From Methanobrevibacter sp. (GTDB lineage: Archaea > Methanobacteriota > Methanobacteria > Methanobacteriales > Methanobacteriaceae), in the NCBI RefSeq assembly GCF_030539665.1, contig NZ_JAUNXR010000006.1:1-51543 (forward strand): a stretch of 51,543 bases of DNA, in the 5' to 3' direction. Under the pieces are notes generated by a model. The model was given only the letters and a program-made list of their open reading frames with translations, had not been told where the DNA came from and ran no database searches. A program made the translations under genes and the position numbers. Every line of letters starts with the position of its first letter. Positions within the stretch are counted from its first letter, which is position 1. Positions 1 through 51,543 of this stretch are shown here, one piece after another.

Positions 1-129
1 ATAATCATATGCAAATAACAAAATTTACACATCGACAAAGGGTTTCAACAAAGCCTTAAAAAGGTTTATGAGACTCATGAAGACGTTAACCTTAATGTTT
101 ACCTATTTAAGAAGGGAAATTTCAGCGAT

Positions 130-1989
130 TTGATTGAGGTGGATATAATCTATGAAAACGATGAATTGATGGTTATATCCAGAATAGGTGAATGTTCCAA
201 TATGGAAGAAATAAGGAATTATCAGTATCTGTATGATGAAACCAGTATTATTGAGGATTATATAGGTACCGATACAGACAACTATGTTGTTTCCTATAAC
301 GTTGAGGCTCAAAAGTACAGCTGGTCAAATAAGATTTTAGAGTTGCTGGATATTGATAACACTGAGGATTTTTCAAACAGAAATCTTATCAAAGAGTTTA
401 TTGTAAAAGAGGATTTGTTAAAAGTAAGGGAGCTCTATAAGGAGATAACTCCTGAAAATCCCGTTATCGATTATGATTTTAGAATTTTAACCCAAAAAAA
501 TAATTTGAAATATATTCATTGCAATCTTTTCGCTATTTACGACAACAATGATTATCTGAAGAAGGTATTTTATTTCTTTACTGATAAGACTGAAAATAAG
601 ATCATTAAAGACAATCTTAACATTTTAACTGAAAATTTGGAGATTTTGGAAAGGTCAAGCAGGTCAGCATTCTACTATAAGAATGCTAACGGCAAATATC
701 AGTGGTCCTCCAATATATGCAATATCGTTGACTGTCCCAACAGGGAGGCAATTCACAACAAGGATATTATCAATGAGCTTGTACTTGAAGAGGACAGGGA
801 AATTTTGGAGAAATTCATTGATTCATTGAGTATTGAATCTCCTACTGCAAACTTCAAAATCAGAATCATTTCTCGTTTGGGGATTTTAAAATACCTTAAC
901 ATATTTATAAAGAACGTATATGATAGTGAAGGCAATTTTGAATATAGAAATATGCAGGTTTATGATGTTAGTGACATGGAGAATATCCAAACCGATTTAA
1001 GCAATCTAATCAACACTTTTAATTCCGTTGATTATAATCTTAAAACAGGATTGATCTATGAGAATTATGCAGGTAAGCTTAAAGTAAGTAAAATGTTTAA
1101 CCACGTTATAGGGGTTTATAGAAACTGGAGTTCCGGTGGTAGGGAACAGTTTATCGAGAATTTAATCAATAAAAACACCTATTTAAGCTATTATGAAAAG
1201 TTCATGGATTATGAACTTGATCAGATTCATTTATTGTTGTACTATAAATTCGATGGCTATGACGACGATATTAGAATTTTTGAATATTTCCTGAAACGTA
1301 AGAACAATACTATTAGCGGTTATATCAGGGATATTTCAACTATTAAGGACACTGAAATGGAACTTAAGATTTTGAATAACCAGAAATCCATGCTTATTAA
1401 GGAGATTCACCATCGTGTTAAAAACAATCTCCAGGTTTTAAGCAGTCTATTGAATCTTGAAGAGAGGTTTTATGAGGATGCTCCAAACGAGATTATTGAT
1501 GCAACTAAAAAGAGAATCAAATCAATGGCTTTAATCCATGAACTGACTTATAATTCTCATATTTTAGAAACTGTAAACATTAAAAAGTATTTTGATATTT
1601 ATGATGAGGAGATGGGCTTTGTTTATGATGACAATCATATTAAGATGAAGAATGATATTTCTGAGGACATTAATTTCAGTACAGAAATTATGACTCCCTT
1701 GGTCCTTATTATTAATGAATTCATGTCTAACTCCATTAAATATGCATTCAACGATGAAAATGACAATGATGAGAACATCATATCCAAATCCATTAGAATA
1801 GAGGATGGCAATTGTATTGTCGAATATAAGGATAATGGTGTTGGTCTTCCTGAGGATTATGATATTTACCATTCCAATGGTCTTGGTTGGACCATTATCA
1901 TTTCATTGATTAGTCAGTTGGACGGTACTTTGGAGGAAATTGAAAGTGATGGAATTGGATTTAGATTTACATTTCCAATTAACAGGTAA
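130..1989 (+). CDS. PAS / HisKA_2 sensor histidine kinase, 5' end disrupted
   Basis: This is a cytoplasmic two-component histidine kinase that should autophosphorylate on a histidine and pass phosphate to a receiver, probably the one encoded 11 bases downstream. PAS-like sensor modules fill the first ~400 residues. The H-box HHRVKNNLQ lies near residue 427, followed by the HisKA_2 helix pair and a HATPase_c domain (N-box NEFMSNSIKYAF near residue 530, then GVGLP and GLGWTII). No transmembrane segment is visible. The only available start is TTG at 130, but the frame is open back to position 19 and that stretch still resembles the paralogue at 2353-4590 (for example KKVYETHEDVNL against REAYETGKKVNL). 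An in-frame TAA at 16-18 interrupts it. The gene is therefore either 5'-truncated or broken by a stop or frameshift near the window edge. The kinase call is firm; the start is not. Confidence 0.85.
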   Translation: MIEVDIIYENDELMVISRIGECSNMEEIRNYQYLYDETSIIEDYIGTDTDNYVVSYNVEAQKYSWSNKILELLDIDNTEDFSNRNLIKEFIVKEDLLKVRELYKEITPENPVIDYDFRILTQKNNLKYIHCNLFAIYDNNDYLKKVFYFFTDKTENKIIKDNLNILTENLEILERSSRSAFYYKNANGKYQWSSNICNIVDCPNREAIHNKDIINELVLEEDREILEKFIDSLSIESPTANFKIRIISRLGILKYLNIFIKNVYDSEGNFEYRNMQVYDVSDMENIQTDLSNLINTFNSVDYNLKTGLIYENYAGKLKVSKMFNHVIGVYRNWSSGGREQFIENLINKNTYLSYYEKFMDYELDQIHLLLYYKFDGYDDDIRIFEYFLKRKNNTISGYIRDISTIKDTEMELKILNNQKSMLIKEIHHRVKNNLQVLSSLLNLEERFYEDAPNEIIDATKKRIKSMALIHELTYNSHILETVNIKKYFDIYDEEMGFVYDDNHIKMKNDISEDINFSTEIMTPLVLIINEFMSNSIKYAFNDENDNDENIISKSIRIEDGNCIVEYKDNGVGLPEDYDIYHSNGLGWTIIISLISQLDGTLEEIESDGIGFRFTFPINR

Positions 1990-2000
1990 GGTGTGTTTAA

Positions 2001-2342
2001 ATGAATATATTAGTTGTGGAAGATGAATTGATAATTCAATTGGATATTAAGATAGAACTTGAAGACAACGGTTTTGTAGTATTTACTGCAGATAGGGGTG
2101 ACGATGCTATTGACATTGTCGAAAATAATGATATCGATTGTGTTTTAATGGACATTAACATAAAAGGAAACAAGAATGGTATTGAAACAGCCAACATAAT
2201 AAGGGATAACTATGACATTCCAATCATATTCAGTACTGCAAACAATGACTTACTGAATCGTGAGGAATTCCCTTATGTTATTACCAAGCCATTCAATATA
2301 AACGAAATCAAAAACATCATTGAGGAAGTTAAAAACTTATAA
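2001..2342 (+). CDS. Stand-alone response-regulator receiver (CheY-like)
   Basis: This 113-residue protein is a single receiver domain with no output domain. The N-terminal acidic pair (VEDEL), the phospho-acceptor aspartate in VLMDINIKG (about residue 51), the switch threonine in FSTAN and the lysine in ITKPF are all present. It starts 11 bases after the upstream kinase gene and ends 10 bases before a second, paralogous kinase, so all are probably cotranscribed. Lacking an effector domain, it must act by protein contact or as a phosphorelay intermediate. Its likely partner is the upstream HisKA_2 kinase; a possible target is the receiver-glycosyltransferase fusion at 5013-9197. Family call is secure; partners are inferred from position. 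Confidence 0.92.
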   Translation: MNILVVEDELIIQLDIKIELEDNGFVVFTADRGDDAIDIVENNDIDCVLMDINIKGNKNGIETANIIRDNYDIPIIFSTANNDLLNREEFPYVITKPFNINEIKNIIEEVKNL

Positions 2343-2352
2343 GTGACTTAAT

Positions 2353-4590
2353 ATGCAAGTAAAAGAATTAGAAAAAGGAAAAATTGTCGTAGAAGATTAC
2401 GATTCATTAAATTTTTACAGAAATTCTGATAAGGTTAAGGAATCCAAACCTCTTAACAACCCGTTACTTATTAGTGCAATGAATGTTGATGTTGATGTTA
2501 TAGAACCGGTTAACAATGGAAAAGAGTTTTTAGTTAAACATATCAGTGAAATAAACAAAAATCTGACCTATAAGTACACCAATCTGAACTTTAAGGATAG
2601 GTATTATGGAGATATTTTTCCCGATTTTAAGGATGTCGTTTATCCTTACATGAGAGAGGCCTATGAGACTGGAAAAAAGGTTAATTTAAAGTTTTATTTT
2701 TATAAAAACAACATGTTGAAATTCATTATCGATTCCGTTTTATTATATGAAAACGGAGAGATCCTATTTTTACATTCCAACATAACACCTACTGAAGATA
2801 CTTTAGATTTTGATTTTGATTACTTTGATGAGGATCATATTATTGACTATTACATTAAAAGCATTAATAATAAAGAATCTTTGGTGATTATTGAAAATAA
2901 GAAAAATAACACATTCAATGTTCCTGATGAAGTATACTCCTTGTTTGAATTAAAAAAAGACGATTATTCTGATTTTAAAAGTTTAGTAAAAGATTTGCTG
3001 TTTGAAAACGACATTTCATATTTGATCGATAAAACAAAAAGCATAACTGTTAACAATTCGCAGGCCACATTGAACTTCAAAGTATTGACACCAAAACATG
3101 AGGTGAAAACCTTTAGATGCTTCATTTTCGGTCTTTTTGATAAAAATGAGGAACTGGAAAACATATTCTATTTTGTAAAGGACATCACAGATTATGATTT
3201 GACTGCCGCAAGTCTGAAGGAACTGAACAACAACCTTCATGCAATTCAAACCCTGAGCAGGGGAGCTATCTATTACTTCAACATTCATGGGGAATATATG
3301 TGGACATCCAACATTAGAAACATCGTTGAATCATCCACATTTAACTATAAGTCAGATTACAACATCATTGAAGACCTTGTTCTTGAAGAGGATCGTGAAA
3401 TATATGAGGAGGCTTTCAATTCCCTGAACAAGCTAAACCCTCTCCAAAACTTCAAAGTTAGAATCAAGACCATGAAAGGCAATATTAAGGACATCAATAT
3501 CATTCTTAAAAATATCTACGACGGCAACAATGAAATTATTAGCAGTTCCATGCAAGTATATGACATTACAAAGGGAACTGTCGAAAGCAATTACATAAGG
3601 CTCATAAATGCGTTCAATGCAGTTTCATCCCATTTGAAAACCGCAGTCATCTATGGAAACGGAAAAGGAAAGTTCAAGCCAAGCAATGTGATTGAAGACA
3701 TTTTAGGAATTCCTGCCGCCGAATGGTCTGAAAGCGGAAGAAAGATATTTATTGAAAACCTTGTTGACAGCTCAAAGCTTGAAAGGGAAATTGAAAGATT
3801 GACCAATCATGAAACAGACGAGGTTAATTTACTTTTGAAATATAAGTTTAATGGAGACCCCAACAATATTAAGATAATCAGATATTATCTTTTCAGAGAC
3901 GACAACAACGATATATCAGGATATGTTGAGGACATTACCGAAGTTAAGGAATATGAAAAGCATCTTAAAAGATTAAATCAGGAAAAGTCCATTCTATTAA
4001 AAGAAGTTCATCACAGGGTTAAAAACAATCTTCAGGTTTTAAGCAGCCTATTGAATCTTGAAGAGAGGTTTTACAAAAATGAGCCTGAAGAGATCTTAAA
4101 ATCCACCAAAAAGAGATTGAAGTCAATTGCTCTGGTTCATGAGATGACATATGGAAATATGGATATGGAATCGGTCAATCTTAAGGATTATTTTGAGATT
4201 TTTGATAAGGATGTATATGGAATATACTCTGATGAGCATTTCATAATCAAAAATGAGATAGATGACATTGACATTTCATCAAATAAGGTTACACCGCTGA
4301 TTTTGATAATTAACGAATTCGTTTCAAATTCAATTAAATATGCATTTGATTATGAAAACAATGGAAAAGCCAACATAATTAGAAAAACAATAAAATGTGA
4401 TGGGGACACCTGTATTGTTGAGTATGGGGATAATGGTAAAGGTCTTCCAGAAGGATTTGACATTAACAGATCAGGAGGACTGGGATGGACAATTATCAAT
4501 TCATTCGTAAAACAATTGGATGGTGAAATTGAACAGCTCCCTGGTGAAGGAACTAATTTCAGAATTAAATTCCCGATAAATGGTGATTAG
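2353..4590 (+). CDS. PAS / HisKA_2 sensor histidine kinase (paralogue of the first gene)
   Basis: This 745-residue histidine kinase is a full-length relative of the interrupted gene at 130-1989. Several PAS-like units occupy roughly residues 60-540. The H-box HHRVKNNLQVL lies near residue 553, and the HATPase domain has N-box NEFVSNSIKYAF, GKGLPEGFD and GLGWTIIN. No transmembrane helix is apparent, so it probably senses a cytoplasmic signal. The TAG stop at 4588-4590 is followed directly by the ATG of the next receiver gene, which indicates strict cotranscription and probably translational coupling. The near identity of the H-box regions of both kinases (for example LQVLSSLLNLEERFY) points to a gene duplication that included the receiver. 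The signal sensed cannot be told from sequence. Confidence 0.92.
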   Translation: MQVKELEKGKIVVEDYDSLNFYRNSDKVKESKPLNNPLLISAMNVDVDVIEPVNNGKEFLVKHISEINKNLTYKYTNLNFKDRYYGDIFPDFKDVVYPYMREAYETGKKVNLKFYFYKNNMLKFIIDSVLLYENGEILFLHSNITPTEDTLDFDFDYFDEDHIIDYYIKSINNKESLVIIENKKNNTFNVPDEVYSLFELKKDDYSDFKSLVKDLLFENDISYLIDKTKSITVNNSQATLNFKVLTPKHEVKTFRCFIFGLFDKNEELENIFYFVKDITDYDLTAASLKELNNNLHAIQTLSRGAIYYFNIHGEYMWTSNIRNIVESSTFNYKSDYNIIEDLVLEEDREIYEEAFNSLNKLNPLQNFKVRIKTMKGNIKDINIILKNIYDGNNEIISSSMQVYDITKGTVESNYIRLINAFNAVSSHLKTAVIYGNGKGKFKPSNVIEDILGIPAAEWSESGRKIFIENLVDSSKLEREIERLTNHETDEVNLLLKYKFNGDPNNIKIIRYYLFRDDNNDISGYVEDITEVKEYEKHLKRLNQEKSILLKEVHHRVKNNLQVLSSLLNLEERFYKNEPEEILKSTKKRLKSIALVHEMTYGNMDMESVNLKDYFEIFDKDVYGIYSDEHFIIKNEIDDIDISSNKVTPLILIINEFVSNSIKYAFDYENNGKANIIRKTIKCDGDTCIVEYGDNGKGLPEGFDINRSGGLGWTIINSFVKQLDGEIEQLPGEGTNFRIKFPINGD

Positions 4591-5004
4591 ATGGCAAATA
4601 AAGTTCTTATTGTAGAAGATGAAGCAATTACTGCATTAGATTTAAAATTAAGTTTAGAAGAATTGGGTTATGAGGTTGTGGACACTGTTGACAATGGTCA
4701 TGATGCTGTTACAGTAGCCGTTGAGGAAAGGCCTGATGTGGTTCTTATGGATATCAACCTTAAGGGGGACATGACAGGTATCGAAGCTGCAGCACAGATA
4801 ATCAAGTTTTCCATTCCAATTATCTATTTGACTGCAAACACAGATGATGAAACTTTCTTTGAAGCAAATGAGGAAGGGACATATGGTTATCTTACAAAAC
4901 CTTATAATATAATAAAGCTCAAAAATATAATTAAGTTAACCATACACCGTTCTAAAATTGATGCGCAGAAAGTTAATCTAGCACATGGATTCATTAAAAA
5001 GTAA
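4591..5004 (+). CDS. Stand-alone response-regulator receiver
   Basis: This 137-residue protein is a receiver domain plus a short C-terminal extension (about residues 120-137). The acidic pocket (VEDEAI), phospho-acceptor Asp in VLMDINLKG, switch Thr in YLTAN and lysine in YLTKPY are complete. The ATG follows the kinase stop codon with no spacer, so the two are a cognate pair by position. No DNA-binding domain follows the receiver. The next gene, nine bases on, carries its own receiver-like module fused to a glycosyltransferase, so the pair may feed phosphate or a protein-contact signal into surface glycan synthesis. Family certain; target inferred. Confidence 0.92.
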   Translation: MANKVLIVEDEAITALDLKLSLEELGYEVVDTVDNGHDAVTVAVEERPDVVLMDINLKGDMTGIEAAAQIIKFSIPIIYLTANTDDETFFEANEEGTYGYLTKPYNIIKLKNIIKLTIHRSKIDAQKVNLAHGFIKK

Positions 5005-5012
5005 GATTGAAA

Positions 5013-8000
5013 ATGAGTAATGAGGATATCTACAGTAAATTAGATTCAATTATCAACAAATCTAAAAAAGAATCAAAATCAGATTCATACAAGGGCAAGG
5101 ATTTAAATTCAAAGCTAGATTACATAATCGAAAAATCCAGGACAAGGGATGAAGCAAAAGAGCAAGAAAGTCCTGAATACGCAAGGGTTGAATTAAAAAC
5201 AGACAACGTTGTCTCAGATTACAGTTCGGATTTCAGTAACCTGAATTCCAGGCTGGACGATGTCCTGTTGAAGATAGAGGATTCCGCACCAAGCTATGAC
5301 GGGGAAATAGGTGCGATTCATTCAAAGATTGATAGCATTGCATCATTGTTGAATGACGAATCAAAGCTAAATGAAATTTCAGACAAGCTTGATGACAGAA
5401 ATGATTTGCATGCTCTTGAATCAAAGTTAAATGATATTATCGTTAAGCTTAACAGACCTGAAAACAACTTCAAGCAGGAAAGGATTGACGATACGAACAT
5501 TGAGGAGTTCCACTCAAAGCTTGACAAGATTAACACTATTGTTAAGAAGAACCATAACAGGGCTGCAATTTCAGACATCAATTCAAAACTTGACAGCATT
5601 ATCAAGACACTGGAGGACGATTCTAAAATCGATGACATTTCAGACAAGATCGACAGCTTCCAGCATGAATCCAAGATTGACATCATCAATGATAAGCTGG
5701 ATTATCTTTTTACAGCATTTAAGGAATTTTCCAACATTGACAATATTCATGAGTTCAATTCAATAAAAAAGCAATTCAACGACATACTGGCTGATTTTGA
5801 TAACTTGAAGTTGGATGAAATCAATTCCAACCTCAATTCCATAATTTCCAGCCTTGACGATATACCTAAAACCACTTCCAAGCTGGAAACAATAAATGAT
5901 ACGTTGGTTCATAAAAAGGATTTGAATAAGATTCATACCAAACTGGACAACATAAAATCCAAAGAGACAGAAACCAAGGTCAATGACATCCTTGACATAT
6001 TGAACAAGAGCAATTCAGACATTGATTCCAAGCTGGATGAAATTATCCTCTCAGTCAAAAATGATGACTATCTAAAGGAAATCAATTCAAAGCTAGATGA
6101 GATTAAGGCAGATTCAGGCATTGAAAAAATAGATTCCAAGCTTGACGATGCGATGGATTTAATAGGCAATAATCGTAGACTCAACAATCTTGACGTTAAA
6201 GTCGATAAGGTATTGGCTGAGATAAGCGAAAAACCTAAGGAAATAGATTTCGACAAGATAGATGAGATATTGGCCAAAATGGAAAACAATGCACAGATTG
6301 AAGACGTTGATTCCAAGGTTGATGATGTTCTAACAATCTTGAATGACGACTCCAAGCTAAGCGAAATCTCATCCAAGCTTGACAATTCATTTGACTTTGA
6401 CAATATCAACAGCAAATTGGAAGAGATATTGAAGGAGACCTTGAACCATCAGGATTTCGAAACAATAATTTCCAAACTAAATTCAGTGATGGAGGCTGTG
6501 GATGAGGCCAATTCCATAAATCACGATTCAAGGATAGATGGGGATAAGCTAAAGCACTTCAATTCAAAACTGGACAACATCCTTTTGGCAGTCAAGAAGG
6601 AATCAAGAGAAATCGATTTGGACGAATTGGAAAAAATAGAATCCAGATTGGATGATTTGGTTTTAAAATTAGGTGAAATTGCCAAGAATCAGGTTTCCAA
6701 TGAGAGATTTGATGTTCTTGAGAACAAGCTTGACAATGTTGTTTCAAACGAAAGGATTGATGTTCTTGAGAACAAGCTTGACAATGTTGTTTCAAACGAA
6801 AGGATTGATGTTCTAGAAACCAAACTTGATGAGATAGCCTCTAATCTAGCAAATGTCGGAAAGGAGCCTGTTAGCGATACACTTACAATTAACAGACTCA
6901 ATGAATTGGAGTCCAAGATTGACATGGTCATCAGCATAGTCGGTGATGACGTCGACCTTGTAAGTGCCAGTGAAGTTGAAACCAAGTTTACAGACATAGA
7001 ATCCAAAATAGACGACATTATACTTAACCTGACCGACAATACCACTGATCTTGATATTGATGGAAAACTGAGAATAATCTCCCACAAGCTAAGCGAATCA
7101 ATCAAGGAAGAGGAAAGTGAAGAGGATTCTGAAGGTGAGATTGAAGAGAAATCCCTTAATGATGACAAGGAAAAGATAGATGACGATTTCGGATTTGATC
7201 CCGAGTCATTTGAATCTGAAATCATTTCCGCAATGGAAAAGAACAGGCCAGACATTGTAAAGGATGAAGGGGGAGAAACCGAAAAGGCCGAAGAGTCTAA
7301 GGAAGTCACCAAGGTCGAAGCCGAGATAGTGGAAGAGCCTTTGAAGGATGAAGAGGAAGAACCTGCAGAGGACGATACAGCCCTAATCGAAGACATTGCA
7401 AGGTCAGAATATACAGTTAAGGAGAAAAGATACAATTTTGATGTAAGTTCCCTTAAGGGAAAGGAAATATCTCCTTTGATTTTGCTTTTAACAAATAATG
7501 ATGAAGATGAGGAAAGGCTGAACAGGATAATGGATGAGATGGGTGCCGATGTGGTCAATTTCAGCGAAGAAAGCAAGGCATCCGACTATATCAAGAACAA
7601 TGACGTTGATTTGATATTGCTTGACATAGATTCCGACGTTGACGTAACCACTTTCTTGGATGAGATTGTTCTCTTTAACATTCCGACACTTCTTATCGTT
7701 GATCTCAATAAGGACATTCCTGATGAGCTGTTTAACTATTCATACAACTTCATCTTCAAGCCTTTCACCAATATGGAAGTGGAACAGACAATCTATGTTG
7801 TTTTGATTGAACATACGAAGAATCACCAGCTTATTCTGGATGCCAAAAGCAATATTGACGAGAAGAACCAGGAACTGATTATCGAGAAGGTTGAATCATT
7901 CCTCCTTCTGTTCCTTTCAGTTACCTTGATTGTTACAGGAATAGTCACATTCAACATAACATTCCTGCAGTGGATCATATTCATCCCATCCGTTCTTATG

Positions 8001-9197
8001 CTAATCATTGCATTTGTAAGTCTCAAGAAGATTAAGGAGCCTGAACCGTTTGAAGAGCCTCCATTCGTAAGCATCATCATTCCTGCACACAATGAAGAGT
8101 ATTCAATCGAAGGAACCGTTCGCTGCATCGGAGACATCGACTATACACACAACGGCAAAAAGAACTTCGAGCTTATTGTGTGCAACGACGGTTCAACCGA
8201 CAGGACAGGTGAGATTCTTAAAGGATTGAAGGATGAAATTGACGTTTTAAGAATCGTTACAAGAAAGCCACCTCAATCCGGTAAGGGTAAGGGTTTTGTA
8301 CTGAACGACGCTTTCAATCTCTCCAAAGGAGAAATCATCGGTGTATTTGATGCGGATACAAGGGTTCATCCAGATTTCCTGGACAAGATCGTCCCTTACT
8401 TGAACGACCCTACAGTGGAAGGTGTTCAGTCAAGGGTAAAAATGTTCAACAAGGACGAGAACTTCGTTACCAGAATGCAGCATGTTGAATTCAGCTGCTT
8501 TGCAAATACATTGAGGGCTCGTGACATTATGGGCTTCAACGGTTTCCTTGGAGGTAACGGACAGTTCGTTAAAAGGCAGACCATTGAGGATGTAGGAAAA
8601 TGGGACGGTTTTGCAGTTACTGAGGATTTGAACCTAAGTATCAAGATGCTGATTGAAGGAAAGAGAATCAGGTTCTGTGGTGAGGCTGCAATCTATCAGG
8701 AAGCTGTAAATACCTGGAAGGCCCTTTTCAAGCAGAGGACCAGATGGGCATCCGGTAACTTTGAAGCTCTCTTCATTTACACTCCTGTGATTTTAAGGTC
8801 AAAGATATCTCCGCTGAAAAAACTGGGAATCATCGACCACATTTCATTTTATGCATTTAACCTGTTCATTTTCACAGGATTCGTCATATTCATAGTTAAC
8901 ATAATAGCATGGTTCGTATTACATCAGCCAACATTCATAAGAATGGATGCGCCGTTAATAATCGGTTTGATTTCTGCATTTGCATTCTTCCCGCCGCTTA
9001 TCATTTCATTGACAAGGGACAAGACAAATGTGATTTCATTCATAAAGGATCTTATAGGCTATTGGATGTACTGCTATCACTTGATTCCGCTGTTCTTCAA
9101 GACAATGTACAGCATGTTTACAAGAAAGGAAAGAACCTGGGACAAGACCGAGCACAAGATAAGCGAATGCGATCCTGACATTCTATTGGAGGAATAG
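5013..9197 (+). CDS. SKLD-repeat / receiver-like / membrane GT2 glycosyltransferase fusion
   Basis: This 1394-residue protein has three parts. Residues ~1-690 are dozens of short degenerate units around SKLDxI, predicted helical or coiled-coil, followed by an acidic linker (~695-800). Residues ~816-936 look like a receiver, with candidate phospho-acceptor in LLLDIDSD and lysine in FIFKPF. Two membrane helices (~958-1005) precede a processive GT2 domain like bacterial cellulose or poly-GlcNAc synthases: VSIIIPAHNEE, CNDGSTDRTG, DADT (DxD), TEDLNLS and QRTRWASGN are all present, and several membrane helices close the protein. ATG 5013 is preferred to TTG 5007 as the normal start. The likely role is transfer of a nucleotide-sugar to a growing glycan at the inner face of the membrane, under direct receiver control, possibly clustered by the coiled coil. 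The product is unknown. Confidence 0.88.
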   Translation: MSNEDIYSKLDSIINKSKKESKSDSYKGKDLNSKLDYIIEKSRTRDEAKEQESPEYARVELKTDNVVSDYSSDFSNLNSRLDDVLLKIEDSAPSYDGEIGAIHSKIDSIASLLNDESKLNEISDKLDDRNDLHALESKLNDIIVKLNRPENNFKQERIDDTNIEEFHSKLDKINTIVKKNHNRAAISDINSKLDSIIKTLEDDSKIDDISDKIDSFQHESKIDIINDKLDYLFTAFKEFSNIDNIHEFNSIKKQFNDILADFDNLKLDEINSNLNSIISSLDDIPKTTSKLETINDTLVHKKDLNKIHTKLDNIKSKETETKVNDILDILNKSNSDIDSKLDEIILSVKNDDYLKEINSKLDEIKADSGIEKIDSKLDDAMDLIGNNRRLNNLDVKVDKVLAEISEKPKEIDFDKIDEILAKMENNAQIEDVDSKVDDVLTILNDDSKLSEISSKLDNSFDFDNINSKLEEILKETLNHQDFETIISKLNSVMEAVDEANSINHDSRIDGDKLKHFNSKLDNILLAVKKESREIDLDELEKIESRLDDLVLKLGEIAKNQVSNERFDVLENKLDNVVSNERIDVLENKLDNVVSNERIDVLETKLDEIASNLANVGKEPVSDTLTINRLNELESKIDMVISIVGDDVDLVSASEVETKFTDIESKIDDIILNLTDNTTDLDIDGKLRIISHKLSESIKEEESEEDSEGEIEEKSLNDDKEKIDDDFGFDPESFESEIISAMEKNRPDIVKDEGGETEKAEESKEVTKVEAEIVEEPLKDEEEEPAEDDTALIEDIARSEYTVKEKRYNFDVSSLKGKEISPLILLLTNNDEDEERLNRIMDEMGADVVNFSEESKASDYIKNNDVDLILLDIDSDVDVTTFLDEIVLFNIPTLLIVDLNKDIPDELFNYSYNFIFKPFTNMEVEQTIYVVLIEHTKNHQLILDAKSNIDEKNQELIIEKVESFLLLFLSVTLIVTGIVTFNITFLQWIIFIPSVLMLIIAFVSLKKIKEPEPFEEPPFVSIIIPAHNEEYSIEGTVRCIGDIDYTHNGKKNFELIVCNDGSTDRTGEILKGLKDEIDVLRIVTRKPPQSGKGKGFVLNDAFNLSKGEIIGVFDADTRVHPDFLDKIVPYLNDPTVEGVQSRVKMFNKDENFVTRMQHVEFSCFANTLRARDIMGFNGFLGGNGQFVKRQTIEDVGKWDGFAVTEDLNLSIKMLIEGKRIRFCGEAAIYQEAVNTWKALFKQRTRWASGNFEALFIYTPVILRSKISPLKKLGIIDHISFYAFNLFIFTGFVIFIVNIIAWFVLHQPTFIRMDAPLIIGLISAFAFFPPLIISLTRDKTNVISFIKDLIGYWMYCYHLIPLFFKTMYSMFTRKERTWDKTEHKISECDPDILLEE
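6693..6836 (+). repeat. 48-bp in-frame tandem repeat, three units
   Basis: Three consecutive 48-base units each encode a 16-residue unit of the form VSNERIDVLENKLDNV. Units one and two are nearly identical in DNA; the third has diverged at its 3' end (ETKLDEIA). This recently expanded block sits inside the much longer degenerate SKLD repeat region, suggesting that the length of the coiled-coil part changes by slippage or unequal recombination. Confidence 0.9.
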
Positions 9198-9208
9198 GAG
9201 GTTGTACT

Positions 9209-9823
9209 ATAAAGAATAAGGATAAGTTAATCATGGTGGTTGTTGTCATTGGAGTAATATATGTTGCAGCCAATATGGGAGCAATCAACAGCTTTTTATC
9301 ATTGCACTTTGACAAGACAAAGGAAGATGGCCATACGAGGATTATAGTTCCTGAGGCCTGGAATCTGACTGAGGAGTTCAACATGTCAAATTCAAGGTCT
9401 AACCTGTCTTTCACAAACAATTACGTTATTGTGGACGTTTGGGAGGATTGGCCCGAAAACAAGATAACTTCAATTTCTGAAAATCGTTTCAGGACCATGG
9501 AATCGGGCAATTACAAGATATTGAACAAGTCTCTTGTTGACTATGGGGGAAACAACATCTCCAAGGAGATATACAGCAACCCTACATTGGATACAGATAC
9601 CCATTGGCAGCATATTGGAGTAAACTACGTATTTGAAAGGGAAGACACAAACTATGCAATGCAGATACATCACTTCTCCACAATAGACTATCACAACGAG
9701 TCATATATGAGGGAAGTTGAGGACAGGTCCCTTGACCTTATTACAAACATTCACAACAAGGACTACAACGGCTTCTTCTCAATGATAAACCATGGTTTGG
9801 AAGCCTTTGGAATTAAGCTGTAA
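9209..9823 (+). CDS. Membrane-anchored extracellular protein with an apparent ATA start
   Basis: This protein of about 204 residues has a short charged N-terminus, one hydrophobic helix (MVVVVIGVIYVAANMG) and an ectodomain with several N-glycosylation-type sequons. I recognise no family. A strong ribosome site GGAGGT at 9197-9202 is followed after six bases by ATA at 9209, then AAG AAT AAG GAT AAG, which gives the classic positive N-terminus before a signal anchor. The first ATG (9233) lies inside the hydrophobic run and has only a weak site. I therefore place the start at ATA 9209, with 9233 as the conservative alternative. It lies between the glycosyltransferase and the acetyltransferase and probably works with them on the outer face of the membrane. 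Confidence 0.7.
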   Translation: MKNKDKLIMVVVVIGVIYVAANMGAINSFLSLHFDKTKEDGHTRIIVPEAWNLTEEFNMSNSRSNLSFTNNYVIVDVWEDWPENKITSISENRFRTMESGNYKILNKSLVDYGGNNISKEIYSNPTLDTDTHWQHIGVNYVFEREDTNYAMQIHHFSTIDYHNESYMREVEDRSLDLITNIHNKDYNGFFSMINHGLEAFGIKL

Positions 9824-9832
9824 GGTGATAAC

Positions 9833-10414
9833 ATGAAATATGATGATGAAGAACTGATATTAGGGCCGCTGAGCGATTTGGGCCTTCCATCTGATGATGA
9901 CTGGCAAAGGACCAGCGAACTTGTTTACGAACTGAACCACACGCCGCCGTCACAAAAGGAAAGGATTGCAGCGATAATCGATGAGCTTTTCGGAGAGTTC
10001 GGAGAGGACTCCCAAATACTTCTCCCGGTTTCATGCAATCTCGGATATAACATAAAAATAGGAAAAGGCGTTTTTATCAATGTTGATGCGGTATTTCTGG
10101 ACCCTGACGTGATTGAAATAGGTGACTATACCATGTTCGGTCCGGGAGTCCATGTATATACAGCTAATCATCCGGTAAGGACAGATGACAGGATAGTGAT
10201 GGGGGAAGACGGCAAATATACCTTTACCAATTTTACACGTCCAGTAAAGATAGGCCGCAAATGCTGGATTGGTGGACGTTCCACAATTCTACCTGGAGTT
10301 ACCATAGGGAACAATGTGGTTATTGGAACAGGAAGCCTGGTGAACAAGGACATTCCGGACAATTCAATTGCTGTGGGATCACCTGCAAGAATCATTGGAA
10401 GAACTGACGAGTAG
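9833..10414 (+). CDS. Hexapeptide-repeat O-acetyltransferase (maltose/NodL type)
   Basis: This 193-residue protein is a left-handed beta-helix acyltransferase of the Maa/LacA/NodL group, which transfers acetyl from acetyl-CoA to a sugar hydroxyl. Hexapeptide repeats are clear (NIKIGKGVFINVD, VKIGRKCWIGG, VTIGNNVVIGTGSLV). The catalytic histidine is in TANHP, and the C-terminus has the usual VGSPARII. It starts after GGTGATAAC, nine bases past the preceding gene, and closes the + strand signalling/glycosyltransferase run. By context it probably acetylates the surface polysaccharide or a precursor. Enzyme class confident; substrate inferred. Confidence 0.9.
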   Translation: MKYDDEELILGPLSDLGLPSDDDWQRTSELVYELNHTPPSQKERIAAIIDELFGEFGEDSQILLPVSCNLGYNIKIGKGVFINVDAVFLDPDVIEIGDYTMFGPGVHVYTANHPVRTDDRIVMGEDGKYTFTNFTRPVKIGRKCWIGGRSTILPGVTIGNNVVIGTGSLVNKDIPDNSIAVGSPARIIGRTDE

Positions 10415-10443
10415 TTTTTCCATTTTTACTTTTTTGAGATATT

Positions 10444-10719
10444 ATGAAAGTGCTGATAATTTTCAATGTCAAGTTCAAGAAAGATATTTCCAAACTCAAA
10501 AAACTATTGGATTATAATGCTTTCAGGCAAATTAATTCAACTACTTACATTGGTGAACTATCAAATAATGAGTTGGAAATATTAAGAAATGAAATCAAAC
10601 AAAATTTCAATGAAAACGATACCATTATAGTAACACCAATTTGTAAAAATTGCATTGATAAGGTTGAAATCATTGGCCAAAACATAGAATTTGATGAGGA
10701 GCAATATAAAATACTATGA
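10444..10719 (+). CDS. cas2: CRISPR-associated protein Cas2 (atypical first strand)
   Basis: This 91-residue protein has the Cas2 ferredoxin-like pattern: a first strand LIIFNVK, a helix with paired lysines, a middle strand with STTYIGEL, and a third strand DTIIVTPICKNC. In most Cas2 proteins an aspartate (YDI) follows the first strand; here the position reads FNV, so the metal-binding Asp seems to be missing, which matters little for its structural role with Cas1. Its stop overlaps the cas1 start by four bases (ATGA). No effector or array lies in the window. The strongest support for Cas2 is the coupling to a clear Cas1. Confidence 0.8.
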   Translation: MKVLIIFNVKFKKDISKLKKLLDYNAFRQINSTTYIGELSNNELEILRNEIKQNFNENDTIIVTPICKNCIDKVEIIGQNIEFDEEQYKIL

Positions 10720-11705
10720 AATTAATAATTGACGGATATGGAAAAACAATCCATAAAAAAGACAATCAGATATTGATTAAACAAAAAGGCGAAGAAATAT
10801 ATAGGATAAGTGCAAGGAAAGTCACAGACATTACAATATCTGGAAAGGGAAAAATATCATTCGACGCAATATCCCTTATATCAAAAAAAGACATTCCAGT
10901 AATCGGAATCAACTACTTCGGTCAAATCGAATATATAATAACATCTCCAAATGGAGACATCACATTAAAGAAAGAACAGTACAAATGTAGCGATAATCAG
11001 AAGGGAGCCATATTGGCTAAAAAGTTTATTCTGTCAAAACTCAAAAATCAAAAAGCCACATTAAGGACCCTAAACAAAAATAAAAAAATTCCAAAAGTTA
11101 AAGAAAAGGAGTATGCAATCAACAGATCAATTAAGGACTTGGAGAAACTAAAGTTGGAAGATTCAAACATAAAAAATAAGATAATGGGAATTGAAGGAAA
11201 ATCCTCAGCCGAATATTGGAATGCAATATCATTAATCCTTCCAGAAAAAATCAATTTCAAAAACAGAAATCAAAAACCGATAAATGATGTAGTGAATTCC
11301 GCTCTAAATTATGGATATGCAATATTGGCCTCACAGATAACTCAAAGCATTATTAGAAAAAGACTGGATCCCTATTGTGGATTTTTACATGCCGATAGAA
11401 ATAGAAGAGCAAGCCTAACTTTTGATATAATAGAAGAATTTAGACAACAAATAGTCGACAAAACCGTTTTAAAACTTGTCAATAAAGGTAAATTAACTGA
11501 AAACCAAATTGATAAAAGAAACAATGCATTAAATTTAGAAACTAGGAAATTACTGGCCGGCAATATATTAGATAAATTATATTCAAATATCCATTATGAC
11601 AATAGAAAATTGAATTATTTGGAAATAATAGATATTCAAGTAGAAAACATTGTAAAATTTTTATTATATGGAATTGAATTTGACGCTTTTTATTTGGGAT
11701 GGTGA
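10716..11705 (+). CDS. cas1: CRISPR-associated integrase Cas1
   Basis: This 329-residue protein is Cas1, the metal-dependent integrase that with Cas2 inserts new spacers. It has the N-terminal beta domain (MKLIIDGYGKTI, VTDITISGKGKIS, DIPVIGINYFGQ) and the helical catalytic domain, with glutamate in GKSSAEYWNAIS and histidine/acidic residues in CGFLHADRNRRASLTFDIIEEFR. Length and motifs agree with Cas1 of type I/III systems. The order cas2-cas1, the lack of cas3, cas4, cas6 or Cascade genes and the absence of a repeat-spacer array make it an orphan adaptation module here. Immediately downstream lie dispersed ~35-bp repeats separated by gene-sized segments. Confidence 0.95.
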   Translation: MKLIIDGYGKTIHKKDNQILIKQKGEEIYRISARKVTDITISGKGKISFDAISLISKKDIPVIGINYFGQIEYIITSPNGDITLKKEQYKCSDNQKGAILAKKFILSKLKNQKATLRTLNKNKKIPKVKEKEYAINRSIKDLEKLKLEDSNIKNKIMGIEGKSSAEYWNAISLILPEKINFKNRNQKPINDVVNSALNYGYAILASQITQSIIRKRLDPYCGFLHADRNRRASLTFDIIEEFRQQIVDKTVLKLVNKGKLTENQIDKRNNALNLETRKLLAGNILDKLYSNIHYDNRKLNYLEIIDIQVENIVKFLLYGIEFDAFYLGW

Positions 11706-11815
11706 ATTTAGGAAAACACCCCCATTTTAGTAATAAAAATCGTGTTCCTAATAATACTTTTTAGAGGGGGATGGAAAAGCCTTTAAAGAGTATTTTTAAG
11801 GAAAAATAAGAAGGG

Positions 11816-11850
11816 TTTTTTTAGATGTCTTGGGAGAAACATAATTTAAG
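11816..11850 (+). repeat. 35-bp dispersed repeat, copy 1
   Basis: The unit begins with seven Ts, then AGATGTCTTGGGAGAAAC and ATAATTTAAG. It is identical over 35 bases to copy 2 at 12574-12608. The ATG inside it (11825) opens the reading frame of the following gene (MSWEKHNLS). It starts 111 bases after the cas1 stop codon. Confidence 0.92.
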
Positions 11851-12082
11851 TTTCCTCGATTTTGAGATTAAACAGAAGTTCCATGAATTTTATGATTTAA
11901 AGTATGAAATTAAAGAATTGATACGGATAAATAAAATTACCAAAGAAAAAGGGGATTTGATGTTAATTAAGAAACAATACGAATTATTTGACAAATTTGA
12001 TACTGGTGAACTTATTAACATTTTTAATCATTATTTATCAGATTGGAATATTGAATTAATTAATTTGGGGAGGGCATTATGA
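11825..12082 (+). CDS. Hypothetical helical protein starting inside a repeat
   Basis: This 85-residue protein is charged and mainly helical, with no recognised family, signal peptide or membrane segment. Its first nine residues (MSWEKHNLS) are encoded by repeat copy 1, so its N-terminus is shared with the short reading frame that begins in copy 2. Its stop overlaps the start of the next gene (ATGA at 12079-12082), so the two are translationally coupled. Position just after cas2-cas1 and within a repeat-bounded segment suggests acquired DNA. The ribosome site is weak (AAGAAGGG before the T-tract), so the start is not certain. Confidence 0.6.
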   Translation: MSWEKHNLSFLDFEIKQKFHEFYDLKYEIKELIRINKITKEKGDLMLIKKQYELFDKFDTGELINIFNHYLSDWNIELINLGRAL

Positions 12083-12552
12083 TATTATTCGATTCTATTA
12101 TGACTAGGGGCTATGGAGACGCTACTTTTGCTGTTTCAAAAATTTTAAATGAGTTAAATTTAGAAGAAAGAAAAGAAGTTGAAGAATTTTTGAAAAGAGT
12201 AAATGAATATGCATACATAGAATATAAAGAAAAGCTTAAAAAGGATGAGGAATTTTATCTAAATCCTAATTTTGAGGAGGATTTGGAGAAAAAAATTAAA
12301 ACAGATTTGGCTAGTTTTTTAGAAAAGGGCGATTTCGAGCATTACGAAAAAATGAAAAGAATATTTGGAAGATGCAAGCCTTCCATGATAGAAACTTCTA
12401 AAGAATTCAAAAAACAACATGAGTTAGATCAAAAAAATACAAAAAAGCATTCTGCTGATGAAATCTACAATTATAAAAAAGAATTATTTATAGAATTGTC
12501 CTTATCTGGAATTCATAGATATGATTATAATGATTTTGAGGATTTCCTATAA
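12079..12552 (+). CDS. Hypothetical charged helical protein
   Basis: This 157-residue protein is rich in Lys and Glu and predicted mostly alpha-helical (for example LNELNLEERKEVEEFLKR and KKDEEFYLNPNFEEDLEKK). I recognise no family and see no membrane segment or cysteine motif. It overlaps the preceding 85-residue gene by four bases and is the second and last gene of the segment between repeat copies 1 and 2. A coupled pair of small cytoplasmic proteins would fit a toxin-antitoxin or phage-derived accessory pair, but nothing in the sequence proves this. Confidence 0.6.
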   Translation: MILFDSIMTRGYGDATFAVSKILNELNLEERKEVEEFLKRVNEYAYIEYKEKLKKDEEFYLNPNFEEDLEKKIKTDLASFLEKGDFEHYEKMKRIFGRCKPSMIETSKEFKKQHELDQKNTKKHSADEIYNYKKELFIELSLSGIHRYDYNDFEDFL

Positions 12553-12573
12553 ATTTTTTAAAGTATTACATTG

Positions 12574-12608
12574 TTTTTTTAGATGTCTTGGGAGAAACAT
12601 AATTTAAG
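12574..12608 (+). repeat. 35-bp dispersed repeat, copy 2
   Basis: Seven Ts are followed by AGATGTCTTGGGAGAAAC and ATAATTTAAG, identical to copy 1, with start-to-start distance 758 bases. The reading frame opened by its ATG (12583) ends after 16 codons at TGA 12631-12633, so the MSWEKHNLS start is joined to unrelated sequence here. Confidence 0.92.
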
Positions 12609-12676
12609 TAACTTATACGAAAAAGGAAGTTGATGAAATCATAAGAAAACTTAAAGAAGATAATGGTTTGGAGTAA

Positions 12677-12985
12677 AAAAATATACCATATCCCTCACCA
12701 GTTTATTCTAATTATACATATTCACCAGAACAAGTGATAAAACAAAAATGGAGTAACTGTGCAGACCGTTCAAGACCAGCATATCAAATGTCCAAGGTTG
12801 CAAAGATTACATGCAGAATAGTTCATAATTCTAGTTGTGGTGGAAGTGGTCATCTATGGGTTCAATACAAAATAAGTGGAGAATGGGTAGATTCCGACCC
12901 TGCTCCAAGCCGACCTAATCTTAGAGCAGTGTGGAATAATTGTAAATGGTCAGTTAGTGCTTATGCCCAACAAGGTCAAAGTTAA
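12677..12985 (+). pseudogene. Transglutaminase-like (pseudomurein endopeptidase type) fragment
   Basis: The open frame encodes about 102 residues with a transglutaminase-like pattern: Cys in NCADRSRPAYQM, His in GSGHLWVQYK and Asp in WVDSDPAPSR, the order expected of a Cys-His-Asp triad. Such domains occur in methanobacterial and archaeal-virus cell-wall hydrolases (PeiW/PeiP, peptidase C71, is the known example). No binding repeats, signal peptide or good start remain. The frame is open upstream to about 12608 but interrupted by TAA at 12674-12676, between NGLE and KNIPYPSP. GTG 12734 is the only usual start codon and lies inside the domain. It is probably the 3' remnant of a larger wall-active protein. 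The C71 assignment is tentative; the triad is what I can see. Confidence 0.55.
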
Positions 12986-13299
12986 AGTTCTGGATGGTAA
13001 TTATCAACTTCTTCTTGACTACATCCTTGAAACTGACCTGGTTTTGTTGTATCAATTTTTTCCCCATTATAATAGACATATTTACTATCTGAGCCACTTG
13101 CACTACTTTTTGAGTTTGTAGTTTGCTGTGGTTCTTCTACCACATCCTCAGTTACATTTTCTGTTATATTTGTAGTATTATTGACAACAGTTGTATTTGC
13201 AGGTTCAACATTATTATTTGAGAAGATTATTGCTCCTGCTATTATGCAACAACCTGCAATAATAGCTATCATTATTAACGCTAATTGTTTATTGTTCAT
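12982..13299 (-). CDS. Small anchored surface protein, MNNKQL family
   Basis: This 105-residue protein starts MNNKQLALIMIAIIAGCCII, a signal anchor, followed by an Asn/Thr-rich stretch with many N-glycosylation sequons (VVNNTTNITENVTE) and a short tail with YYNGEKIDTT. It is paralogous to the + strand gene at 19195-19551 and to the broken gene at 46408-46725, which has exactly the same length. It ends tail to tail with the transglutaminase-like fragment, overlapping by four bases. Function unknown; the layout suggests an extracytoplasmic protein held by one helix. Confidence 0.75.
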   Translation of the reverse strand: MNNKQLALIMIAIIAGCCIIAGAIIFSNNNVEPANTTVVNNTTNITENVTEDVVEEPQQTTNSKSSASGSDSKYVYYNGEKIDTTKPGQFQGCSQEEVDNYHPEL

Positions 13300-13345
13300 G
13301 ATTATTACTTTGTTATTAACTTATTTTAAAATTTACTGATTATCT

Positions 13346-13480
13346 ATGATTTACAAAATTAAAGGAGAATCACCACCATTTGAGGTATGGGGTGATGAAT
13401 TATTTTTTGGATATTTTAAATCACGAGAAAAAGCAGAAGACTTAATAGCTAGTCTTAATCGAGTTAAAGATGAAAAATAG
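13346..13480 (+). CDS. Small protein of 44 residues
   Basis: An ATG at 13346 opens a 44-codon frame (MIYKIKGESPPFEVWGDELF to VKDEK) ending TAG at 13478-13480, twelve bases before the next gene. The translation looks like a compact domain: a strand, FEVWGDELFFGYF, then a charged helix with SREKAEDLIASLNRV. It has no clear ribosome site before the ATG, which may mean a leaderless transcript. The close spacing to the 13493 gene suggests cotranscription. No family recognised. Confidence 0.5.
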   Translation: MIYKIKGESPPFEVWGDELFFGYFKSREKAEDLIASLNRVKDEK

Positions 13481-13492
13481 AAAAGTGATAGT

Positions 13493-14026
13493 ATGGGTAA
13501 AAATATAATCTTAGGTTGTGATAGGAACAATCCATCAGAAGATAAGAAAACTCAAGAATATATTGGTAAGAAACTTGAAGAAGTAGGATTCACAGTAGAG
13601 ATAATACCAGTAGGCCCTAATTATTGTCAGCAATGGGGTAGAAAATCTTCAAGTAACGGCACTACATGTGTTATGTTAATCAATGGTGTAGGGCAGGTTA
13701 CTGCAGGAGATTTCTCCGAGTCCATTGCAAGTGGGTTTTACAAGTTCGATAGAATTATTTTTGCAGGACAAGGATGGTTATGGCACACTCAAACATACGA
13801 CGTATTTAAAAAGGTAACTAATGAGCATGATTGGAATGGTTCGGGCAGTTTTAAGTCCAAATATTCAAGTAAGACTTTTGACCAAATATGTAAAGAATCC
13901 AATGGTAGATGTGATTGGTGCTGTGATAAAACCAAAGAGGGATTAGCTAAAAAGATAATCGCTAAATTAAATGGTAAGTCTACTGATGATGGTGATGGAG
14001 GAGGTTCGGCTTCTACGTTTTTTTAG
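13493..14026 (+). CDS. Hypothetical protein resembling methanobacterial lytic-protein modules
   Basis: This 177-residue protein has alternating strands and helices (NIILGCDRNNPSED, VEIIPVGPNYCQQW, CVMLINGVGQ, RIIFAGQGW) and six or so cysteines towards the C-terminus (CKESNGRCDWCCDK). It lacks a signal peptide. It recalls a domain found in Methanobacteriales cell-surface or phage-related proteins next to wall-binding repeats, but I cannot name a family with confidence. The low-complexity tail DDGDGGGSASTFF ends exactly in the T-tract of repeat copy 3, which suggests the reading frame was cut and closed by the repeat, so the protein may be a truncated N-terminal part of a longer one. Confidence 0.6.
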   Translation: MGKNIILGCDRNNPSEDKKTQEYIGKKLEEVGFTVEIIPVGPNYCQQWGRKSSSNGTTCVMLINGVGQVTAGDFSESIASGFYKFDRIIFAGQGWLWHTQTYDVFKKVTNEHDWNGSGSFKSKYSSKTFDQICKESNGRCDWCCDKTKEGLAKKIIAKLNGKSTDDGDGGGSASTFF

Positions 14027-14053
14027 ATGTCTTTGGGAGAAACATAATTTAAG
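14018..14053 (+). repeat. 36-bp dispersed repeat, copy 3 (one-base insertion)
   Basis: This copy matches copies 1 and 2 except for one extra T (AGATGTCTTTGGGAGAAAC), which shifts the frame opened by its ATG so that it stops at once (MSLGET then TAA). It lies 1444 bases after copy 2 and ends 12 bases before the stop of the convergent gene at 14066-14359. Confidence 0.9.
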
Positions 14054-14065
14054 CCCATTATGTTA

Positions 14066-14359
14066 TCAGCTTTCAGCTTCTCCCATTTTACTTTTTACTT
14101 TTATGGGATCTATTAGAAATCCATTTATTTCCTTAAAGTATTCGCATGGAACAAATGATTTAATTACTCCTACGTCAACTAGTGTCAAATCCTTGTTTAT
14201 TCCAAATAAAATCTGTCCATTATCCATTATGACATCTACAATGTATGATTTGTCAAATAGGTATTGTATTTCATTGGTCAGGTCTTCAATTATCCTGTGT
14301 CCGTTGTAGGAATAGTTTCTAAAGTATCTGTTACATTCATCTATAAACTCTTTTTTCAT
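14066..14359 (-). CDS. Hypothetical protein of 97 residues
   Basis: This small cytoplasmic protein has no recognised domain. It reads as helix then beta-strands (YIVDVIMDNGQILFGINKDL, VGVIKSFVPCEYFKE). Its ATG overlaps the stop of the upstream gene on the same strand (14356-14359), so the two are coupled. The tail KVKSKMGEAES ends 12 bases from repeat copy 3. With its partner it forms a two-gene operon facing into the repeat-bounded region. Confidence 0.65.
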   Translation of the reverse strand: MKKEFIDECNRYFRNYSYNGHRIIEDLTNEIQYLFDKSYIVDVIMDNGQILFGINKDLTLVDVGVIKSFVPCEYFKEINGFLIDPIKVKSKMGEAES

Positions 14360-14658
14360 TTAATTGCACCCCATATTTCGGGAATCATTGAGATTCCATG
14401 TTTAAATCTTAATAGTCTTTTGCATAGGCTCCAATCATTGGTATATGCTCTTATATGTTGGATTGAATCAATATCCACATTATGATAAACTTTTGTTTTT
14501 TCATCTTTTATTGGGAATCTTATCCGTTCATCTTTTATGATGCAGTTTCCTGCATATGTCTCGTACTGGGTTCCTGATTTTAATTTTATGGCTATCTTGC
14601 AGGATTGCTGTTCCCTGAAACATTTCGAAAAAACGTTTTTGACTTCTTCCAGATTCAA
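14356..14658 (-). CDS. Hypothetical protein of about 100 residues
   Basis: No family recognised. The sequence suggests an SH3-like or WYL-like small beta fold: CKIAIKLKSGTQYETYAGNC followed by IRFPIKDEKTKVYHNVDIDSIQHIRAY, then a basic tail with KRLLRFKHG. I favour TTG at 14658, six bases after GGTGA (giving MNLEEVKNVF), over GTG at 14667, which is part of that ribosome site. It overlaps the next gene by four bases. Function unknown. Confidence 0.6.
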   Translation of the reverse strand: MNLEEVKNVFSKCFREQQSCKIAIKLKSGTQYETYAGNCIIKDERIRFPIKDEKTKVYHNVDIDSIQHIRAYTNDWSLCKRLLRFKHGISMIPEIWGAIK

Positions 14659-14739
14659 AAAAATCACCTATCTGGTTTATATTTTATATATCAATATAAA
14701 TCTAATAATTCCAAGAGCATTTGTAAAGTAATAATAGCT

Positions 14740-15291
14740 ATGACAGACATATCTAGAAACAGATCAGGGAGTCAACTTATGAGAGATTTGAAAAAGTACA
14801 CTATCGATTGCATTGATGAATTGAACGGCATTGGCATTTTTCCAGGAAGAATTACATCATTGGAAGTCAATTCAAGAGCTAAAAAGAGATGGGGGTCTTG
14901 TGCTCCTCAACTGGATGGAAATGGAAACATTGCAGGGTATAGGATTTCAATCAATAAGATTTTGCTGGATGAGGGAACTCCTGAAAAGGCCCTTAAAAAT
15001 ACCATAATCCATGAGCTTCTCCATAGCTGCAGGGATTGCATGACCCACAAGGGAAGATGGAAGGAGCTGGCATTGAAAGTAAACAGTGAGCTTGGATATG
15101 ACATAAAAAGGGTAAAAAGCAGGGACCATCAGAGGATTGAAATCGATATTGACCTGATAAGGCCGAAATACGTCATCAGATGCGAAAGCTGTGGCTGCAC
15201 ATATGCTAGAAAAAGGTGCAGCAAGCTCGTGAAGAACCCTGATCATTACAGGTGCGGCAAATGCGGCGGGAAATTGATTCTGCTCAAATAG
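14740..15291 (+). CDS. SprT-like zinc metallopeptidase
   Basis: This 183-residue protein resembles SprT/Spartan-type proteases, which in eukaryotes cleave DNA-protein crosslinks. It has the zinc-protease motif HELLHSC and a downstream third ligand in KGRWKELA. The C-terminal zinc ribbon has CESCGCTYARKR and CGKCGGKLIL. Motifs such as KKRWGSC match the SprT N-terminal region. ATG 14740 is the natural start; the frame upstream is open but overlaps the divergent gene. It stands alone on the + strand. Substrate in archaea unknown. Confidence 0.88.
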   Translation: MTDISRNRSGSQLMRDLKKYTIDCIDELNGIGIFPGRITSLEVNSRAKKRWGSCAPQLDGNGNIAGYRISINKILLDEGTPEKALKNTIIHELLHSCRDCMTHKGRWKELALKVNSELGYDIKRVKSRDHQRIEIDIDLIRPKYVIRCESCGCTYARKRCSKLVKNPDHYRCGKCGGKLILLK

Positions 15292-15304
15292 ATTAATCAT
15301 TGAA

Positions 15305-15676
15305 TTATCTTTTAACCCAAAACAGCATATAACTTGAAATAAGACATATGGTACCATAGATGGCTTTAATAAGATAGCTGATCTGCAGTTCAAAAACCAT
15401 TTCGTTGTAGAAATTATTAGCCCCGTAATCGTTTACTATTATCATCTGGTCGGCTGATATGATGCCGTATATGTTCATAATGACATAAATGGAGGATAAT
15501 ATGATGAATATTATTCCTAATGCCTTATTTTCCTTTAGAACGCATAATAGGATTGGCGCAATAATCAAAATCAGATCATAGCTGTTTAAATGATTTGATA
15601 AAAATAGAATGATATCAATAAAAATGAAAAAAATTCCCAAACAACGCTTGTTTTTATAAATAAAATCCCATGCCAT
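15305..15676 (-). CDS. Small integral membrane protein
   Basis: This 123-residue protein appears to have four transmembrane helices (around LGIFFIFIDIILFL, LILIIAPILLCVL, LGIIFIILSSIYVIM and AIYGTICLISSYMLFW) and ends in basic residues (WVKR), giving a cytoplasmic tail. No family recognised. It converges on the SprT-like gene with a 13-base gap. A role in transport or envelope stress is possible but unsupported. Confidence 0.7.
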   Translation of the reverse strand: MAWDFIYKNKRCLGIFFIFIDIILFLSNHLNSYDLILIIAPILLCVLKENKALGIIFIILSSIYVIMNIYGIISADQMIIVNDYGANNFYNEMVFELQISYLIKAIYGTICLISSYMLFWVKR

Positions 15677-15738
15677 AATATTTATTATATCTGAAAAGTT
15701 ATTTAAATTGTTGTTAGGTTTTCAAATATTGTTTTTGT

Positions 15739-15969
15739 TTAGCCTGCTTCAAAACCAAATATTTTTTTGGCAAGTTTTAGGCTTGCTGGTCTTGCAAATA
15801 TTGTAACAATCATATATGCTACTAGCCAGCGCAAAGGCCAGTATAAAAGACATATTTCAATTGGCATTCCCATAGAGGTTGCAAATATTAGGGGCATTAA
15901 CAAGCTCATAATCAAGCTGATGAAAAATGCCACAGGGTTCCATAGTTTCATACCTATATGGTTTGTCAT
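15739..15969 (-). CDS. DUF2798-like small membrane protein
   Basis: This 76-residue protein has two membrane helices (VAFFISLIMSLLMPLIFATS and WPLRWLVAYMIVTIFARP) and a short amphipathic C-terminus. The spacing and the conserved ARP at the end of the second helix match DUF2798 proteins, small two-helix membrane proteins of unknown function. It is separated from the next gene on its strand by 345 bases and is probably monocistronic. Confidence 0.7.
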   Translation of the reverse strand: MTNHIGMKLWNPVAFFISLIMSLLMPLIFATSMGMPIEICLLYWPLRWLVAYMIVTIFARPASLKLAKKIFGFEAG

Positions 15970-16314
15970 TTGAACTTATATATGTGGACATTTTGAATCA
16001 AATAGAAAAGGTACAGTATTAAAATCCTTTTTTCAGAATATGGGATATTTTGGGAGGATTTTAGATTTCTGCAGCATTTCCTTGAAAAATCAAGGCTTTA
16101 ATTTTTGATTATGCGTTTTTATAAACATGTCAATTATGAATGATGATGTCAATTGATTCCGCCGTTGGGATATATGGATTTGCCTGATAAAGAAGATGTG
16201 ATAGCTGCTGATTTCGATGTTCTTTTCCATAGATTCCATTAAAACTAGCTGATTTTAAAAAAAAGAGTCATGATTTTTCTAAAAAAAATAAAAATAAGAA
16301 TGTTTTTTTTATAT
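15970..16314. other. Intergenic region of 345 bases, possible gene relic
   Basis: I see no RNA gene or array here. A 23-codon open stretch at 16174-16242 (+ strand, MDLPDKEDVIAADFDVLFHR then FH and TAA) has protein-like composition and no start signal, so it may be the tail of a decayed gene. The last 60 bases are rich in A and T tracts and may carry termination signals for the 16315 gene. Confidence 0.4.
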
Positions 16315-16530
16315 TTAAAGTTGGATTTTATCTGCGTATGCATCGTATGCAAGAACTATGTTGAATATGATTCCAAGCCATGAAATGTTTCCACATTGCA
16401 ACAAATAGTCTACAATGATTATAATAATGAAGATACCAATCCATTTCCATGTTGGTCTGCCAGTGGTTATTGCCTGACCTAATCCCGGGAAGAAGAATGA
16501 GATAATAGCTGGTATAATTCCTGGTTGCAT
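16315..16530 (-). CDS. Small TM2-like membrane protein (paralogue 1)
   Basis: This 71-residue protein has the pattern AIISFFFPGLGQAITTGRPTWKW followed by two hydrophobic helices and ends AYDAYADKIQL. The FFPGLGQ element and the paired helices resemble TM2-type or archaeal small membrane proteins of unknown function. Its ATG at 16530 follows an AGGAGG-type ribosome site. The gene next upstream (16590-16841) is a clear paralogue, so the pair arose by tandem duplication. Confidence 0.75.
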   Translation of the reverse strand: MQPGIIPAIISFFFPGLGQAITTGRPTWKWIGIFIIIIIVDYLLQCGNISWLGIIFNIVLAYDAYADKIQL

Positions 16531-16589
16531 TATGAACCTCCTTTAAATTCAATTAATCTTTATTTTTATTATTATAGTATTTAAATTGT

Positions 16590-16841
16590 TTACAATTTAA
16601 TTTTACCGTAATATGCATCATATGCAAATATAATACTGATTATGACTGACAGTATTACTGCTCCATGGATTGATTTTGTGTAGAAGAACTCAAAGTTTCC
16701 AACTATATTTCTTACTATTATGAAAATAATAAAAATCAAAACCCATTTCCATGTGGATCTTCCTTCTGTTATTGCCTGTCCCATTCCTGGAAAGAAGAAT
16801 GATACTACGGCAGGTAGTAATCCTTTTTTCATTTTTTTCAC
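16590..16841 (-). CDS. Small TM2-like membrane protein (paralogue 2)
   Basis: This 83-residue protein shares VSFFFPGMGQAITEGRSTWKW and a terminal AYDAYYGKIKL with its neighbour at 16315-16530, but carries a longer loop (NFEFFYTKSIHGAV) between hydrophobic segments. Two to three membrane helices are predicted. The 59-base gap to the downstream paralogue is T-rich, so the two may be separate transcripts. Function unknown. Confidence 0.75.
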   Translation of the reverse strand: MKKMKKGLLPAVVSFFFPGMGQAITEGRSTWKWVLIFIIFIIVRNIVGNFEFFYTKSIHGAVILSVIISIIFAYDAYYGKIKL

Positions 16842-16999
16842 CTCTACTTCTATAACAAGTCTTATTACATCTTCTTAGTATATAAAGTTATTTTCCTGTT
16901 GTCTTTTTTATAAAACAGCTTGATGATTTGATCATTTGAAATTATATGGGAATGTTGCCAGATACAACAATCAACAATTTAAAAAAAATAATGGAGAGC

Positions 17000-18388
17000 T
17001 TACTCTCCAACACCATCCTCTTTTGATTTGATATAAAGGATAACGATGGCCAATGAGATCAAGGTCAATATTGCCATTATCAATGAGGTTGATGAAAATG
17101 CAGAGACTGAAATCATGTTGTGTGCAACGTTTCCTCCTGCAAGGATTGCCATGAATACAACAGCCATCGCAGCCCCAATGGAACCGATAATCTGTCTGAT
17201 TGTGTTGTTGATGGCAGTAGCGTCCTCAACATCGTTGGAAACCACACTGATTGTCCAGGTTACACAAGGCATCAATCCTAAACCTGCACCGATACATCTG
17301 ATGACCTGTGTGACAATCATATATGTGATGTCTGTCTGGATGTTATAGGTCATCATTGATATGAACCCTACAAATGTGAATATACATGAAAGGATCAATA
17401 CTTTCCTTACTCCTATTCTGGTAGCCAATACAGGACCTACAAAGTTAAATATGATCATAATGATTGTTCCAGGAAGCAAGACAATACCTGCCTCAGTAGC
17501 TGTATGGTATGCAACGCTTTGAACAAATAAAGGAATCATAACATTAATTCCGCACATTGTAAAGTACAAGATAGCTGAAAACAAGGTCCCGAATACGAAA
17601 TACTTGTTTTTAAGTGGTTTTAAGTTAAGCAATGGTTTCTTAATCTTCAATTGTCTTTTTACAAAGAAGAACAATGCAACTACACCTACGATTATTGGCA
17701 ATATCACATATAAGAAGTCAGAACCGAACTGTGCGATGTTGGTAAATCCGAGCATGATTCCGACACATGCAACAACACAAAGGAAAAGTGAGAAACCGTC
17801 AAGAGGATATTCCTCGGTTTCGAAGTTGATGTTTGCAACGATTATTCCTGCAGCAAGGATTACTATGGTGATTATTGCAAATACGATGAAAATGGCCCTC
17901 CAGCTTAATGAATCGATGATTATTCCACCAAGGGTAGGTGCCAATGCAGGTGCGATTCCAATGATCAAACCGAAAAGACCCATGAATATCTGCCATTTTT
18001 CCTTTGGAATTACCTTAAAGAGAACAATCTGAGTTACAGGAAGCAGAATACCACATCCGATAGCCTGGATTACACGTGCAATTACCAATACAAATATGTT
18101 AGGTGCAAAATAAGCTACAAAACATCCTATGATGAATAAAAGCAGAGATGATGATAGGATTGTTTTTACGGTAAAACGCTTGGTAATGTAAGCGGATGTT
18201 GGAATCATCACTCCTAAAACCAATAAAAATGCTGAATAAACCCATTGGGCAGTTGTTGAGTTTATTGCAAAATCTTTCATAATGTCAGTTAAACCTGTTG
18301 TAACTACACTTTGAGAAGCGCTCATCAGTGCAGCTGCCAAGATAAAAATTATAAGGGTTGAAAACCCTTCGCTTTTTGATAAATTCAT
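17000..18388 (-). CDS. MFS multidrug efflux transporter, DHA2 (EmrB/QacA) type
   Basis: This 462-residue integral membrane protein belongs to the major facilitator superfamily, drug:H+ antiporters with about 14 helices. Motif C is seen in GIAPALAPTLGGIIID after FMGLFGLI, and motif A-like residues follow helix 2 (PTSAYITKRF). It probably exports toxic compounds in exchange for protons. The gene is monocistronic. A palindromic site at 18450-18461 lies 62 bases upstream of its start, beside a TATA-like ATATAAAA at 18440-18447 on the opposite reading, so a MarR-type regulator could control it. Substrate unknown. Confidence 0.9.
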   Translation of the reverse strand: MNLSKSEGFSTLIIFILAAALMSASQSVVTTGLTDIMKDFAINSTTAQWVYSAFLLVLGVMIPTSAYITKRFTVKTILSSSLLLFIIGCFVAYFAPNIFVLVIARVIQAIGCGILLPVTQIVLFKVIPKEKWQIFMGLFGLIIGIAPALAPTLGGIIIDSLSWRAIFIVFAIITIVILAAGIIVANINFETEEYPLDGFSLFLCVVACVGIMLGFTNIAQFGSDFLYVILPIIVGVVALFFFVKRQLKIKKPLLNLKPLKNKYFVFGTLFSAILYFTMCGINVMIPLFVQSVAYHTATEAGIVLLPGTIIMIIFNFVGPVLATRIGVRKVLILSCIFTFVGFISMMTYNIQTDITYMIVTQVIRCIGAGLGLMPCVTWTISVVSNDVEDATAINNTIRQIIGSIGAAMAVVFMAILAGGNVAHNMISVSAFSSTSLIMAILTLISLAIVILYIKSKEDGVGE

Positions 18389-18449
18389 TATATTAATTTC
18401 CTACAGTTTTTATAACAGTTATATCTTTTATTTTCATCATATAAAAAAC

Positions 18450-18461
18450 TTGCTTAGGCAA
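18450..18461. promoter_or_regulatory. Palindromic operator TTGCTTAGGCAA
   Basis: This 12-base near-palindrome lies in the 127-base gap between the divergent efflux-pump gene and the 18516 gene. It sits directly upstream of the TATA-like box of the pump gene, where a regulator would interfere with or recruit TFB/TBP. Two sites of the same form occur at 45594-45605 and 45617-45628, so it looks like the recognition site of a dimeric winged-helix regulator. The regulator itself is not in the window. Confidence 0.5.
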
Positions 18462-18515
18462 CTAATTTAATTATTTTAAATAAAAAATACATATATTGTT
18501 AACAAGTGATAAACA

Positions 18516-19112
18516 ATGAATTCAAAAAAACTAATTATAATATGTGCTGCCATAATCATCTCCATAGCAGGAGTCTCAAGCGTTCTTATTTTAACACACA
18601 ACAGTCAGGAAGAAACAGAACTAAGCATTACATCCCCTTCAACAATAGTTATTGGAGATAATGTATCAGTTAAGCTAGCCGCCGAAAACGGAACATCAAT
18701 AGCAAACCAAACAATAAACATCAGCCTCATATCTCCCGACGGCAAGAAAATAACTGTAAATGCAGTTACAGATGATGAAGGAATCGCCAGCTATGGAATT
18801 TCAGACATTTCAGCGGGAAACTACACTCTGGAATGCCTGTTTGAGGGAAATGACGAATACAAGGAATCAAATGCAACCTCTCCATTGGAAGTGAAGGAAA
18901 TGGTGGTTGAAAAACATGTGACAAAATCATCAGACTCAGAAGATTCAAATTCCTGCCATCATGGATATCCAAGCATATATGAATGCCCTACATGTTACAA
19001 TAAAAAGGTAGCTAGCGAATGGGCCTATTTTGATCCTTCCACTGCTGAAACTCCAGAACAGGCACAATTCATTAAAGACCACAATGCAATAATAGATGCT
19101 GCCAGGAAATGA
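18516..19112 (+). CDS. Membrane-anchored surface protein with Ig-like domain
   Basis: This 198-residue protein has an N-terminal signal anchor (LIIICAAIIISIAGVSSVLIL) and then a beta-sandwich of the bacterial/archaeal Ig type (residues ~40-130; GTSIANQTINISLISPDGK and GIASYGISDISAGNYTLECL). Such domains are common in Methanobrevibacter adhesin-like proteins. A C-terminal segment holds CPTCYNKKVASEWAYF and conserved-looking Cys/His residues. It is probably exposed outside the cell. Exact role unknown. Confidence 0.75.
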   Translation: MNSKKLIIICAAIIISIAGVSSVLILTHNSQEETELSITSPSTIVIGDNVSVKLAAENGTSIANQTINISLISPDGKKITVNAVTDDEGIASYGISDISAGNYTLECLFEGNDEYKESNATSPLEVKEMVVEKHVTKSSDSEDSNSCHHGYPSIYECPTCYNKKVASEWAYFDPSTAETPEQAQFIKDHNAIIDAARK

Positions 19113-19194
19113 TGGCAGTTTAGGGAGCATTGATTCCTGTTCCTTCTTTTTTTAATCAATAATTTTAAAATAAGATAATAACAAAATTATAATC

Positions 19195-19551
19195 ATGAAC
19201 AATAAACAATTGATTGTAATAGTAATTGCAATAATCGCTGCAGGCTGCATTGTTGCAGGAGCAATTTATTTTTCAAATTCCAATAGCGAGCCTACAAATA
19301 TGACTATTGCAAATAATACCACCAATATTACTGAAAATGAATCTGGAGAAATTGATAAAACAGTTGAATCCACTTCAAATAAACAAAATAGCCAAGATGA
19401 TGCTGTGGAGTGGGCGCATAAGAACCAAATTGATGGAAAAAGTCGTTATCAATCAGACAGGGCTGACGAATCCATTAGGCAAACACAAAATGACCCATCA
19501 CACGGAGGGCCGGGATCAGGCCATTGTCCCGCATGTGACCCTTATGCATAG
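19195..19551 (+). CDS. Small anchored surface protein, MNNKQL family
   Basis: This 118-residue protein begins MNNKQLIVIVIAIIAAGCIV, followed by an Asn/Thr-rich sequon region (TIANNTTNITENESGE) and a Gly/Cys-rich tail ending GHCPACDPYA. The N-terminal half is clearly paralogous to 12982-13299 and to the pseudogene at 46408-46725, while tails differ, so it is a family with a fixed anchor and variable ends. The Gly-rich, CPAC tail also recalls the Cys motif of the upstream gene (CPTC). Function unknown. Confidence 0.75.
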   Translation: MNNKQLIVIVIAIIAAGCIVAGAIYFSNSNSEPTNMTIANNTTNITENESGEIDKTVESTSNKQNSQDDAVEWAHKNQIDGKSRYQSDRADESIRQTQNDPSHGGPGSGHCPACDPYA

Positions 19552-19646
19552 CCAATTAATTTTAGTGGTTCTTTGATTATGAAATTTCTACTAAAATTTA
19601 TCTTTTTTTGATTAAGCAAAATTTCCAATTATTTAATAATATAAGT

Positions 19647-19681
19647 TTATTTATGTTTACACTAAAGACATCTAAAAAAAC
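19647..19681 (-). repeat. Diverged inverted copy of the 35-bp dispersed repeat
   Basis: Bases 19664-19681 (AAAGACATCTAAAAAAAC) are an exact 18-base reverse complement of 14017-14034 in copy 3. The rest (TTTATTTATGTTT before it) matches the remaining part of the repeat with several differences and the same spacing as copy 3. It lies 96 bases after a MNNKQL-family gene. Confidence 0.65.
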
Positions 19682-19699
19682 AAATAAATAAAATTTGAG

Positions 19700-19723
19700 T
19701 GAGGAAGTATTTTTACTTCCTCA
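19700..19723. terminator. Perfect hairpin with T-rich loop
   Basis: TGAGGAAGTA (19700-19709) and TACTTCCTCA (19714-19723) form a perfect 10-bp stem with a TTTT loop. Downstream lies CACTATTTTTATG. It may be a transcript-end structure for the 19195 gene, although it is 149 bases past the stop, or a relic of an inserted element. Confidence 0.4.
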
Positions 19724-19962
19724 GATATTTCACTATTTTTATGATGAGTTCAGTAACAATTATGGTTGCTGAGACATCATTTAAGTTTTTCATGTTTATT
19801 TATGTTTACATGAAAGGCACTGAAAAATGCCTAACACTTCTGTCTTCCTTATAATAGTTTGTTTGCTCAATTCTCCTTTTACAAATTAGTTTAATTCTTT
19901 AAATGATATATTCTAAAAATCTAAAGACATCCAAAACTATTTTATTTCCTGTAAACCATTTT

Positions 19963-20376
19963 TCAATTGAAAATCAATCTCCCATTTACCCATTCTGTGT
20001 CAAAATAGCTGTCGTCACTGGATTGGGTGACTATGAGGGAGTAGTATTCTCCACTGTAGTTTCCTATCCACATTCCCCATGGCCTATAGAATTCAGCATG
20101 CATGTATTCCACTTCCTTAGAATGAGGATTGTTCATTGAAGAGTTATGGATTGTTATTTCAGCCCATCTTCCTTGGCTGTCAGTTATTTCAAAGGATGTG
20201 GTGTTGTCTTCAGTTTCCTGATTTTCACATTGAAATCCTGTTATATTGAATTGGATGTGTCCGTCATCAGTTATGTTGATTGTGGAAACATCTTCAAATG
20301 CCATGCTTTGGCTTATGGACAATGCAAATGTCATCATGAGAATGCACAGCGCCAAATGATTTCTGTCAAACTTCAT
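19963..20376 (-). CDS. Secreted protein of unknown function
   Basis: This 137-residue protein has a signal peptide (LALCILMMTFALSISQSMAF) and an all-beta ectodomain with several sequons (TINITDDGHIQFNITGF, DNTTSF, HNSSMNN). No membrane anchor remains after cleavage, so it is probably released or held by partners. No family recognised. It stands alone, transcribed towards the repeat-relic gap. Confidence 0.65.
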   Translation of the reverse strand: MKFDRNHLALCILMMTFALSISQSMAFEDVSTINITDDGHIQFNITGFQCENQETEDNTTSFEITDSQGRWAEITIHNSSMNNPHSKEVEYMHAEFYRPWGMWIGNYSGEYYSLIVTQSSDDSYFDTEWVNGRLIFN

Positions 20377-20456
20377 ATTGTCACCATATTAAGTTAAAGA
20401 TATTTATCATTATATTTAATTTATTTGATTATATCATGAAAAGGTAAAGTTAACCC

Positions 20457-21062
20457 TCAAATAAGACCTTTCATGATTCCTTCATCGCTGGCTGAAAGGT
20501 CAACAAGCTTTCCACTCCTCATGAATACGAAATGGTACCATACCGGAGGCTCTAGATCATCGACAAAGTAATATCCCGGCCTGCTATTTATTGTCCTGTT
20601 TTCTATTTCAAATCCTGAATCTTCAAGATAGATGTCAAGATAGCCGGAACTCATTGATGCTCCGCTTTCAAGCTTGCCTACAAGGATTCTCAAAGTATCG
20701 TTGCCTTTTCTGAAGTATTTGATGTATACGTCAACAGTATTGTCTTCCTCTCCCAATACCTTGGTCCTGTTTGACGAATATTCCTCATATCCCTTAGGAA
20801 CATTGAATATCAGCCCTCCAAGAGAGGTTGTGTTTTGTGTTTCAGGAACTGTAGTGTTGTTTGCAGGTGCAGTGACGTTTGCAGGAGCTTCCGTATCTTC
20901 AGAACCCATTGCAATTGCCAGAATGATGATAATGCCTGCAATGACTGCTGCCGCTGCAACATATTTTCTTTTGGGTAATTGCCTTTTGAATCTGTGGCCG
21001 CATTTTCTGCAGTATCTAGCCCCATCCACATTTTCCTTTCCGCATTTTGGACAGTATACCAT
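20457..21062 (-). CDS. Zinc-ribbon, membrane-anchored protein
   Basis: This 201-residue protein has an N-terminal zinc ribbon (CPKCGKENVDGARYCRKCG), one membrane helix (AAAAVIAGIIIILAIAMG), a sequon-rich linker and an extracellular beta domain (residues ~85-201; FNVPKGYEEY, YIKYFRKGNDTLRILVG). The same ribbon-helix-ectodomain plan is common in Methanobrevibacter. It lies 14 bases downstream of the 21077 gene, whose ectodomain looks similar (FKIPLEYENG, PVKYIKYNG), so the two probably form an operon. The protein stops soon after the last strand (ASDEGIMKGLI), shorter than the partner. Function unknown. Confidence 0.72.
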   Translation of the reverse strand: MVYCPKCGKENVDGARYCRKCGHRFKRQLPKRKYVAAAAVIAGIIIILAIAMGSEDTEAPANVTAPANNTTVPETQNTTSLGGLIFNVPKGYEEYSSNRTKVLGEEDNTVDVYIKYFRKGNDTLRILVGKLESGASMSSGYLDIYLEDSGFEIENRTINSRPGYYFVDDLEPPVWYHFVFMRSGKLVDLSASDEGIMKGLI

Positions 21063-21076
21063 ATTTACCCTCTTTT

Positions 21077-21622
21077 TTACCAGTCACCGTATGCCTCGTA
21101 TTCTTCCCAGTCCTCAATGTCGTCATATGGATCCATATCATAGTAGACATTTCTTTGACTTTCCCTGTAGCCTTCAAGTGCCTTTGTCAACTTTCCATAA
21201 AATGCATCGATTGATATGGATGGCATTGCTGAAGTAGCTATGATTTCTTCAATTTCGGGAGTCATGCTTGTTCCCTTCCACATTATGCAATATATTGAAT
21301 CTCCTGTTGGGAAGTATGCCCTTGACCATTGGCCGTTGTACTTGATGTATTTGACCGGATGGCCAGCAATTGTCAGATTGTCTTCAATTACAGTAGGGTT
21401 TTCAGCTATGAATCCATAGTTGGCTTCTAGTATCTCGTCTACTGCCGCCAGAGTGAAGCTTCCTGATTCATATGAATATGTCATGAATTTTCCGTTCTCA
21501 TATTCTAGAGGAATTTTAAAGTCATGACCCTTCAGGGATATTTCCTTCCAGTGGGAACTGTCTGTTGCAGCCACTGTAGAAATCATCAGAAATGCAACAA
21601 GTATTATCAGTATTCTTTTCAT
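21077..21622 (-). CDS. Secreted protein, partner of the zinc-ribbon gene
   Basis: This 181-residue protein has a cleavable signal peptide (ILIILVAFLMISTVAATDSS), an ectodomain with HDFKIPLEYENGKF and a very acidic tail (YYDMDPYDDIEDWEEYEAYG). It leads a two-gene operon with the 20457 gene, sharing a related fold. It might bind a cation or a positively charged surface through the tail, but that is a guess. No family recognised. Confidence 0.68.
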   Translation of the reverse strand: MKRILIILVAFLMISTVAATDSSHWKEISLKGHDFKIPLEYENGKFMTYSYESGSFTLAAVDEILEANYGFIAENPTVIEDNLTIAGHPVKYIKYNGQWSRAYFPTGDSIYCIMWKGTSMTPEIEEIIATSAMPSISIDAFYGKLTKALEGYRESQRNVYYDMDPYDDIEDWEEYEAYGDW

Positions 21623-22193
21623 GATATCATTTCTAGTTTTTTGGATTTTTTCTTGAAGTAAAATGCATTACACATTTTAACCACAATATTATATTACAAT
21701 TGAAACATTATAAAATTTTTGGTGAAGAAATCCCATGAGTTTTTGGAAAAATCATTAAAAATTTAGTTCGTTAAACTGTACTATTACGAAGTAGAAAACA
21801 ATCATCAAAATATGGCCGAAATAACTATGGCAAAACATAGTTATTTCTATCACTACATATATATCGTACTAACTCATTTTTATATTTTTTCCAAGTTTTG
21901 AATTTCGACTGAAAAATCATTAAATTTACACTTGAAATGATACTATAATACTTTTTGCAATAAAAAGTAATAAAAAGTAATATTGTAGACATTATACTAC
22001 AAATCTATTTCATGTAAATAATGGTTAGGTATTTATTATGTAAAGTATATTAATAGAAAATATTAATTAATAGAATTATTACAATATATTGAAAGTATAT
22101 TGATACAATAAACATAAGACTTATATTTGTTATGCTAGTGGTAATATTTAATAAGTTATAATATAATCTATACTTCTAATATACCTATCATAC
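21623..22193. other. Intergenic region of 571 bases, very AT-rich
   Basis: No protein or structural RNA gene was found. The stretch holds a perfect 12-bp inverted repeat (21818-21847), a shorter 8-bp inverted repeat (21949-21956 with 21962-21969, TACTTTTT and AAAAAGTA) and a duplicated AAAAAGTAAT. These may be regulatory sites or part of the decay around the ATPase pseudogene to the right. Confidence 0.5.
21818..21847. repeat. Perfect 12-bp inverted repeat
   Basis: GAAATAACTATG (21818-21829) and CATAGTTATTTC (21836-21847) are exact reverse complements around the loop GCAAAA. It lies about 200 bases upstream of the 21622 start codon. It could form an RNA hairpin or bind a dimeric regulator; no promoter element next to it is convincing. 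Confidence 0.7.
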
Positions 22194-22951
22194 TTATTTA
22201 AGAACTCCTATTGGTAATACTTTTATGCCATCTTTACGAGTATATGCAACTGGACCCCCATTTACAATAGCTAAAAAACTTGGTTCCCTCATACCTTTTT
22301 CTTTAATAGCTTCTTTTAATTTAATAAGATTTTTTGCACCCTTTTCTTCTTCAGATGAACCTAGCTTAAAATCAATTAAAGCATAACTTCCATCCCTTAA
22401 ATGAATAACACAATCAACTTCTAGATTATTCCTATCTCCATAATATGAAATTTTACCATCATATAATGAAGTATAAACACTTAAATCACGAATACATATG
22501 TTTTCAAAAATAAAGCCAAAAGTATTTAAATTTGATACTTTGCCATTTGATTCATTACTTTCATATAAACTCATAGGTCTCATCATTGAACGAATTATTC
22601 TACCTGTTCCACTATGCATTATCTTGTTTTCATCAACAGAAGTGGAACTGTTAATATGTATAATCCATCTCCTTCTGATTTATCAACACTAATTCGAACA
22701 GCATCCCATATGACTGGAGCAATCTGCCATTCATCAATCAATCTTGGTTTTTCTCCATTTAAAAGAGCAGATGGTTTAACCTCAGCTAATCTAAGATAAG
22801 CATTCCTCTCATCAGGATTATGTAATTCTAAAATACTATTGGCATGTCTTGAAGCAGTTGTGGTTTTTCCGCACCATTTTGGTCCAACTATTAAAACAGC
22901 ACCTTCAGTTTGCAACCAACCAATAAAAAATCCATGATTAAATACAATCAC
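22194..22951 (-). pseudogene. AAA / DUF4143 ATPase, frameshifted and internally deleted
   Basis: These remains belong to the DUF4143 family of archaeal/bacterial AAA ATPases with a C-terminal nuclease-like fold. The first piece (22951 down to ~22650) has Walker A VGPKWCGKTTTA, the RLAEVKPSALL segment and LIDEWQ. A single missing base near 22648 (ACAGTTCC where ACAGGTTCC would keep frame) shifts the reading so that ILTGSTSVDEN... is lost. The second piece (22619-22194) continues with SGTGRI, MRPMSLYES, then jumps from GKVSN to LNTFGFIFENICIRDL, skipping the central ~170 residues normal for the family, and ends with DCVIHLRDGSYALIDFKLG. It is a pseudogene with at least two lesions. Confidence 0.88.
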
Positions 22952-23018
22952 TTTTTAATAATAAATTTATACTTTAAACATAATAATATTAATAAGGAGT
23001 ATTGTTTGAGGGAGAATA

Positions 23019-24482
23019 ATGAAAATTATCTTTAAGGATTTTAAAATAAAGGAAGGGAGAATTGATTTTAAAATTGAAGGCGATGATTTAGACGGATCAG
23101 AGATATATTTTGACCTGTCTGAGGATATAATCCCTTCCAACGATTCCATTGCATATTCCATAGCTACTCTTGCAGGAGAGAAGTATGATAAGATGATTAT
23201 TGAAGATTTGACTGTTTCACCAAGCGTCAAAAAGAATATTGAGGAATATGCATCAGCTACAGTTACTGTTGAAATAGGTGAAGAGGCCCCTAAAAAGGAG
23301 AAGGAGAATTTTACTCTTAATTTCAGCGGAGGCTTTGACAGTCTGGCCACCTATACTCTAATGCCTGAGAATACGGAACTTGTATATCTGGAATTTGGCG
23401 GTGATTTTGAACGTGAAGTAAAATTCTTTAAAAGATTCAATCCTTACAGGGTTAAAACCAATCTTGTTACAGAGGGATTCAATAGAAACACTGAGGAATT
23501 TATGGGAATTGGAACACTGTTGTACTCAGACTATTTGAATACAGGATATACTGTCTTTGGAACCATTATGAAACCTAACTATATGTTTTATGTCAAAAAT
23601 CCCAATTCAGATGAAAACCTGTATGAGGCTCCATTTAATTACCATGGTATTAAAACTGTCAAATATGCTCAGGCCTTGACAGAAATTGGAACTGCAATGG
23701 TCGTTTCCCACCATTTTCCCGAACTTGTGGAGGATTCATTCGAATCCCTTGCTCCGGTAGGAAGCGAAAAATACTTCAGAAAGGGTTTGATTTTAGATAC
23801 TGTCAATAAAAAATTCAACAGAAATCTCAATATCTCTCCGGATTTCTCCCATGTCAAATATAAGATGAAATGGGGCCGTTCATTGAATGCTGATTTCATA
23901 AGTTTATATTTAATAAAAAATGGATGTTTGGATTATCTTAATAAACTTTATTTGCATATTCCTAAGGAAGCTATTGAATTTGTAGATGATCTGGATTTGA
24001 ATTTGTATGAAAGGGTCAATACTACTTTTATGGAAAAGACATTTCCTTCAAAGGATGCATTGTCCAAATATCTAACCAAACTGAACGAAGCCGGCGTCAT
24101 CCCGTTTACTGAAAAGGACTATGATGAATTTCGTAAGGTTGCTGACTTTTTAGACAAGTATCATTACATCTATGCACATCCAAAGAATGAAGTAACTACT
24201 GATAATCCTTACCTTGAAGGGTACATTAACCTTAATAAGAGCTATCTGGACCTCAACAACAGTTATTCGGAACTTAATAACAAGAATATGGCTCTAAAAA
24301 AAGAACATAATGCCTTGAGGAAAAACTATTCAGATCTCCATAAGGAGTTTATTGAATTCAAGAAGGATCATTATCAGGGCATAAAGAACTATGAAAATGA
24401 AATTGAAAACCTGAACAACATTATTGACTCCTATCGTTCCAGGAGGGTTGTCAAGTTTGCAAATTCGTTTAAAAGAAGTTGA
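23019..24482 (+). CDS. PP-loop ATP-pyrophosphatase-like protein with C-terminal coiled coil
   Basis: This 487-residue protein has the PP-loop signature SGGFDSLATY (about residue 106), typical of ATP-pyrophosphatase folds such as QueC, asparagine synthetase and tRNA-thiolation enzymes, which activate a carboxylate or carbonyl with ATP. An N-terminal beta-rich domain (residues 1-90) precedes it. The C-terminus (~400-475) is coiled coil (LNKSYLDLNNSYSELNNKN onward) with a basic end (RSRRVVKFANSFKRS). It is not a canonical QueC. No pathway neighbour helps: a pseudogene lies upstream, and the convergent TIGR02452 gene begins after a six-base gap. The product is likely a modified nucleotide, sugar or amino acid. 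Confidence 0.7.
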   Translation: MKIIFKDFKIKEGRIDFKIEGDDLDGSEIYFDLSEDIIPSNDSIAYSIATLAGEKYDKMIIEDLTVSPSVKKNIEEYASATVTVEIGEEAPKKEKENFTLNFSGGFDSLATYTLMPENTELVYLEFGGDFEREVKFFKRFNPYRVKTNLVTEGFNRNTEEFMGIGTLLYSDYLNTGYTVFGTIMKPNYMFYVKNPNSDENLYEAPFNYHGIKTVKYAQALTEIGTAMVVSHHFPELVEDSFESLAPVGSEKYFRKGLILDTVNKKFNRNLNISPDFSHVKYKMKWGRSLNADFISLYLIKNGCLDYLNKLYLHIPKEAIEFVDDLDLNLYERVNTTFMEKTFPSKDALSKYLTKLNEAGVIPFTEKDYDEFRKVADFLDKYHYIYAHPKNEVTTDNPYLEGYINLNKSYLDLNNSYSELNNKNMALKKEHNALRKNYSDLHKEFIEFKKDHYQGIKNYENEIENLNNIIDSYRSRRVVKFANSFKRS

Positions 24483-24488
24483 ATATTT

Positions 24489-25322
24489 TTAATTAAATAC
24501 TCTTCTAAATGTGTCCAGATTTCTAGTGTCCCTGGTTCCAGCTATTGCTATTTCTATTACTTCGAAATCGTTTTTGAATTCTTCAATGACTTCCTTAAAT
24601 GCGTTTGCAACAACTTTTGGAGGATTTTTAAAGGCTCCGCAGCCGAAGGCACCTACAATCAACACTTCTATTCCTGTTTCCTTGGCTATTGAGAATATTT
24701 GTCTGATTCTTGACTTTTGAATGTTGAACAATCCATAATCGGATATTTCTATTTGATGATTGCCGCTGTCTGGATTGTACTTGTTGCTTGGGTCTTTTCT
24801 AAGGTTTGGTGCCGCCGCGCTGATTACATCCACCTTATACCATTCATTTTCATCCAGCATCTGTGGATTTGAGGTGTCTGACTTGAATACGACAACGTCT
24901 GGAGTGTAAATGCAGTCGTCACCATACAATACGTCTATTTCACCGTCTTTTATTTGCTGTCTGTGTTTTTCATGATATTCCTTTTCCGTGTTTTTTAGTG
25001 GGATGTATAGTGTGCTGCATCTGCAAAGTGCTTCTTCCTGAGCTCTTGAACCTCCAAACACCCCACCTCCAGGATTTGTGTATGATGCAAAGTTCAGAAC
25101 ACCTACATGTTTGTTCTTGTATTTTGAAGCTGCCTCGAATGTTCTTTTTCTGGAGATTATTGTTTTGGCTGGCCTGCCATATCTTGCTGGTGTATCGTTA
25201 AATGTGTAGTCTATCACTTTCTGTTTTTCTATTGAATTGTCGATTGCCTCTCTGAGTTTTCTGTTTATGAAACATTGGTTAATTGTATCTTCAAATATTT
25301 TAACGTTATCGTGTCTTGACAT
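24489..25322 (-). CDS. TIGR02452 family (microbial PARG-type) protein
   Basis: This 277-residue protein belongs to the TIGR02452 family, related to bacterial-type poly(ADP-ribose) glycohydrolases of the macrodomain fold. The signature is clear: NFASYTNPGGGVFGGSRAQEEALCR contains the Gly-rich loop and the QEE catalytic glutamates. The end of the fold has VLIVGAFGCGAFKNPP. It is expected to bind or hydrolyse ADP-ribose modification in the cytoplasm. ATG 25322, eight bases after GGAG, is preferred over GTG 25331. A Zn-macrodomain/sirtuin pair at 36435-38000 suggests that ADP-ribosylation is used in this cell, although no transferase is visible. Confidence 0.9.
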   Translation of the reverse strand: MSRHDNVKIFEDTINQCFINRKLREAIDNSIEKQKVIDYTFNDTPARYGRPAKTIISRKRTFEAASKYKNKHVGVLNFASYTNPGGGVFGGSRAQEEALCRCSTLYIPLKNTEKEYHEKHRQQIKDGEIDVLYGDDCIYTPDVVVFKSDTSNPQMLDENEWYKVDVISAAAPNLRKDPSNKYNPDSGNHQIEISDYGLFNIQKSRIRQIFSIAKETGIEVLIVGAFGCGAFKNPPKVVANAFKEVIEEFKNDFEVIEIAIAGTRDTRNLDTFRRVFN

Positions 25323-25429
25323 GAAATTCACTCCTTATGCATAAAATATATACAACGACATTAATAAGCTTTTCTGGTGTTTTTGGAAGTTGATGATATA
25401 TATGGAGCAATTGAAAAACATTGTTTTTA

Positions 25430-26644
25430 TTAATTTTCAAAAATTGCAGCCAATGTGATCGCATCCCTTATCATGTTTTCAATTACGCAGTACTCATTTG
25501 GCTGATGGGCCAGGCTGTCCAATGTACTCCATACAGCACAGTCAATCCCATGCCTTCTCAAATCCCCCGCCACAGTTCCACCGCCGATTCCTATAAGCTC
25601 AGTTTCCTGACCATGCGACTTCATGATTGCATCTGACAACATTTGAACTATAGGGGAATCCTCAGGTGTCTGCGGACTTTCTGATTGCTGTGGAATGGAA
25701 TAGTCTATTGAAACATCATACTCATCTTCAATATCCTCAACAATTCCATCAACCTCCCTTAAAACCTCCTTATTTGTGTAGACGGGGATTATTCTGCAGT
25801 CCATGCAGATTGTATCCTCCCCTGGAATTATGTTAATGCTATCAACATTTGAATCATGTTTTGTTGGCTGTAAGGTGCTGTAGTCGGGCTTGAACAATGG
25901 ATCTGTCCTATTGAACCTGTTTTCCAGTTGATGAATTCTCAAAACAAGGTCGCTTGCTGCAAGACAGGCGTTGCTTCCAGTATCAGGCCTTGATCCATGT
26001 GCCTGTTTTCCATGAACATCAAACTTAAGCCACAATATGTTCTTTTCAGCTATTTCAATTGTTTCTCCCCTGCTGTCACCACCATCAGGAATTATCACCA
26101 AATCATCACTTTTAAAAAGATCTGTATTTTCAGCAAGCCAGATGCAGCCGTATTGACTTCCATTTTCCTCATCAGCAACAAACAGTAGCTTAATGTTATA
26201 TTCTGGAACTATCTCATTTTCAACAAAATACAGTGCTGCAAATGCTGCAGATATCAGGCCCTGCTGGTTGTCCTCACATCCCCTTCCGTAGAGCTTTCCA
26301 TCCTTTCTAGTACATTTCCAAGGATTGGTATCCCATAATGACAAATCGCCAACTGGAACAACATCCATATGGGCCATTATCCATATGTTCTGCTGACTTT
26401 TTCCAGGAACGGTTACTGCAATGCTTGGCCTTACCCCAGAACTCACCCTCTTGTCCGGTGCCCCATACAGTTCAATGTCTTCAAAACCTGCATTTTCAAG
26501 CCATTCTAGAAGAGCTTTTGCCTTTTCGGACTCACCGTCACCTCCACTTTCAGGAGCGATAGCCGGAATTGATGTCAAAAGTTCCTGGAGCTCAACCATT
26601 CTATCCTCATTGTTTACCATGAATTCCCTAATGTCCGCTAACAT
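25430..26644 (-). CDS. M20 family metallopeptidase / deacylase
   Basis: This 404-residue protein is a di-zinc M20 hydrolase, the family with succinyl-diaminopimelate desuccinylase, ArgE and dipeptidases. Metal ligands and catalytic residues are in WIMAHMDVVPVGD (His, Asp), GRGCEDNQQG (Asp), ADEENGSQYG (Glu-Glu) and the C-terminal IGIGGGTVAGDLRRHG region, which normally carries a His ligand. The dimerisation lid lies in the middle (GKQAHGSRPDTG). It cleaves an amide or peptide bond in the cytoplasm; the exact substrate cannot be told. It is monocistronic. Confidence 0.9.
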   Translation of the reverse strand: MLADIREFMVNNEDRMVELQELLTSIPAIAPESGGDGESEKAKALLEWLENAGFEDIELYGAPDKRVSSGVRPSIAVTVPGKSQQNIWIMAHMDVVPVGDLSLWDTNPWKCTRKDGKLYGRGCEDNQQGLISAAFAALYFVENEIVPEYNIKLLFVADEENGSQYGCIWLAENTDLFKSDDLVIIPDGGDSRGETIEIAEKNILWLKFDVHGKQAHGSRPDTGSNACLAASDLVLRIHQLENRFNRTDPLFKPDYSTLQPTKHDSNVDSINIIPGEDTICMDCRIIPVYTNKEVLREVDGIVEDIEDEYDVSIDYSIPQQSESPQTPEDSPIVQMLSDAIMKSHGQETELIGIGGGTVAGDLRRHGIDCAVWSTLDSLAHQPNEYCVIENMIRDAITLAAIFEN

Positions 26645-26747
26645 GAAATAATTTATAGTTATCCGAATACTTATATTTTCTATTTCGTGTGTAAAATGTA
26701 CTTAACTATTATAAATAAAATGACTAATAAAGATTAGGGAGATTAAT

Positions 26748-27419
26748 ATGCTTGAATACTTAATAGAACTTGTCAATATGTTTTTCCTACATTACGGCGC
26801 CATAGGAGTGTTTGTAGCCACACTGATAGGATCAATAATTGCACCGGTTCCATCAACATTGATTGTAGTTACTGGGGGATTTTTCATGCTAAAGGCAGAT
26901 CCAATAAACCTACACTCATTAGGAAAGCTATTATTCAACATTTCAATACCTGTAGGCCTTGGAATAACAATAGGGTCCACAATAATATATTCATTATGCT
27001 ATTATATTGGAAAACCCTTCGTTGACAGATACGGAAGGTATATTGGCCTAAACTGGGATGAAATAGAAAAATTCGAAAGTGGAGTTTCCAATTTGAAAAG
27101 AGATTATCTATATATCTATCTCACTCGAGTAATCCCCGTAATTCCGAATATGGTAATAAGCGTATTTTGCGGAATAATGAGATACAATCCAAGAAAATTC
27201 CTGATTACCACATTTCTTGGAGGAGTTACAAGAGCATTGATACTTGGATTTATCGGATGGGAATTTGGAACCCTTTCCAAAGACATTTCAGGACATATGA
27301 CCACAGTAGAACATCTTCTGATTGTCCTTATAATCATGGCCATTGCAGGATATCTCGTTTATAGAAGAAGAAACGAATCAGCTAACGAGCTTAAGGCCAA
27401 CAATACCAATAACAATTAA
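26748..27419 (+). CDS. DedA family membrane protein
   Basis: This 223-residue integral membrane protein belongs to the DedA/SNARE-associated (VTT) family, now linked with lipid scrambling or flipping. Features are the N-terminal re-entrant segment (GAIGVFVATLIGSIIAPVPS), the motif ...FVDRYGRYIGL..., and the second half with YLTRVIPVIPNMVISVFCGIMR and the G-x-x-x-R-ending helix GGVTRALILGFIGWEFG. The ATG follows GGGAGAT. The 3' end overlaps the convergent exporter gene by 42 bases. In archaea the lipid substrate would be an ether lipid carrier; this is inferred. Confidence 0.9.
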   Translation: MLEYLIELVNMFFLHYGAIGVFVATLIGSIIAPVPSTLIVVTGGFFMLKADPINLHSLGKLLFNISIPVGLGITIGSTIIYSLCYYIGKPFVDRYGRYIGLNWDEIEKFESGVSNLKRDYLYIYLTRVIPVIPNMVISVFCGIMRYNPRKFLITTFLGGVTRALILGFIGWEFGTLSKDISGHMTTVEHLLIVLIIMAIAGYLVYRRRNESANELKANNTNNN

Positions 27420-27695
27420 GCTTATGAACAGGATTCTTAAAAAAGAAGTGGATTCCCCCAGAAACAACATGCCCACTACAATAACTCCAACAGCCCCAAT
27501 TGCAGTCCAGCATGCATATGCGGTTCCTGTAGGAATGGATTTGAAAGAGAATGACAGAAAAAGCAAGCTTAAAATCATTGCAACAATTGTCAAAACAACA
27601 TACTCGATCTTTTTAAAGTTGTCGGAGAATTTAAGGGCCAATACCCAAACCATCTCAAAAAATCCTGCAATAACAAGACAAATCCATGAATTCAT
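27378..27695 (-). CDS. gdx: SMR family exporter, Gdx/SugE type (guanidinium)
   Basis: This 105-residue protein has four helices of the small multidrug resistance family. The Gdx (SugE) subtype pattern is strong: WICLVIAGFFEMVWVLALKFS with the essential Glu, and GTAYACWTAIGAVGVIVVGM followed by LGES. Gdx proteins export guanidinium in exchange for protons. ATG 27695 gives the usual MNSWI start; ATG 27719 adds eight residues that the family lacks. No guanidine riboswitch is visible in the short gap upstream (46 bases to the divergent gene). Its 3' end overlaps DedA. Confidence 0.88.
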   Translation of the reverse strand: MNSWICLVIAGFFEMVWVLALKFSDNFKKIEYVVLTIVAMILSLLFLSFSFKSIPTGTAYACWTAIGAVGVIVVGMLFLGESTSFLRILFISLIVIGIVGLKLVS

Positions 27696-27741
27696 AGTAA
27701 ATATTATATGCAAAATCATATTTATTAATTAAGGTGACAAT

Positions 27742-28026
27742 ATGAGTTTAGAAATTAAGGAGCTTGAAAAAGAGGATATTGAACAGTTTAAAAATGACAT
27801 TCAGCATGCCTTTCAAAAGGGAGCAACCGACTTCTATGGGAAAATCGACGTTGAAATTCTCCCAGAATCACATATAGACCAATCATTAAATGATGAAAGA
27901 AGCCATGCCTACAAGGCTGTTTTAGATGGTGAACTTGTAGGTGGAGCCATTGTACTGATAGATGAGAATACTCAGCACAACCACCTTGATTTCCTTTATG
28001 TCAACAGCAACGCATCTGGAAAAACC
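27742..28026 (+). pseudogene. GNAT acetyltransferase, N-terminal half only
   Basis: The frame starts well (GGTGACAATATG) and encodes a GNAT N-acetyltransferase N-terminus: EIKELEKEDIEQFKNDIQ, then strand KAVLDGELVGGAIVLIDENT and HNHLDFLYVNSNASGK, where the acetyl-CoA loop should begin. After GK the family's glycine-rich motif and last helices are absent; the frame reads three more codons and stops at 28033-28035. From here the sequence in another frame is the tail of a surface protein. The gene lost its 3' half by deletion. Confidence 0.85.
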
Positions 28027-28225
28027 CGTTTCTGATGTAAAAGATAATAGCACAACCAATACTACAAACGCAATCAACAATACTGATGTTCCTGCAGCTG
28101 GTGAACCACCAATGAAATCACCTGCAAAACCGGCGGTTGAGACCCATTTGGAAAAAACTGGTCTTCCTATTGTTGCATTAGTATTAGTAGTTTTGGCAGC
28201 TGTTGGTTTATATAGAAGAGACTAA
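28012..28225 (+). pseudogene. Adhesin-like protein, C-terminal anchor fragment
   Basis: In the +2 frame about 70 residues of a surface protein remain: Asn/Thr-rich linker (DNSTTNTTNAINNTD), a Pro-rich part, and the anchor KTGLPIVALVLVVLAAVGLY ending RRD. This tail, and even the DNA beyond the stop, resembles the intact gene at 34591-34974, so it is a member of the archaeal surface-protein class with a C-terminal membrane anchor. There is no start; the fragment is fused out of frame to the GNAT gene at a short shared sequence near 28013-28023 (CATCTGGAAAA). Confidence 0.8.
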
Positions 28226-28328
28226 TCTTCTATAAAATTTCCTTTTTTGGCAAATTCCTAATAGAGGATTTCATGATTTTTTCAAAGCAATAAAATTTAA
28301 TATGAATCGTCAATAAATAATATAAACA

Positions 28329-29852
28329 ATGTCTTATTTTGATCAATTTAAAAATGCCAACATCAAATTGGAGATCCTTTCAGGTCTTACAGTGGCATTG
28401 GCTTTGATGCCTGAGTGCATAGCATTTGCAATTGTAGCTCATGTAAATCCATTAACTGGAATATACACTGCAGCCATCATCTGCTTTATCACTGCATTGA
28501 TTGGCGGTAGGCCAGGACTTATTTCAGGAGCCGCTGGGAGTGTAGCTGTCGTCAGCGTTGCTCTGGTTGTTCAGTACGGTATAGAATATCTGTTTTTGGC
28601 TGCAATTTTAATGGGAATAATAGAGATTCTCATCGGCGTTTTTAAGTTGGCCAAATTCATTCGTCTGGTTCCAAGACCTGTTGTCTACGGTTTTCTGAAC
28701 GGTCTTGCAATTCTTATTTTCATATCCCAGTTCGAACAGCTTAAAACACCTTCAGGAGCATGGATCAGTGGAATGCCATTGGCCATAATGATCGTCTTTA
28801 TAGTCTTAAGCATGCTGATTGTTTACCTGTTTCCCAAGATTTCAAAAAAGGTTCCATCTGCATTGATGGCCATTTTGGGAGTTTCAATCATCAGCTCTGT
28901 TTTCGGCATCTCAACAAAAACCCTTGGAGACATTGCATCAATTTCAGGTGGACTTCCTGTTTTCCATATACCTCAAGTTCCATTGACTTTTGAAGCGTTT
29001 ATGATAGTTTTACCATATGCAATACTCATGGCAGCAGTAGGACTCATCGAGACATTGCTTACAGTAAACGTAGTGGATGAAATGACAAACAGCAGAGGTA
29101 AGGCAAACCGTGAAAGTGTAGCTCAGGGAATTGCAAACTTCGTATGCGGATTCTTCCAGGGAATGGGAGGCTGTGCAATGGTAGGTCAGACAATGATAAA
29201 CCTGAACTCCGGTGCAAGAACAAGAATAAGCGGAATAACTGGAGGAATAGTAATATTTCTAATCATACTCTTTGCAGCACCTCTGGTTGAAAAGATACCT
29301 ATAGCCGCTCTCGTGGGAGTAATGTTTATGGTGGCAATAACAACATTCGAATGGGCCAGCCTCCATCTGCTTAAAAACGTTCCAAGAGTGGATCAGGCAG
29401 TAATGATAATAGTGACAATAATTACGGTAGTGATGAATAATCTGGCTATTGCAGTAATAATAGGAGTCTGCATAAGCGCCCTTGCGTTTGCATGGGAAGC
29501 TGCAAAAAGAGTCCAGATAATATACTCCTTTGACGAGAAAAACAATACGGAATACTATGAAATAAGAGGACCCCTATTCTTTGCAGGAACAACAGAATTC
29601 AAGGATGCCTTCAACTATGATACAAAGGCAGAAACTGTCGTGATTAACTTTCTGGCATCAAGACTCGTGGATCAGTCTGCATTGGCAGCAGTAAATGATG
29701 TTACAAAAAGATTTGACCAGAATGGAGTGAAAGTCCTGTTGAGTCATTTAAGTCCAGACTGCATTGAACTGCTTAAAGACGTAAGTGAATTTGTGGAAGT
29801 TGATATTCTAAAAGACCCATATTACAAAATACCATCAGATGAACTTGATTAA
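28329..29852 (+). CDS. SulP family anion transporter with STAS domain
   Basis: This 507-residue membrane protein has the SulP core (LEILSGLTVALALMPECIAF, then GLISGAAGSVAVV, RLVPRPVVYGFLNGLAI and MAAVGLIETLLTVNVVDEM) and a cytoplasmic C-terminal STAS domain (about residues 405-507; FFAGTTEFKDAF, VVINFLASRLVDQSALAAV). The family moves sulfate, bicarbonate or other anions, often with H+ or Na+. The nitroreductase gene follows after nine bases with its own ribosome site, so the two are probably cotranscribed. Substrate not predictable. Confidence 0.92.
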   Translation: MSYFDQFKNANIKLEILSGLTVALALMPECIAFAIVAHVNPLTGIYTAAIICFITALIGGRPGLISGAAGSVAVVSVALVVQYGIEYLFLAAILMGIIEILIGVFKLAKFIRLVPRPVVYGFLNGLAILIFISQFEQLKTPSGAWISGMPLAIMIVFIVLSMLIVYLFPKISKKVPSALMAILGVSIISSVFGISTKTLGDIASISGGLPVFHIPQVPLTFEAFMIVLPYAILMAAVGLIETLLTVNVVDEMTNSRGKANRESVAQGIANFVCGFFQGMGGCAMVGQTMINLNSGARTRISGITGGIVIFLIILFAAPLVEKIPIAALVGVMFMVAITTFEWASLHLLKNVPRVDQAVMIIVTIITVVMNNLAIAVIIGVCISALAFAWEAAKRVQIIYSFDEKNNTEYYEIRGPLFFAGTTEFKDAFNYDTKAETVVINFLASRLVDQSALAAVNDVTKRFDQNGVKVLLSHLSPDCIELLKDVSEFVEVDILKDPYYKIPSDELD

Positions 29853-29861
29853 GGTGAAAAA

Positions 29862-30383
29862 ATGAATACTCTAGAAACAATGTACAAAAGAAGAAGCATA
29901 AGAGAATATGAAGATGAAGATATAAGTGAAGAAAAGCTGGATAAAATCATACAGGCAGCACTCCTCGCACCTACAAGCAGAAACAGGAACCCATGTGAAT
30001 TCTACGTAGTTAAAAACAGGGAAATCTTAAATGAATTGAGTGAAAGCAAGGCTGCAGGATCACAGTTTCTGAAAAATGCAAATGTAGGAATAGTTGTTCT
30101 TGGAGATACCGAAAAAGCAGACACATGGATTGAGGACTCATCAATCGCATTGACCTACATGCACCTCATGGCGGCTGGCGAAGACATTGGAAGCTGCTGG
30201 ATACAGATACACATGAGAAAGGATGTTGAAGGCAGAGATGCGGAGGAAAACGTTCGTGAAATACTTGATGTTGGAGAAAACTACCGCATCGTAGGAATAA
30301 TGGCTTTGGGCGTGCCAGCTATTCAAAGAGAAGGTAAAACAAAAGAAGATTTGGATTACAGCAAAGTAAAGGTTATTGATTAA
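29862..30383 (+). CDS. Nitroreductase family FMN oxidoreductase
   Basis: This 173-residue protein fits the nitroreductase fold: N-terminal LETMYKRRSIREYEDEDIS (FMN phosphate binding Arg), APTSRNRNPCEFYVV, and the C-terminal GIMALGVPAIQREGKTKED. Small archaeal members of 165-175 residues are common and use NAD(P)H and FMN to reduce quinones, nitro compounds or flavin itself. It starts after AAGGTGAAAA, nine bases from the SulP gene. Its 3' end overlaps the convergent mcrC by 11 bases. Confidence 0.9.
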   Translation: MNTLETMYKRRSIREYEDEDISEEKLDKIIQAALLAPTSRNRNPCEFYVVKNREILNELSESKAAGSQFLKNANVGIVVLGDTEKADTWIEDSSIALTYMHLMAAGEDIGSCWIQIHMRKDVEGRDAEENVREILDVGENYRIVGIMALGVPAIQREGKTKEDLDYSKVKVID

Positions 30384-31422
30384 GTAATCCAGCTATTTCC
30401 TTTAACCTTTTTTCTATTTCTTCCCAATTTTGATTTAAATCGAGAGTTTTGATATATATGTTATGATTGTTTATTCTATATTGATAATCAATATCTTTCC
30501 CCAGTGAAGCATATAACAACATTCCTTGAATTTCACCTTCAAAATCACTATTTGATATATAATTGGTGATTTGATAAAGGTTTGACGAGTTTATTTTCTC
30601 GATTTCATGAAAATTACTAAAAATGGACTTGTAGAACTTTGTATCTATTATTAATTGGCTATCATTCGTTTCCAGCACAATATCTGTTCTCATGTTGGGC
30701 AAATACTCCAAACCAACATTATTGAATTCATCATCAATATTCCACTTAATATGAGGTTTATGAACCCTAATATCGTTTAGCTCCCTTTTATAAAAATTAT
30801 ATACAAACTCTTCGAACAGATTAGCCAATTCCTTTTCAAAGCTCTGAATAAAATCTTTAAAAGCAATCTTTCCATCTATATTGTCGTTAGGGAGTTTGTA
30901 AAGAAAAATAAGCTCACATATTGTTATTGCAACATTATAATATTTATTATTCCTATTCCAGTTTAATGACTTGAAAATTTGTTTGTTTAATTCAATATTG
31001 GATACATTAATGAAAAAAGGTCTGAATTTCTTTAATTGCTTTTTATATTTTTTATTTAAGTCCCTTATTCTTAAAAGGGAATCAATAGTAGCTTTAATGA
31101 TCTGATTAAATGGCACATCCTCAGCAAATTCATCAAATTCACAATTGAGAGAGTGGTTTAGTAATGTTTGACGTTTAATTGAATCTGAAAGATTTATCTT
31201 TCCCTTTACGCCTTTAATGTCATCATTCACTTGAATATAATCCTTATAAAATCCCCTTTTTATTAAAGTATTCACTATATTTATCAGAATGCGTGATAAT
31301 AAGTCATAAATGTTATTAAAGTCAACTGATTCTTTGAAGATAGTTTCGTTTATCTTTAATCTTTTATATGCATAGCTTAACATATAATAGATGTTTTGAA
31401 TAGGGATTTCAGATTCAATCAT
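30373..31422 (-). CDS. mcrC: McrC-like nuclease subunit
   Basis: This ~349-residue protein is the nuclease/connector subunit of a McrBC-type modification-dependent restriction system. The N-terminal half (IPIQNIYYMLSYAYKRLKIN, then VKGKINLSDSIK) is typical of McrC, and the PD-(D/E)xK core is MRTDIVLETNDSQLIIDTKFY (Asp near residue 246, DTK near 260). It associates with McrB and cuts DNA upon GTP-driven translocation. ATG 31422 is preferred over TTG 31431, which would overlap the mcrB stop. It is the last gene of a four-gene operon. Confidence 0.93.
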   Translation of the reverse strand: MIESEIPIQNIYYMLSYAYKRLKINETIFKESVDFNNIYDLLSRILINIVNTLIKRGFYKDYIQVNDDIKGVKGKINLSDSIKRQTLLNHSLNCEFDEFAEDVPFNQIIKATIDSLLRIRDLNKKYKKQLKKFRPFFINVSNIELNKQIFKSLNWNRNNKYYNVAITICELIFLYKLPNDNIDGKIAFKDFIQSFEKELANLFEEFVYNFYKRELNDIRVHKPHIKWNIDDEFNNVGLEYLPNMRTDIVLETNDSQLIIDTKFYKSIFSNFHEIEKINSSNLYQITNYISNSDFEGEIQGMLLYASLGKDIDYQYRINNHNIYIKTLDLNQNWEEIEKRLKEIAGLLNQ

Positions 31423-31427
31423 TGTTC

Positions 31428-33488
31428 TCAAATGTCATTTAGGAATTCAATTTCTTTTTCTGCCTTTTCCAAGTCATCAAACCAATATTCCTTTATGATT
31501 GGAGCTATTTCAAAGTTAATAATTGATTTATACCATTCTTCATCAAAATTGCCATGTCCTAAAAAGAAACTATGGCCAATTTTAAACCCTGAACCCAAAT
31601 CTTCATCATCAGCTATTTTTTCGTTCAGAAGACTGAATTTTTCAATAATCTTTGATGCTAGAACATTGGACAATCCCCTATGAAGCAATTCGTTTTTTAA
31701 GATATCTCCATTTTCACTGTCGTTTTCAAATAACGGGCTGATTGTATAGAAGACAAATCTTCTTCTCAATGCATAATCTATCATTGCAAGGCTTCTGTCA
31801 GCAGTATTCATCATTCCAATTATATAAACGTTTTCAGGAACATAGAATTTCTCTTTTCCATAGGTTAAATTAATGGCAAAGTCCTCTCCTCTCTTATCCT
31901 CTTCAATTAGCATCATTAGTTCACCGAAGATTTTGCTGATATTTCCCCTGTTTATTTCATCGATGATAAAATAATAATCGTTGTCTGGATCTTTGGATGC
32001 CTTTTTACAGAACTTATAAAACACTCCGTTTTCCAGTTTAAATCCATCTTTAGTTGGCTTGAATCCCTGAATGAAGTCTTCATAGGAATAGCTCTGGTGG
32101 AATTGGACAAATTCAACCCTTTCCTCATTTTTATCCCCTATCAGAGAATATGCCAATCTTTTAGCAATGAATGTTTTTCCAACACCTGGAGCTCCTTGAA
32201 GTATTAGATTTTTCTTGCGCTGAAGCAAACCAACCAGTTCATCATAAGAATCCTCTAGAAATATTGCCTCATCTAAAAACTGTTCCTTTGTATAGATATC
32301 GGAAACTTTAGGAAGATCTATTTTTTCAAGAAGCTTATGTCCATATGTGTTTGTAATGTTGGTTAATGTCTTAATGGGAAGAGTTATTTCAGAGTCCCAT
32401 TCTCCGACCTTTAACCATTTTACATTTCTTAAATTAGCATAATTGTCATAGTCTTCGAAAATTTCGGAGTATCTGTAATTGGATGTAATCTTTCCGACTC
32501 CCAAAATTTTACTGTTTCCCTTCTTTATGATAACGATGTCTCCTATTTTCATTTCTTTTGAAAATTCATAAATTGCATTTTTATCTGAATGGGAAGCCTT
32601 TCCAAAGACTTTCTTTAATTCCTTATGTATCTCGTCTTTTGATGAAAATGCATTTAGGTTTCCTAATGCTCCCCAACCTACTGCAATTACATTATTTTCT
32701 AAAAATTCTTCCCATAGTTTTGCCTGTTCGCCGGGAGATAGGATCCAAATTTGATTCTTATTGGTAGGATTTTCCTTTGGAAGCTTGCCGAATTGTTTTT
32801 CAAAGGCTATATAGAACTCATAGGATGTCAAATATGTGTTCCTGATAATTGAAATCAATTGACCTTCATTATAATAATAGGAATGTGTTGAGCTTATATC
32901 AAATTGATTCAAGACGTAATTTTTCCATTCCTCAGAATGAATTGTGGTGAACTTATCGGGAAATATCATGTGGAAATATTTATGAATCCACACATATGTT
33001 GATTTCAAATCAACATTCTTTAAAATATTGTTCAATTTATTTTCAAGAATATCATAATCCTTTATTGAATTCAAGGAAGATTTTTCAATTGTATCACAAC
33101 AATCAACCAATGCATCAACAATCTTTCTTCCATATTCTATTGCTTCATTTTCCAATAATTCTCTTTTGTTTTTTGGAGATTTTCCGGAAGTCCATTTATT
33201 GTATTTGCTTTTGAATAAACAGTATTTAAAAGAACTTCCTCCAGAAACACTTCCAAATCTCGAATATTCCTTATCAAATTCCAATGCATAGCAAAGATTG
33301 TCTGAATCGTTATCATGTAAAAAAACATATTCCAATAATTCTCCATCATCTAAATTTCTTAAAATATCAGGAGAATATTTTTTCTGAAATTTATAGTACT
33401 TATCATCAATTGTTTCCCTATTAACAAAATGAATATTGTTTTCTTCAATATTTTTGGAAATTTTTTCGGCAGCCTTTGAATATTGCAT
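31428..33488 (-). CDS. mcrB: McrB-like AAA+ GTPase with EVE-type reader domain
   Basis: This 686-residue protein has an N-terminal unrecognised domain (~1-240), then an EVE/PUA-like module (~245-375; IWILSPGEQAKLWEEFLENN, VAVGWGALG, IGDIVIIKKG, ILGVGKI) of the kind that recognises modified cytosine, and the McrB AAA+ domain: Walker A QGAPGVGKT (~432), Walker B IIDEINRGNISKIFGELM (~509) and the McrB signature MMNTADRS (~562) followed by the ALRRRF arginine finger. It should bind modified DNA and drive translocation for McrC. It follows the coiled-coil gene by nine bases. Confidence 0.95.
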   Translation of the reverse strand: MQYSKAAEKISKNIEENNIHFVNRETIDDKYYKFQKKYSPDILRNLDDGELLEYVFLHDNDSDNLCYALEFDKEYSRFGSVSGGSSFKYCLFKSKYNKWTSGKSPKNKRELLENEAIEYGRKIVDALVDCCDTIEKSSLNSIKDYDILENKLNNILKNVDLKSTYVWIHKYFHMIFPDKFTTIHSEEWKNYVLNQFDISSTHSYYYNEGQLISIIRNTYLTSYEFYIAFEKQFGKLPKENPTNKNQIWILSPGEQAKLWEEFLENNVIAVGWGALGNLNAFSSKDEIHKELKKVFGKASHSDKNAIYEFSKEMKIGDIVIIKKGNSKILGVGKITSNYRYSEIFEDYDNYANLRNVKWLKVGEWDSEITLPIKTLTNITNTYGHKLLEKIDLPKVSDIYTKEQFLDEAIFLEDSYDELVGLLQRKKNLILQGAPGVGKTFIAKRLAYSLIGDKNEERVEFVQFHQSYSYEDFIQGFKPTKDGFKLENGVFYKFCKKASKDPDNDYYFIIDEINRGNISKIFGELMMLIEEDKRGEDFAINLTYGKEKFYVPENVYIIGMMNTADRSLAMIDYALRRRFVFYTISPLFENDSENGDILKNELLHRGLSNVLASKIIEKFSLLNEKIADDEDLGSGFKIGHSFFLGHGNFDEEWYKSIINFEIAPIIKEYWFDDLEKAEKEIEFLNDI

Positions 33489-33497
33489 TTAAACCAC

Positions 33498-34037
33498 CTA
33501 TTTGTTTTGCAAATCATCAACCATCTTTTGATATTTTTTATTTTGAAGGTCCAGATTTATCATGCTGGTTTTATTTGTTTTTCTTATTTCTTCTATTGTT
33601 TTGTTCAGTTCTTCAATTGACTTATCCTGCTTTTCGATGATTCTGTCCTTCTGTTCAATCAGGCCGTCATATGTTTTTGCTATTTTTCTCAACTGAAGTT
33701 CCAGGTTTTCTGTTGTTTCCTTTATCTGTTCCCTATAGTCGTTTATAAGTTCTCTTAAGTATTTTACCTGTTCCTGTTTGTCGTCAATTATTGCTTCCTT
33801 TTCTTTGATTTTCTCTGCCAAATCATCCAGTTCCTTGATTTTTGCCTTTTCGTTGCTGACTTCATTGTTTAGCTTGATTTCCATCAGTTCGTTTTCATGC
33901 TTTAGCTTTGTTATGTATCTTGAGTATTTGGCTATCTTCTCTTCCTTTTCAGCCAGTTCCATGTTCAGTTCGTCTATTTCCCCTTCCCTTAAGTCAAGCA
34001 GGTCCTTTAAGTCACGAAAGCTTGTTTTCTTTCCCAT
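33498..34037 (-). CDS. Coiled-coil protein in the McrBC operon
   Basis: This 179-residue protein is predicted to be one long coiled coil from about residue 10 to the end (LREGEIDELNMELAEKEEKI, then IDDKQEQVKYLRELIND). No enzyme motif, membrane segment or Cys cluster is visible. ATG 34037 follows the GTGA of an upstream GTG alternative at 34046. It overlaps nothing, but only five bases separate it from the 34043 gene and nine from mcrB, so a common transcript is very likely. Coiled-coil proteins accompany McrBC in the CoCoNuT class of systems, which gives a possible precedent. Confidence 0.75.
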   Translation of the reverse strand: MGKKTSFRDLKDLLDLREGEIDELNMELAEKEEKIAKYSRYITKLKHENELMEIKLNNEVSNEKAKIKELDDLAEKIKEKEAIIDDKQEQVKYLRELINDYREQIKETTENLELQLRKIAKTYDGLIEQKDRIIEKQDKSIEELNKTIEEIRKTNKTSMINLDLQNKKYQKMVDDLQNK

Positions 34038-34042
34038 GATAT

Positions 34043-34432
34043 TCACTTTTTAACTTTGTTTACGAATCTGTGTGATGATTTTTTCATCTGTTTGACTTCT
34101 TCCTTTTTAGGGCATTTGTACTCTTCCAGATACAATATGAGGTGGTTTAAATTTTGGGAGTAGTTTTTCTGTTTTCCTTCAACGAGGCCTCTGAAATGTG
34201 CTCCAAATCCTCCAGTTCCACCTATATTTACGATTATTTTCTCTGAGGATGGCATTTTATCGAAGAAACGTTCGAACTCTATTGTTTCGAATATTGGAGC
34301 TCTGTAATGAAAGGCCATTACCTTGTTTGTTCCTTCCCTTAATGTTACGTATTTCTGGTCTATTTCTACAGATTGACTTTTGTCAGAGACTTTTGTAAAC
34401 TTGATTTTTGAACCTATATCTGAACTTACCAT
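34043..34432 (-). CDS. Unrecognised leader gene of the McrBC operon
   Basis: This 129-residue protein has a beta-rich N-terminal part (SKIKFTKVSDKSQSVEIDQK, VMAFHYRAP), a glycine-rich turn IIVNIGGTGGFGAHFRG, and a strongly basic tail (KKEEVKQMKKSSHRFVNKVKK) that could bind nucleic acid. No known family. ATG 34432 is preferred; the alternative GTG 34441 is part of the GTGATAAC ribosome site. A TATA-like element at 34481-34487 on this strand is suitably placed for a promoter. As first gene of the operon it may be a regulator or a recognition partner of McrBC. Confidence 0.7.
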   Translation of the reverse strand: MVSSDIGSKIKFTKVSDKSQSVEIDQKYVTLREGTNKVMAFHYRAPIFETIEFERFFDKMPSSEKIIVNIGGTGGFGAHFRGLVEGKQKNYSQNLNHLILYLEEYKCPKKEEVKQMKKSSHRFVNKVKK

Positions 34433-34480
34433 TGTTATCACTTTATCTATATTTGTAACTTTTGTATAATAAATTTTTAA

Positions 34481-34487
34481 TATATAA
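34481..34487 (-). promoter_or_regulatory. TATA-like box for the McrBC operon
   Basis: Read on the - strand the sequence is TTATATA, 49-55 bases upstream of the 34432 start codon, so transcription would begin about 25 bases before the start. It lies in a 158-base divergent gap also serving the + strand gene at 34591. Confidence 0.45.
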
Positions 34488-34521
34488 TTTAATCTCCTTT
34501 TTTATACAACAATACTATCAA

Positions 34522-34529
34522 TTTATATA
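34522..34529 (+). promoter_or_regulatory. TATA box for the 34591 surface-protein gene
   Basis: TTTATATA lies 62 bases upstream of the ATG at 34591. Initiation about 25 bases downstream would leave a leader of roughly 35 bases containing a good AAAGGAGATAG ribosome site. Confidence 0.55.
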
Positions 34530-34590
34530 CTTAAACCACCATATTATTTATTATAGTTTTAAAACTATAATTAAAAAAAGGAGATAGATC

Positions 34591-34974
34591 ATGAAAAAAA
34601 GTTACATTTTAATTGCATTACTTGTAGCTATCGTATCTCTTGGTGCAGTTTGTGCAGACGATCCTGCTGAAGGAACCGATGCACCTGAAGCTGGCGACGA
34701 TGTTGCTGTAGATGGCGGCGACGTTGCAGGCGACAATGCAGATGATGATTCTGAAGCTGCTGACGATACCAATGACACTGCAGATGACAAAAACACTACA
34801 GATGTTCCGTCTGCCGGTGAAAACGCTACTGGCAATGAAACCAATTCAACCAACATTACAGCTAATGTAACCGGTACCAATGCAACTGCAAACAGCATGC
34901 TTGAAACTGGTCTTCCAGTTGTTGCTTTAGTATTAGTTGTTCTCGCTGCTGTAGGATTATACAGAAGAGACTAA
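34591..34974 (+). CDS. Small secreted surface protein with C-terminal membrane anchor
   Basis: This 127-residue protein has a signal peptide (YILIALLVAIVSLGAVCADD), an Asp/Ala then Asn/Thr-rich spacer (GGDVAGDNADDDSEAADDTN) with many glycosylation sequons, and the C-terminal anchor VVALVLVVLAAVGLYRRD. The anchor is the same as in the fragment at 28012-28225 and is typical of Methanobrevibacter adhesin-like proteins; here it is attached to only ~80 residues of low-complexity spacer, so the protein may act as a short glycosylated surface brush. It has its own promoter and a T-rich terminator. Confidence 0.8.
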   Translation: MKKSYILIALLVAIVSLGAVCADDPAEGTDAPEAGDDVAVDGGDVAGDNADDDSEAADDTNDTADDKNTTDVPSAGENATGNETNSTNITANVTGTNATANSMLETGLPVVALVLVVLAAVGLYRRD

Positions 34975-35002
34975 TTATAGAAGATGACTAATCTTTTATA
35001 AT

Positions 35003-35028
35003 TCCTTTTCTTTTTTTTCTTATTTTTT
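35003..35028 (+). terminator. T-rich archaeal terminator
   Basis: After the 34591 gene lies a pyrimidine tract with runs of four, eight and six Ts (35003-35028), the usual signal for archaeal transcript ends. A similar but shorter T tract follows the related fragment ending at 28225. Confidence 0.5.
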
Positions 35029-35148
35029 AAATTGCACTCACTCTGAAATATTTACTTCATTCTTAAAAATTTACTTGAATTAAACTTATTTATATGGCTT
35101 TAAACTTTTATTAAGCCAGGTAAATTTCTTATTTTTACTTAAACAAAG

Positions 35149-35156
35149 TTTATATA
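35149..35156 (+). promoter_or_regulatory. TATA box for the Rpn-like gene
   Basis: TTTATATA, preceded by the A-rich AACAAAG (BRE-like), lies 82 bases upstream of the ATG at 35238. Confidence 0.5.
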
Positions 35157-35237
35157 TTCTTTTCTATAAAATATGAATATAAAAATGAGGAATTCCTTTT
35201 TTTCTTTAAATAAAATAAACTAATGATGGAGAAAAAA

Positions 35238-36128
35238 ATGAATGCACAATATGAAATCAAATCACGTATAGACAAAGATATAGATAAACGATTTAAATAT
35301 CAATGTTTAGAGGATTTTAACTGTTTGTTTGAAATAATGAAAAAGAATGACAGAATTAAAGAATTCATACGAACAGAATACCACTCCGGAGGAGAACTTA
35401 GAAGGGGTGATGTGGCAGCATTATCAATAAACGATGAAACATTAAGCATGGAATGCGAATCAAGCAAACCAAACAAAAGATCGGTGAATAAACAGGCAAG
35501 ATATTGCATGAACATATATGAAGATAGGGAAATGCCTGTAAAACCCATAATGTTTGTAACAAAATCCTATGAGGAAGAAGCCTATAGGGTAGACTGGTCA
35601 ACAAACGGACCTTACTCAGAATCCCTAATATACTCGTTTAAGGATATCGATGGAGACAAACAGCTGAAAATAGTGAAAGAAAAACTGGACAAAGGCAAAA
35701 GATTTAACAGATATGATATTGTTTTTCTAATTTGGGCACCATATACCAGATACAGCATATCTAAAAAGAAAATGTTATTGGAAATAAGCAATATCTTGAA
35801 TAATGCGAATTTAAATCAAGAGACAAGAATGCAATTAAAGGCATTTCACAAGGAAGATTGCATAAGACTTCTAAAAAAAGAAGATCAAGAGGAAGTTTGG
35901 AAAGTGATAGAAATGATAACTCCCGAAGGAACAAAAATAGTAGAAGAAATAATAAACGAAGGAAAAATAAAAGGAATTAAAGAAGGAATGAAAAAAGGAA
36001 TAAAAGAAGGGAAAAGAGAAGGAAAAATAGAAACAATCAAACATTTATTAAAAATAAACGAAAAAACAGTAGCAAAAAAACTAATGAAAGAAATGAACAT
36101 AACAGAAGAAGAAATAAACAAAACATAA
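35238..36128 (+). CDS. Rpn-like PD-(D/E)xK nuclease family protein
   Basis: This 296-residue protein resembles Rpn-family (recombination-promoting nuclease, transposase-31-like) proteins, which cut DNA non-specifically and stimulate RecA-independent recombination. The likely nuclease core is RRGDVAALSINDETLSMECE (Asp, then Glu) followed by SSK, and the C-terminal region has the family's charged repeat tail (KIKGIKEGMKKGIKEGKREG). ATG 35238, six bases after GGAG, is preferred to 35223. The last 201 bases of the duplicated block lie inside the gene, so its original 3' end may have been altered: the final residues NITEEEINKT follow the breakpoint. Function in this genome is inferred from family. 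Confidence 0.7.
   Translation: MNAQYEIKSRIDKDIDKRFKYQCLEDFNCLFEIMKKNDRIKEFIRTEYHSGGELRRGDVAALSINDETLSMECESSKPNKRSVNKQARYCMNIYEDREMPVKPIMFVTKSYEEEAYRVDWSTNGPYSESLIYSFKDIDGDKQLKIVKEKLDKGKRFNRYDIVFLIWAPYTRYSISKKKMLLEISNILNNANLNQETRMQLKAFHKEDCIRLLKKEDQEEVWKVIEMITPEGTKIVEEIINEGKIKGIKEGMKKGIKEGKREGKIETIKHLLKINEKTVAKKLMKEMNITEEEINKT
35901..36101 (+). repeat. 201-bp perfect direct repeat, unit A
   Basis: This stretch, covering residues from VIEMITPEGTK to EMNI of the Rpn-like protein, is identical base for base to 36141-36341, at an offset of exactly 240 bases. The flanking bases differ at both ends. Perfect identity indicates a recent event. Confidence 0.97.
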
Positions 36129-36140
36129 ACTCCCCATAAA

Positions 36141-36341
36141 AAAGTGATAGAAATGATAACTCCCGAAGGAACAAAAATAGTAGAAGAAATAATAAACGAA
36201 GGAAAAATAAAAGGAATTAAAGAAGGAATGAAAAAAGGAATAAAAGAAGGGAAAAGAGAAGGAAAAATAGAAACAATCAAACATTTATTAAAAATAAACG
36301 AAAAAACAGTAGCAAAAAAACTAATGAAAGAAATGAACATA
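36141..36341 (+). repeat. 201-bp perfect direct repeat, unit B
   Basis: Second copy of the 201-bp block. The 39 bases between units hold the present stop codon of the Rpn-like gene and the sequence AACTCCCCATAAAA. Confidence 0.97.
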
Positions 36342-36371
36342 GAATTGGAGGAATTAGGACCTATTGATTAA
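36144..36371 (+). pseudogene. Duplicated C-terminal piece of the Rpn-like gene
   Basis: The second repeat unit keeps the reading frame MIEMITPEGTKIVEEIINE and runs into a different ending, ELEELGPID, before TAA. It has a GTG at 36144 but no convincing ribosome site. Either this ending or the NITEEEINKT ending of the first unit is the ancestral one; the other arose when the tail was duplicated. It probably does not make a functional protein alone. Confidence 0.75.
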
Positions 36372-36434
36372 TATAATTTCCAGTTACCGTTTGGATACAA
36401 AAATTATTTAAAAATTGATTCACAATTATTTTTT

Positions 36435-37175
36435 ATGGAAAAACAACTTGATTATCTTTTAAAAGTTCTTATTGATGAGAAAGATGAAATCATTTACATA
36501 CCTAATGATTTTAATTCTAAAAAGAGATTGTTAAGGGCTCTTATGAACATCAGGCCTCCAAAACCTATTGATGATGATTATCTTAAAATCCAGGATCTAT
36601 TTTTACAATCCCAAAATCAGGTTGCAGATACTGATTTTAAAAGTGGGCTTAACGTGTGGCAGGGAGACATCACTACTTTAAATGTTGATGCAATTGTTAA
36701 TGCTGCCAATTCCAAGCTTTTGGGATGTTTTCATCCGTTGCACAACTGCATCGACAACATCATCCATTCAAAGGCCGGAGTTCAGCTTAGAGAAGAGTGC
36801 AATGAGATAATGATCAGACAAGGCTTTGATGAGCATGTGGGTGATGCCAAGATTACCAAAGCATACAATCTCCCTTCAAAATATGTCATTCATACCGTAG
36901 GTCCTGCTATCAGCCCAAACAGACTGCCTACACAAGAGGAATGTAAACAATTGGCCAGCTGTTATAGGAGTTGTCTTAATCTGGCTGATGAGCACAATCT
37001 TGATTCAATTGCTTTTTGCTGTATTTCCACTGGTGTTTTTAACTTTCCCCAAAAAAAGGCAGCTGAAATCGCTGTTGAAACAGTCAAAAACACCCCTCAT
37101 AATGTTGACAAGGTTATTTTTGACACATTTCTCGATTCTGATTTTTTGATTTACAACAATCTTCTAGGTGATTAG
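36435..37175 (+). CDS. Zinc-dependent macrodomain (Zn-Macro) ADP-ribosylhydrolase
   Basis: This 246-residue protein has a ~60-residue N-terminal helical part and a macrodomain. It carries VDAIVNAANSKLLGCFHPLH followed by NCIDNIIHSKAGVQLREEC, the Zn-Macro signature in which a Cys and His bind zinc at the active site, and SKYVIHTVGP and CCISTGVFNFPQ further on. Such enzymes remove ADP-ribose from proteins and are encoded beside class M sirtuins, exactly as here: the TAG stop is followed directly by the sirtuin ATG. The pair should add and remove ADP-ribose on a shared target. Confidence 0.93.
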   Translation: MEKQLDYLLKVLIDEKDEIIYIPNDFNSKKRLLRALMNIRPPKPIDDDYLKIQDLFLQSQNQVADTDFKSGLNVWQGDITTLNVDAIVNAANSKLLGCFHPLHNCIDNIIHSKAGVQLREECNEIMIRQGFDEHVGDAKITKAYNLPSKYVIHTVGPAISPNRLPTQEECKQLASCYRSCLNLADEHNLDSIAFCCISTGVFNFPQKKAAEIAVETVKNTPHNVDKVIFDTFLDSDFLIYNNLLGD

Positions 37176-38000
37176 ATGGATAGGATTGAAAAGGCAAGGG
37201 ATGCAATTGAAAACGCCGACTATGTTCTAATCGGAGGGGGTGCCGGTCTTTCTGCTGCTGCAGGCATTGATTATGGCGGGGACAGGTTCAGAAAACTTTT
37301 CAGTGACTATATAGAGAAATATGATATTAAAGACATGTATTCTGCCACATTCTATCCCTTTAAAACTCCAGAGGAGAAATGGGGCTATCTTTCCCGCCAT
37401 GTATATGAAAACAGATACAATGTTGGAAAAACCGAAGTTTATCAGGAACTATTTGATCTTGTTAGGGACAAGGACTACTTCGTCATTACAACAAACGTCG
37501 ACAAGCAGTTCCATTATGGTGGATTTGACAGTAAAAGAATCTTTGAAGTTCAGGGTGACTATGGTAAGTTCCAGTGCAGTGTTGGATGCCATGACAGGCT
37601 GTATGACAATGAAGCCCAGATTATTGAAATGGTTGAAAGCTGCAGGGAATGCCGGATTCCCTCATCAATGGTTCCCAAATGTCTTATCTGTGGCGAGGAA
37701 ATGGATCTTAACATTAGAAAGAACAGCTATTTTGTTGAGGATGAAAGCTGGAAGATTCAGAGCAATAACTATAGGGATTTCCTGAATAAGATCAATAATG
37801 AAAAAACAGCCCTTCTTGAACTTGGAGTGGGATACAACACCCCAACAATAATAAGATTTCCCTTTGAGCAGATTACATACGGCAATGAAAATGCTACACT
37901 TATAAGGTTCAACAGGGACTATCCTGAAGCCATTGAAGAAAATAAGAACAAGACAATAAGTTTCAGCGAAGATATAAAAAAATTAATTTGTAAAATATAA
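37176..38000 (+). CDS. SirTM class sirtuin (protein ADP-ribosyltransferase type)
   Basis: This 274-residue protein has the Sir2 NAD-binding motif GGGAGLSAAAGIDYGGDRF, the FVITTNVDKQFHYGGFD segment (TN.D), and the zinc-binding block with CSVGCHDRLYD, CRECRIP and PKCLICGEEMDLNIRK. These match class M sirtuins (SirTM), which ADP-ribosylate proteins, in known cases lipoylated GcvH-like carriers in bacteria and fungi. The GcvH-L and lipoate-ligase genes that usually accompany it are not in the window, so the target here may differ. It is translationally coupled to the Zn-macrodomain gene. Confidence 0.93.
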   Translation: MDRIEKARDAIENADYVLIGGGAGLSAAAGIDYGGDRFRKLFSDYIEKYDIKDMYSATFYPFKTPEEKWGYLSRHVYENRYNVGKTEVYQELFDLVRDKDYFVITTNVDKQFHYGGFDSKRIFEVQGDYGKFQCSVGCHDRLYDNEAQIIEMVESCRECRIPSSMVPKCLICGEEMDLNIRKNSYFVEDESWKIQSNNYRDFLNKINNEKTALLELGVGYNTPTIIRFPFEQITYGNENATLIRFNRDYPEAIEENKNKTISFSEDIKKLICKI

Positions 38001-38002
38001 AA

Positions 38003-38057
38003 AAATAGATAAGGTGTTTGAAATTAATATCTATTTTCCACACCTATTCATCTATTT
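38003..38057. terminator. Possible bidirectional hairpin between convergent genes
   Basis: AAATAGAT (38003-38010) pairs with ATCTATTT (38050-38057), and AGGTGT (38012-38017) with ACACCT (38040-38045). The structure lies between the sirtuin stop and the end of the convergent 38044 gene, and overlaps that gene's last codons. Confidence 0.35.
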
Positions 38058-38289
38058 CAATTCCAGCTTTTGCAATGAGTCTTCCAATGATTAAGGTTGC
38101 AATTACTGCGATTATAGTTACTATGATTGCGTATATTAATAAACTCCATACAGCGTCTCCAGCTGGAAGGAATTGTTCAATAATAGCTTGTATAGCTCCA
38201 TTCCATGCAGCACCTGCTACAAATGCAAAAGCAGTGGTCATTAAAACAGACATTGTTTTCAACATCTCTTTATGGACTGATTCTGCCAT
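38044..38289 (-). CDS. Small membrane protein (DUF5654-like)
   Basis: This 81-residue protein has an amphipathic N-terminus, a segment TMSVLMTTAFAFVAGAAWNG with the conserved-looking AWN, a second helix (AIIVTIIAVIATLIIGRLI), and an acidic tail (AKAGIEIDE). Two membrane helices and the overall pattern recall DUF5654 proteins of archaea, whose function is unknown. The start follows GTAGGAGG, a strong site. Convergent with the sirtuin gene. Confidence 0.7.
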   Translation of the reverse strand: MAESVHKEMLKTMSVLMTTAFAFVAGAAWNGAIQAIIEQFLPAGDAVWSLLIYAIIVTIIAVIATLIIGRLIAKAGIEIDE

Positions 38290-38399
38290 TTTTCTACCTC
38301 CTACTATATCGATAACAATAATATAAACTGTTATCCCTTATAAATGTATCTATTTTTGTTTAGAAAATTTTAAAAGATCGAACAAATATATAAAATTTT

Positions 38400-38783
38400 A
38401 TGAAAACTGTAAATGTTGTTGCAGCAATCATCAGAAAAGGTGAAAAGATTTTAGCTACCAAGAGAGGTTATGGTGAGTTTGAGAATTTATGGGAGTTTCC
38501 GGGAGGCAAAATAGAGGAAAACGAAACACCTGAAGAAGCTCTTAAAAGGGAAATAATGGAAGAGCTGAACGCCTCCATTGAAATTGAAAAGTTTCTCATA
38601 AACATCAGTTATGACTATCCTGATTTTCATCTGAACATGGACTGCTATCTCTGTGAGCTTAAAGGTCCCATATCACTTCTTGAACATAAGGACGCATGCT
38701 GGATTGGAAAGGATGAGTTTGAGACTCTTGACTGGATTCCTGCAGACATTGAAATTCTAGAAGTCCTTGAAAATGAACTGTAG
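38400..38783 (+). CDS. NUDIX hydrolase, MutT-like
   Basis: This 127-residue protein has a NUDIX box GGKIEENETPEEALKREIMEEL, with every catalytic Glu and Arg present, and a MutT-type start (VVAAIIRKGEKILATKRG, then WEFPGGK). MutT-like enzymes hydrolyse oxidised or modified nucleoside triphosphates. The gene ends in the ribosome site of the PLD/helicase gene (TAGGTG), so the two are coupled. NUDIX enzymes beside DUF3427 helicases occur elsewhere in prokaryotes, from memory of annotated genomes; a link to nucleotide-based signalling or DNA repair is inference. Confidence 0.92.
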   Translation: MKTVNVVAAIIRKGEKILATKRGYGEFENLWEFPGGKIEENETPEEALKREIMEELNASIEIEKFLINISYDYPDFHLNMDCYLCELKGPISLLEHKDACWIGKDEFETLDWIPADIEILEVLENEL

Positions 38784-38792
38784 GTGTTTTCC

Positions 38793-41624
38793 ATGAGCAT
38801 TGAATATAATTCAAACAAGAACAGAATCAGAAGATATGTTGAGGGGGATTATGATTATGACTCCTTTCGCCCATCCTTTCTTTTCAATGATTCCGAGAAG
38901 GGATCAAAGGTTCTCTCACCGATAAAGGAGAATCTGAGCAGGTGCGATGAGTTCTGCATTTCCGTTGCATTCATCACTGAAAGCGGAATCACCCCTTTGC
39001 TTCAGGTGCTGAAGGAGCTGGAGGCAAGAGAAGTTCCCGGAAAGATTTTAACAACTGACTATCTGGCCTTTTCACAGCCAAAGGCACTTGAGAAGCTGGA
39101 CGGCCTTTCAAACATTGAGGTCAGAATGTTTACCGTAGGAAAGGACAATCCTGGACTTCACACCAAAGGGTATCTTTTCAGGGAGGACGGAGATTATAGG
39201 ATAATTATCGGAAGCTCAAACCTTACCCAGAACGCACTTACAGTAAACAAGGAGTGGAATCTTGGATTTACCACCTTTGAGGATGATGATTTGAGCCAGG
39301 AGATAGTTGAGGAGTTCAACAATCTTTGGAGCAGGTCTGTGCCTCTTGAGGATTGCATTGCAGATTACAGTGACCTTTATCAGAAAAGAAGAATCATCCT
39401 AAATGAAACATCACGGCCAAGCTACAGAAGAGAAACACTTGAACCCAATTCCATGCAGAAGGCATTTATCGGAAACCTGGAAGACATCTATGCTCGCGGT
39501 GGCAGAAGGGCATTGCTCATTTCTGCTACCGGTACCGGTAAGACCTATGCTGCTGCATTTGCCCTTCGTGAGAAATATCCAAAGCGTGCACTGTTTCTGG
39601 TTCACAGGGAGCAGATTGCAATACAGGCACTTAATACCTTCAGGAACGTTTTTGGAAATGAAAGAACCATGTGCCTCCTTTCCGGGAACTCAAAGGACTG
39701 TGACGGCGACTTCATCTTTGCAACCATCCAGACAATGTCTAAGGAATACGTATACAGGGAATTCGACCCTGAGGAGTTCGACTACATCGTCATTGACGAG
39801 GTCCACAGGGCAGGTGCCAGAAGCTATCAGAAGATAATGGACTACTTCAAGCCGAAGTTTTATCTTGGTATGAGCGCTTCCCCCGACCGTATGGATGGCT
39901 TTGACATTTATGAGCTATTCGACCACAACATTGCCTATGAGATAAGGCTCAAGCAGGCCCTTGAAGAGAATCTCTTATGCCCATTCCATTATTTCGGAGT
40001 AACAGACATTTATGTTGATGATGTAGAGGTCAAGTTTCAAAATCTGATAAGCTCCAAGAGAGTAAATTACATTATGGAGAAGTGCAGATATTTCGGATAC
40101 TCGGGAAGCCGGGTCAAGGGACTGATGTTCTGCTCAAACAAGAAAGAGGCCTGCCAGCTCTCCGCAATGCTGAACGAACATGGCCTGAAGACCATCTGTC
40201 TCACCGGCGAGAACACCCAGAAAGAAAGGGAAGATGCGATTGAACGCCTGGTCAGCGACGAAAGGCTGGACTACCTTGACTACATCCTAACCATAGACAT
40301 ATTCAACGAGGGAGTGGACATTCCCGAAATCAACCAGATAGTTCTTTTAAGGGAAACCCAGTCCCCGATAATCTTCATACAGCAGCTGGGAAGAGGACTG
40401 AGGAAAATGGACAGCAAGGAATACCTTGTTGTAGTGGACTTCATCGGCAACTACAAAAACAACTTCATGATACCGATAGCCCTTTCCGGAGACAGGACCC
40501 ACAACAAGGACAACCTGAGAAAATACGTAATGGAAGGAACCAACGTGATTCCAGGAAACTCAACGATAAGCTTTGACAGGATTGCAAAGGAAAAAATCTT
40601 CAAGTCAATAGACGACACCAACCTCTCCACAATAGCAATCATCAGGGAGAAGTACGGAAACCTGAAATACAAACTGGGAAGGATTCCCTCCCTGGTTGAG
40701 TTCTACCATCTTGGAGACATAGACCCGATCCTAATAATCGAAAACAAGAGCCTTGGAAGCTACTGCAGGTTCCTGGAAAAGTATGAGAAGGACCTTAAAG
40801 TGAATTTCAGCAAAAGGAAAATGAATACTCTGGAATTCGTATCAAGAAACCTGGCAAACGGGAAAAGACCCCATGAACTGCTGATATTGAAGGAGATTAT
40901 GGACATGGGAGAAATCGATGTTGAAATTCTTGAAAGAGTCCTGGAAGAGGATTACCACATAATAAATGATCTGGACTCCATAAGAAGTGCAATCAATGTC
41001 CTGAAACTGGAATTCAATCCAAAAGATAAAAACAAATATGACATTGAACTTTTAGATGGAATGGGAATCTCCGAAAGCTTTAGGGAAGACCTTGAAGATG
41101 AAGACTTCAGAATGTTTATGGATGACCTGATTGAATATTCCCTACTGAAATACCTGGACAAGTACATCAACAGATACCATGACACCAACCTTGTGCTCTA
41201 TGAGAAATACTCACGTTCCGACGTCTGCAGACTCCTGAACTGGGACAGGGACGAGTCAAGCACAATGTACGGATACAAAATCAAGCACGGAACCTGTCCG
41301 ATTTTCGTCACCTACGAGAAAGGCAAAGACAACATCGACTACAATGACCACTTCATAAGCCAGGAAATGTTCAACTGGATGACCAGAAGCCCACGTACAC
41401 TGGAAAGTCCAGAGCTGCAGCCCATTGTCAATTATGACGAGAATGATTTGAGCATTCACCTCTTCGTCAAAAAGTCAGACGGCGAAGGCTTTGACTTCTA
41501 CTACCTTGGAGAGGCAGTTCCCGTTGAAGGAACAGACACTGAGATGAATGGAAAGCCAATCGTGAACTTCAAGCTAAAATTGGATAATCTGGTAAGGTAT
41601 GACATCTATTCCTATTTCGAATAA
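38793..41624 (+). CDS. PLD-nuclease / DEAD-DEAH helicase / DUF3427 protein
   Basis: This 943-residue protein has, in order, a phospholipase-D-type nuclease domain (~1-190; HTKGYLFREDG and IIIGSSNLTQNAL, an HxK...N arrangement), a superfamily-2 helicase (~215-570; ATGTGKTYA, DEVHRAGAR, SASPDR, FNEGVDIPEI and QQLGRGLRK), a linker, and a C-terminal DUF3427 region. It should process DNA in an ATP-dependent way. ATG 38793 sits five bases after GGTG; the upstream GTG 38784 lies inside that site. PLD-helicase-DUF3427 proteins are common in defence islands and mobile elements, fitting this neighbourhood, but a role in immunity is inferred. It is coupled to the NUDIX gene. Confidence 0.9.
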   Translation: MSIEYNSNKNRIRRYVEGDYDYDSFRPSFLFNDSEKGSKVLSPIKENLSRCDEFCISVAFITESGITPLLQVLKELEAREVPGKILTTDYLAFSQPKALEKLDGLSNIEVRMFTVGKDNPGLHTKGYLFREDGDYRIIIGSSNLTQNALTVNKEWNLGFTTFEDDDLSQEIVEEFNNLWSRSVPLEDCIADYSDLYQKRRIILNETSRPSYRRETLEPNSMQKAFIGNLEDIYARGGRRALLISATGTGKTYAAAFALREKYPKRALFLVHREQIAIQALNTFRNVFGNERTMCLLSGNSKDCDGDFIFATIQTMSKEYVYREFDPEEFDYIVIDEVHRAGARSYQKIMDYFKPKFYLGMSASPDRMDGFDIYELFDHNIAYEIRLKQALEENLLCPFHYFGVTDIYVDDVEVKFQNLISSKRVNYIMEKCRYFGYSGSRVKGLMFCSNKKEACQLSAMLNEHGLKTICLTGENTQKEREDAIERLVSDERLDYLDYILTIDIFNEGVDIPEINQIVLLRETQSPIIFIQQLGRGLRKMDSKEYLVVVDFIGNYKNNFMIPIALSGDRTHNKDNLRKYVMEGTNVIPGNSTISFDRIAKEKIFKSIDDTNLSTIAIIREKYGNLKYKLGRIPSLVEFYHLGDIDPILIIENKSLGSYCRFLEKYEKDLKVNFSKRKMNTLEFVSRNLANGKRPHELLILKEIMDMGEIDVEILERVLEEDYHIINDLDSIRSAINVLKLEFNPKDKNKYDIELLDGMGISESFREDLEDEDFRMFMDDLIEYSLLKYLDKYINRYHDTNLVLYEKYSRSDVCRLLNWDRDESSTMYGYKIKHGTCPIFVTYEKGKDNIDYNDHFISQEMFNWMTRSPRTLESPELQPIVNYDENDLSIHLFVKKSDGEGFDFYYLGEAVPVEGTDTEMNGKPIVNFKLKLDNLVRYDIYSYFE

Positions 41625-41647
41625 GAAGGGAAAGTTTGTATTTCCCC

Positions 41648-43984
41648 TTAGCATGCCATTGCGTCAGGTGCATCGCATAATGCAATGTCGATTGCAGGGA
41701 ACTTGTTGGTGATGTGGAGCCTGTTCCAGTATGGAATGTCATCGTTGTGCCTTTTGAGGAAGGCCATCAATTCCCTGTCGCTTCTTTTCTCACTTTTCAT
41801 GAACTCTGCTGCAGGCCCTATGTATACTAGATCCAATTGATCTGCAAAATCCCTTGCTTCGCCAACACTGTACTGTCCTTTGCTGTATTCCCCATATACA
41901 TCATCCAATGTCAATTTTACCATTTTTGCAGCTTGCTTCAGGCTCTTGTTGTTGTACTTTACTTCATTCAGTATTTTTCTTCTCTTATATCTTCTTCTTT
42001 CCGCATTTATGAATTCCTTGTTTGCCTCATATTCTGTTTTTGAAAGCTCTGCCATTTTCAATGCCTTGCTTGTTCTTGATTTGGTCGAATATTCTATGAA
42101 CTTGAATATCTTGACGTCAATGTATCTTGCACGGTATTCTTCGTTACGGGAAAGTGCATGTTTCAGGAGCTTCTGGTTAAGAAGTGTGTTTTTGAGTGCC
42201 TTTTTCTCATTGTTTTTGGAAAGTGACTTTAGGAATCTGTTGAACTGATCCGGAAGGATGTTTTGGGTGTAGAATTCAAGGATTTGGCTTTCCTCTTCCT
42301 GGCGATAGGCTTCTATCAGTGTGTTTGTGAATTCCTTTTCCTTGATGTTTGATATTTTCAATGCTGATTCCAGGCTGCCGTTTTTCTTAAGCTCCTTCAG
42401 GAGTATTTCGTATCTTATCATGTTTATTGAATCGGCGAATTCCCTGTTGTTTTTCCAGTTTTCCACAAGCTCCAAAGGTATATGAGATTCCTCGGCAGCT
42501 TCCTGTGCTGACATTCCCTTTCTTCTGCAGTGAAGGTACTTTTTCCTCAATATCTGGTTGAGCCTTAGGTAGAAGTCGTCATATGCCTTTTTGACAAATG
42601 CTTCCCTTAGCTGCTCTTCGGTCAGCCTTGATTCCTTGAATGCCTTTTTAACATTGTATTTTTCTGTGAGCACGAGGAATTTCTCCTTTCTCTTTTCCAC
42701 AACTGCATTGTATTTTCTTCTGAAGTCGGGGTCTTTATCCAAGTAGCCATTTACATCCTCCCAGGTTAGATGGTTGACTTTCATCGCATGGTCATATGAC
42801 CTTCCGCTGTTGATGTTGTTCAGGTATTGCTGTTTCCTGTTTTCCTCAACGGAATTTTGAATTTTCTTGTCATTGTCAAGCTCATCATACATACAATCAT
42901 CAATGAAGAGTTGGCTTTTGATTGTATCCCTTGATTTCCTGAGTTTCTTGAGCTTTAGAAATTCGGTTTTGATGTCTTCCCTTACATCTGAGAAGGCCTC
43001 GGTGTTATTTAAATGGTGCTGGAACTCCTCCGGCGTAAGAATTCCAGAATCGATTATGGTTTTGATGTCCCTGTGGCCGTATTGCTCAAGGAACTGTGAG
43101 GCGGAATCGTTGGAAATTATGCCGTAGAACTCAACGAAAGGCTCCTCCCCATTTTTACCCATGGTGTATTCCTCACTCTCCCTGATTTCTGCCAATGAGA
43201 TCCTGCCGTTGGAATAGGCATAGACCATCTCCTCGATTCTGAAGTAGGAGTTCATCTTTTCATGATATTCTGTAATATTGTCCTTGTTGAACCTGTAAAT
43301 CCTGCTGATTGCCCGGATCAGGTTCTGGTCCTGAAGCTCCCTTAGAAGCTGGTTTGCTGTTCCCTTGTCAAAGCCCAGCCTGATTAGGTCGTCCCTTTTG
43401 AAGGACCCTTCATAGCCCCTGTCGTTGATGAGTGTCTTTAGGTTGTGGTACTGCTCCATCTCCCAGTTGCATTGGCTGCAGAATATTGAGTCCTTGCTTG
43501 TCTTCCTTCCGCAGATTGCGCATGTCTCTATTGACAGCTCCTTTTTTGCCATGTCTTTCGGATGGATGTATGTAGGTCTTGTTGCCTTTTCATTGTAGAA
43601 GAGCTGATAATATCTGAATGAAGCGTTGAAAAGATACTTGTGCATCTGAATTGCCCTAAGCTTGTTGCCGTTAAGGTAGTTTTCTGCATCGGGAATCCTT
43701 CCGTGCATTGAGTTTCTTCTCTTGGCGGCATTGAGAAGGTCTGATTTAAGCCCATCGTCGATTGTCCCCGTAACTGAGAGGAATCTTATTTTTTCCGATA
43801 CCTTCTCGTGATCGTCATAGTCAAAATCCATCCTGTCGTAGATATCTATTAGGAGATTGTCCAGAAAGGCAGTCCCTTCACAGAGAACCGCTGAAGGGGC
43901 TGTAAATACCTGATTTTCTATGCTTTTTCCCAGCTTGTATAGAACCTCGTTGACATTTTTTAAAAAACCGAAATTAGTACACAT
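41648..43984 (-). CDS. Large protein with DUF4145-like region, zinc ribbon and repeated HTH units
   Basis: This 778-residue protein has an N-terminal helical region (~1-140; LSVTGTIDDGLKSDLLNAAK and RRNSMHG) like DUF4145/HEPN-type domains, a zinc ribbon CAICGRKTSKDSIFCSQCNW (~175), a winged-helix-like stretch (FDKGTANQLLRELQDQNLIR), and then about six degenerate helix-turn-helix repeats with the pattern GxSxxxAAxxSxIxxxxVxxW (for example KGMSAQEAAEESHIPLELVE at ~515 and NKSLKQAAKMVKLTLDDVYG near the end). No catalytic motif is evident. It could be a DNA-binding scaffold or a sensor. ATG 43984 follows GGTG by six bases; 43996 is the alternative. It lies in the defence-rich region but its role is unknown. 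Confidence 0.72.
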   Translation of the reverse strand: MCTNFGFLKNVNEVLYKLGKSIENQVFTAPSAVLCEGTAFLDNLLIDIYDRMDFDYDDHEKVSEKIRFLSVTGTIDDGLKSDLLNAAKRRNSMHGRIPDAENYLNGNKLRAIQMHKYLFNASFRYYQLFYNEKATRPTYIHPKDMAKKELSIETCAICGRKTSKDSIFCSQCNWEMEQYHNLKTLINDRGYEGSFKRDDLIRLGFDKGTANQLLRELQDQNLIRAISRIYRFNKDNITEYHEKMNSYFRIEEMVYAYSNGRISLAEIRESEEYTMGKNGEEPFVEFYGIISNDSASQFLEQYGHRDIKTIIDSGILTPEEFQHHLNNTEAFSDVREDIKTEFLKLKKLRKSRDTIKSQLFIDDCMYDELDNDKKIQNSVEENRKQQYLNNINSGRSYDHAMKVNHLTWEDVNGYLDKDPDFRRKYNAVVEKRKEKFLVLTEKYNVKKAFKESRLTEEQLREAFVKKAYDDFYLRLNQILRKKYLHCRRKGMSAQEAAEESHIPLELVENWKNNREFADSINMIRYEILLKELKKNGSLESALKISNIKEKEFTNTLIEAYRQEEESQILEFYTQNILPDQFNRFLKSLSKNNEKKALKNTLLNQKLLKHALSRNEEYRARYIDVKIFKFIEYSTKSRTSKALKMAELSKTEYEANKEFINAERRRYKRRKILNEVKYNNKSLKQAAKMVKLTLDDVYGEYSKGQYSVGEARDFADQLDLVYIGPAAEFMKSEKRSDRELMAFLKRHNDDIPYWNRLHITNKFPAIDIALCDAPDAMAC

Positions 43985-44080
43985 TTTATACACCATTAAT
44001 ATATATTTTATTTTTTGAAGTATATAAATATTATTGTTATATTGTGTCTAAATTATTTTTAAAAAAAATAATGGGAAAAC

Positions 44081-44587
44081 CTATAATCTCCCCATACCAA
44101 ATTTCTGAAGCTCTTCCCTGCCTATCCTTCCGGAAAACGCATCCCCTATGAAGTCCTTGAAGATGCCACTTTCCCTATTTGGAGTGCATTGGTACTTGAT
44201 GGAATATTGCTCCCATTTTTCCGCAATGCCCAAAAGATATAGCAATAAAGGCCGGTAATCCTTTTGGTTTCCTTTGTCTTCAGTATAATAATATGTAGCC
44301 ATTCCAATAACCCTGTAGAAGTAAGGGCCAATCCTTGACATGATTGTGTTTAGCTGTTCAATCAGCCATTGGATCTCCTCTGCATGAGGTGTTACAATGA
44401 TATAGTCTGTAGGGTGGCTTGATTTTCTGTTCTTATCAGCAGTTATTATTACATTTGCCCCTCCCCATTCATGGAATGTAGGATTTACGTTGTTGCTTTC
44501 AATCTGTTCCTTGAGGAATCTAACCTTTTCCTCAAATAATATGCTGTTGAGTTTCAATCTTTTCAGTTTCTGGTCCACGTGTTTCAA
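44081..44587 (-). CDS. Hypothetical protein
   Basis: This ~168-residue protein has an N-terminal helical heptad region (LKRLKLNSILFEEKVRFLKE) and a mixed fold with NVIITADKNRKSSHPTDYII and ATYYYTEDKGNQKDYRPLL. No recognised family. Start is unclear: TTG at 44587 is used, GTG at 44578 is possible, and the frame stays open a further eight codons upstream without a standard start. It stands alone downstream of the zinc-ribbon/DUF2085 pair. Confidence 0.55.
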   Translation of the reverse strand: MKHVDQKLKRLKLNSILFEEKVRFLKEQIESNNVNPTFHEWGGANVIITADKNRKSSHPTDYIIVTPHAEEIQWLIEQLNTIMSRIGPYFYRVIGMATYYYTEDKGNQKDYRPLLLYLLGIAEKWEQYSIKYQCTPNRESGIFKDFIGDAFSGRIGREELQKFGMGRL

Positions 44588-44690
44588 TTCCGTTTTGATT
44601 TCGGTAATTTATAGGAACACATAATTTCTTTAAAAATAGTTTGTCAGGTATTATAAAATGAAAAAAGTTAGAATAAAAAAAGGATTGAAT

Positions 44691-44924
44691 CTAAACGCCT
44701 AATGTTCCAACAATCCAAAGAATAATTAAGGACAGGCAGCAGCACCCAATATAGATCCACTTCTTGCTACCGTCATTGGAATTCTGACTGGTCTGCTGTG
44801 TGTTTACGGTTTCATCCACTGTTGTCTTGTAGGTTGTTTTTCTCTCGATTTTAAGCTTGGATCCGCATTTTCTGCAAAACCTTGCATCGTCTAGATTTTC
44901 AGCTCCGCAATTAGGACAATACAT
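44691..44924 (-). CDS. Zinc-ribbon membrane protein, 77 residues
   Basis: A zinc ribbon at the N-terminus (CPNCGAENLDDARFCRKCGS), a polar linker rich in Thr and Asn, and one C-terminal membrane helix (WIYIGCCCLSLIILWIVGTL) give a cytoplasmic ribbon on a tail anchor. It starts three bases after the DUF2085 gene ends, so the two are cotranscribed. The ribbon matches that in the 20457 protein. Confidence 0.82.
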   Translation of the reverse strand: MYCPNCGAENLDDARFCRKCGSKLKIERKTTYKTTVDETVNTQQTSQNSNDGSKKWIYIGCCCLSLIILWIVGTLGV

Positions 44925-44927
44925 TTT

Positions 44928-45254
44928 CTATAAGACTCCCATGATTATTGTTTTGGTTAAGGCGGAAAAACAAAGAACACCAATTCCACCAATGAACCCT
45001 GTAAAAAGCCTAAGGTAGTTGTTGCTTTCTCTCAATCGGAAAAGCTGTGTTGTTCCGTCAACGGCCATGGGAGCTATTAAGATAATTCCCAAAATCAGCA
45101 ATGCCTGGAAATCCAGTCTCAGCATCCTCAATAGCGGTACTGTTACAATGCTTAAGTATACTCCAGTGCATCGGGCGCAGACAGGAAACTGATGTCCCCT
45201 CCAGAAGAAGCTCCTTTCAGGCAGCCTATGGCATATGAAATATTTGGTGTCCAT
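44928..45254 (-). CDS. DUF2085 membrane protein
   Basis: This 108-residue protein has the DUF2085 signature: FICHRLPERSFFWRGHQFPV followed by CARCTGVYLS, with conserved Cys and His residues near the N-terminus, and three hydrophobic helices. The family is widespread in archaea and some bacteria; function unknown, though the Cys/His cluster suggests metal or redox chemistry in the membrane. A TATA-like element (TATATAAAC read on this strand) lies about 40 bases upstream, with a palindrome ACATAGTATGT at 45274-45284 between. Confidence 0.9.
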   Translation of the reverse strand: MDTKYFICHRLPERSFFWRGHQFPVCARCTGVYLSIVTVPLLRMLRLDFQALLILGIILIAPMAVDGTTQLFRLRESNNYLRLFTGFIGGIGVLCFSALTKTIIMGVL

Positions 45255-45371
45255 GATAATTCCAACTATTTACACATAGTATGTACAATGTTGTTTATAT
45301 ATTTAACTAAAAATTGGTTTACGGGAAATTCCTTTCTAAAAATAGTGATTTTGATTGTGTGAAAGGTAATT

Positions 45372-45569
45372 TTAGGAAAATAATGAATTAATGAATTCAG
45401 AATTTATAAAAAAAGAATCATTAGGAGTATCAATGCCTTCACCCACAAATGGGTAAAATGCCTTATCGTAATCATATGACCCTACCCCAACATTGAAGCC
45501 ATCCTTACACTGACTAGCAAAGAATCTGCCGCCAACATCAAAATAAAAATCATACAACTTATAGTTCAT
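45372..45569 (-). CDS. Hypothetical protein under a palindromic operator
   Basis: This 65-residue protein (MNYKLYDFYFDVGGRFFASQ onward) is aromatic-rich, with no signal peptide or known family. ATG 45569 is the natural start. Upstream TTG 45605 would begin in the operator. Two near-palindromic 12-base sites at 45594-45605 and 45617-45628 precede the gene, of the same form as the site before the efflux pump gene at 18450, so a common regulator may control both. Confidence 0.55.
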   Translation of the reverse strand: MNYKLYDFYFDVGGRFFASQCKDGFNVGVGSYDYDKAFYPFVGEGIDTPNDSFFINSEFINSLFS

Positions 45570-45593
45570 AATTTCATTTTTCCTAATATATGT

Positions 45594-45628
45594 TTGTCTA
45601 GCCAAAACATGAAAAGTTGCCTAGACAA
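45594..45628. promoter_or_regulatory. Paired palindromic operators, TTGTCTAGCCAA and TTGCCTAGACAA
   Basis: Two 12-base sites (45594-45605 and 45617-45628) form an inverted repeat with one mismatch over 13 bases. A TATA-like AATATATAATG read on the - strand lies just upstream (about 45638-45648), so the sites cover the expected transcription start, as for a repressor. The 18450-18461 site has the same form. Confidence 0.55.
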
Positions 45629-45735
45629 ATAATACATTATATATTACTTATTAATGAAGTTTATGCATTGTTTCCCAATTCCAAAAAGACATTGATCCTT
45701 TTCATATGGGTCAAAAATTAAAAAATAAAAGGAAG

Positions 45736-46284
45736 TCATTTGATTTCCTTGACAAAGAAATATTCACCTTCCTTCTCCTTTTCCCTAATCACATCCAACA
45801 CCTCCCTTTCCAGCACCTCCATGTCTATGGAGTCGTCTATGGGAAAAAGGCAGTCGTCACCTATGGTGATTGAAACTCCCCTGAAGCTTGTCTGGGTCTT
45901 GAAGATGTTCTTGAGGTTGTATATGATGTTGTCGAAGATTGCCGCCGCCAGCTCCGGAGACTCATACTTCCTGTCAATGGCGAAGTGGCTGATTTCAGCC
46001 AGAGGGATTTCATTGGCCTCGGGAATGTCCGGAAGTGTCTTCCTTATTTCCTCATAGTCCTCTTCAGGAATGCCCTCAAAATAGACCCTGATTGAGAAAT
46101 AGGCAATGAGCTCGGCGTTGCAGATGACGAGATGTGTGACCCTGTCGGTCAGCTTCTGATCCTCAAGAGCCTGCCTCCTTAGGTATCTGTTAAGCTTTCT
46201 GCTGCCACACTTGAAGTCTGAAAGATTGTGGTAAGGTCGCAAGATTTCAAATCTTAAATTTTCAATAATGTAATCTGTGTTCAT
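45736..46284 (-). CDS. GNAT-like acetyltransferase
   Basis: This 182-residue protein shows the N-terminal pattern of TacT-like GNAT proteins: FKCGSRKLNRYLRRQALEDQ, THLVICNAELIAYFSIRV and a strand AEISHFAIDRKY. The glycine-rich acetyl-CoA loop (Q/RxxGxG/A) that should follow is not seen; instead YESPELAAAIFDN occurs, so it may be inactive or use a variant loop. TacT-type proteins are toxins partnered by a ribbon-helix-helix antitoxin, but no such gene is adjacent, so I do not call it a toxin. Its acceptor is unknown. Confidence 0.65.
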   Translation of the reverse strand: MNTDYIIENLRFEILRPYHNLSDFKCGSRKLNRYLRRQALEDQKLTDRVTHLVICNAELIAYFSIRVYFEGIPEEDYEEIRKTLPDIPEANEIPLAEISHFAIDRKYESPELAAAIFDNIIYNLKNIFKTQTSFRGVSITIGDDCLFPIDDSIDMEVLEREVLDVIREKEKEGEYFFVKEIK

Positions 46285-46407
46285 AATGATTAGTTATAGC
46301 TTAAAGCTTATTAAACTTGTTATTTTAAGCTATAACAATTTTTTAGAGTGAATTTAATATTATTGAGTTAGGACACTAGTTTAAAGTGAGAGCAATTTTG
46401 TTAAACC

Positions 46408-46725
46408 TCAATAGGTGGTCTGATAGATCCTGATGCCGTCGGGCCTTACGGTATAGGGAACTCCAGTCTCCTCATCAACACCTTTGCCGACAACCTCCTC
46501 ATAGCGCTGTGACTGCTCACACCAGACATAATGACTGGAGGTCTTCTGGGCAGGGTGCTCTGATACCACTTCTTCGGTAACATTCCTGATTTCAGATATG
46601 TTTTCGACTGTAACGTTTTGGACAGGTTCATGACTGTTGCTGTTGATTGCAATGATTTAGGCCGCAACGGCACATGCAACAACAACAATTTCCACCGCAA
46701 TTAGAATAAGCTTTCTGTTGTTCAT
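46408..46725 (-). pseudogene. MNNKQL-family surface protein with internal stop
   Basis: Starting at ATG 46725 the frame reads MNNRKLILIAVEIVVVACAV, then AA and TAA at 46657-46659, and continues in the same frame IIAINSNSHEPVQNVTVENI to a final TGA at 46408-46410. Total length (318 bases) is identical to the intact paralogue at 12982-13299. The stop falls inside the signal-anchor helix. The downstream part keeps sequon-like NVTV and NVTE and shows no other lesion, so the stop is recent, or is a sequencing error. Confidence 0.8.
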
Positions 46726-46889
46726 GACAATATGTTGGTTTTTGTTTGTTTTTAGATGTAGCTTACTTAATCTTTTGAAAATGAATTCGGTTAAAAGATT
46801 GATTAGATTAAAATAATCTTTGATAATTTTAATGGTTAAAGATAGAAATAGTTGTTTAATGGATTGGAAAATAAAATAAAATTAAGGGA

Positions 46890-48959
46890 TCAAGCCAATC
46901 CCAAAGCCTTCATAACCGCCTTTTCAGGAGTCTCATAAAATATGATATCCAGCTTGCTTAGAACCTCAGGAGGAACAGTTGACAAGTCAACACTAGATGA
47001 CATCGGAATCAGAACCTTTGTAGCCCCACTATCAACACTTATCTGCATCAGGTCAGAAAGATTTTCAATCCTATTAATAACTCCCCCTAAACTCATATCT
47101 CCCAATATGACAGTACTTGGTGTAATAGGCTTATTTAATGCAACAGAGCACAATGCAATAAATGTAGCTAAAGACAAATGATTAGTCATTCCAATTCCGT
47201 TTAAATCATGAACCTGCATCAGATAATCATGGAATTTTGTGTTAATACTGCCACTTATTCCTTGAGCGTTAGCCTTAAGATAATTGAATGCATTGTTAAC
47301 AGATTCCTTTGGATCCTTTTTAGTTCCCAAACCAGTTGCAGTAAACTTACCACTTCCATTCATCATCTTGGCTTCCAATTTATAAACACCAATATTTCCA
47401 GAAGGAGACCTATTAATTGTATAAACATATCCAGGATTTATTAAACCCTCAGGGATTAATTTGCCCCCACCTTGCTCTGGAACTGTTACAAATTCCTCCA
47501 TTGAAGTATCCTTATCAATATATGAAAGATTTACATCATGGAATTCCATGCCCCCAATTTTTTTAAGTTGTTCCTTAACCCTTCTTCTTAATTCAATAGC
47601 AAATCTGAGAATTTCCTCAACATCCCCCTTGCTGTATTCCCCATGAGGATAAAGAATCTTAATCAAACCAGAAACAGTTTTACGAACAGCAATTGTATCC
47701 CTTTGATTGAAATTATTTCCTAAAGTAAAATATTCATCAAAAGCATTGGAATAATTCCTTTTTCGCATTTCCCTGAAGAATTCTGCAAGATAGTCAGTAA
47801 TCAATCCGAAGTTTTTTGTGAAGAATTCTGGTCTATACTTTGGTATTTCCCATCCTGGAATATATGAATGCATCCTATCGAAAAATGCTGAGTCATTACC
47901 CATTTCTGGAGGGAATGGTGCAAATAGATTAGATGTCTTAAGCAGAAAATCAACACTTTGGTTGATATTTCCTACAAAAACCATAGAGGCCTGTGCGTGC
48001 TTTTCATCCCTTCCTCTTGAAAATGAACCTGAAGCCATATAATCCTTCATGATTGCGATTCCATCGTTATCCTTGAATTTTATTCCAGCTACCTCATCAA
48101 AAGCAACACAATCCCACATTCCAACCAAACCTATCTCCTTGGTTCTCATGTTGTAGAACAGATTGGCCACAGTAGTTTGACCACCTGAAACCAAAAGACT
48201 GTTTGGTGAAATTTCCTTATAGATATGAGATTTACCAGTCCCACGAGGTCCCAATTCACATAAATTATAGTTATTTTCAACCAATGGAATCAGACGAGCA
48301 AGCATCAGCCACTTAACACGTTCATCCAACATGTCAGGCTCCATACCAGTACTTCTTAAAATAACATCAATCCATTCGTTTTTGGTAAAGTTGCGTCTGG
48401 CAGTAAGGATTTCATCCAAATCCAAATAAGGCATTTGAATAGGAGTCAATCGAAGAATTTTAAGAGGAAGTGAACTTTTATTAGCATCATCATGCTCATA
48501 TTCAAATTCAATCATACACCAAATATTCCCACCCAATAGCCTTTCGTATTTTTCAGCATATTCATCAGCTATTGGAATTTTATCAACTCCTAAATTAGAG
48601 AATGATGCGTAAAACTGGTCAAAGCGTATATCCAAATGTACCTGAACCTTGTCAATGATTGAATAAGAACCCCTATCCCTCAATTTGGAAAGAATTAATT
48701 GTGATTCATCAGGCCTTACAAAATTATTGGCCAAAATGTTTTTAACGTTATTAACGCCCTCTTCAATCAATTCATCATCTGAGGAACAATACTGACCCAA
48801 TAAATACTCCAAAACATAGACCGGAACGTTAGCTCCTTCCTTAATCTGCTGTGTCAAATCCTTTCTAACGATTCTTCCATCAAAATAATGTTTAAGTTTT
48901 TCATCTAAATTTACATTATCTTCATTTTCTTCTAAAACCTGCATTTCTTGATTTTCCAT
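46890..48959 (-). CDS. brxL: BREX system Lon-like protein BrxL
   Basis: This 689-residue protein matches BrxL of BREX phage-defence systems: an N-terminal domain, an AAA+ domain (Walker A LGPRGTGKSH near residue 240; FDEVAGIKFKDNDG as the Walker B region; GSFSRGRDEKHAQASMVFVG and APFPPEMGNDSAFFDRMHSY further on) and a C-terminal Lon-protease-like domain (IALCSVALNKPITPSTVILG onward). BrxL forms DNA-binding rings and is needed for exclusion in several BREX types. It follows pglZ by 16 bases and is the last gene of the operon visible here. Confidence 0.95.
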   Translation of the reverse strand: MENQEMQVLEENEDNVNLDEKLKHYFDGRIVRKDLTQQIKEGANVPVYVLEYLLGQYCSSDDELIEEGVNNVKNILANNFVRPDESQLILSKLRDRGSYSIIDKVQVHLDIRFDQFYASFSNLGVDKIPIADEYAEKYERLLGGNIWCMIEFEYEHDDANKSSLPLKILRLTPIQMPYLDLDEILTARRNFTKNEWIDVILRSTGMEPDMLDERVKWLMLARLIPLVENNYNLCELGPRGTGKSHIYKEISPNSLLVSGGQTTVANLFYNMRTKEIGLVGMWDCVAFDEVAGIKFKDNDGIAIMKDYMASGSFSRGRDEKHAQASMVFVGNINQSVDFLLKTSNLFAPFPPEMGNDSAFFDRMHSYIPGWEIPKYRPEFFTKNFGLITDYLAEFFREMRKRNYSNAFDEYFTLGNNFNQRDTIAVRKTVSGLIKILYPHGEYSKGDVEEILRFAIELRRRVKEQLKKIGGMEFHDVNLSYIDKDTSMEEFVTVPEQGGGKLIPEGLINPGYVYTINRSPSGNIGVYKLEAKMMNGSGKFTATGLGTKKDPKESVNNAFNYLKANAQGISGSINTKFHDYLMQVHDLNGIGMTNHLSLATFIALCSVALNKPITPSTVILGDMSLGGVINRIENLSDLMQISVDSGATKVLIPMSSSVDLSTVPPEVLSKLDIIFYETPEKAVMKALGLA

Positions 48960-48975
48960 TATTTACACCCTCTTT

Positions 48976-51477
48976 TTAGAAAAATGAATCAACCTGGAAA
49001 GCAATGTCAATTTCAAATTCAATCCTATCAAGAATAACTCCATCCTTCGCATCTTTTATTACCAGATAATATTTATTATCCTTTGAATATTTAGTTTTCT
49101 GCAATCTGAATCTTTCTTTAAATTCTCTATCCTCTGCATATTCACTGTTAACATCAGCCACAATAGGAACTATATTTGATATTACATTATTGTCCTCATC
49201 TACAAAGTAAATATCTGCATCTAACGGTAAAACCTTATTGGAAACGTTTTCATCCTGATAGAATGTCAGCATCGTATCATAGTTTGTTATTTTATTTCTG
49301 TTGGAAATAAGTTTCAGATTAACTGTATTTTGATGTTTTGCACCTTTTTTAGCTTTTACTTCAACTAGGGGAATTATGCATTCCTCAAGACTGGCACCAC
49401 CATGAACATAATTAAGTCCTGAACCTGGTGCCTTAAATAGATCAACACCCTTAGGAGTTGTTACATATAAATTGGGATTGTTGATGTAATCCAAACTTAA
49501 ACAGATTGTTCCATCAATATCCGTTGGTTCATCGGTTAAAATAAACCTTCTATTTTTAATGATGGTTGGAATGTTGTCCAAATTAACCTTATCATACTCT
49601 TCCAATTTATTCTTTTTGTAAATAAATCCATGGTCGGCAGTAATATAAAATTTTGAAATGTTTATGCTGTTTCTTAGTTTTTTAATCATATTAATGATTT
49701 CATCGATTGCTTCCTGAGCAGCATTGAAAACCTCGTTTTCAGTTGCGGAGTGATCGCCGCGAGCATCAATTTGGTCATGATAAAGATAAATAAGTTCATA
49801 CCCATTCAATATTTCCTTCATTTCCTTTGAAGTCAAAGATTTAATATCATCGTATTTGCAAGCTATTGCGTTTTTGTAATAGGATTTCAGTTGTCTGTTT
49901 CTCTGCTCCAGACTTCTAGCCTCGTTCCCATCAACCAGTATTTTAGAACCCTCATACTTCAATTCCCTGTGAGGAAGCAATGCTGACATCCCCAATGATG
50001 TGTATGATGGAATTGTTGAAATCATCGGCTGTATAGATGTTGTTCTTGTTGGATCCTTGTTTAATTCATCAACAAGTTCTACTGCACACCCATACCTGAA
50101 TGCATCGGAAATAATTACTGCTGTCTTTTGATTGATGTTATGAAGAATATTGCTGAATTTCCATTGCTTCTTGATTTTTAAATCAGACAAGGAATCTAGT
50201 TTAGCCAATTCACTTGTAAATGCAGGATTGATTTTATCTAAAAATTCAATATAGATATTTTCAATCAATTGAGTTAAATTGTTTAAATTCTCGAAATCAT
50301 CAATATTGGTTATTTTATCATAGAAATAATAGAATTTACGATAGGATTTATCAATGAAGGCCCATTTATCAGTAAAGCCCTTTATGATATCATCTATATT
50401 GTCATAAATGAAATCTTTCTTAAACTCATTGATAAGGCCTAAAAATGAATTAGCCCAATAAATAATAGAATAATGATTTTTAAATTCATTATAGAAATGT
50501 TTTCTTGCCCTTTCTTCTAAAATGGAATAGTCAAATGAATCATGAGTGTCATACAATAGATTAATATAATAATTGATTATTTTCTCATCAAATAAGCGGA
50601 AAGTGTCACATTCTACATATGAGTCAACCAAATGATTTTTTATTGAATTTTTTAAGTTGATCTTATTTGCAACACCTTCTGAAATCTCAGAATACCTATC
50701 ATAATAATTGCTGTTTGAAATGAATTTCTCGACAAATACGGAAGCATTATTATTGTTTTCAATCACATATTCATTCCATAATTTAGGGATTTTGCCGTTA
50801 AATGAATCTTCAGTATAATTTAAAAGTAAAAATATTGATAAATTAATCAAACTAGGATTGTCCATCTTAAATCCATAATTTATAGCCATCAAATTCCAGA
50901 ATTCATCTAAAATTTCATATTTATTAAACTCGTTGATATACTCCTTAATGTTTTCATTGATTAAAATTTCAAGAAGGATATTATCCAATTCTAATGTTTT
51001 TTGTGAAGTTAAACTTGCTAAAATTCCTTTAATAATATTATTTTCGGTGAAGTTTTCAATGTTTAGATTATTGAACTTTTCTCTTCTGGATTTAGCGTTG
51101 AAGAATTTCTTAAATTTTGAAACAACAGGCTTCAAATCAAATGGGATGCCTAATTCCTTGCATATCTCTTCGATAGGGTCAGCTGAAAAGCTACTTGCAT
51201 AATGAACCATGTCCGCAATATAGTTATTCTCATCAGAAGGCCTTGGAAAAGGAGCGTAAACTAAAAAATTCCGATTAGGATTTTCATGTTCAATGAAAAA
51301 TTTGGTAAAAATTGAGTTGTCATTAGTAAGTAAATGCAATTCGGCATTTTCAAGATTAATACTGGTTATATCATCCTCAAAATCACCGTCATCATCATAC
51401 CACACAACAATTTTTCTATCCTCTCCACTGTTATTAAAAATTTTATTAATGTTGTTTTCAACTTCACTCAAATTCAT
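48976..51477 (-). CDS. pglZ: BREX system alkaline-phosphatase-like PglZ (type A)
   Basis: This 833-residue protein is PglZ, the phosphatase-superfamily core of BREX systems. The metal-binding motifs are in TAVIISDAFRYGCAVELVDE (about residue 455) and FYITADHGFIYKKNKL (near residue 615), with YHDQIDARGDHSATE between. Length is typical of the type A form found with BrxL. Other BREX genes (brxC, pglX, brxA, brxB) are expected upstream, beyond the right edge of this window. The ATG at 51477 is the first in frame; 66 bases of the upstream gap are seen and hold no further gene. Confidence 0.95.
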   Translation of the reverse strand: MNLSEVENNINKIFNNSGEDRKIVVWYDDDGDFEDDITSINLENAELHLLTNDNSIFTKFFIEHENPNRNFLVYAPFPRPSDENNYIADMVHYASSFSADPIEEICKELGIPFDLKPVVSKFKKFFNAKSRREKFNNLNIENFTENNIIKGILASLTSQKTLELDNILLEILINENIKEYINEFNKYEILDEFWNLMAINYGFKMDNPSLINLSIFLLLNYTEDSFNGKIPKLWNEYVIENNNNASVFVEKFISNSNYYDRYSEISEGVANKINLKNSIKNHLVDSYVECDTFRLFDEKIINYYINLLYDTHDSFDYSILEERARKHFYNEFKNHYSIIYWANSFLGLINEFKKDFIYDNIDDIIKGFTDKWAFIDKSYRKFYYFYDKITNIDDFENLNNLTQLIENIYIEFLDKINPAFTSELAKLDSLSDLKIKKQWKFSNILHNINQKTAVIISDAFRYGCAVELVDELNKDPTRTTSIQPMISTIPSYTSLGMSALLPHRELKYEGSKILVDGNEARSLEQRNRQLKSYYKNAIACKYDDIKSLTSKEMKEILNGYELIYLYHDQIDARGDHSATENEVFNAAQEAIDEIINMIKKLRNSINISKFYITADHGFIYKKNKLEEYDKVNLDNIPTIIKNRRFILTDEPTDIDGTICLSLDYINNPNLYVTTPKGVDLFKAPGSGLNYVHGGASLEECIIPLVEVKAKKGAKHQNTVNLKLISNRNKITNYDTMLTFYQDENVSNKVLPLDADIYFVDEDNNVISNIVPIVADVNSEYAEDREFKERFRLQKTKYSKDNKYYLVIKDAKDGVILDRIEFEIDIAFQVDSFF

Positions 51478-51543
51478 AACAAAATATATATTTTTTATTA
51501 TCTTTATAATTTTGTTTTGAGCATTGAAATCAAGGTTTATTTC

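Follow-up and report, generated by a model that had tools for sequence, protein, structure and literature searches.

Results

Genes and domains at the locus

The window, that is, the whole 51,543-nucleotide stretch of Methanobrevibacter sp. DNA analyzed in this study, carries close to its start two histidine kinases, two free receivers, a membrane glycosyltransferase of the GT2 type with a receiver-like domain in the same chain, and a conserved partner protein (Table 1). The gene order HK-HK-RR2-GT-orf is conserved in the loci that were read.

Table 1. Features of the synthase locus, with their positions in the window and the evidence for each
Feature	Position	Strand	Evidence
HK1, soluble sensor kinase (PAS-HisKA_2-HATPase), 619 aa	130..1989	+	HisKA_2 4.6e-19, HATPase_c 3.6e-07, PAS_3 3.8e-09; no TM segment
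RR1, free single-domain receiver, 113 aa	2001..2342	+	PF00072 5e-18; E-D-D-T-K intact
HK2, soluble sensor kinase (PAS-HisKA_2-HATPase), 745 aa	2353..4590	+	HisKA_2 1.2e-19, HATPase_c 3.5e-09; no TM segment
RR2, free receiver, 137 aa	4591..5004	+	PF00072 1.1e-23; E-D-D-T-K intact
SKLD-motif region, ~690 residues, amphipathic helical/coiled-coil-like	5013..7076	+	Motif number and hydrophobic periodicity above those of shuffled sequences
48-bp tandem repeat, 2.5 copies, within the SKLD region	6709..6829	+	Sole true DNA tandem repeat there
Acidic linker ending in I-A-x-x-E-Y	7077..7466	+	Resembles the REC1-REC2 linker of tandem relatives (compared with L040, L041, L044, L047, L066, L072)
Pseudo-receiver domain	7467..7820	+	REC fold; equivalents of Asp57 (nt 7623) and Lys109 (nt 7758) kept; acid pair replaced by T-N, Thr87 by V
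Predicted 60-residue helix, receiver alpha5 through linker to TM1, unbroken	7770..7949	+	AlphaFold2 helix 123-182 of the fragment; alpha5 conservation
Membrane GT2 synthase, processive type	7950..9197	+	Second N-terminal TM helix; ND/DAD/TED/QxxRW catalytic domain; C-terminal TM bundle
Conserved partner, one N-terminal TM helix and PsbP/DcrB-like domain	9233..9823	+	Conserved beside the GT gene

The synthase frame is open throughout from the ATG at 5013 to 9197 on the forward strand (1,394 aa); an alternative TTG start at 5007 would give 1,396 aa. From the N- to the C-terminus the product consists of the SKLD region, the acidic linker, the receiver-like domain, two membrane helices, the GT2 catalytic domain, and a C-terminal membrane bundle. 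Thus the earlier note on this DNA was right to place a receiver-like domain, a membrane GT2 enzyme with all catalytic motifs, and some 690 residues of SKLD sequence in one chain, and the Pfam matches bear out the two HisKA_2 kinases of its operon as well as the two free receivers.

The GT2 domain matches PF13641 (1.2e-28) and PF13632 (9.6e-27). It carries the motifs NDGS (nt 8184), DAD (8349), GGNGQ (8550), TED (8619), and QRTRW (8733), and TM helices are predicted on both of its sides. The ND, DxD, TED, and QxxRW motifs together with the flanking membrane helices are those of the processive GT2 enzymes BcsA, hyaluronan synthase, and PgaC, and the closest structures to this part are the cellulose and hyaluronan synthases. 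The synthase is not an equivalog of the poly-GlcNAc synthase PgaC/IcaA, as it scores 135.9 bits against the NCBIfam PgaC_IcaA model with a cut-off of 422.3. A scan of a collection of genome contigs yielded one distant bacterial GT and no other match.

Both kinases possess the phospho-acceptor histidine (HHRVKNNLQ), the HATPase_c domain, and the DNG motif of HisKA_2 kinases. The active site of RR2 is intact in all 19 copies checked, and relatives of RR1 occur as free receivers in loci L041 and L047. Judged by these residues, the intact phospho-acceptors of the operon are the free receivers, not the fused domain. The partner protein was modeled by AlphaFold2 with a pLDDT of 81, and its best Foldseek matches are PsbP (3.4e-05) and DcrB (1.1e-03); the PsbP/DcrB-like domain is probably situated outside the membrane.

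The fused domain is a pseudo-receiver

The fused receiver-like domain is very divergent. It scores 19.7 bits with the Pfam Response_reg model, below the cut-off of 30.2, and is nevertheless aligned with the canonical receivers of the family by hhalign with a probability of 93.8% (E 1.7e-07). Structure prediction of the C-terminal part of the protein, proposed in the earlier note, gives the alternating beta-alpha topology of a receiver with a pLDDT of about 80-90 and an alpha5 helix running into TM1.

The five-residue set of this domain in the window is T-N-D-V-K. Among the 26 fused receivers of the same type, that is, those with a separate RR2 gene, neither the Mg-binding acid pair nor Thr/Ser87 is found in any, Asp57 is kept in 22 (four relatives have a serine instead), and Lys109 in 18 (eight lack it). 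The domain therefore lacks the full set of residues (acid pair, Asp57, Thr/Ser87, Lys109) expected of a phosphorylatable receiver, and it is a pseudo-receiver in the sense of a recent review (PMC12632262), which defines these as domains with the receiver fold but without any one of the five active-site residues. With the acid pair and the threonine gone from all 26 relatives, the fused domain is unlikely to be phosphorylated. It had been suggested that this domain is phosphorylated, and that absence of a conserved Asp/Lys pair in homologues would speak against the suggestion; the counts go most of the way to that result.

Helix alpha5 is the most conserved receiver helix in the split-type proteins (0.73, with 0.51-0.56 for the others) and the least conserved one in tandem proteins, a reversal that is suggestive only, as the two sets differ in taxon sampling.

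Origin of the split receiver pair

Relatives of the synthase were sought in 139 genomes from the family and in 152 from the wider group, and 40 loci were read; matches in genomes G104 and G105 (30-32% identity) were left out of the counts for this protein. The same fusion, which the earlier note suggested looking for in other Methanobacteriales, occurs in three families of the order (f1-f3), with no further relatives at 1e-40 among the 152 genomes of the phylum-level search. Two architectures are observed. In the tandem type, two receivers precede the GT2 domain in one chain, REC-REC-GT2; it is seen in loci L066-L068, L070-L075, and L077, in other genera, and in the outgroup families f2 and f3. 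In the split type, to which the window belongs, the chain keeps a single receiver-like domain and a free RR2 gene lies directly upstream of the GT gene, as is the case in 27 of 27 loci, with a gap of 6-34 nt in 24.

In the GT tree all 15 split-type domains form one clade (support 95/91) nested among tandem proteins. As the outgroup families are also tandem, the ancestral form was most simply REC-REC-GT2, and the residues suggest that its receivers were intact: both receivers of the outgroup tandem proteins retain them, and so do the GT-adjacent fused receivers in nine of nine cases (L066-L068 and L072-L077). The C-terminal tail of RR2 in the window, HRSKIDAQKVNLAHGF, matches the REC1 tails of tandem proteins from the same genus and a sister genus (NRQSVESEKVNEARGI, NRSKIEAEKIDLARGL), with no match to the tails of REC2 or of other free receivers. 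Further, the I-A-x-x-E-Y motif of the inter-receiver linker persists toward the N-terminus in several chains of the split type, that of the window included. On the shared tail and the synteny, RR2 is most readily taken for REC1 that was split off an ancestral REC-REC-GT2 protein; the receiver tree leaves the sisterhood of the RR2 clade and REC1 without resolution. The split and the decay of the fused receiver took place essentially a single time. A second, partial decay of a receiver is seen in the unsplit protein of L070/L071, so that one or two events underlie the correlation.

The SKLD region is a local elaboration

The SKLD region contains 26 motifs of the form [SN][KR][LIV][DEN], with 1.6 expected and at most 6 in 1,000 shuffles. 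Its hydrophobic periodicity at 3.5 residues is 0.47, compared with 0.22 +/- 0.04 in the shuffles. The units had been described as heptad-like; the helical periodicity supports this, but no regular repeat unit exists, the spacing of the motifs ranging irregularly from 7 to 69 residues and being commonly 13, 16, or 20. The 48-bp repeat within the region is recent and of DNA level. No PDB or Pfam relative of the region was found above threshold; sub-threshold matches to NPV_P10 and matrilin were set aside as coiled-coil resemblance.

No match to the region was found among the 66 other congeners searched. In G060, the closest relative with 80% identity in the GT segment, the corresponding stretch is covered by an assembly gap of 4,059 Ns. 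A 1,491-aa ORF at that locus (L058), apparently an RR2-synthase gene fusion, is an artefact of this gap. Since no other member of the genus matched and the nearest sibling is gapped there, the SKLD region, viewed earlier as an array scaffold, is a local elaboration and does not belong to the core of the system. As for its role, clustering or tethering of the synthase is perhaps conceivable, though this is a guess.

Co-occurrence of receivers, kinases, and the synthase

In this genome (1.62 Mb, 95% complete, so that a gene may have been missed) no receivers were found besides RR1 and RR2 and no histidine kinases besides HK1 and HK2, with two HisKA_2 domains in all. The one other HATPase, considered as a kinase, is TopoVI-B and was rejected. 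No further two-component pathway is recognisable in the organism, and the likely end point of this one is an enzyme, not a transcription factor.

Among 67 congeners, whose genomes are not phylogenetically independent, receivers are present in 33 of 33 with the synthase and in 2 of 34 without it. The two exceptions, G068 and G076, have their receivers on bacterial-looking contigs with GGDEF-type proteins and bacterial-looking metabolic genes, and were set aside as presumed contamination; the co-occurrence table then reads 33/0/0/34. The association recurs outside the genus, where receivers are found in 15 of 15 genomes with the synthase and 4 of 57 without it, though some genera there contain up to 26 of them. 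Given that species are not independent, p-values for these counts are purely descriptive. As no other receivers or kinases were found and receivers in the genus occur only in synthase-bearing members, the synthase is likely the sole output of this pathway. A few genomes, among them the single-contig G037 and G149, have a broken synthase gene, which indicates that the system is dispensable.

Discussion

Proposed mechanism and its alternatives

Starting from the observed architecture, with catalytic residues lost from the fused domain and the gene order split, and from the lack of other detected receivers and kinases, we suggest that phosphorylated RR2 docks on the pseudo-receiver of the synthase, which would thereby respond to the kinases; we put the probability of this reading at about 0.6. 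The two soluble PAS-type kinases would sense cytoplasmic cues and phosphorylate the free receivers, chiefly RR2, as its intact chemistry and synteny suggest. RR2~P may then dock on the receiver retained by the synthase, which itself lacks phosphorylation chemistry. In the structural model the continuity of alpha5 with the first membrane helix offers an obvious route along which the docking signal could travel to the enzyme. Docking would alter how active the GT2 synthase is or how it assembles, control presumably passing from receiver to synthase, and the BcsA/hyaluronan-synthase-like enzyme would produce a putative surface glycan with the PsbP-like partner on the outer face. The earlier idea of direct phospho-control of polysaccharide synthesis survives in part: the operon of kinases and receivers is conserved and is the only such set found in the genome, but the fused domain is not supported as the phospho-acceptor.

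Several observations sit less well with docking. The domain of the window itself retains equivalents of Asp57 and Lys109, which speaks for the model of the earlier note, in which the kinases phosphorylate the fused domain and switch the synthase directly, as is probably the case in relatives with intact fused receivers. We nevertheless regard this as improbable for the split type, where ordinary Mg-dependent phosphotransfer is not expected without the acid pair; the loss of that pair and of Thr87 throughout, and of Asp57 or Lys109 in some relatives, argues against it. A comparably small chance is given to a pseudo-receiver that senses a nucleotide or another ligand while RR2 acts in parallel. 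A precedent is the binding of c-di-GMP by the ShkA pseudo-receiver (PMC7010744), but no ligand signature was found in the domain, and an origin by splitting of a tandem receiver pair favors a receiver as the partner.

Docking also leaves RR1 unexplained, and many congeners have one or two extra HisKA_2 kinases elsewhere in the genome. Many targets are open to single-domain receivers, so RR1 and RR2 could act on another target in the cell, or RR2 could be a phosphate sink, with the pseudo-receiver a structural remnant on a synthase that is not phospho-controlled; the lower conservation of the pseudo-receiver compared with the GT domain would agree with this. Such a situation appears unlikely, if less so than the two preceding ones, given the restriction of receivers in the genus to synthase-bearing genomes, the invariable position of RR2 directly upstream of the synthase, and the persistence of the pseudo-receiver, which is never lost among the loci read and keeps a conserved alpha5. 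Docking of RR2~P remains our preferred explanation. A more complete picture, in which a tandem enzyme was split into a mobile phospho-carrier and a dead docking pseudo-receiver, the whole kinase repertoire is devoted to one glycan synthase, and a species-specific giant helical scaffold clusters that synthase, is advanced only tentatively, at somewhat less than even odds.

Comparison with known systems

Fusions of receivers with GT2 enzymes are already known and were published in 2018 or earlier: the available part of Galperin et al. 2018 (PMC5847659) records REC-BcsA and REC-REC-BcsA response regulators of the MTH_548 type in Methanobacteriaceae. The synthase studied here is of this kind, with a PF13641 GT2 domain and an N-terminal receiver that is homologous though below the Pfam cut-off. 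As far as that part goes, the proteins share the homologous GT2 domain, linker, and receiver, the same archaeal family, and one or two receivers on PF13641; it makes no mention of a separate RR2, decay to a pseudo-receiver, a conserved two-kinase operon, a PsbP-like partner, or an SKLD extension. What is new is the derivation from an ancestral REC-REC-GT2 protein by splitting off RR2, with decay of the receiver left on the enzyme, a variant that we did not find described in the literature so far as its sources were available.

With BcsA, hyaluronan synthase, and PgaC/IcaA the synthase shares the fold and motifs of processive-type GT2 enzymes, whereas its proposed control is by receivers and not by c-di-GMP. 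A precedent for direct control of a glycan enzyme by a receiver is provided by Myxococcus xanthus, where, according to the available part of PMC12802240, phosphorylated EpsW, a single-domain receiver, interacts with EpsZ, which initiates the glycan, and activates it. There a phosphorylated single-domain receiver controls a membrane enzyme of a glycan pathway post-translationally and by direct contact, as is proposed for the window. The systems are not homologous as such: EpsZ is a phosphoglycosyl transferase, the kinase system is another one, and no receiver-like docking domain of EpsZ is named in that part of the report. If our reading is true, this would be a case of archaeal two-component signaling whose end point is an enzyme for a surface glycan and not transcription. 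Since receivers are absent from congeners that lack the operon, the contaminants aside, the pathway should be open to study with little cross-talk.

The bacterial pseudo-receivers FrzS, ShkA, and CmrT (PMC12632262) likewise have the receiver fold minus at least one of the five active-site residues. The same 2025 review calls the switching of pseudo-receivers a mystery, is aware of no functional work on an archaeal example, and raises phosphorylation-dependent heterodimers of receivers and pseudo-receivers as a possible mechanism. Unlike the bacterial examples, the pseudo-receiver of the window is archaeal and resides on an enzyme, and the adjacent free receiver can be recognised as the partner that it once had in tandem. 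A candidate partner can thus be named from evolution, as the receiver that once was adjacent in the same chain; signaling from receiver to pseudo-receiver would become directly testable in this system, with close relatives that have intact tandem receivers as built-in controls.

Variation of the receiver-synthase loci among relatives

In many genomes of the window's genus, one or two additional kinases of the HisKA_2 type, about 620-640 aa long, are encoded elsewhere. Since in most of these genomes RR2, the receiver encoded directly upstream of the split-type synthase, is the only free receiver found, several kinases are suggested to feed one receiver. The split architecture and the tandem one, with two receivers and the GT2 domain in a single chain (REC-REC-GT2), occur together in single genomes of some congeners (G080, G045, and G086). 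In G080, the tandem locus (L068) has next to it, on the opposite strand, an RR2 gene accompanied by its kinases.

In the unsplit tandem proteins of two relatives (loci L070 and L071), the second receiver has lost both Asp57 and Thr87, and the first retains its Asp. This loss is a second, independent decay. The synthase gene itself is broken into two frames in two single-contig genomes, G037 and G149, the break in G037 being situated at a run of seven A; both sequencing error and phase variation are possible explanations. Two contigs (L095 of G068 and L096 of G076), where GGDEF-type proteins adjoin receivers, look bacterial inside archaeal genome bins and are probably contamination.

In the window, the operon is followed by an acetyltransferase gene and then by the Cas2 and Cas1 genes. 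The other loci examined yielded no homolog of this acetyltransferase next to the synthase.

Location of the features discussed
Feature	Location	Remark
Broken synthase gene	L078 8582-10352	G037
Broken synthase gene	G149:C1:492752-494433	
Tandem protein with decayed second receiver	L070 8761-11142	
Tandem protein with decayed second receiver	L071 8768-11149	
Maltose/galactoside O-acetyltransferase-like hexapeptide protein	window 9833-10414	next after operon
Cas2 and Cas1 genes	window 10444-11705	directly downstream of acetyltransferase gene
HisKA_2-like 200-aa protein	L066 3396-3998	
HisKA_2-like 200-aa protein	L067 11081-11683	
HisKA_2-like 200-aa protein	L068 3154-3774	

Finally, a conserved HisKA_2-like protein of 200 aa adjoins the tandem loci L066, L067, and L068. 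It retains the His motif (NHRLNNDLQ) and has no recognizable HATPase domain, and it presumably resembles the phosphotransferases of the ChpT/Spo0B type.
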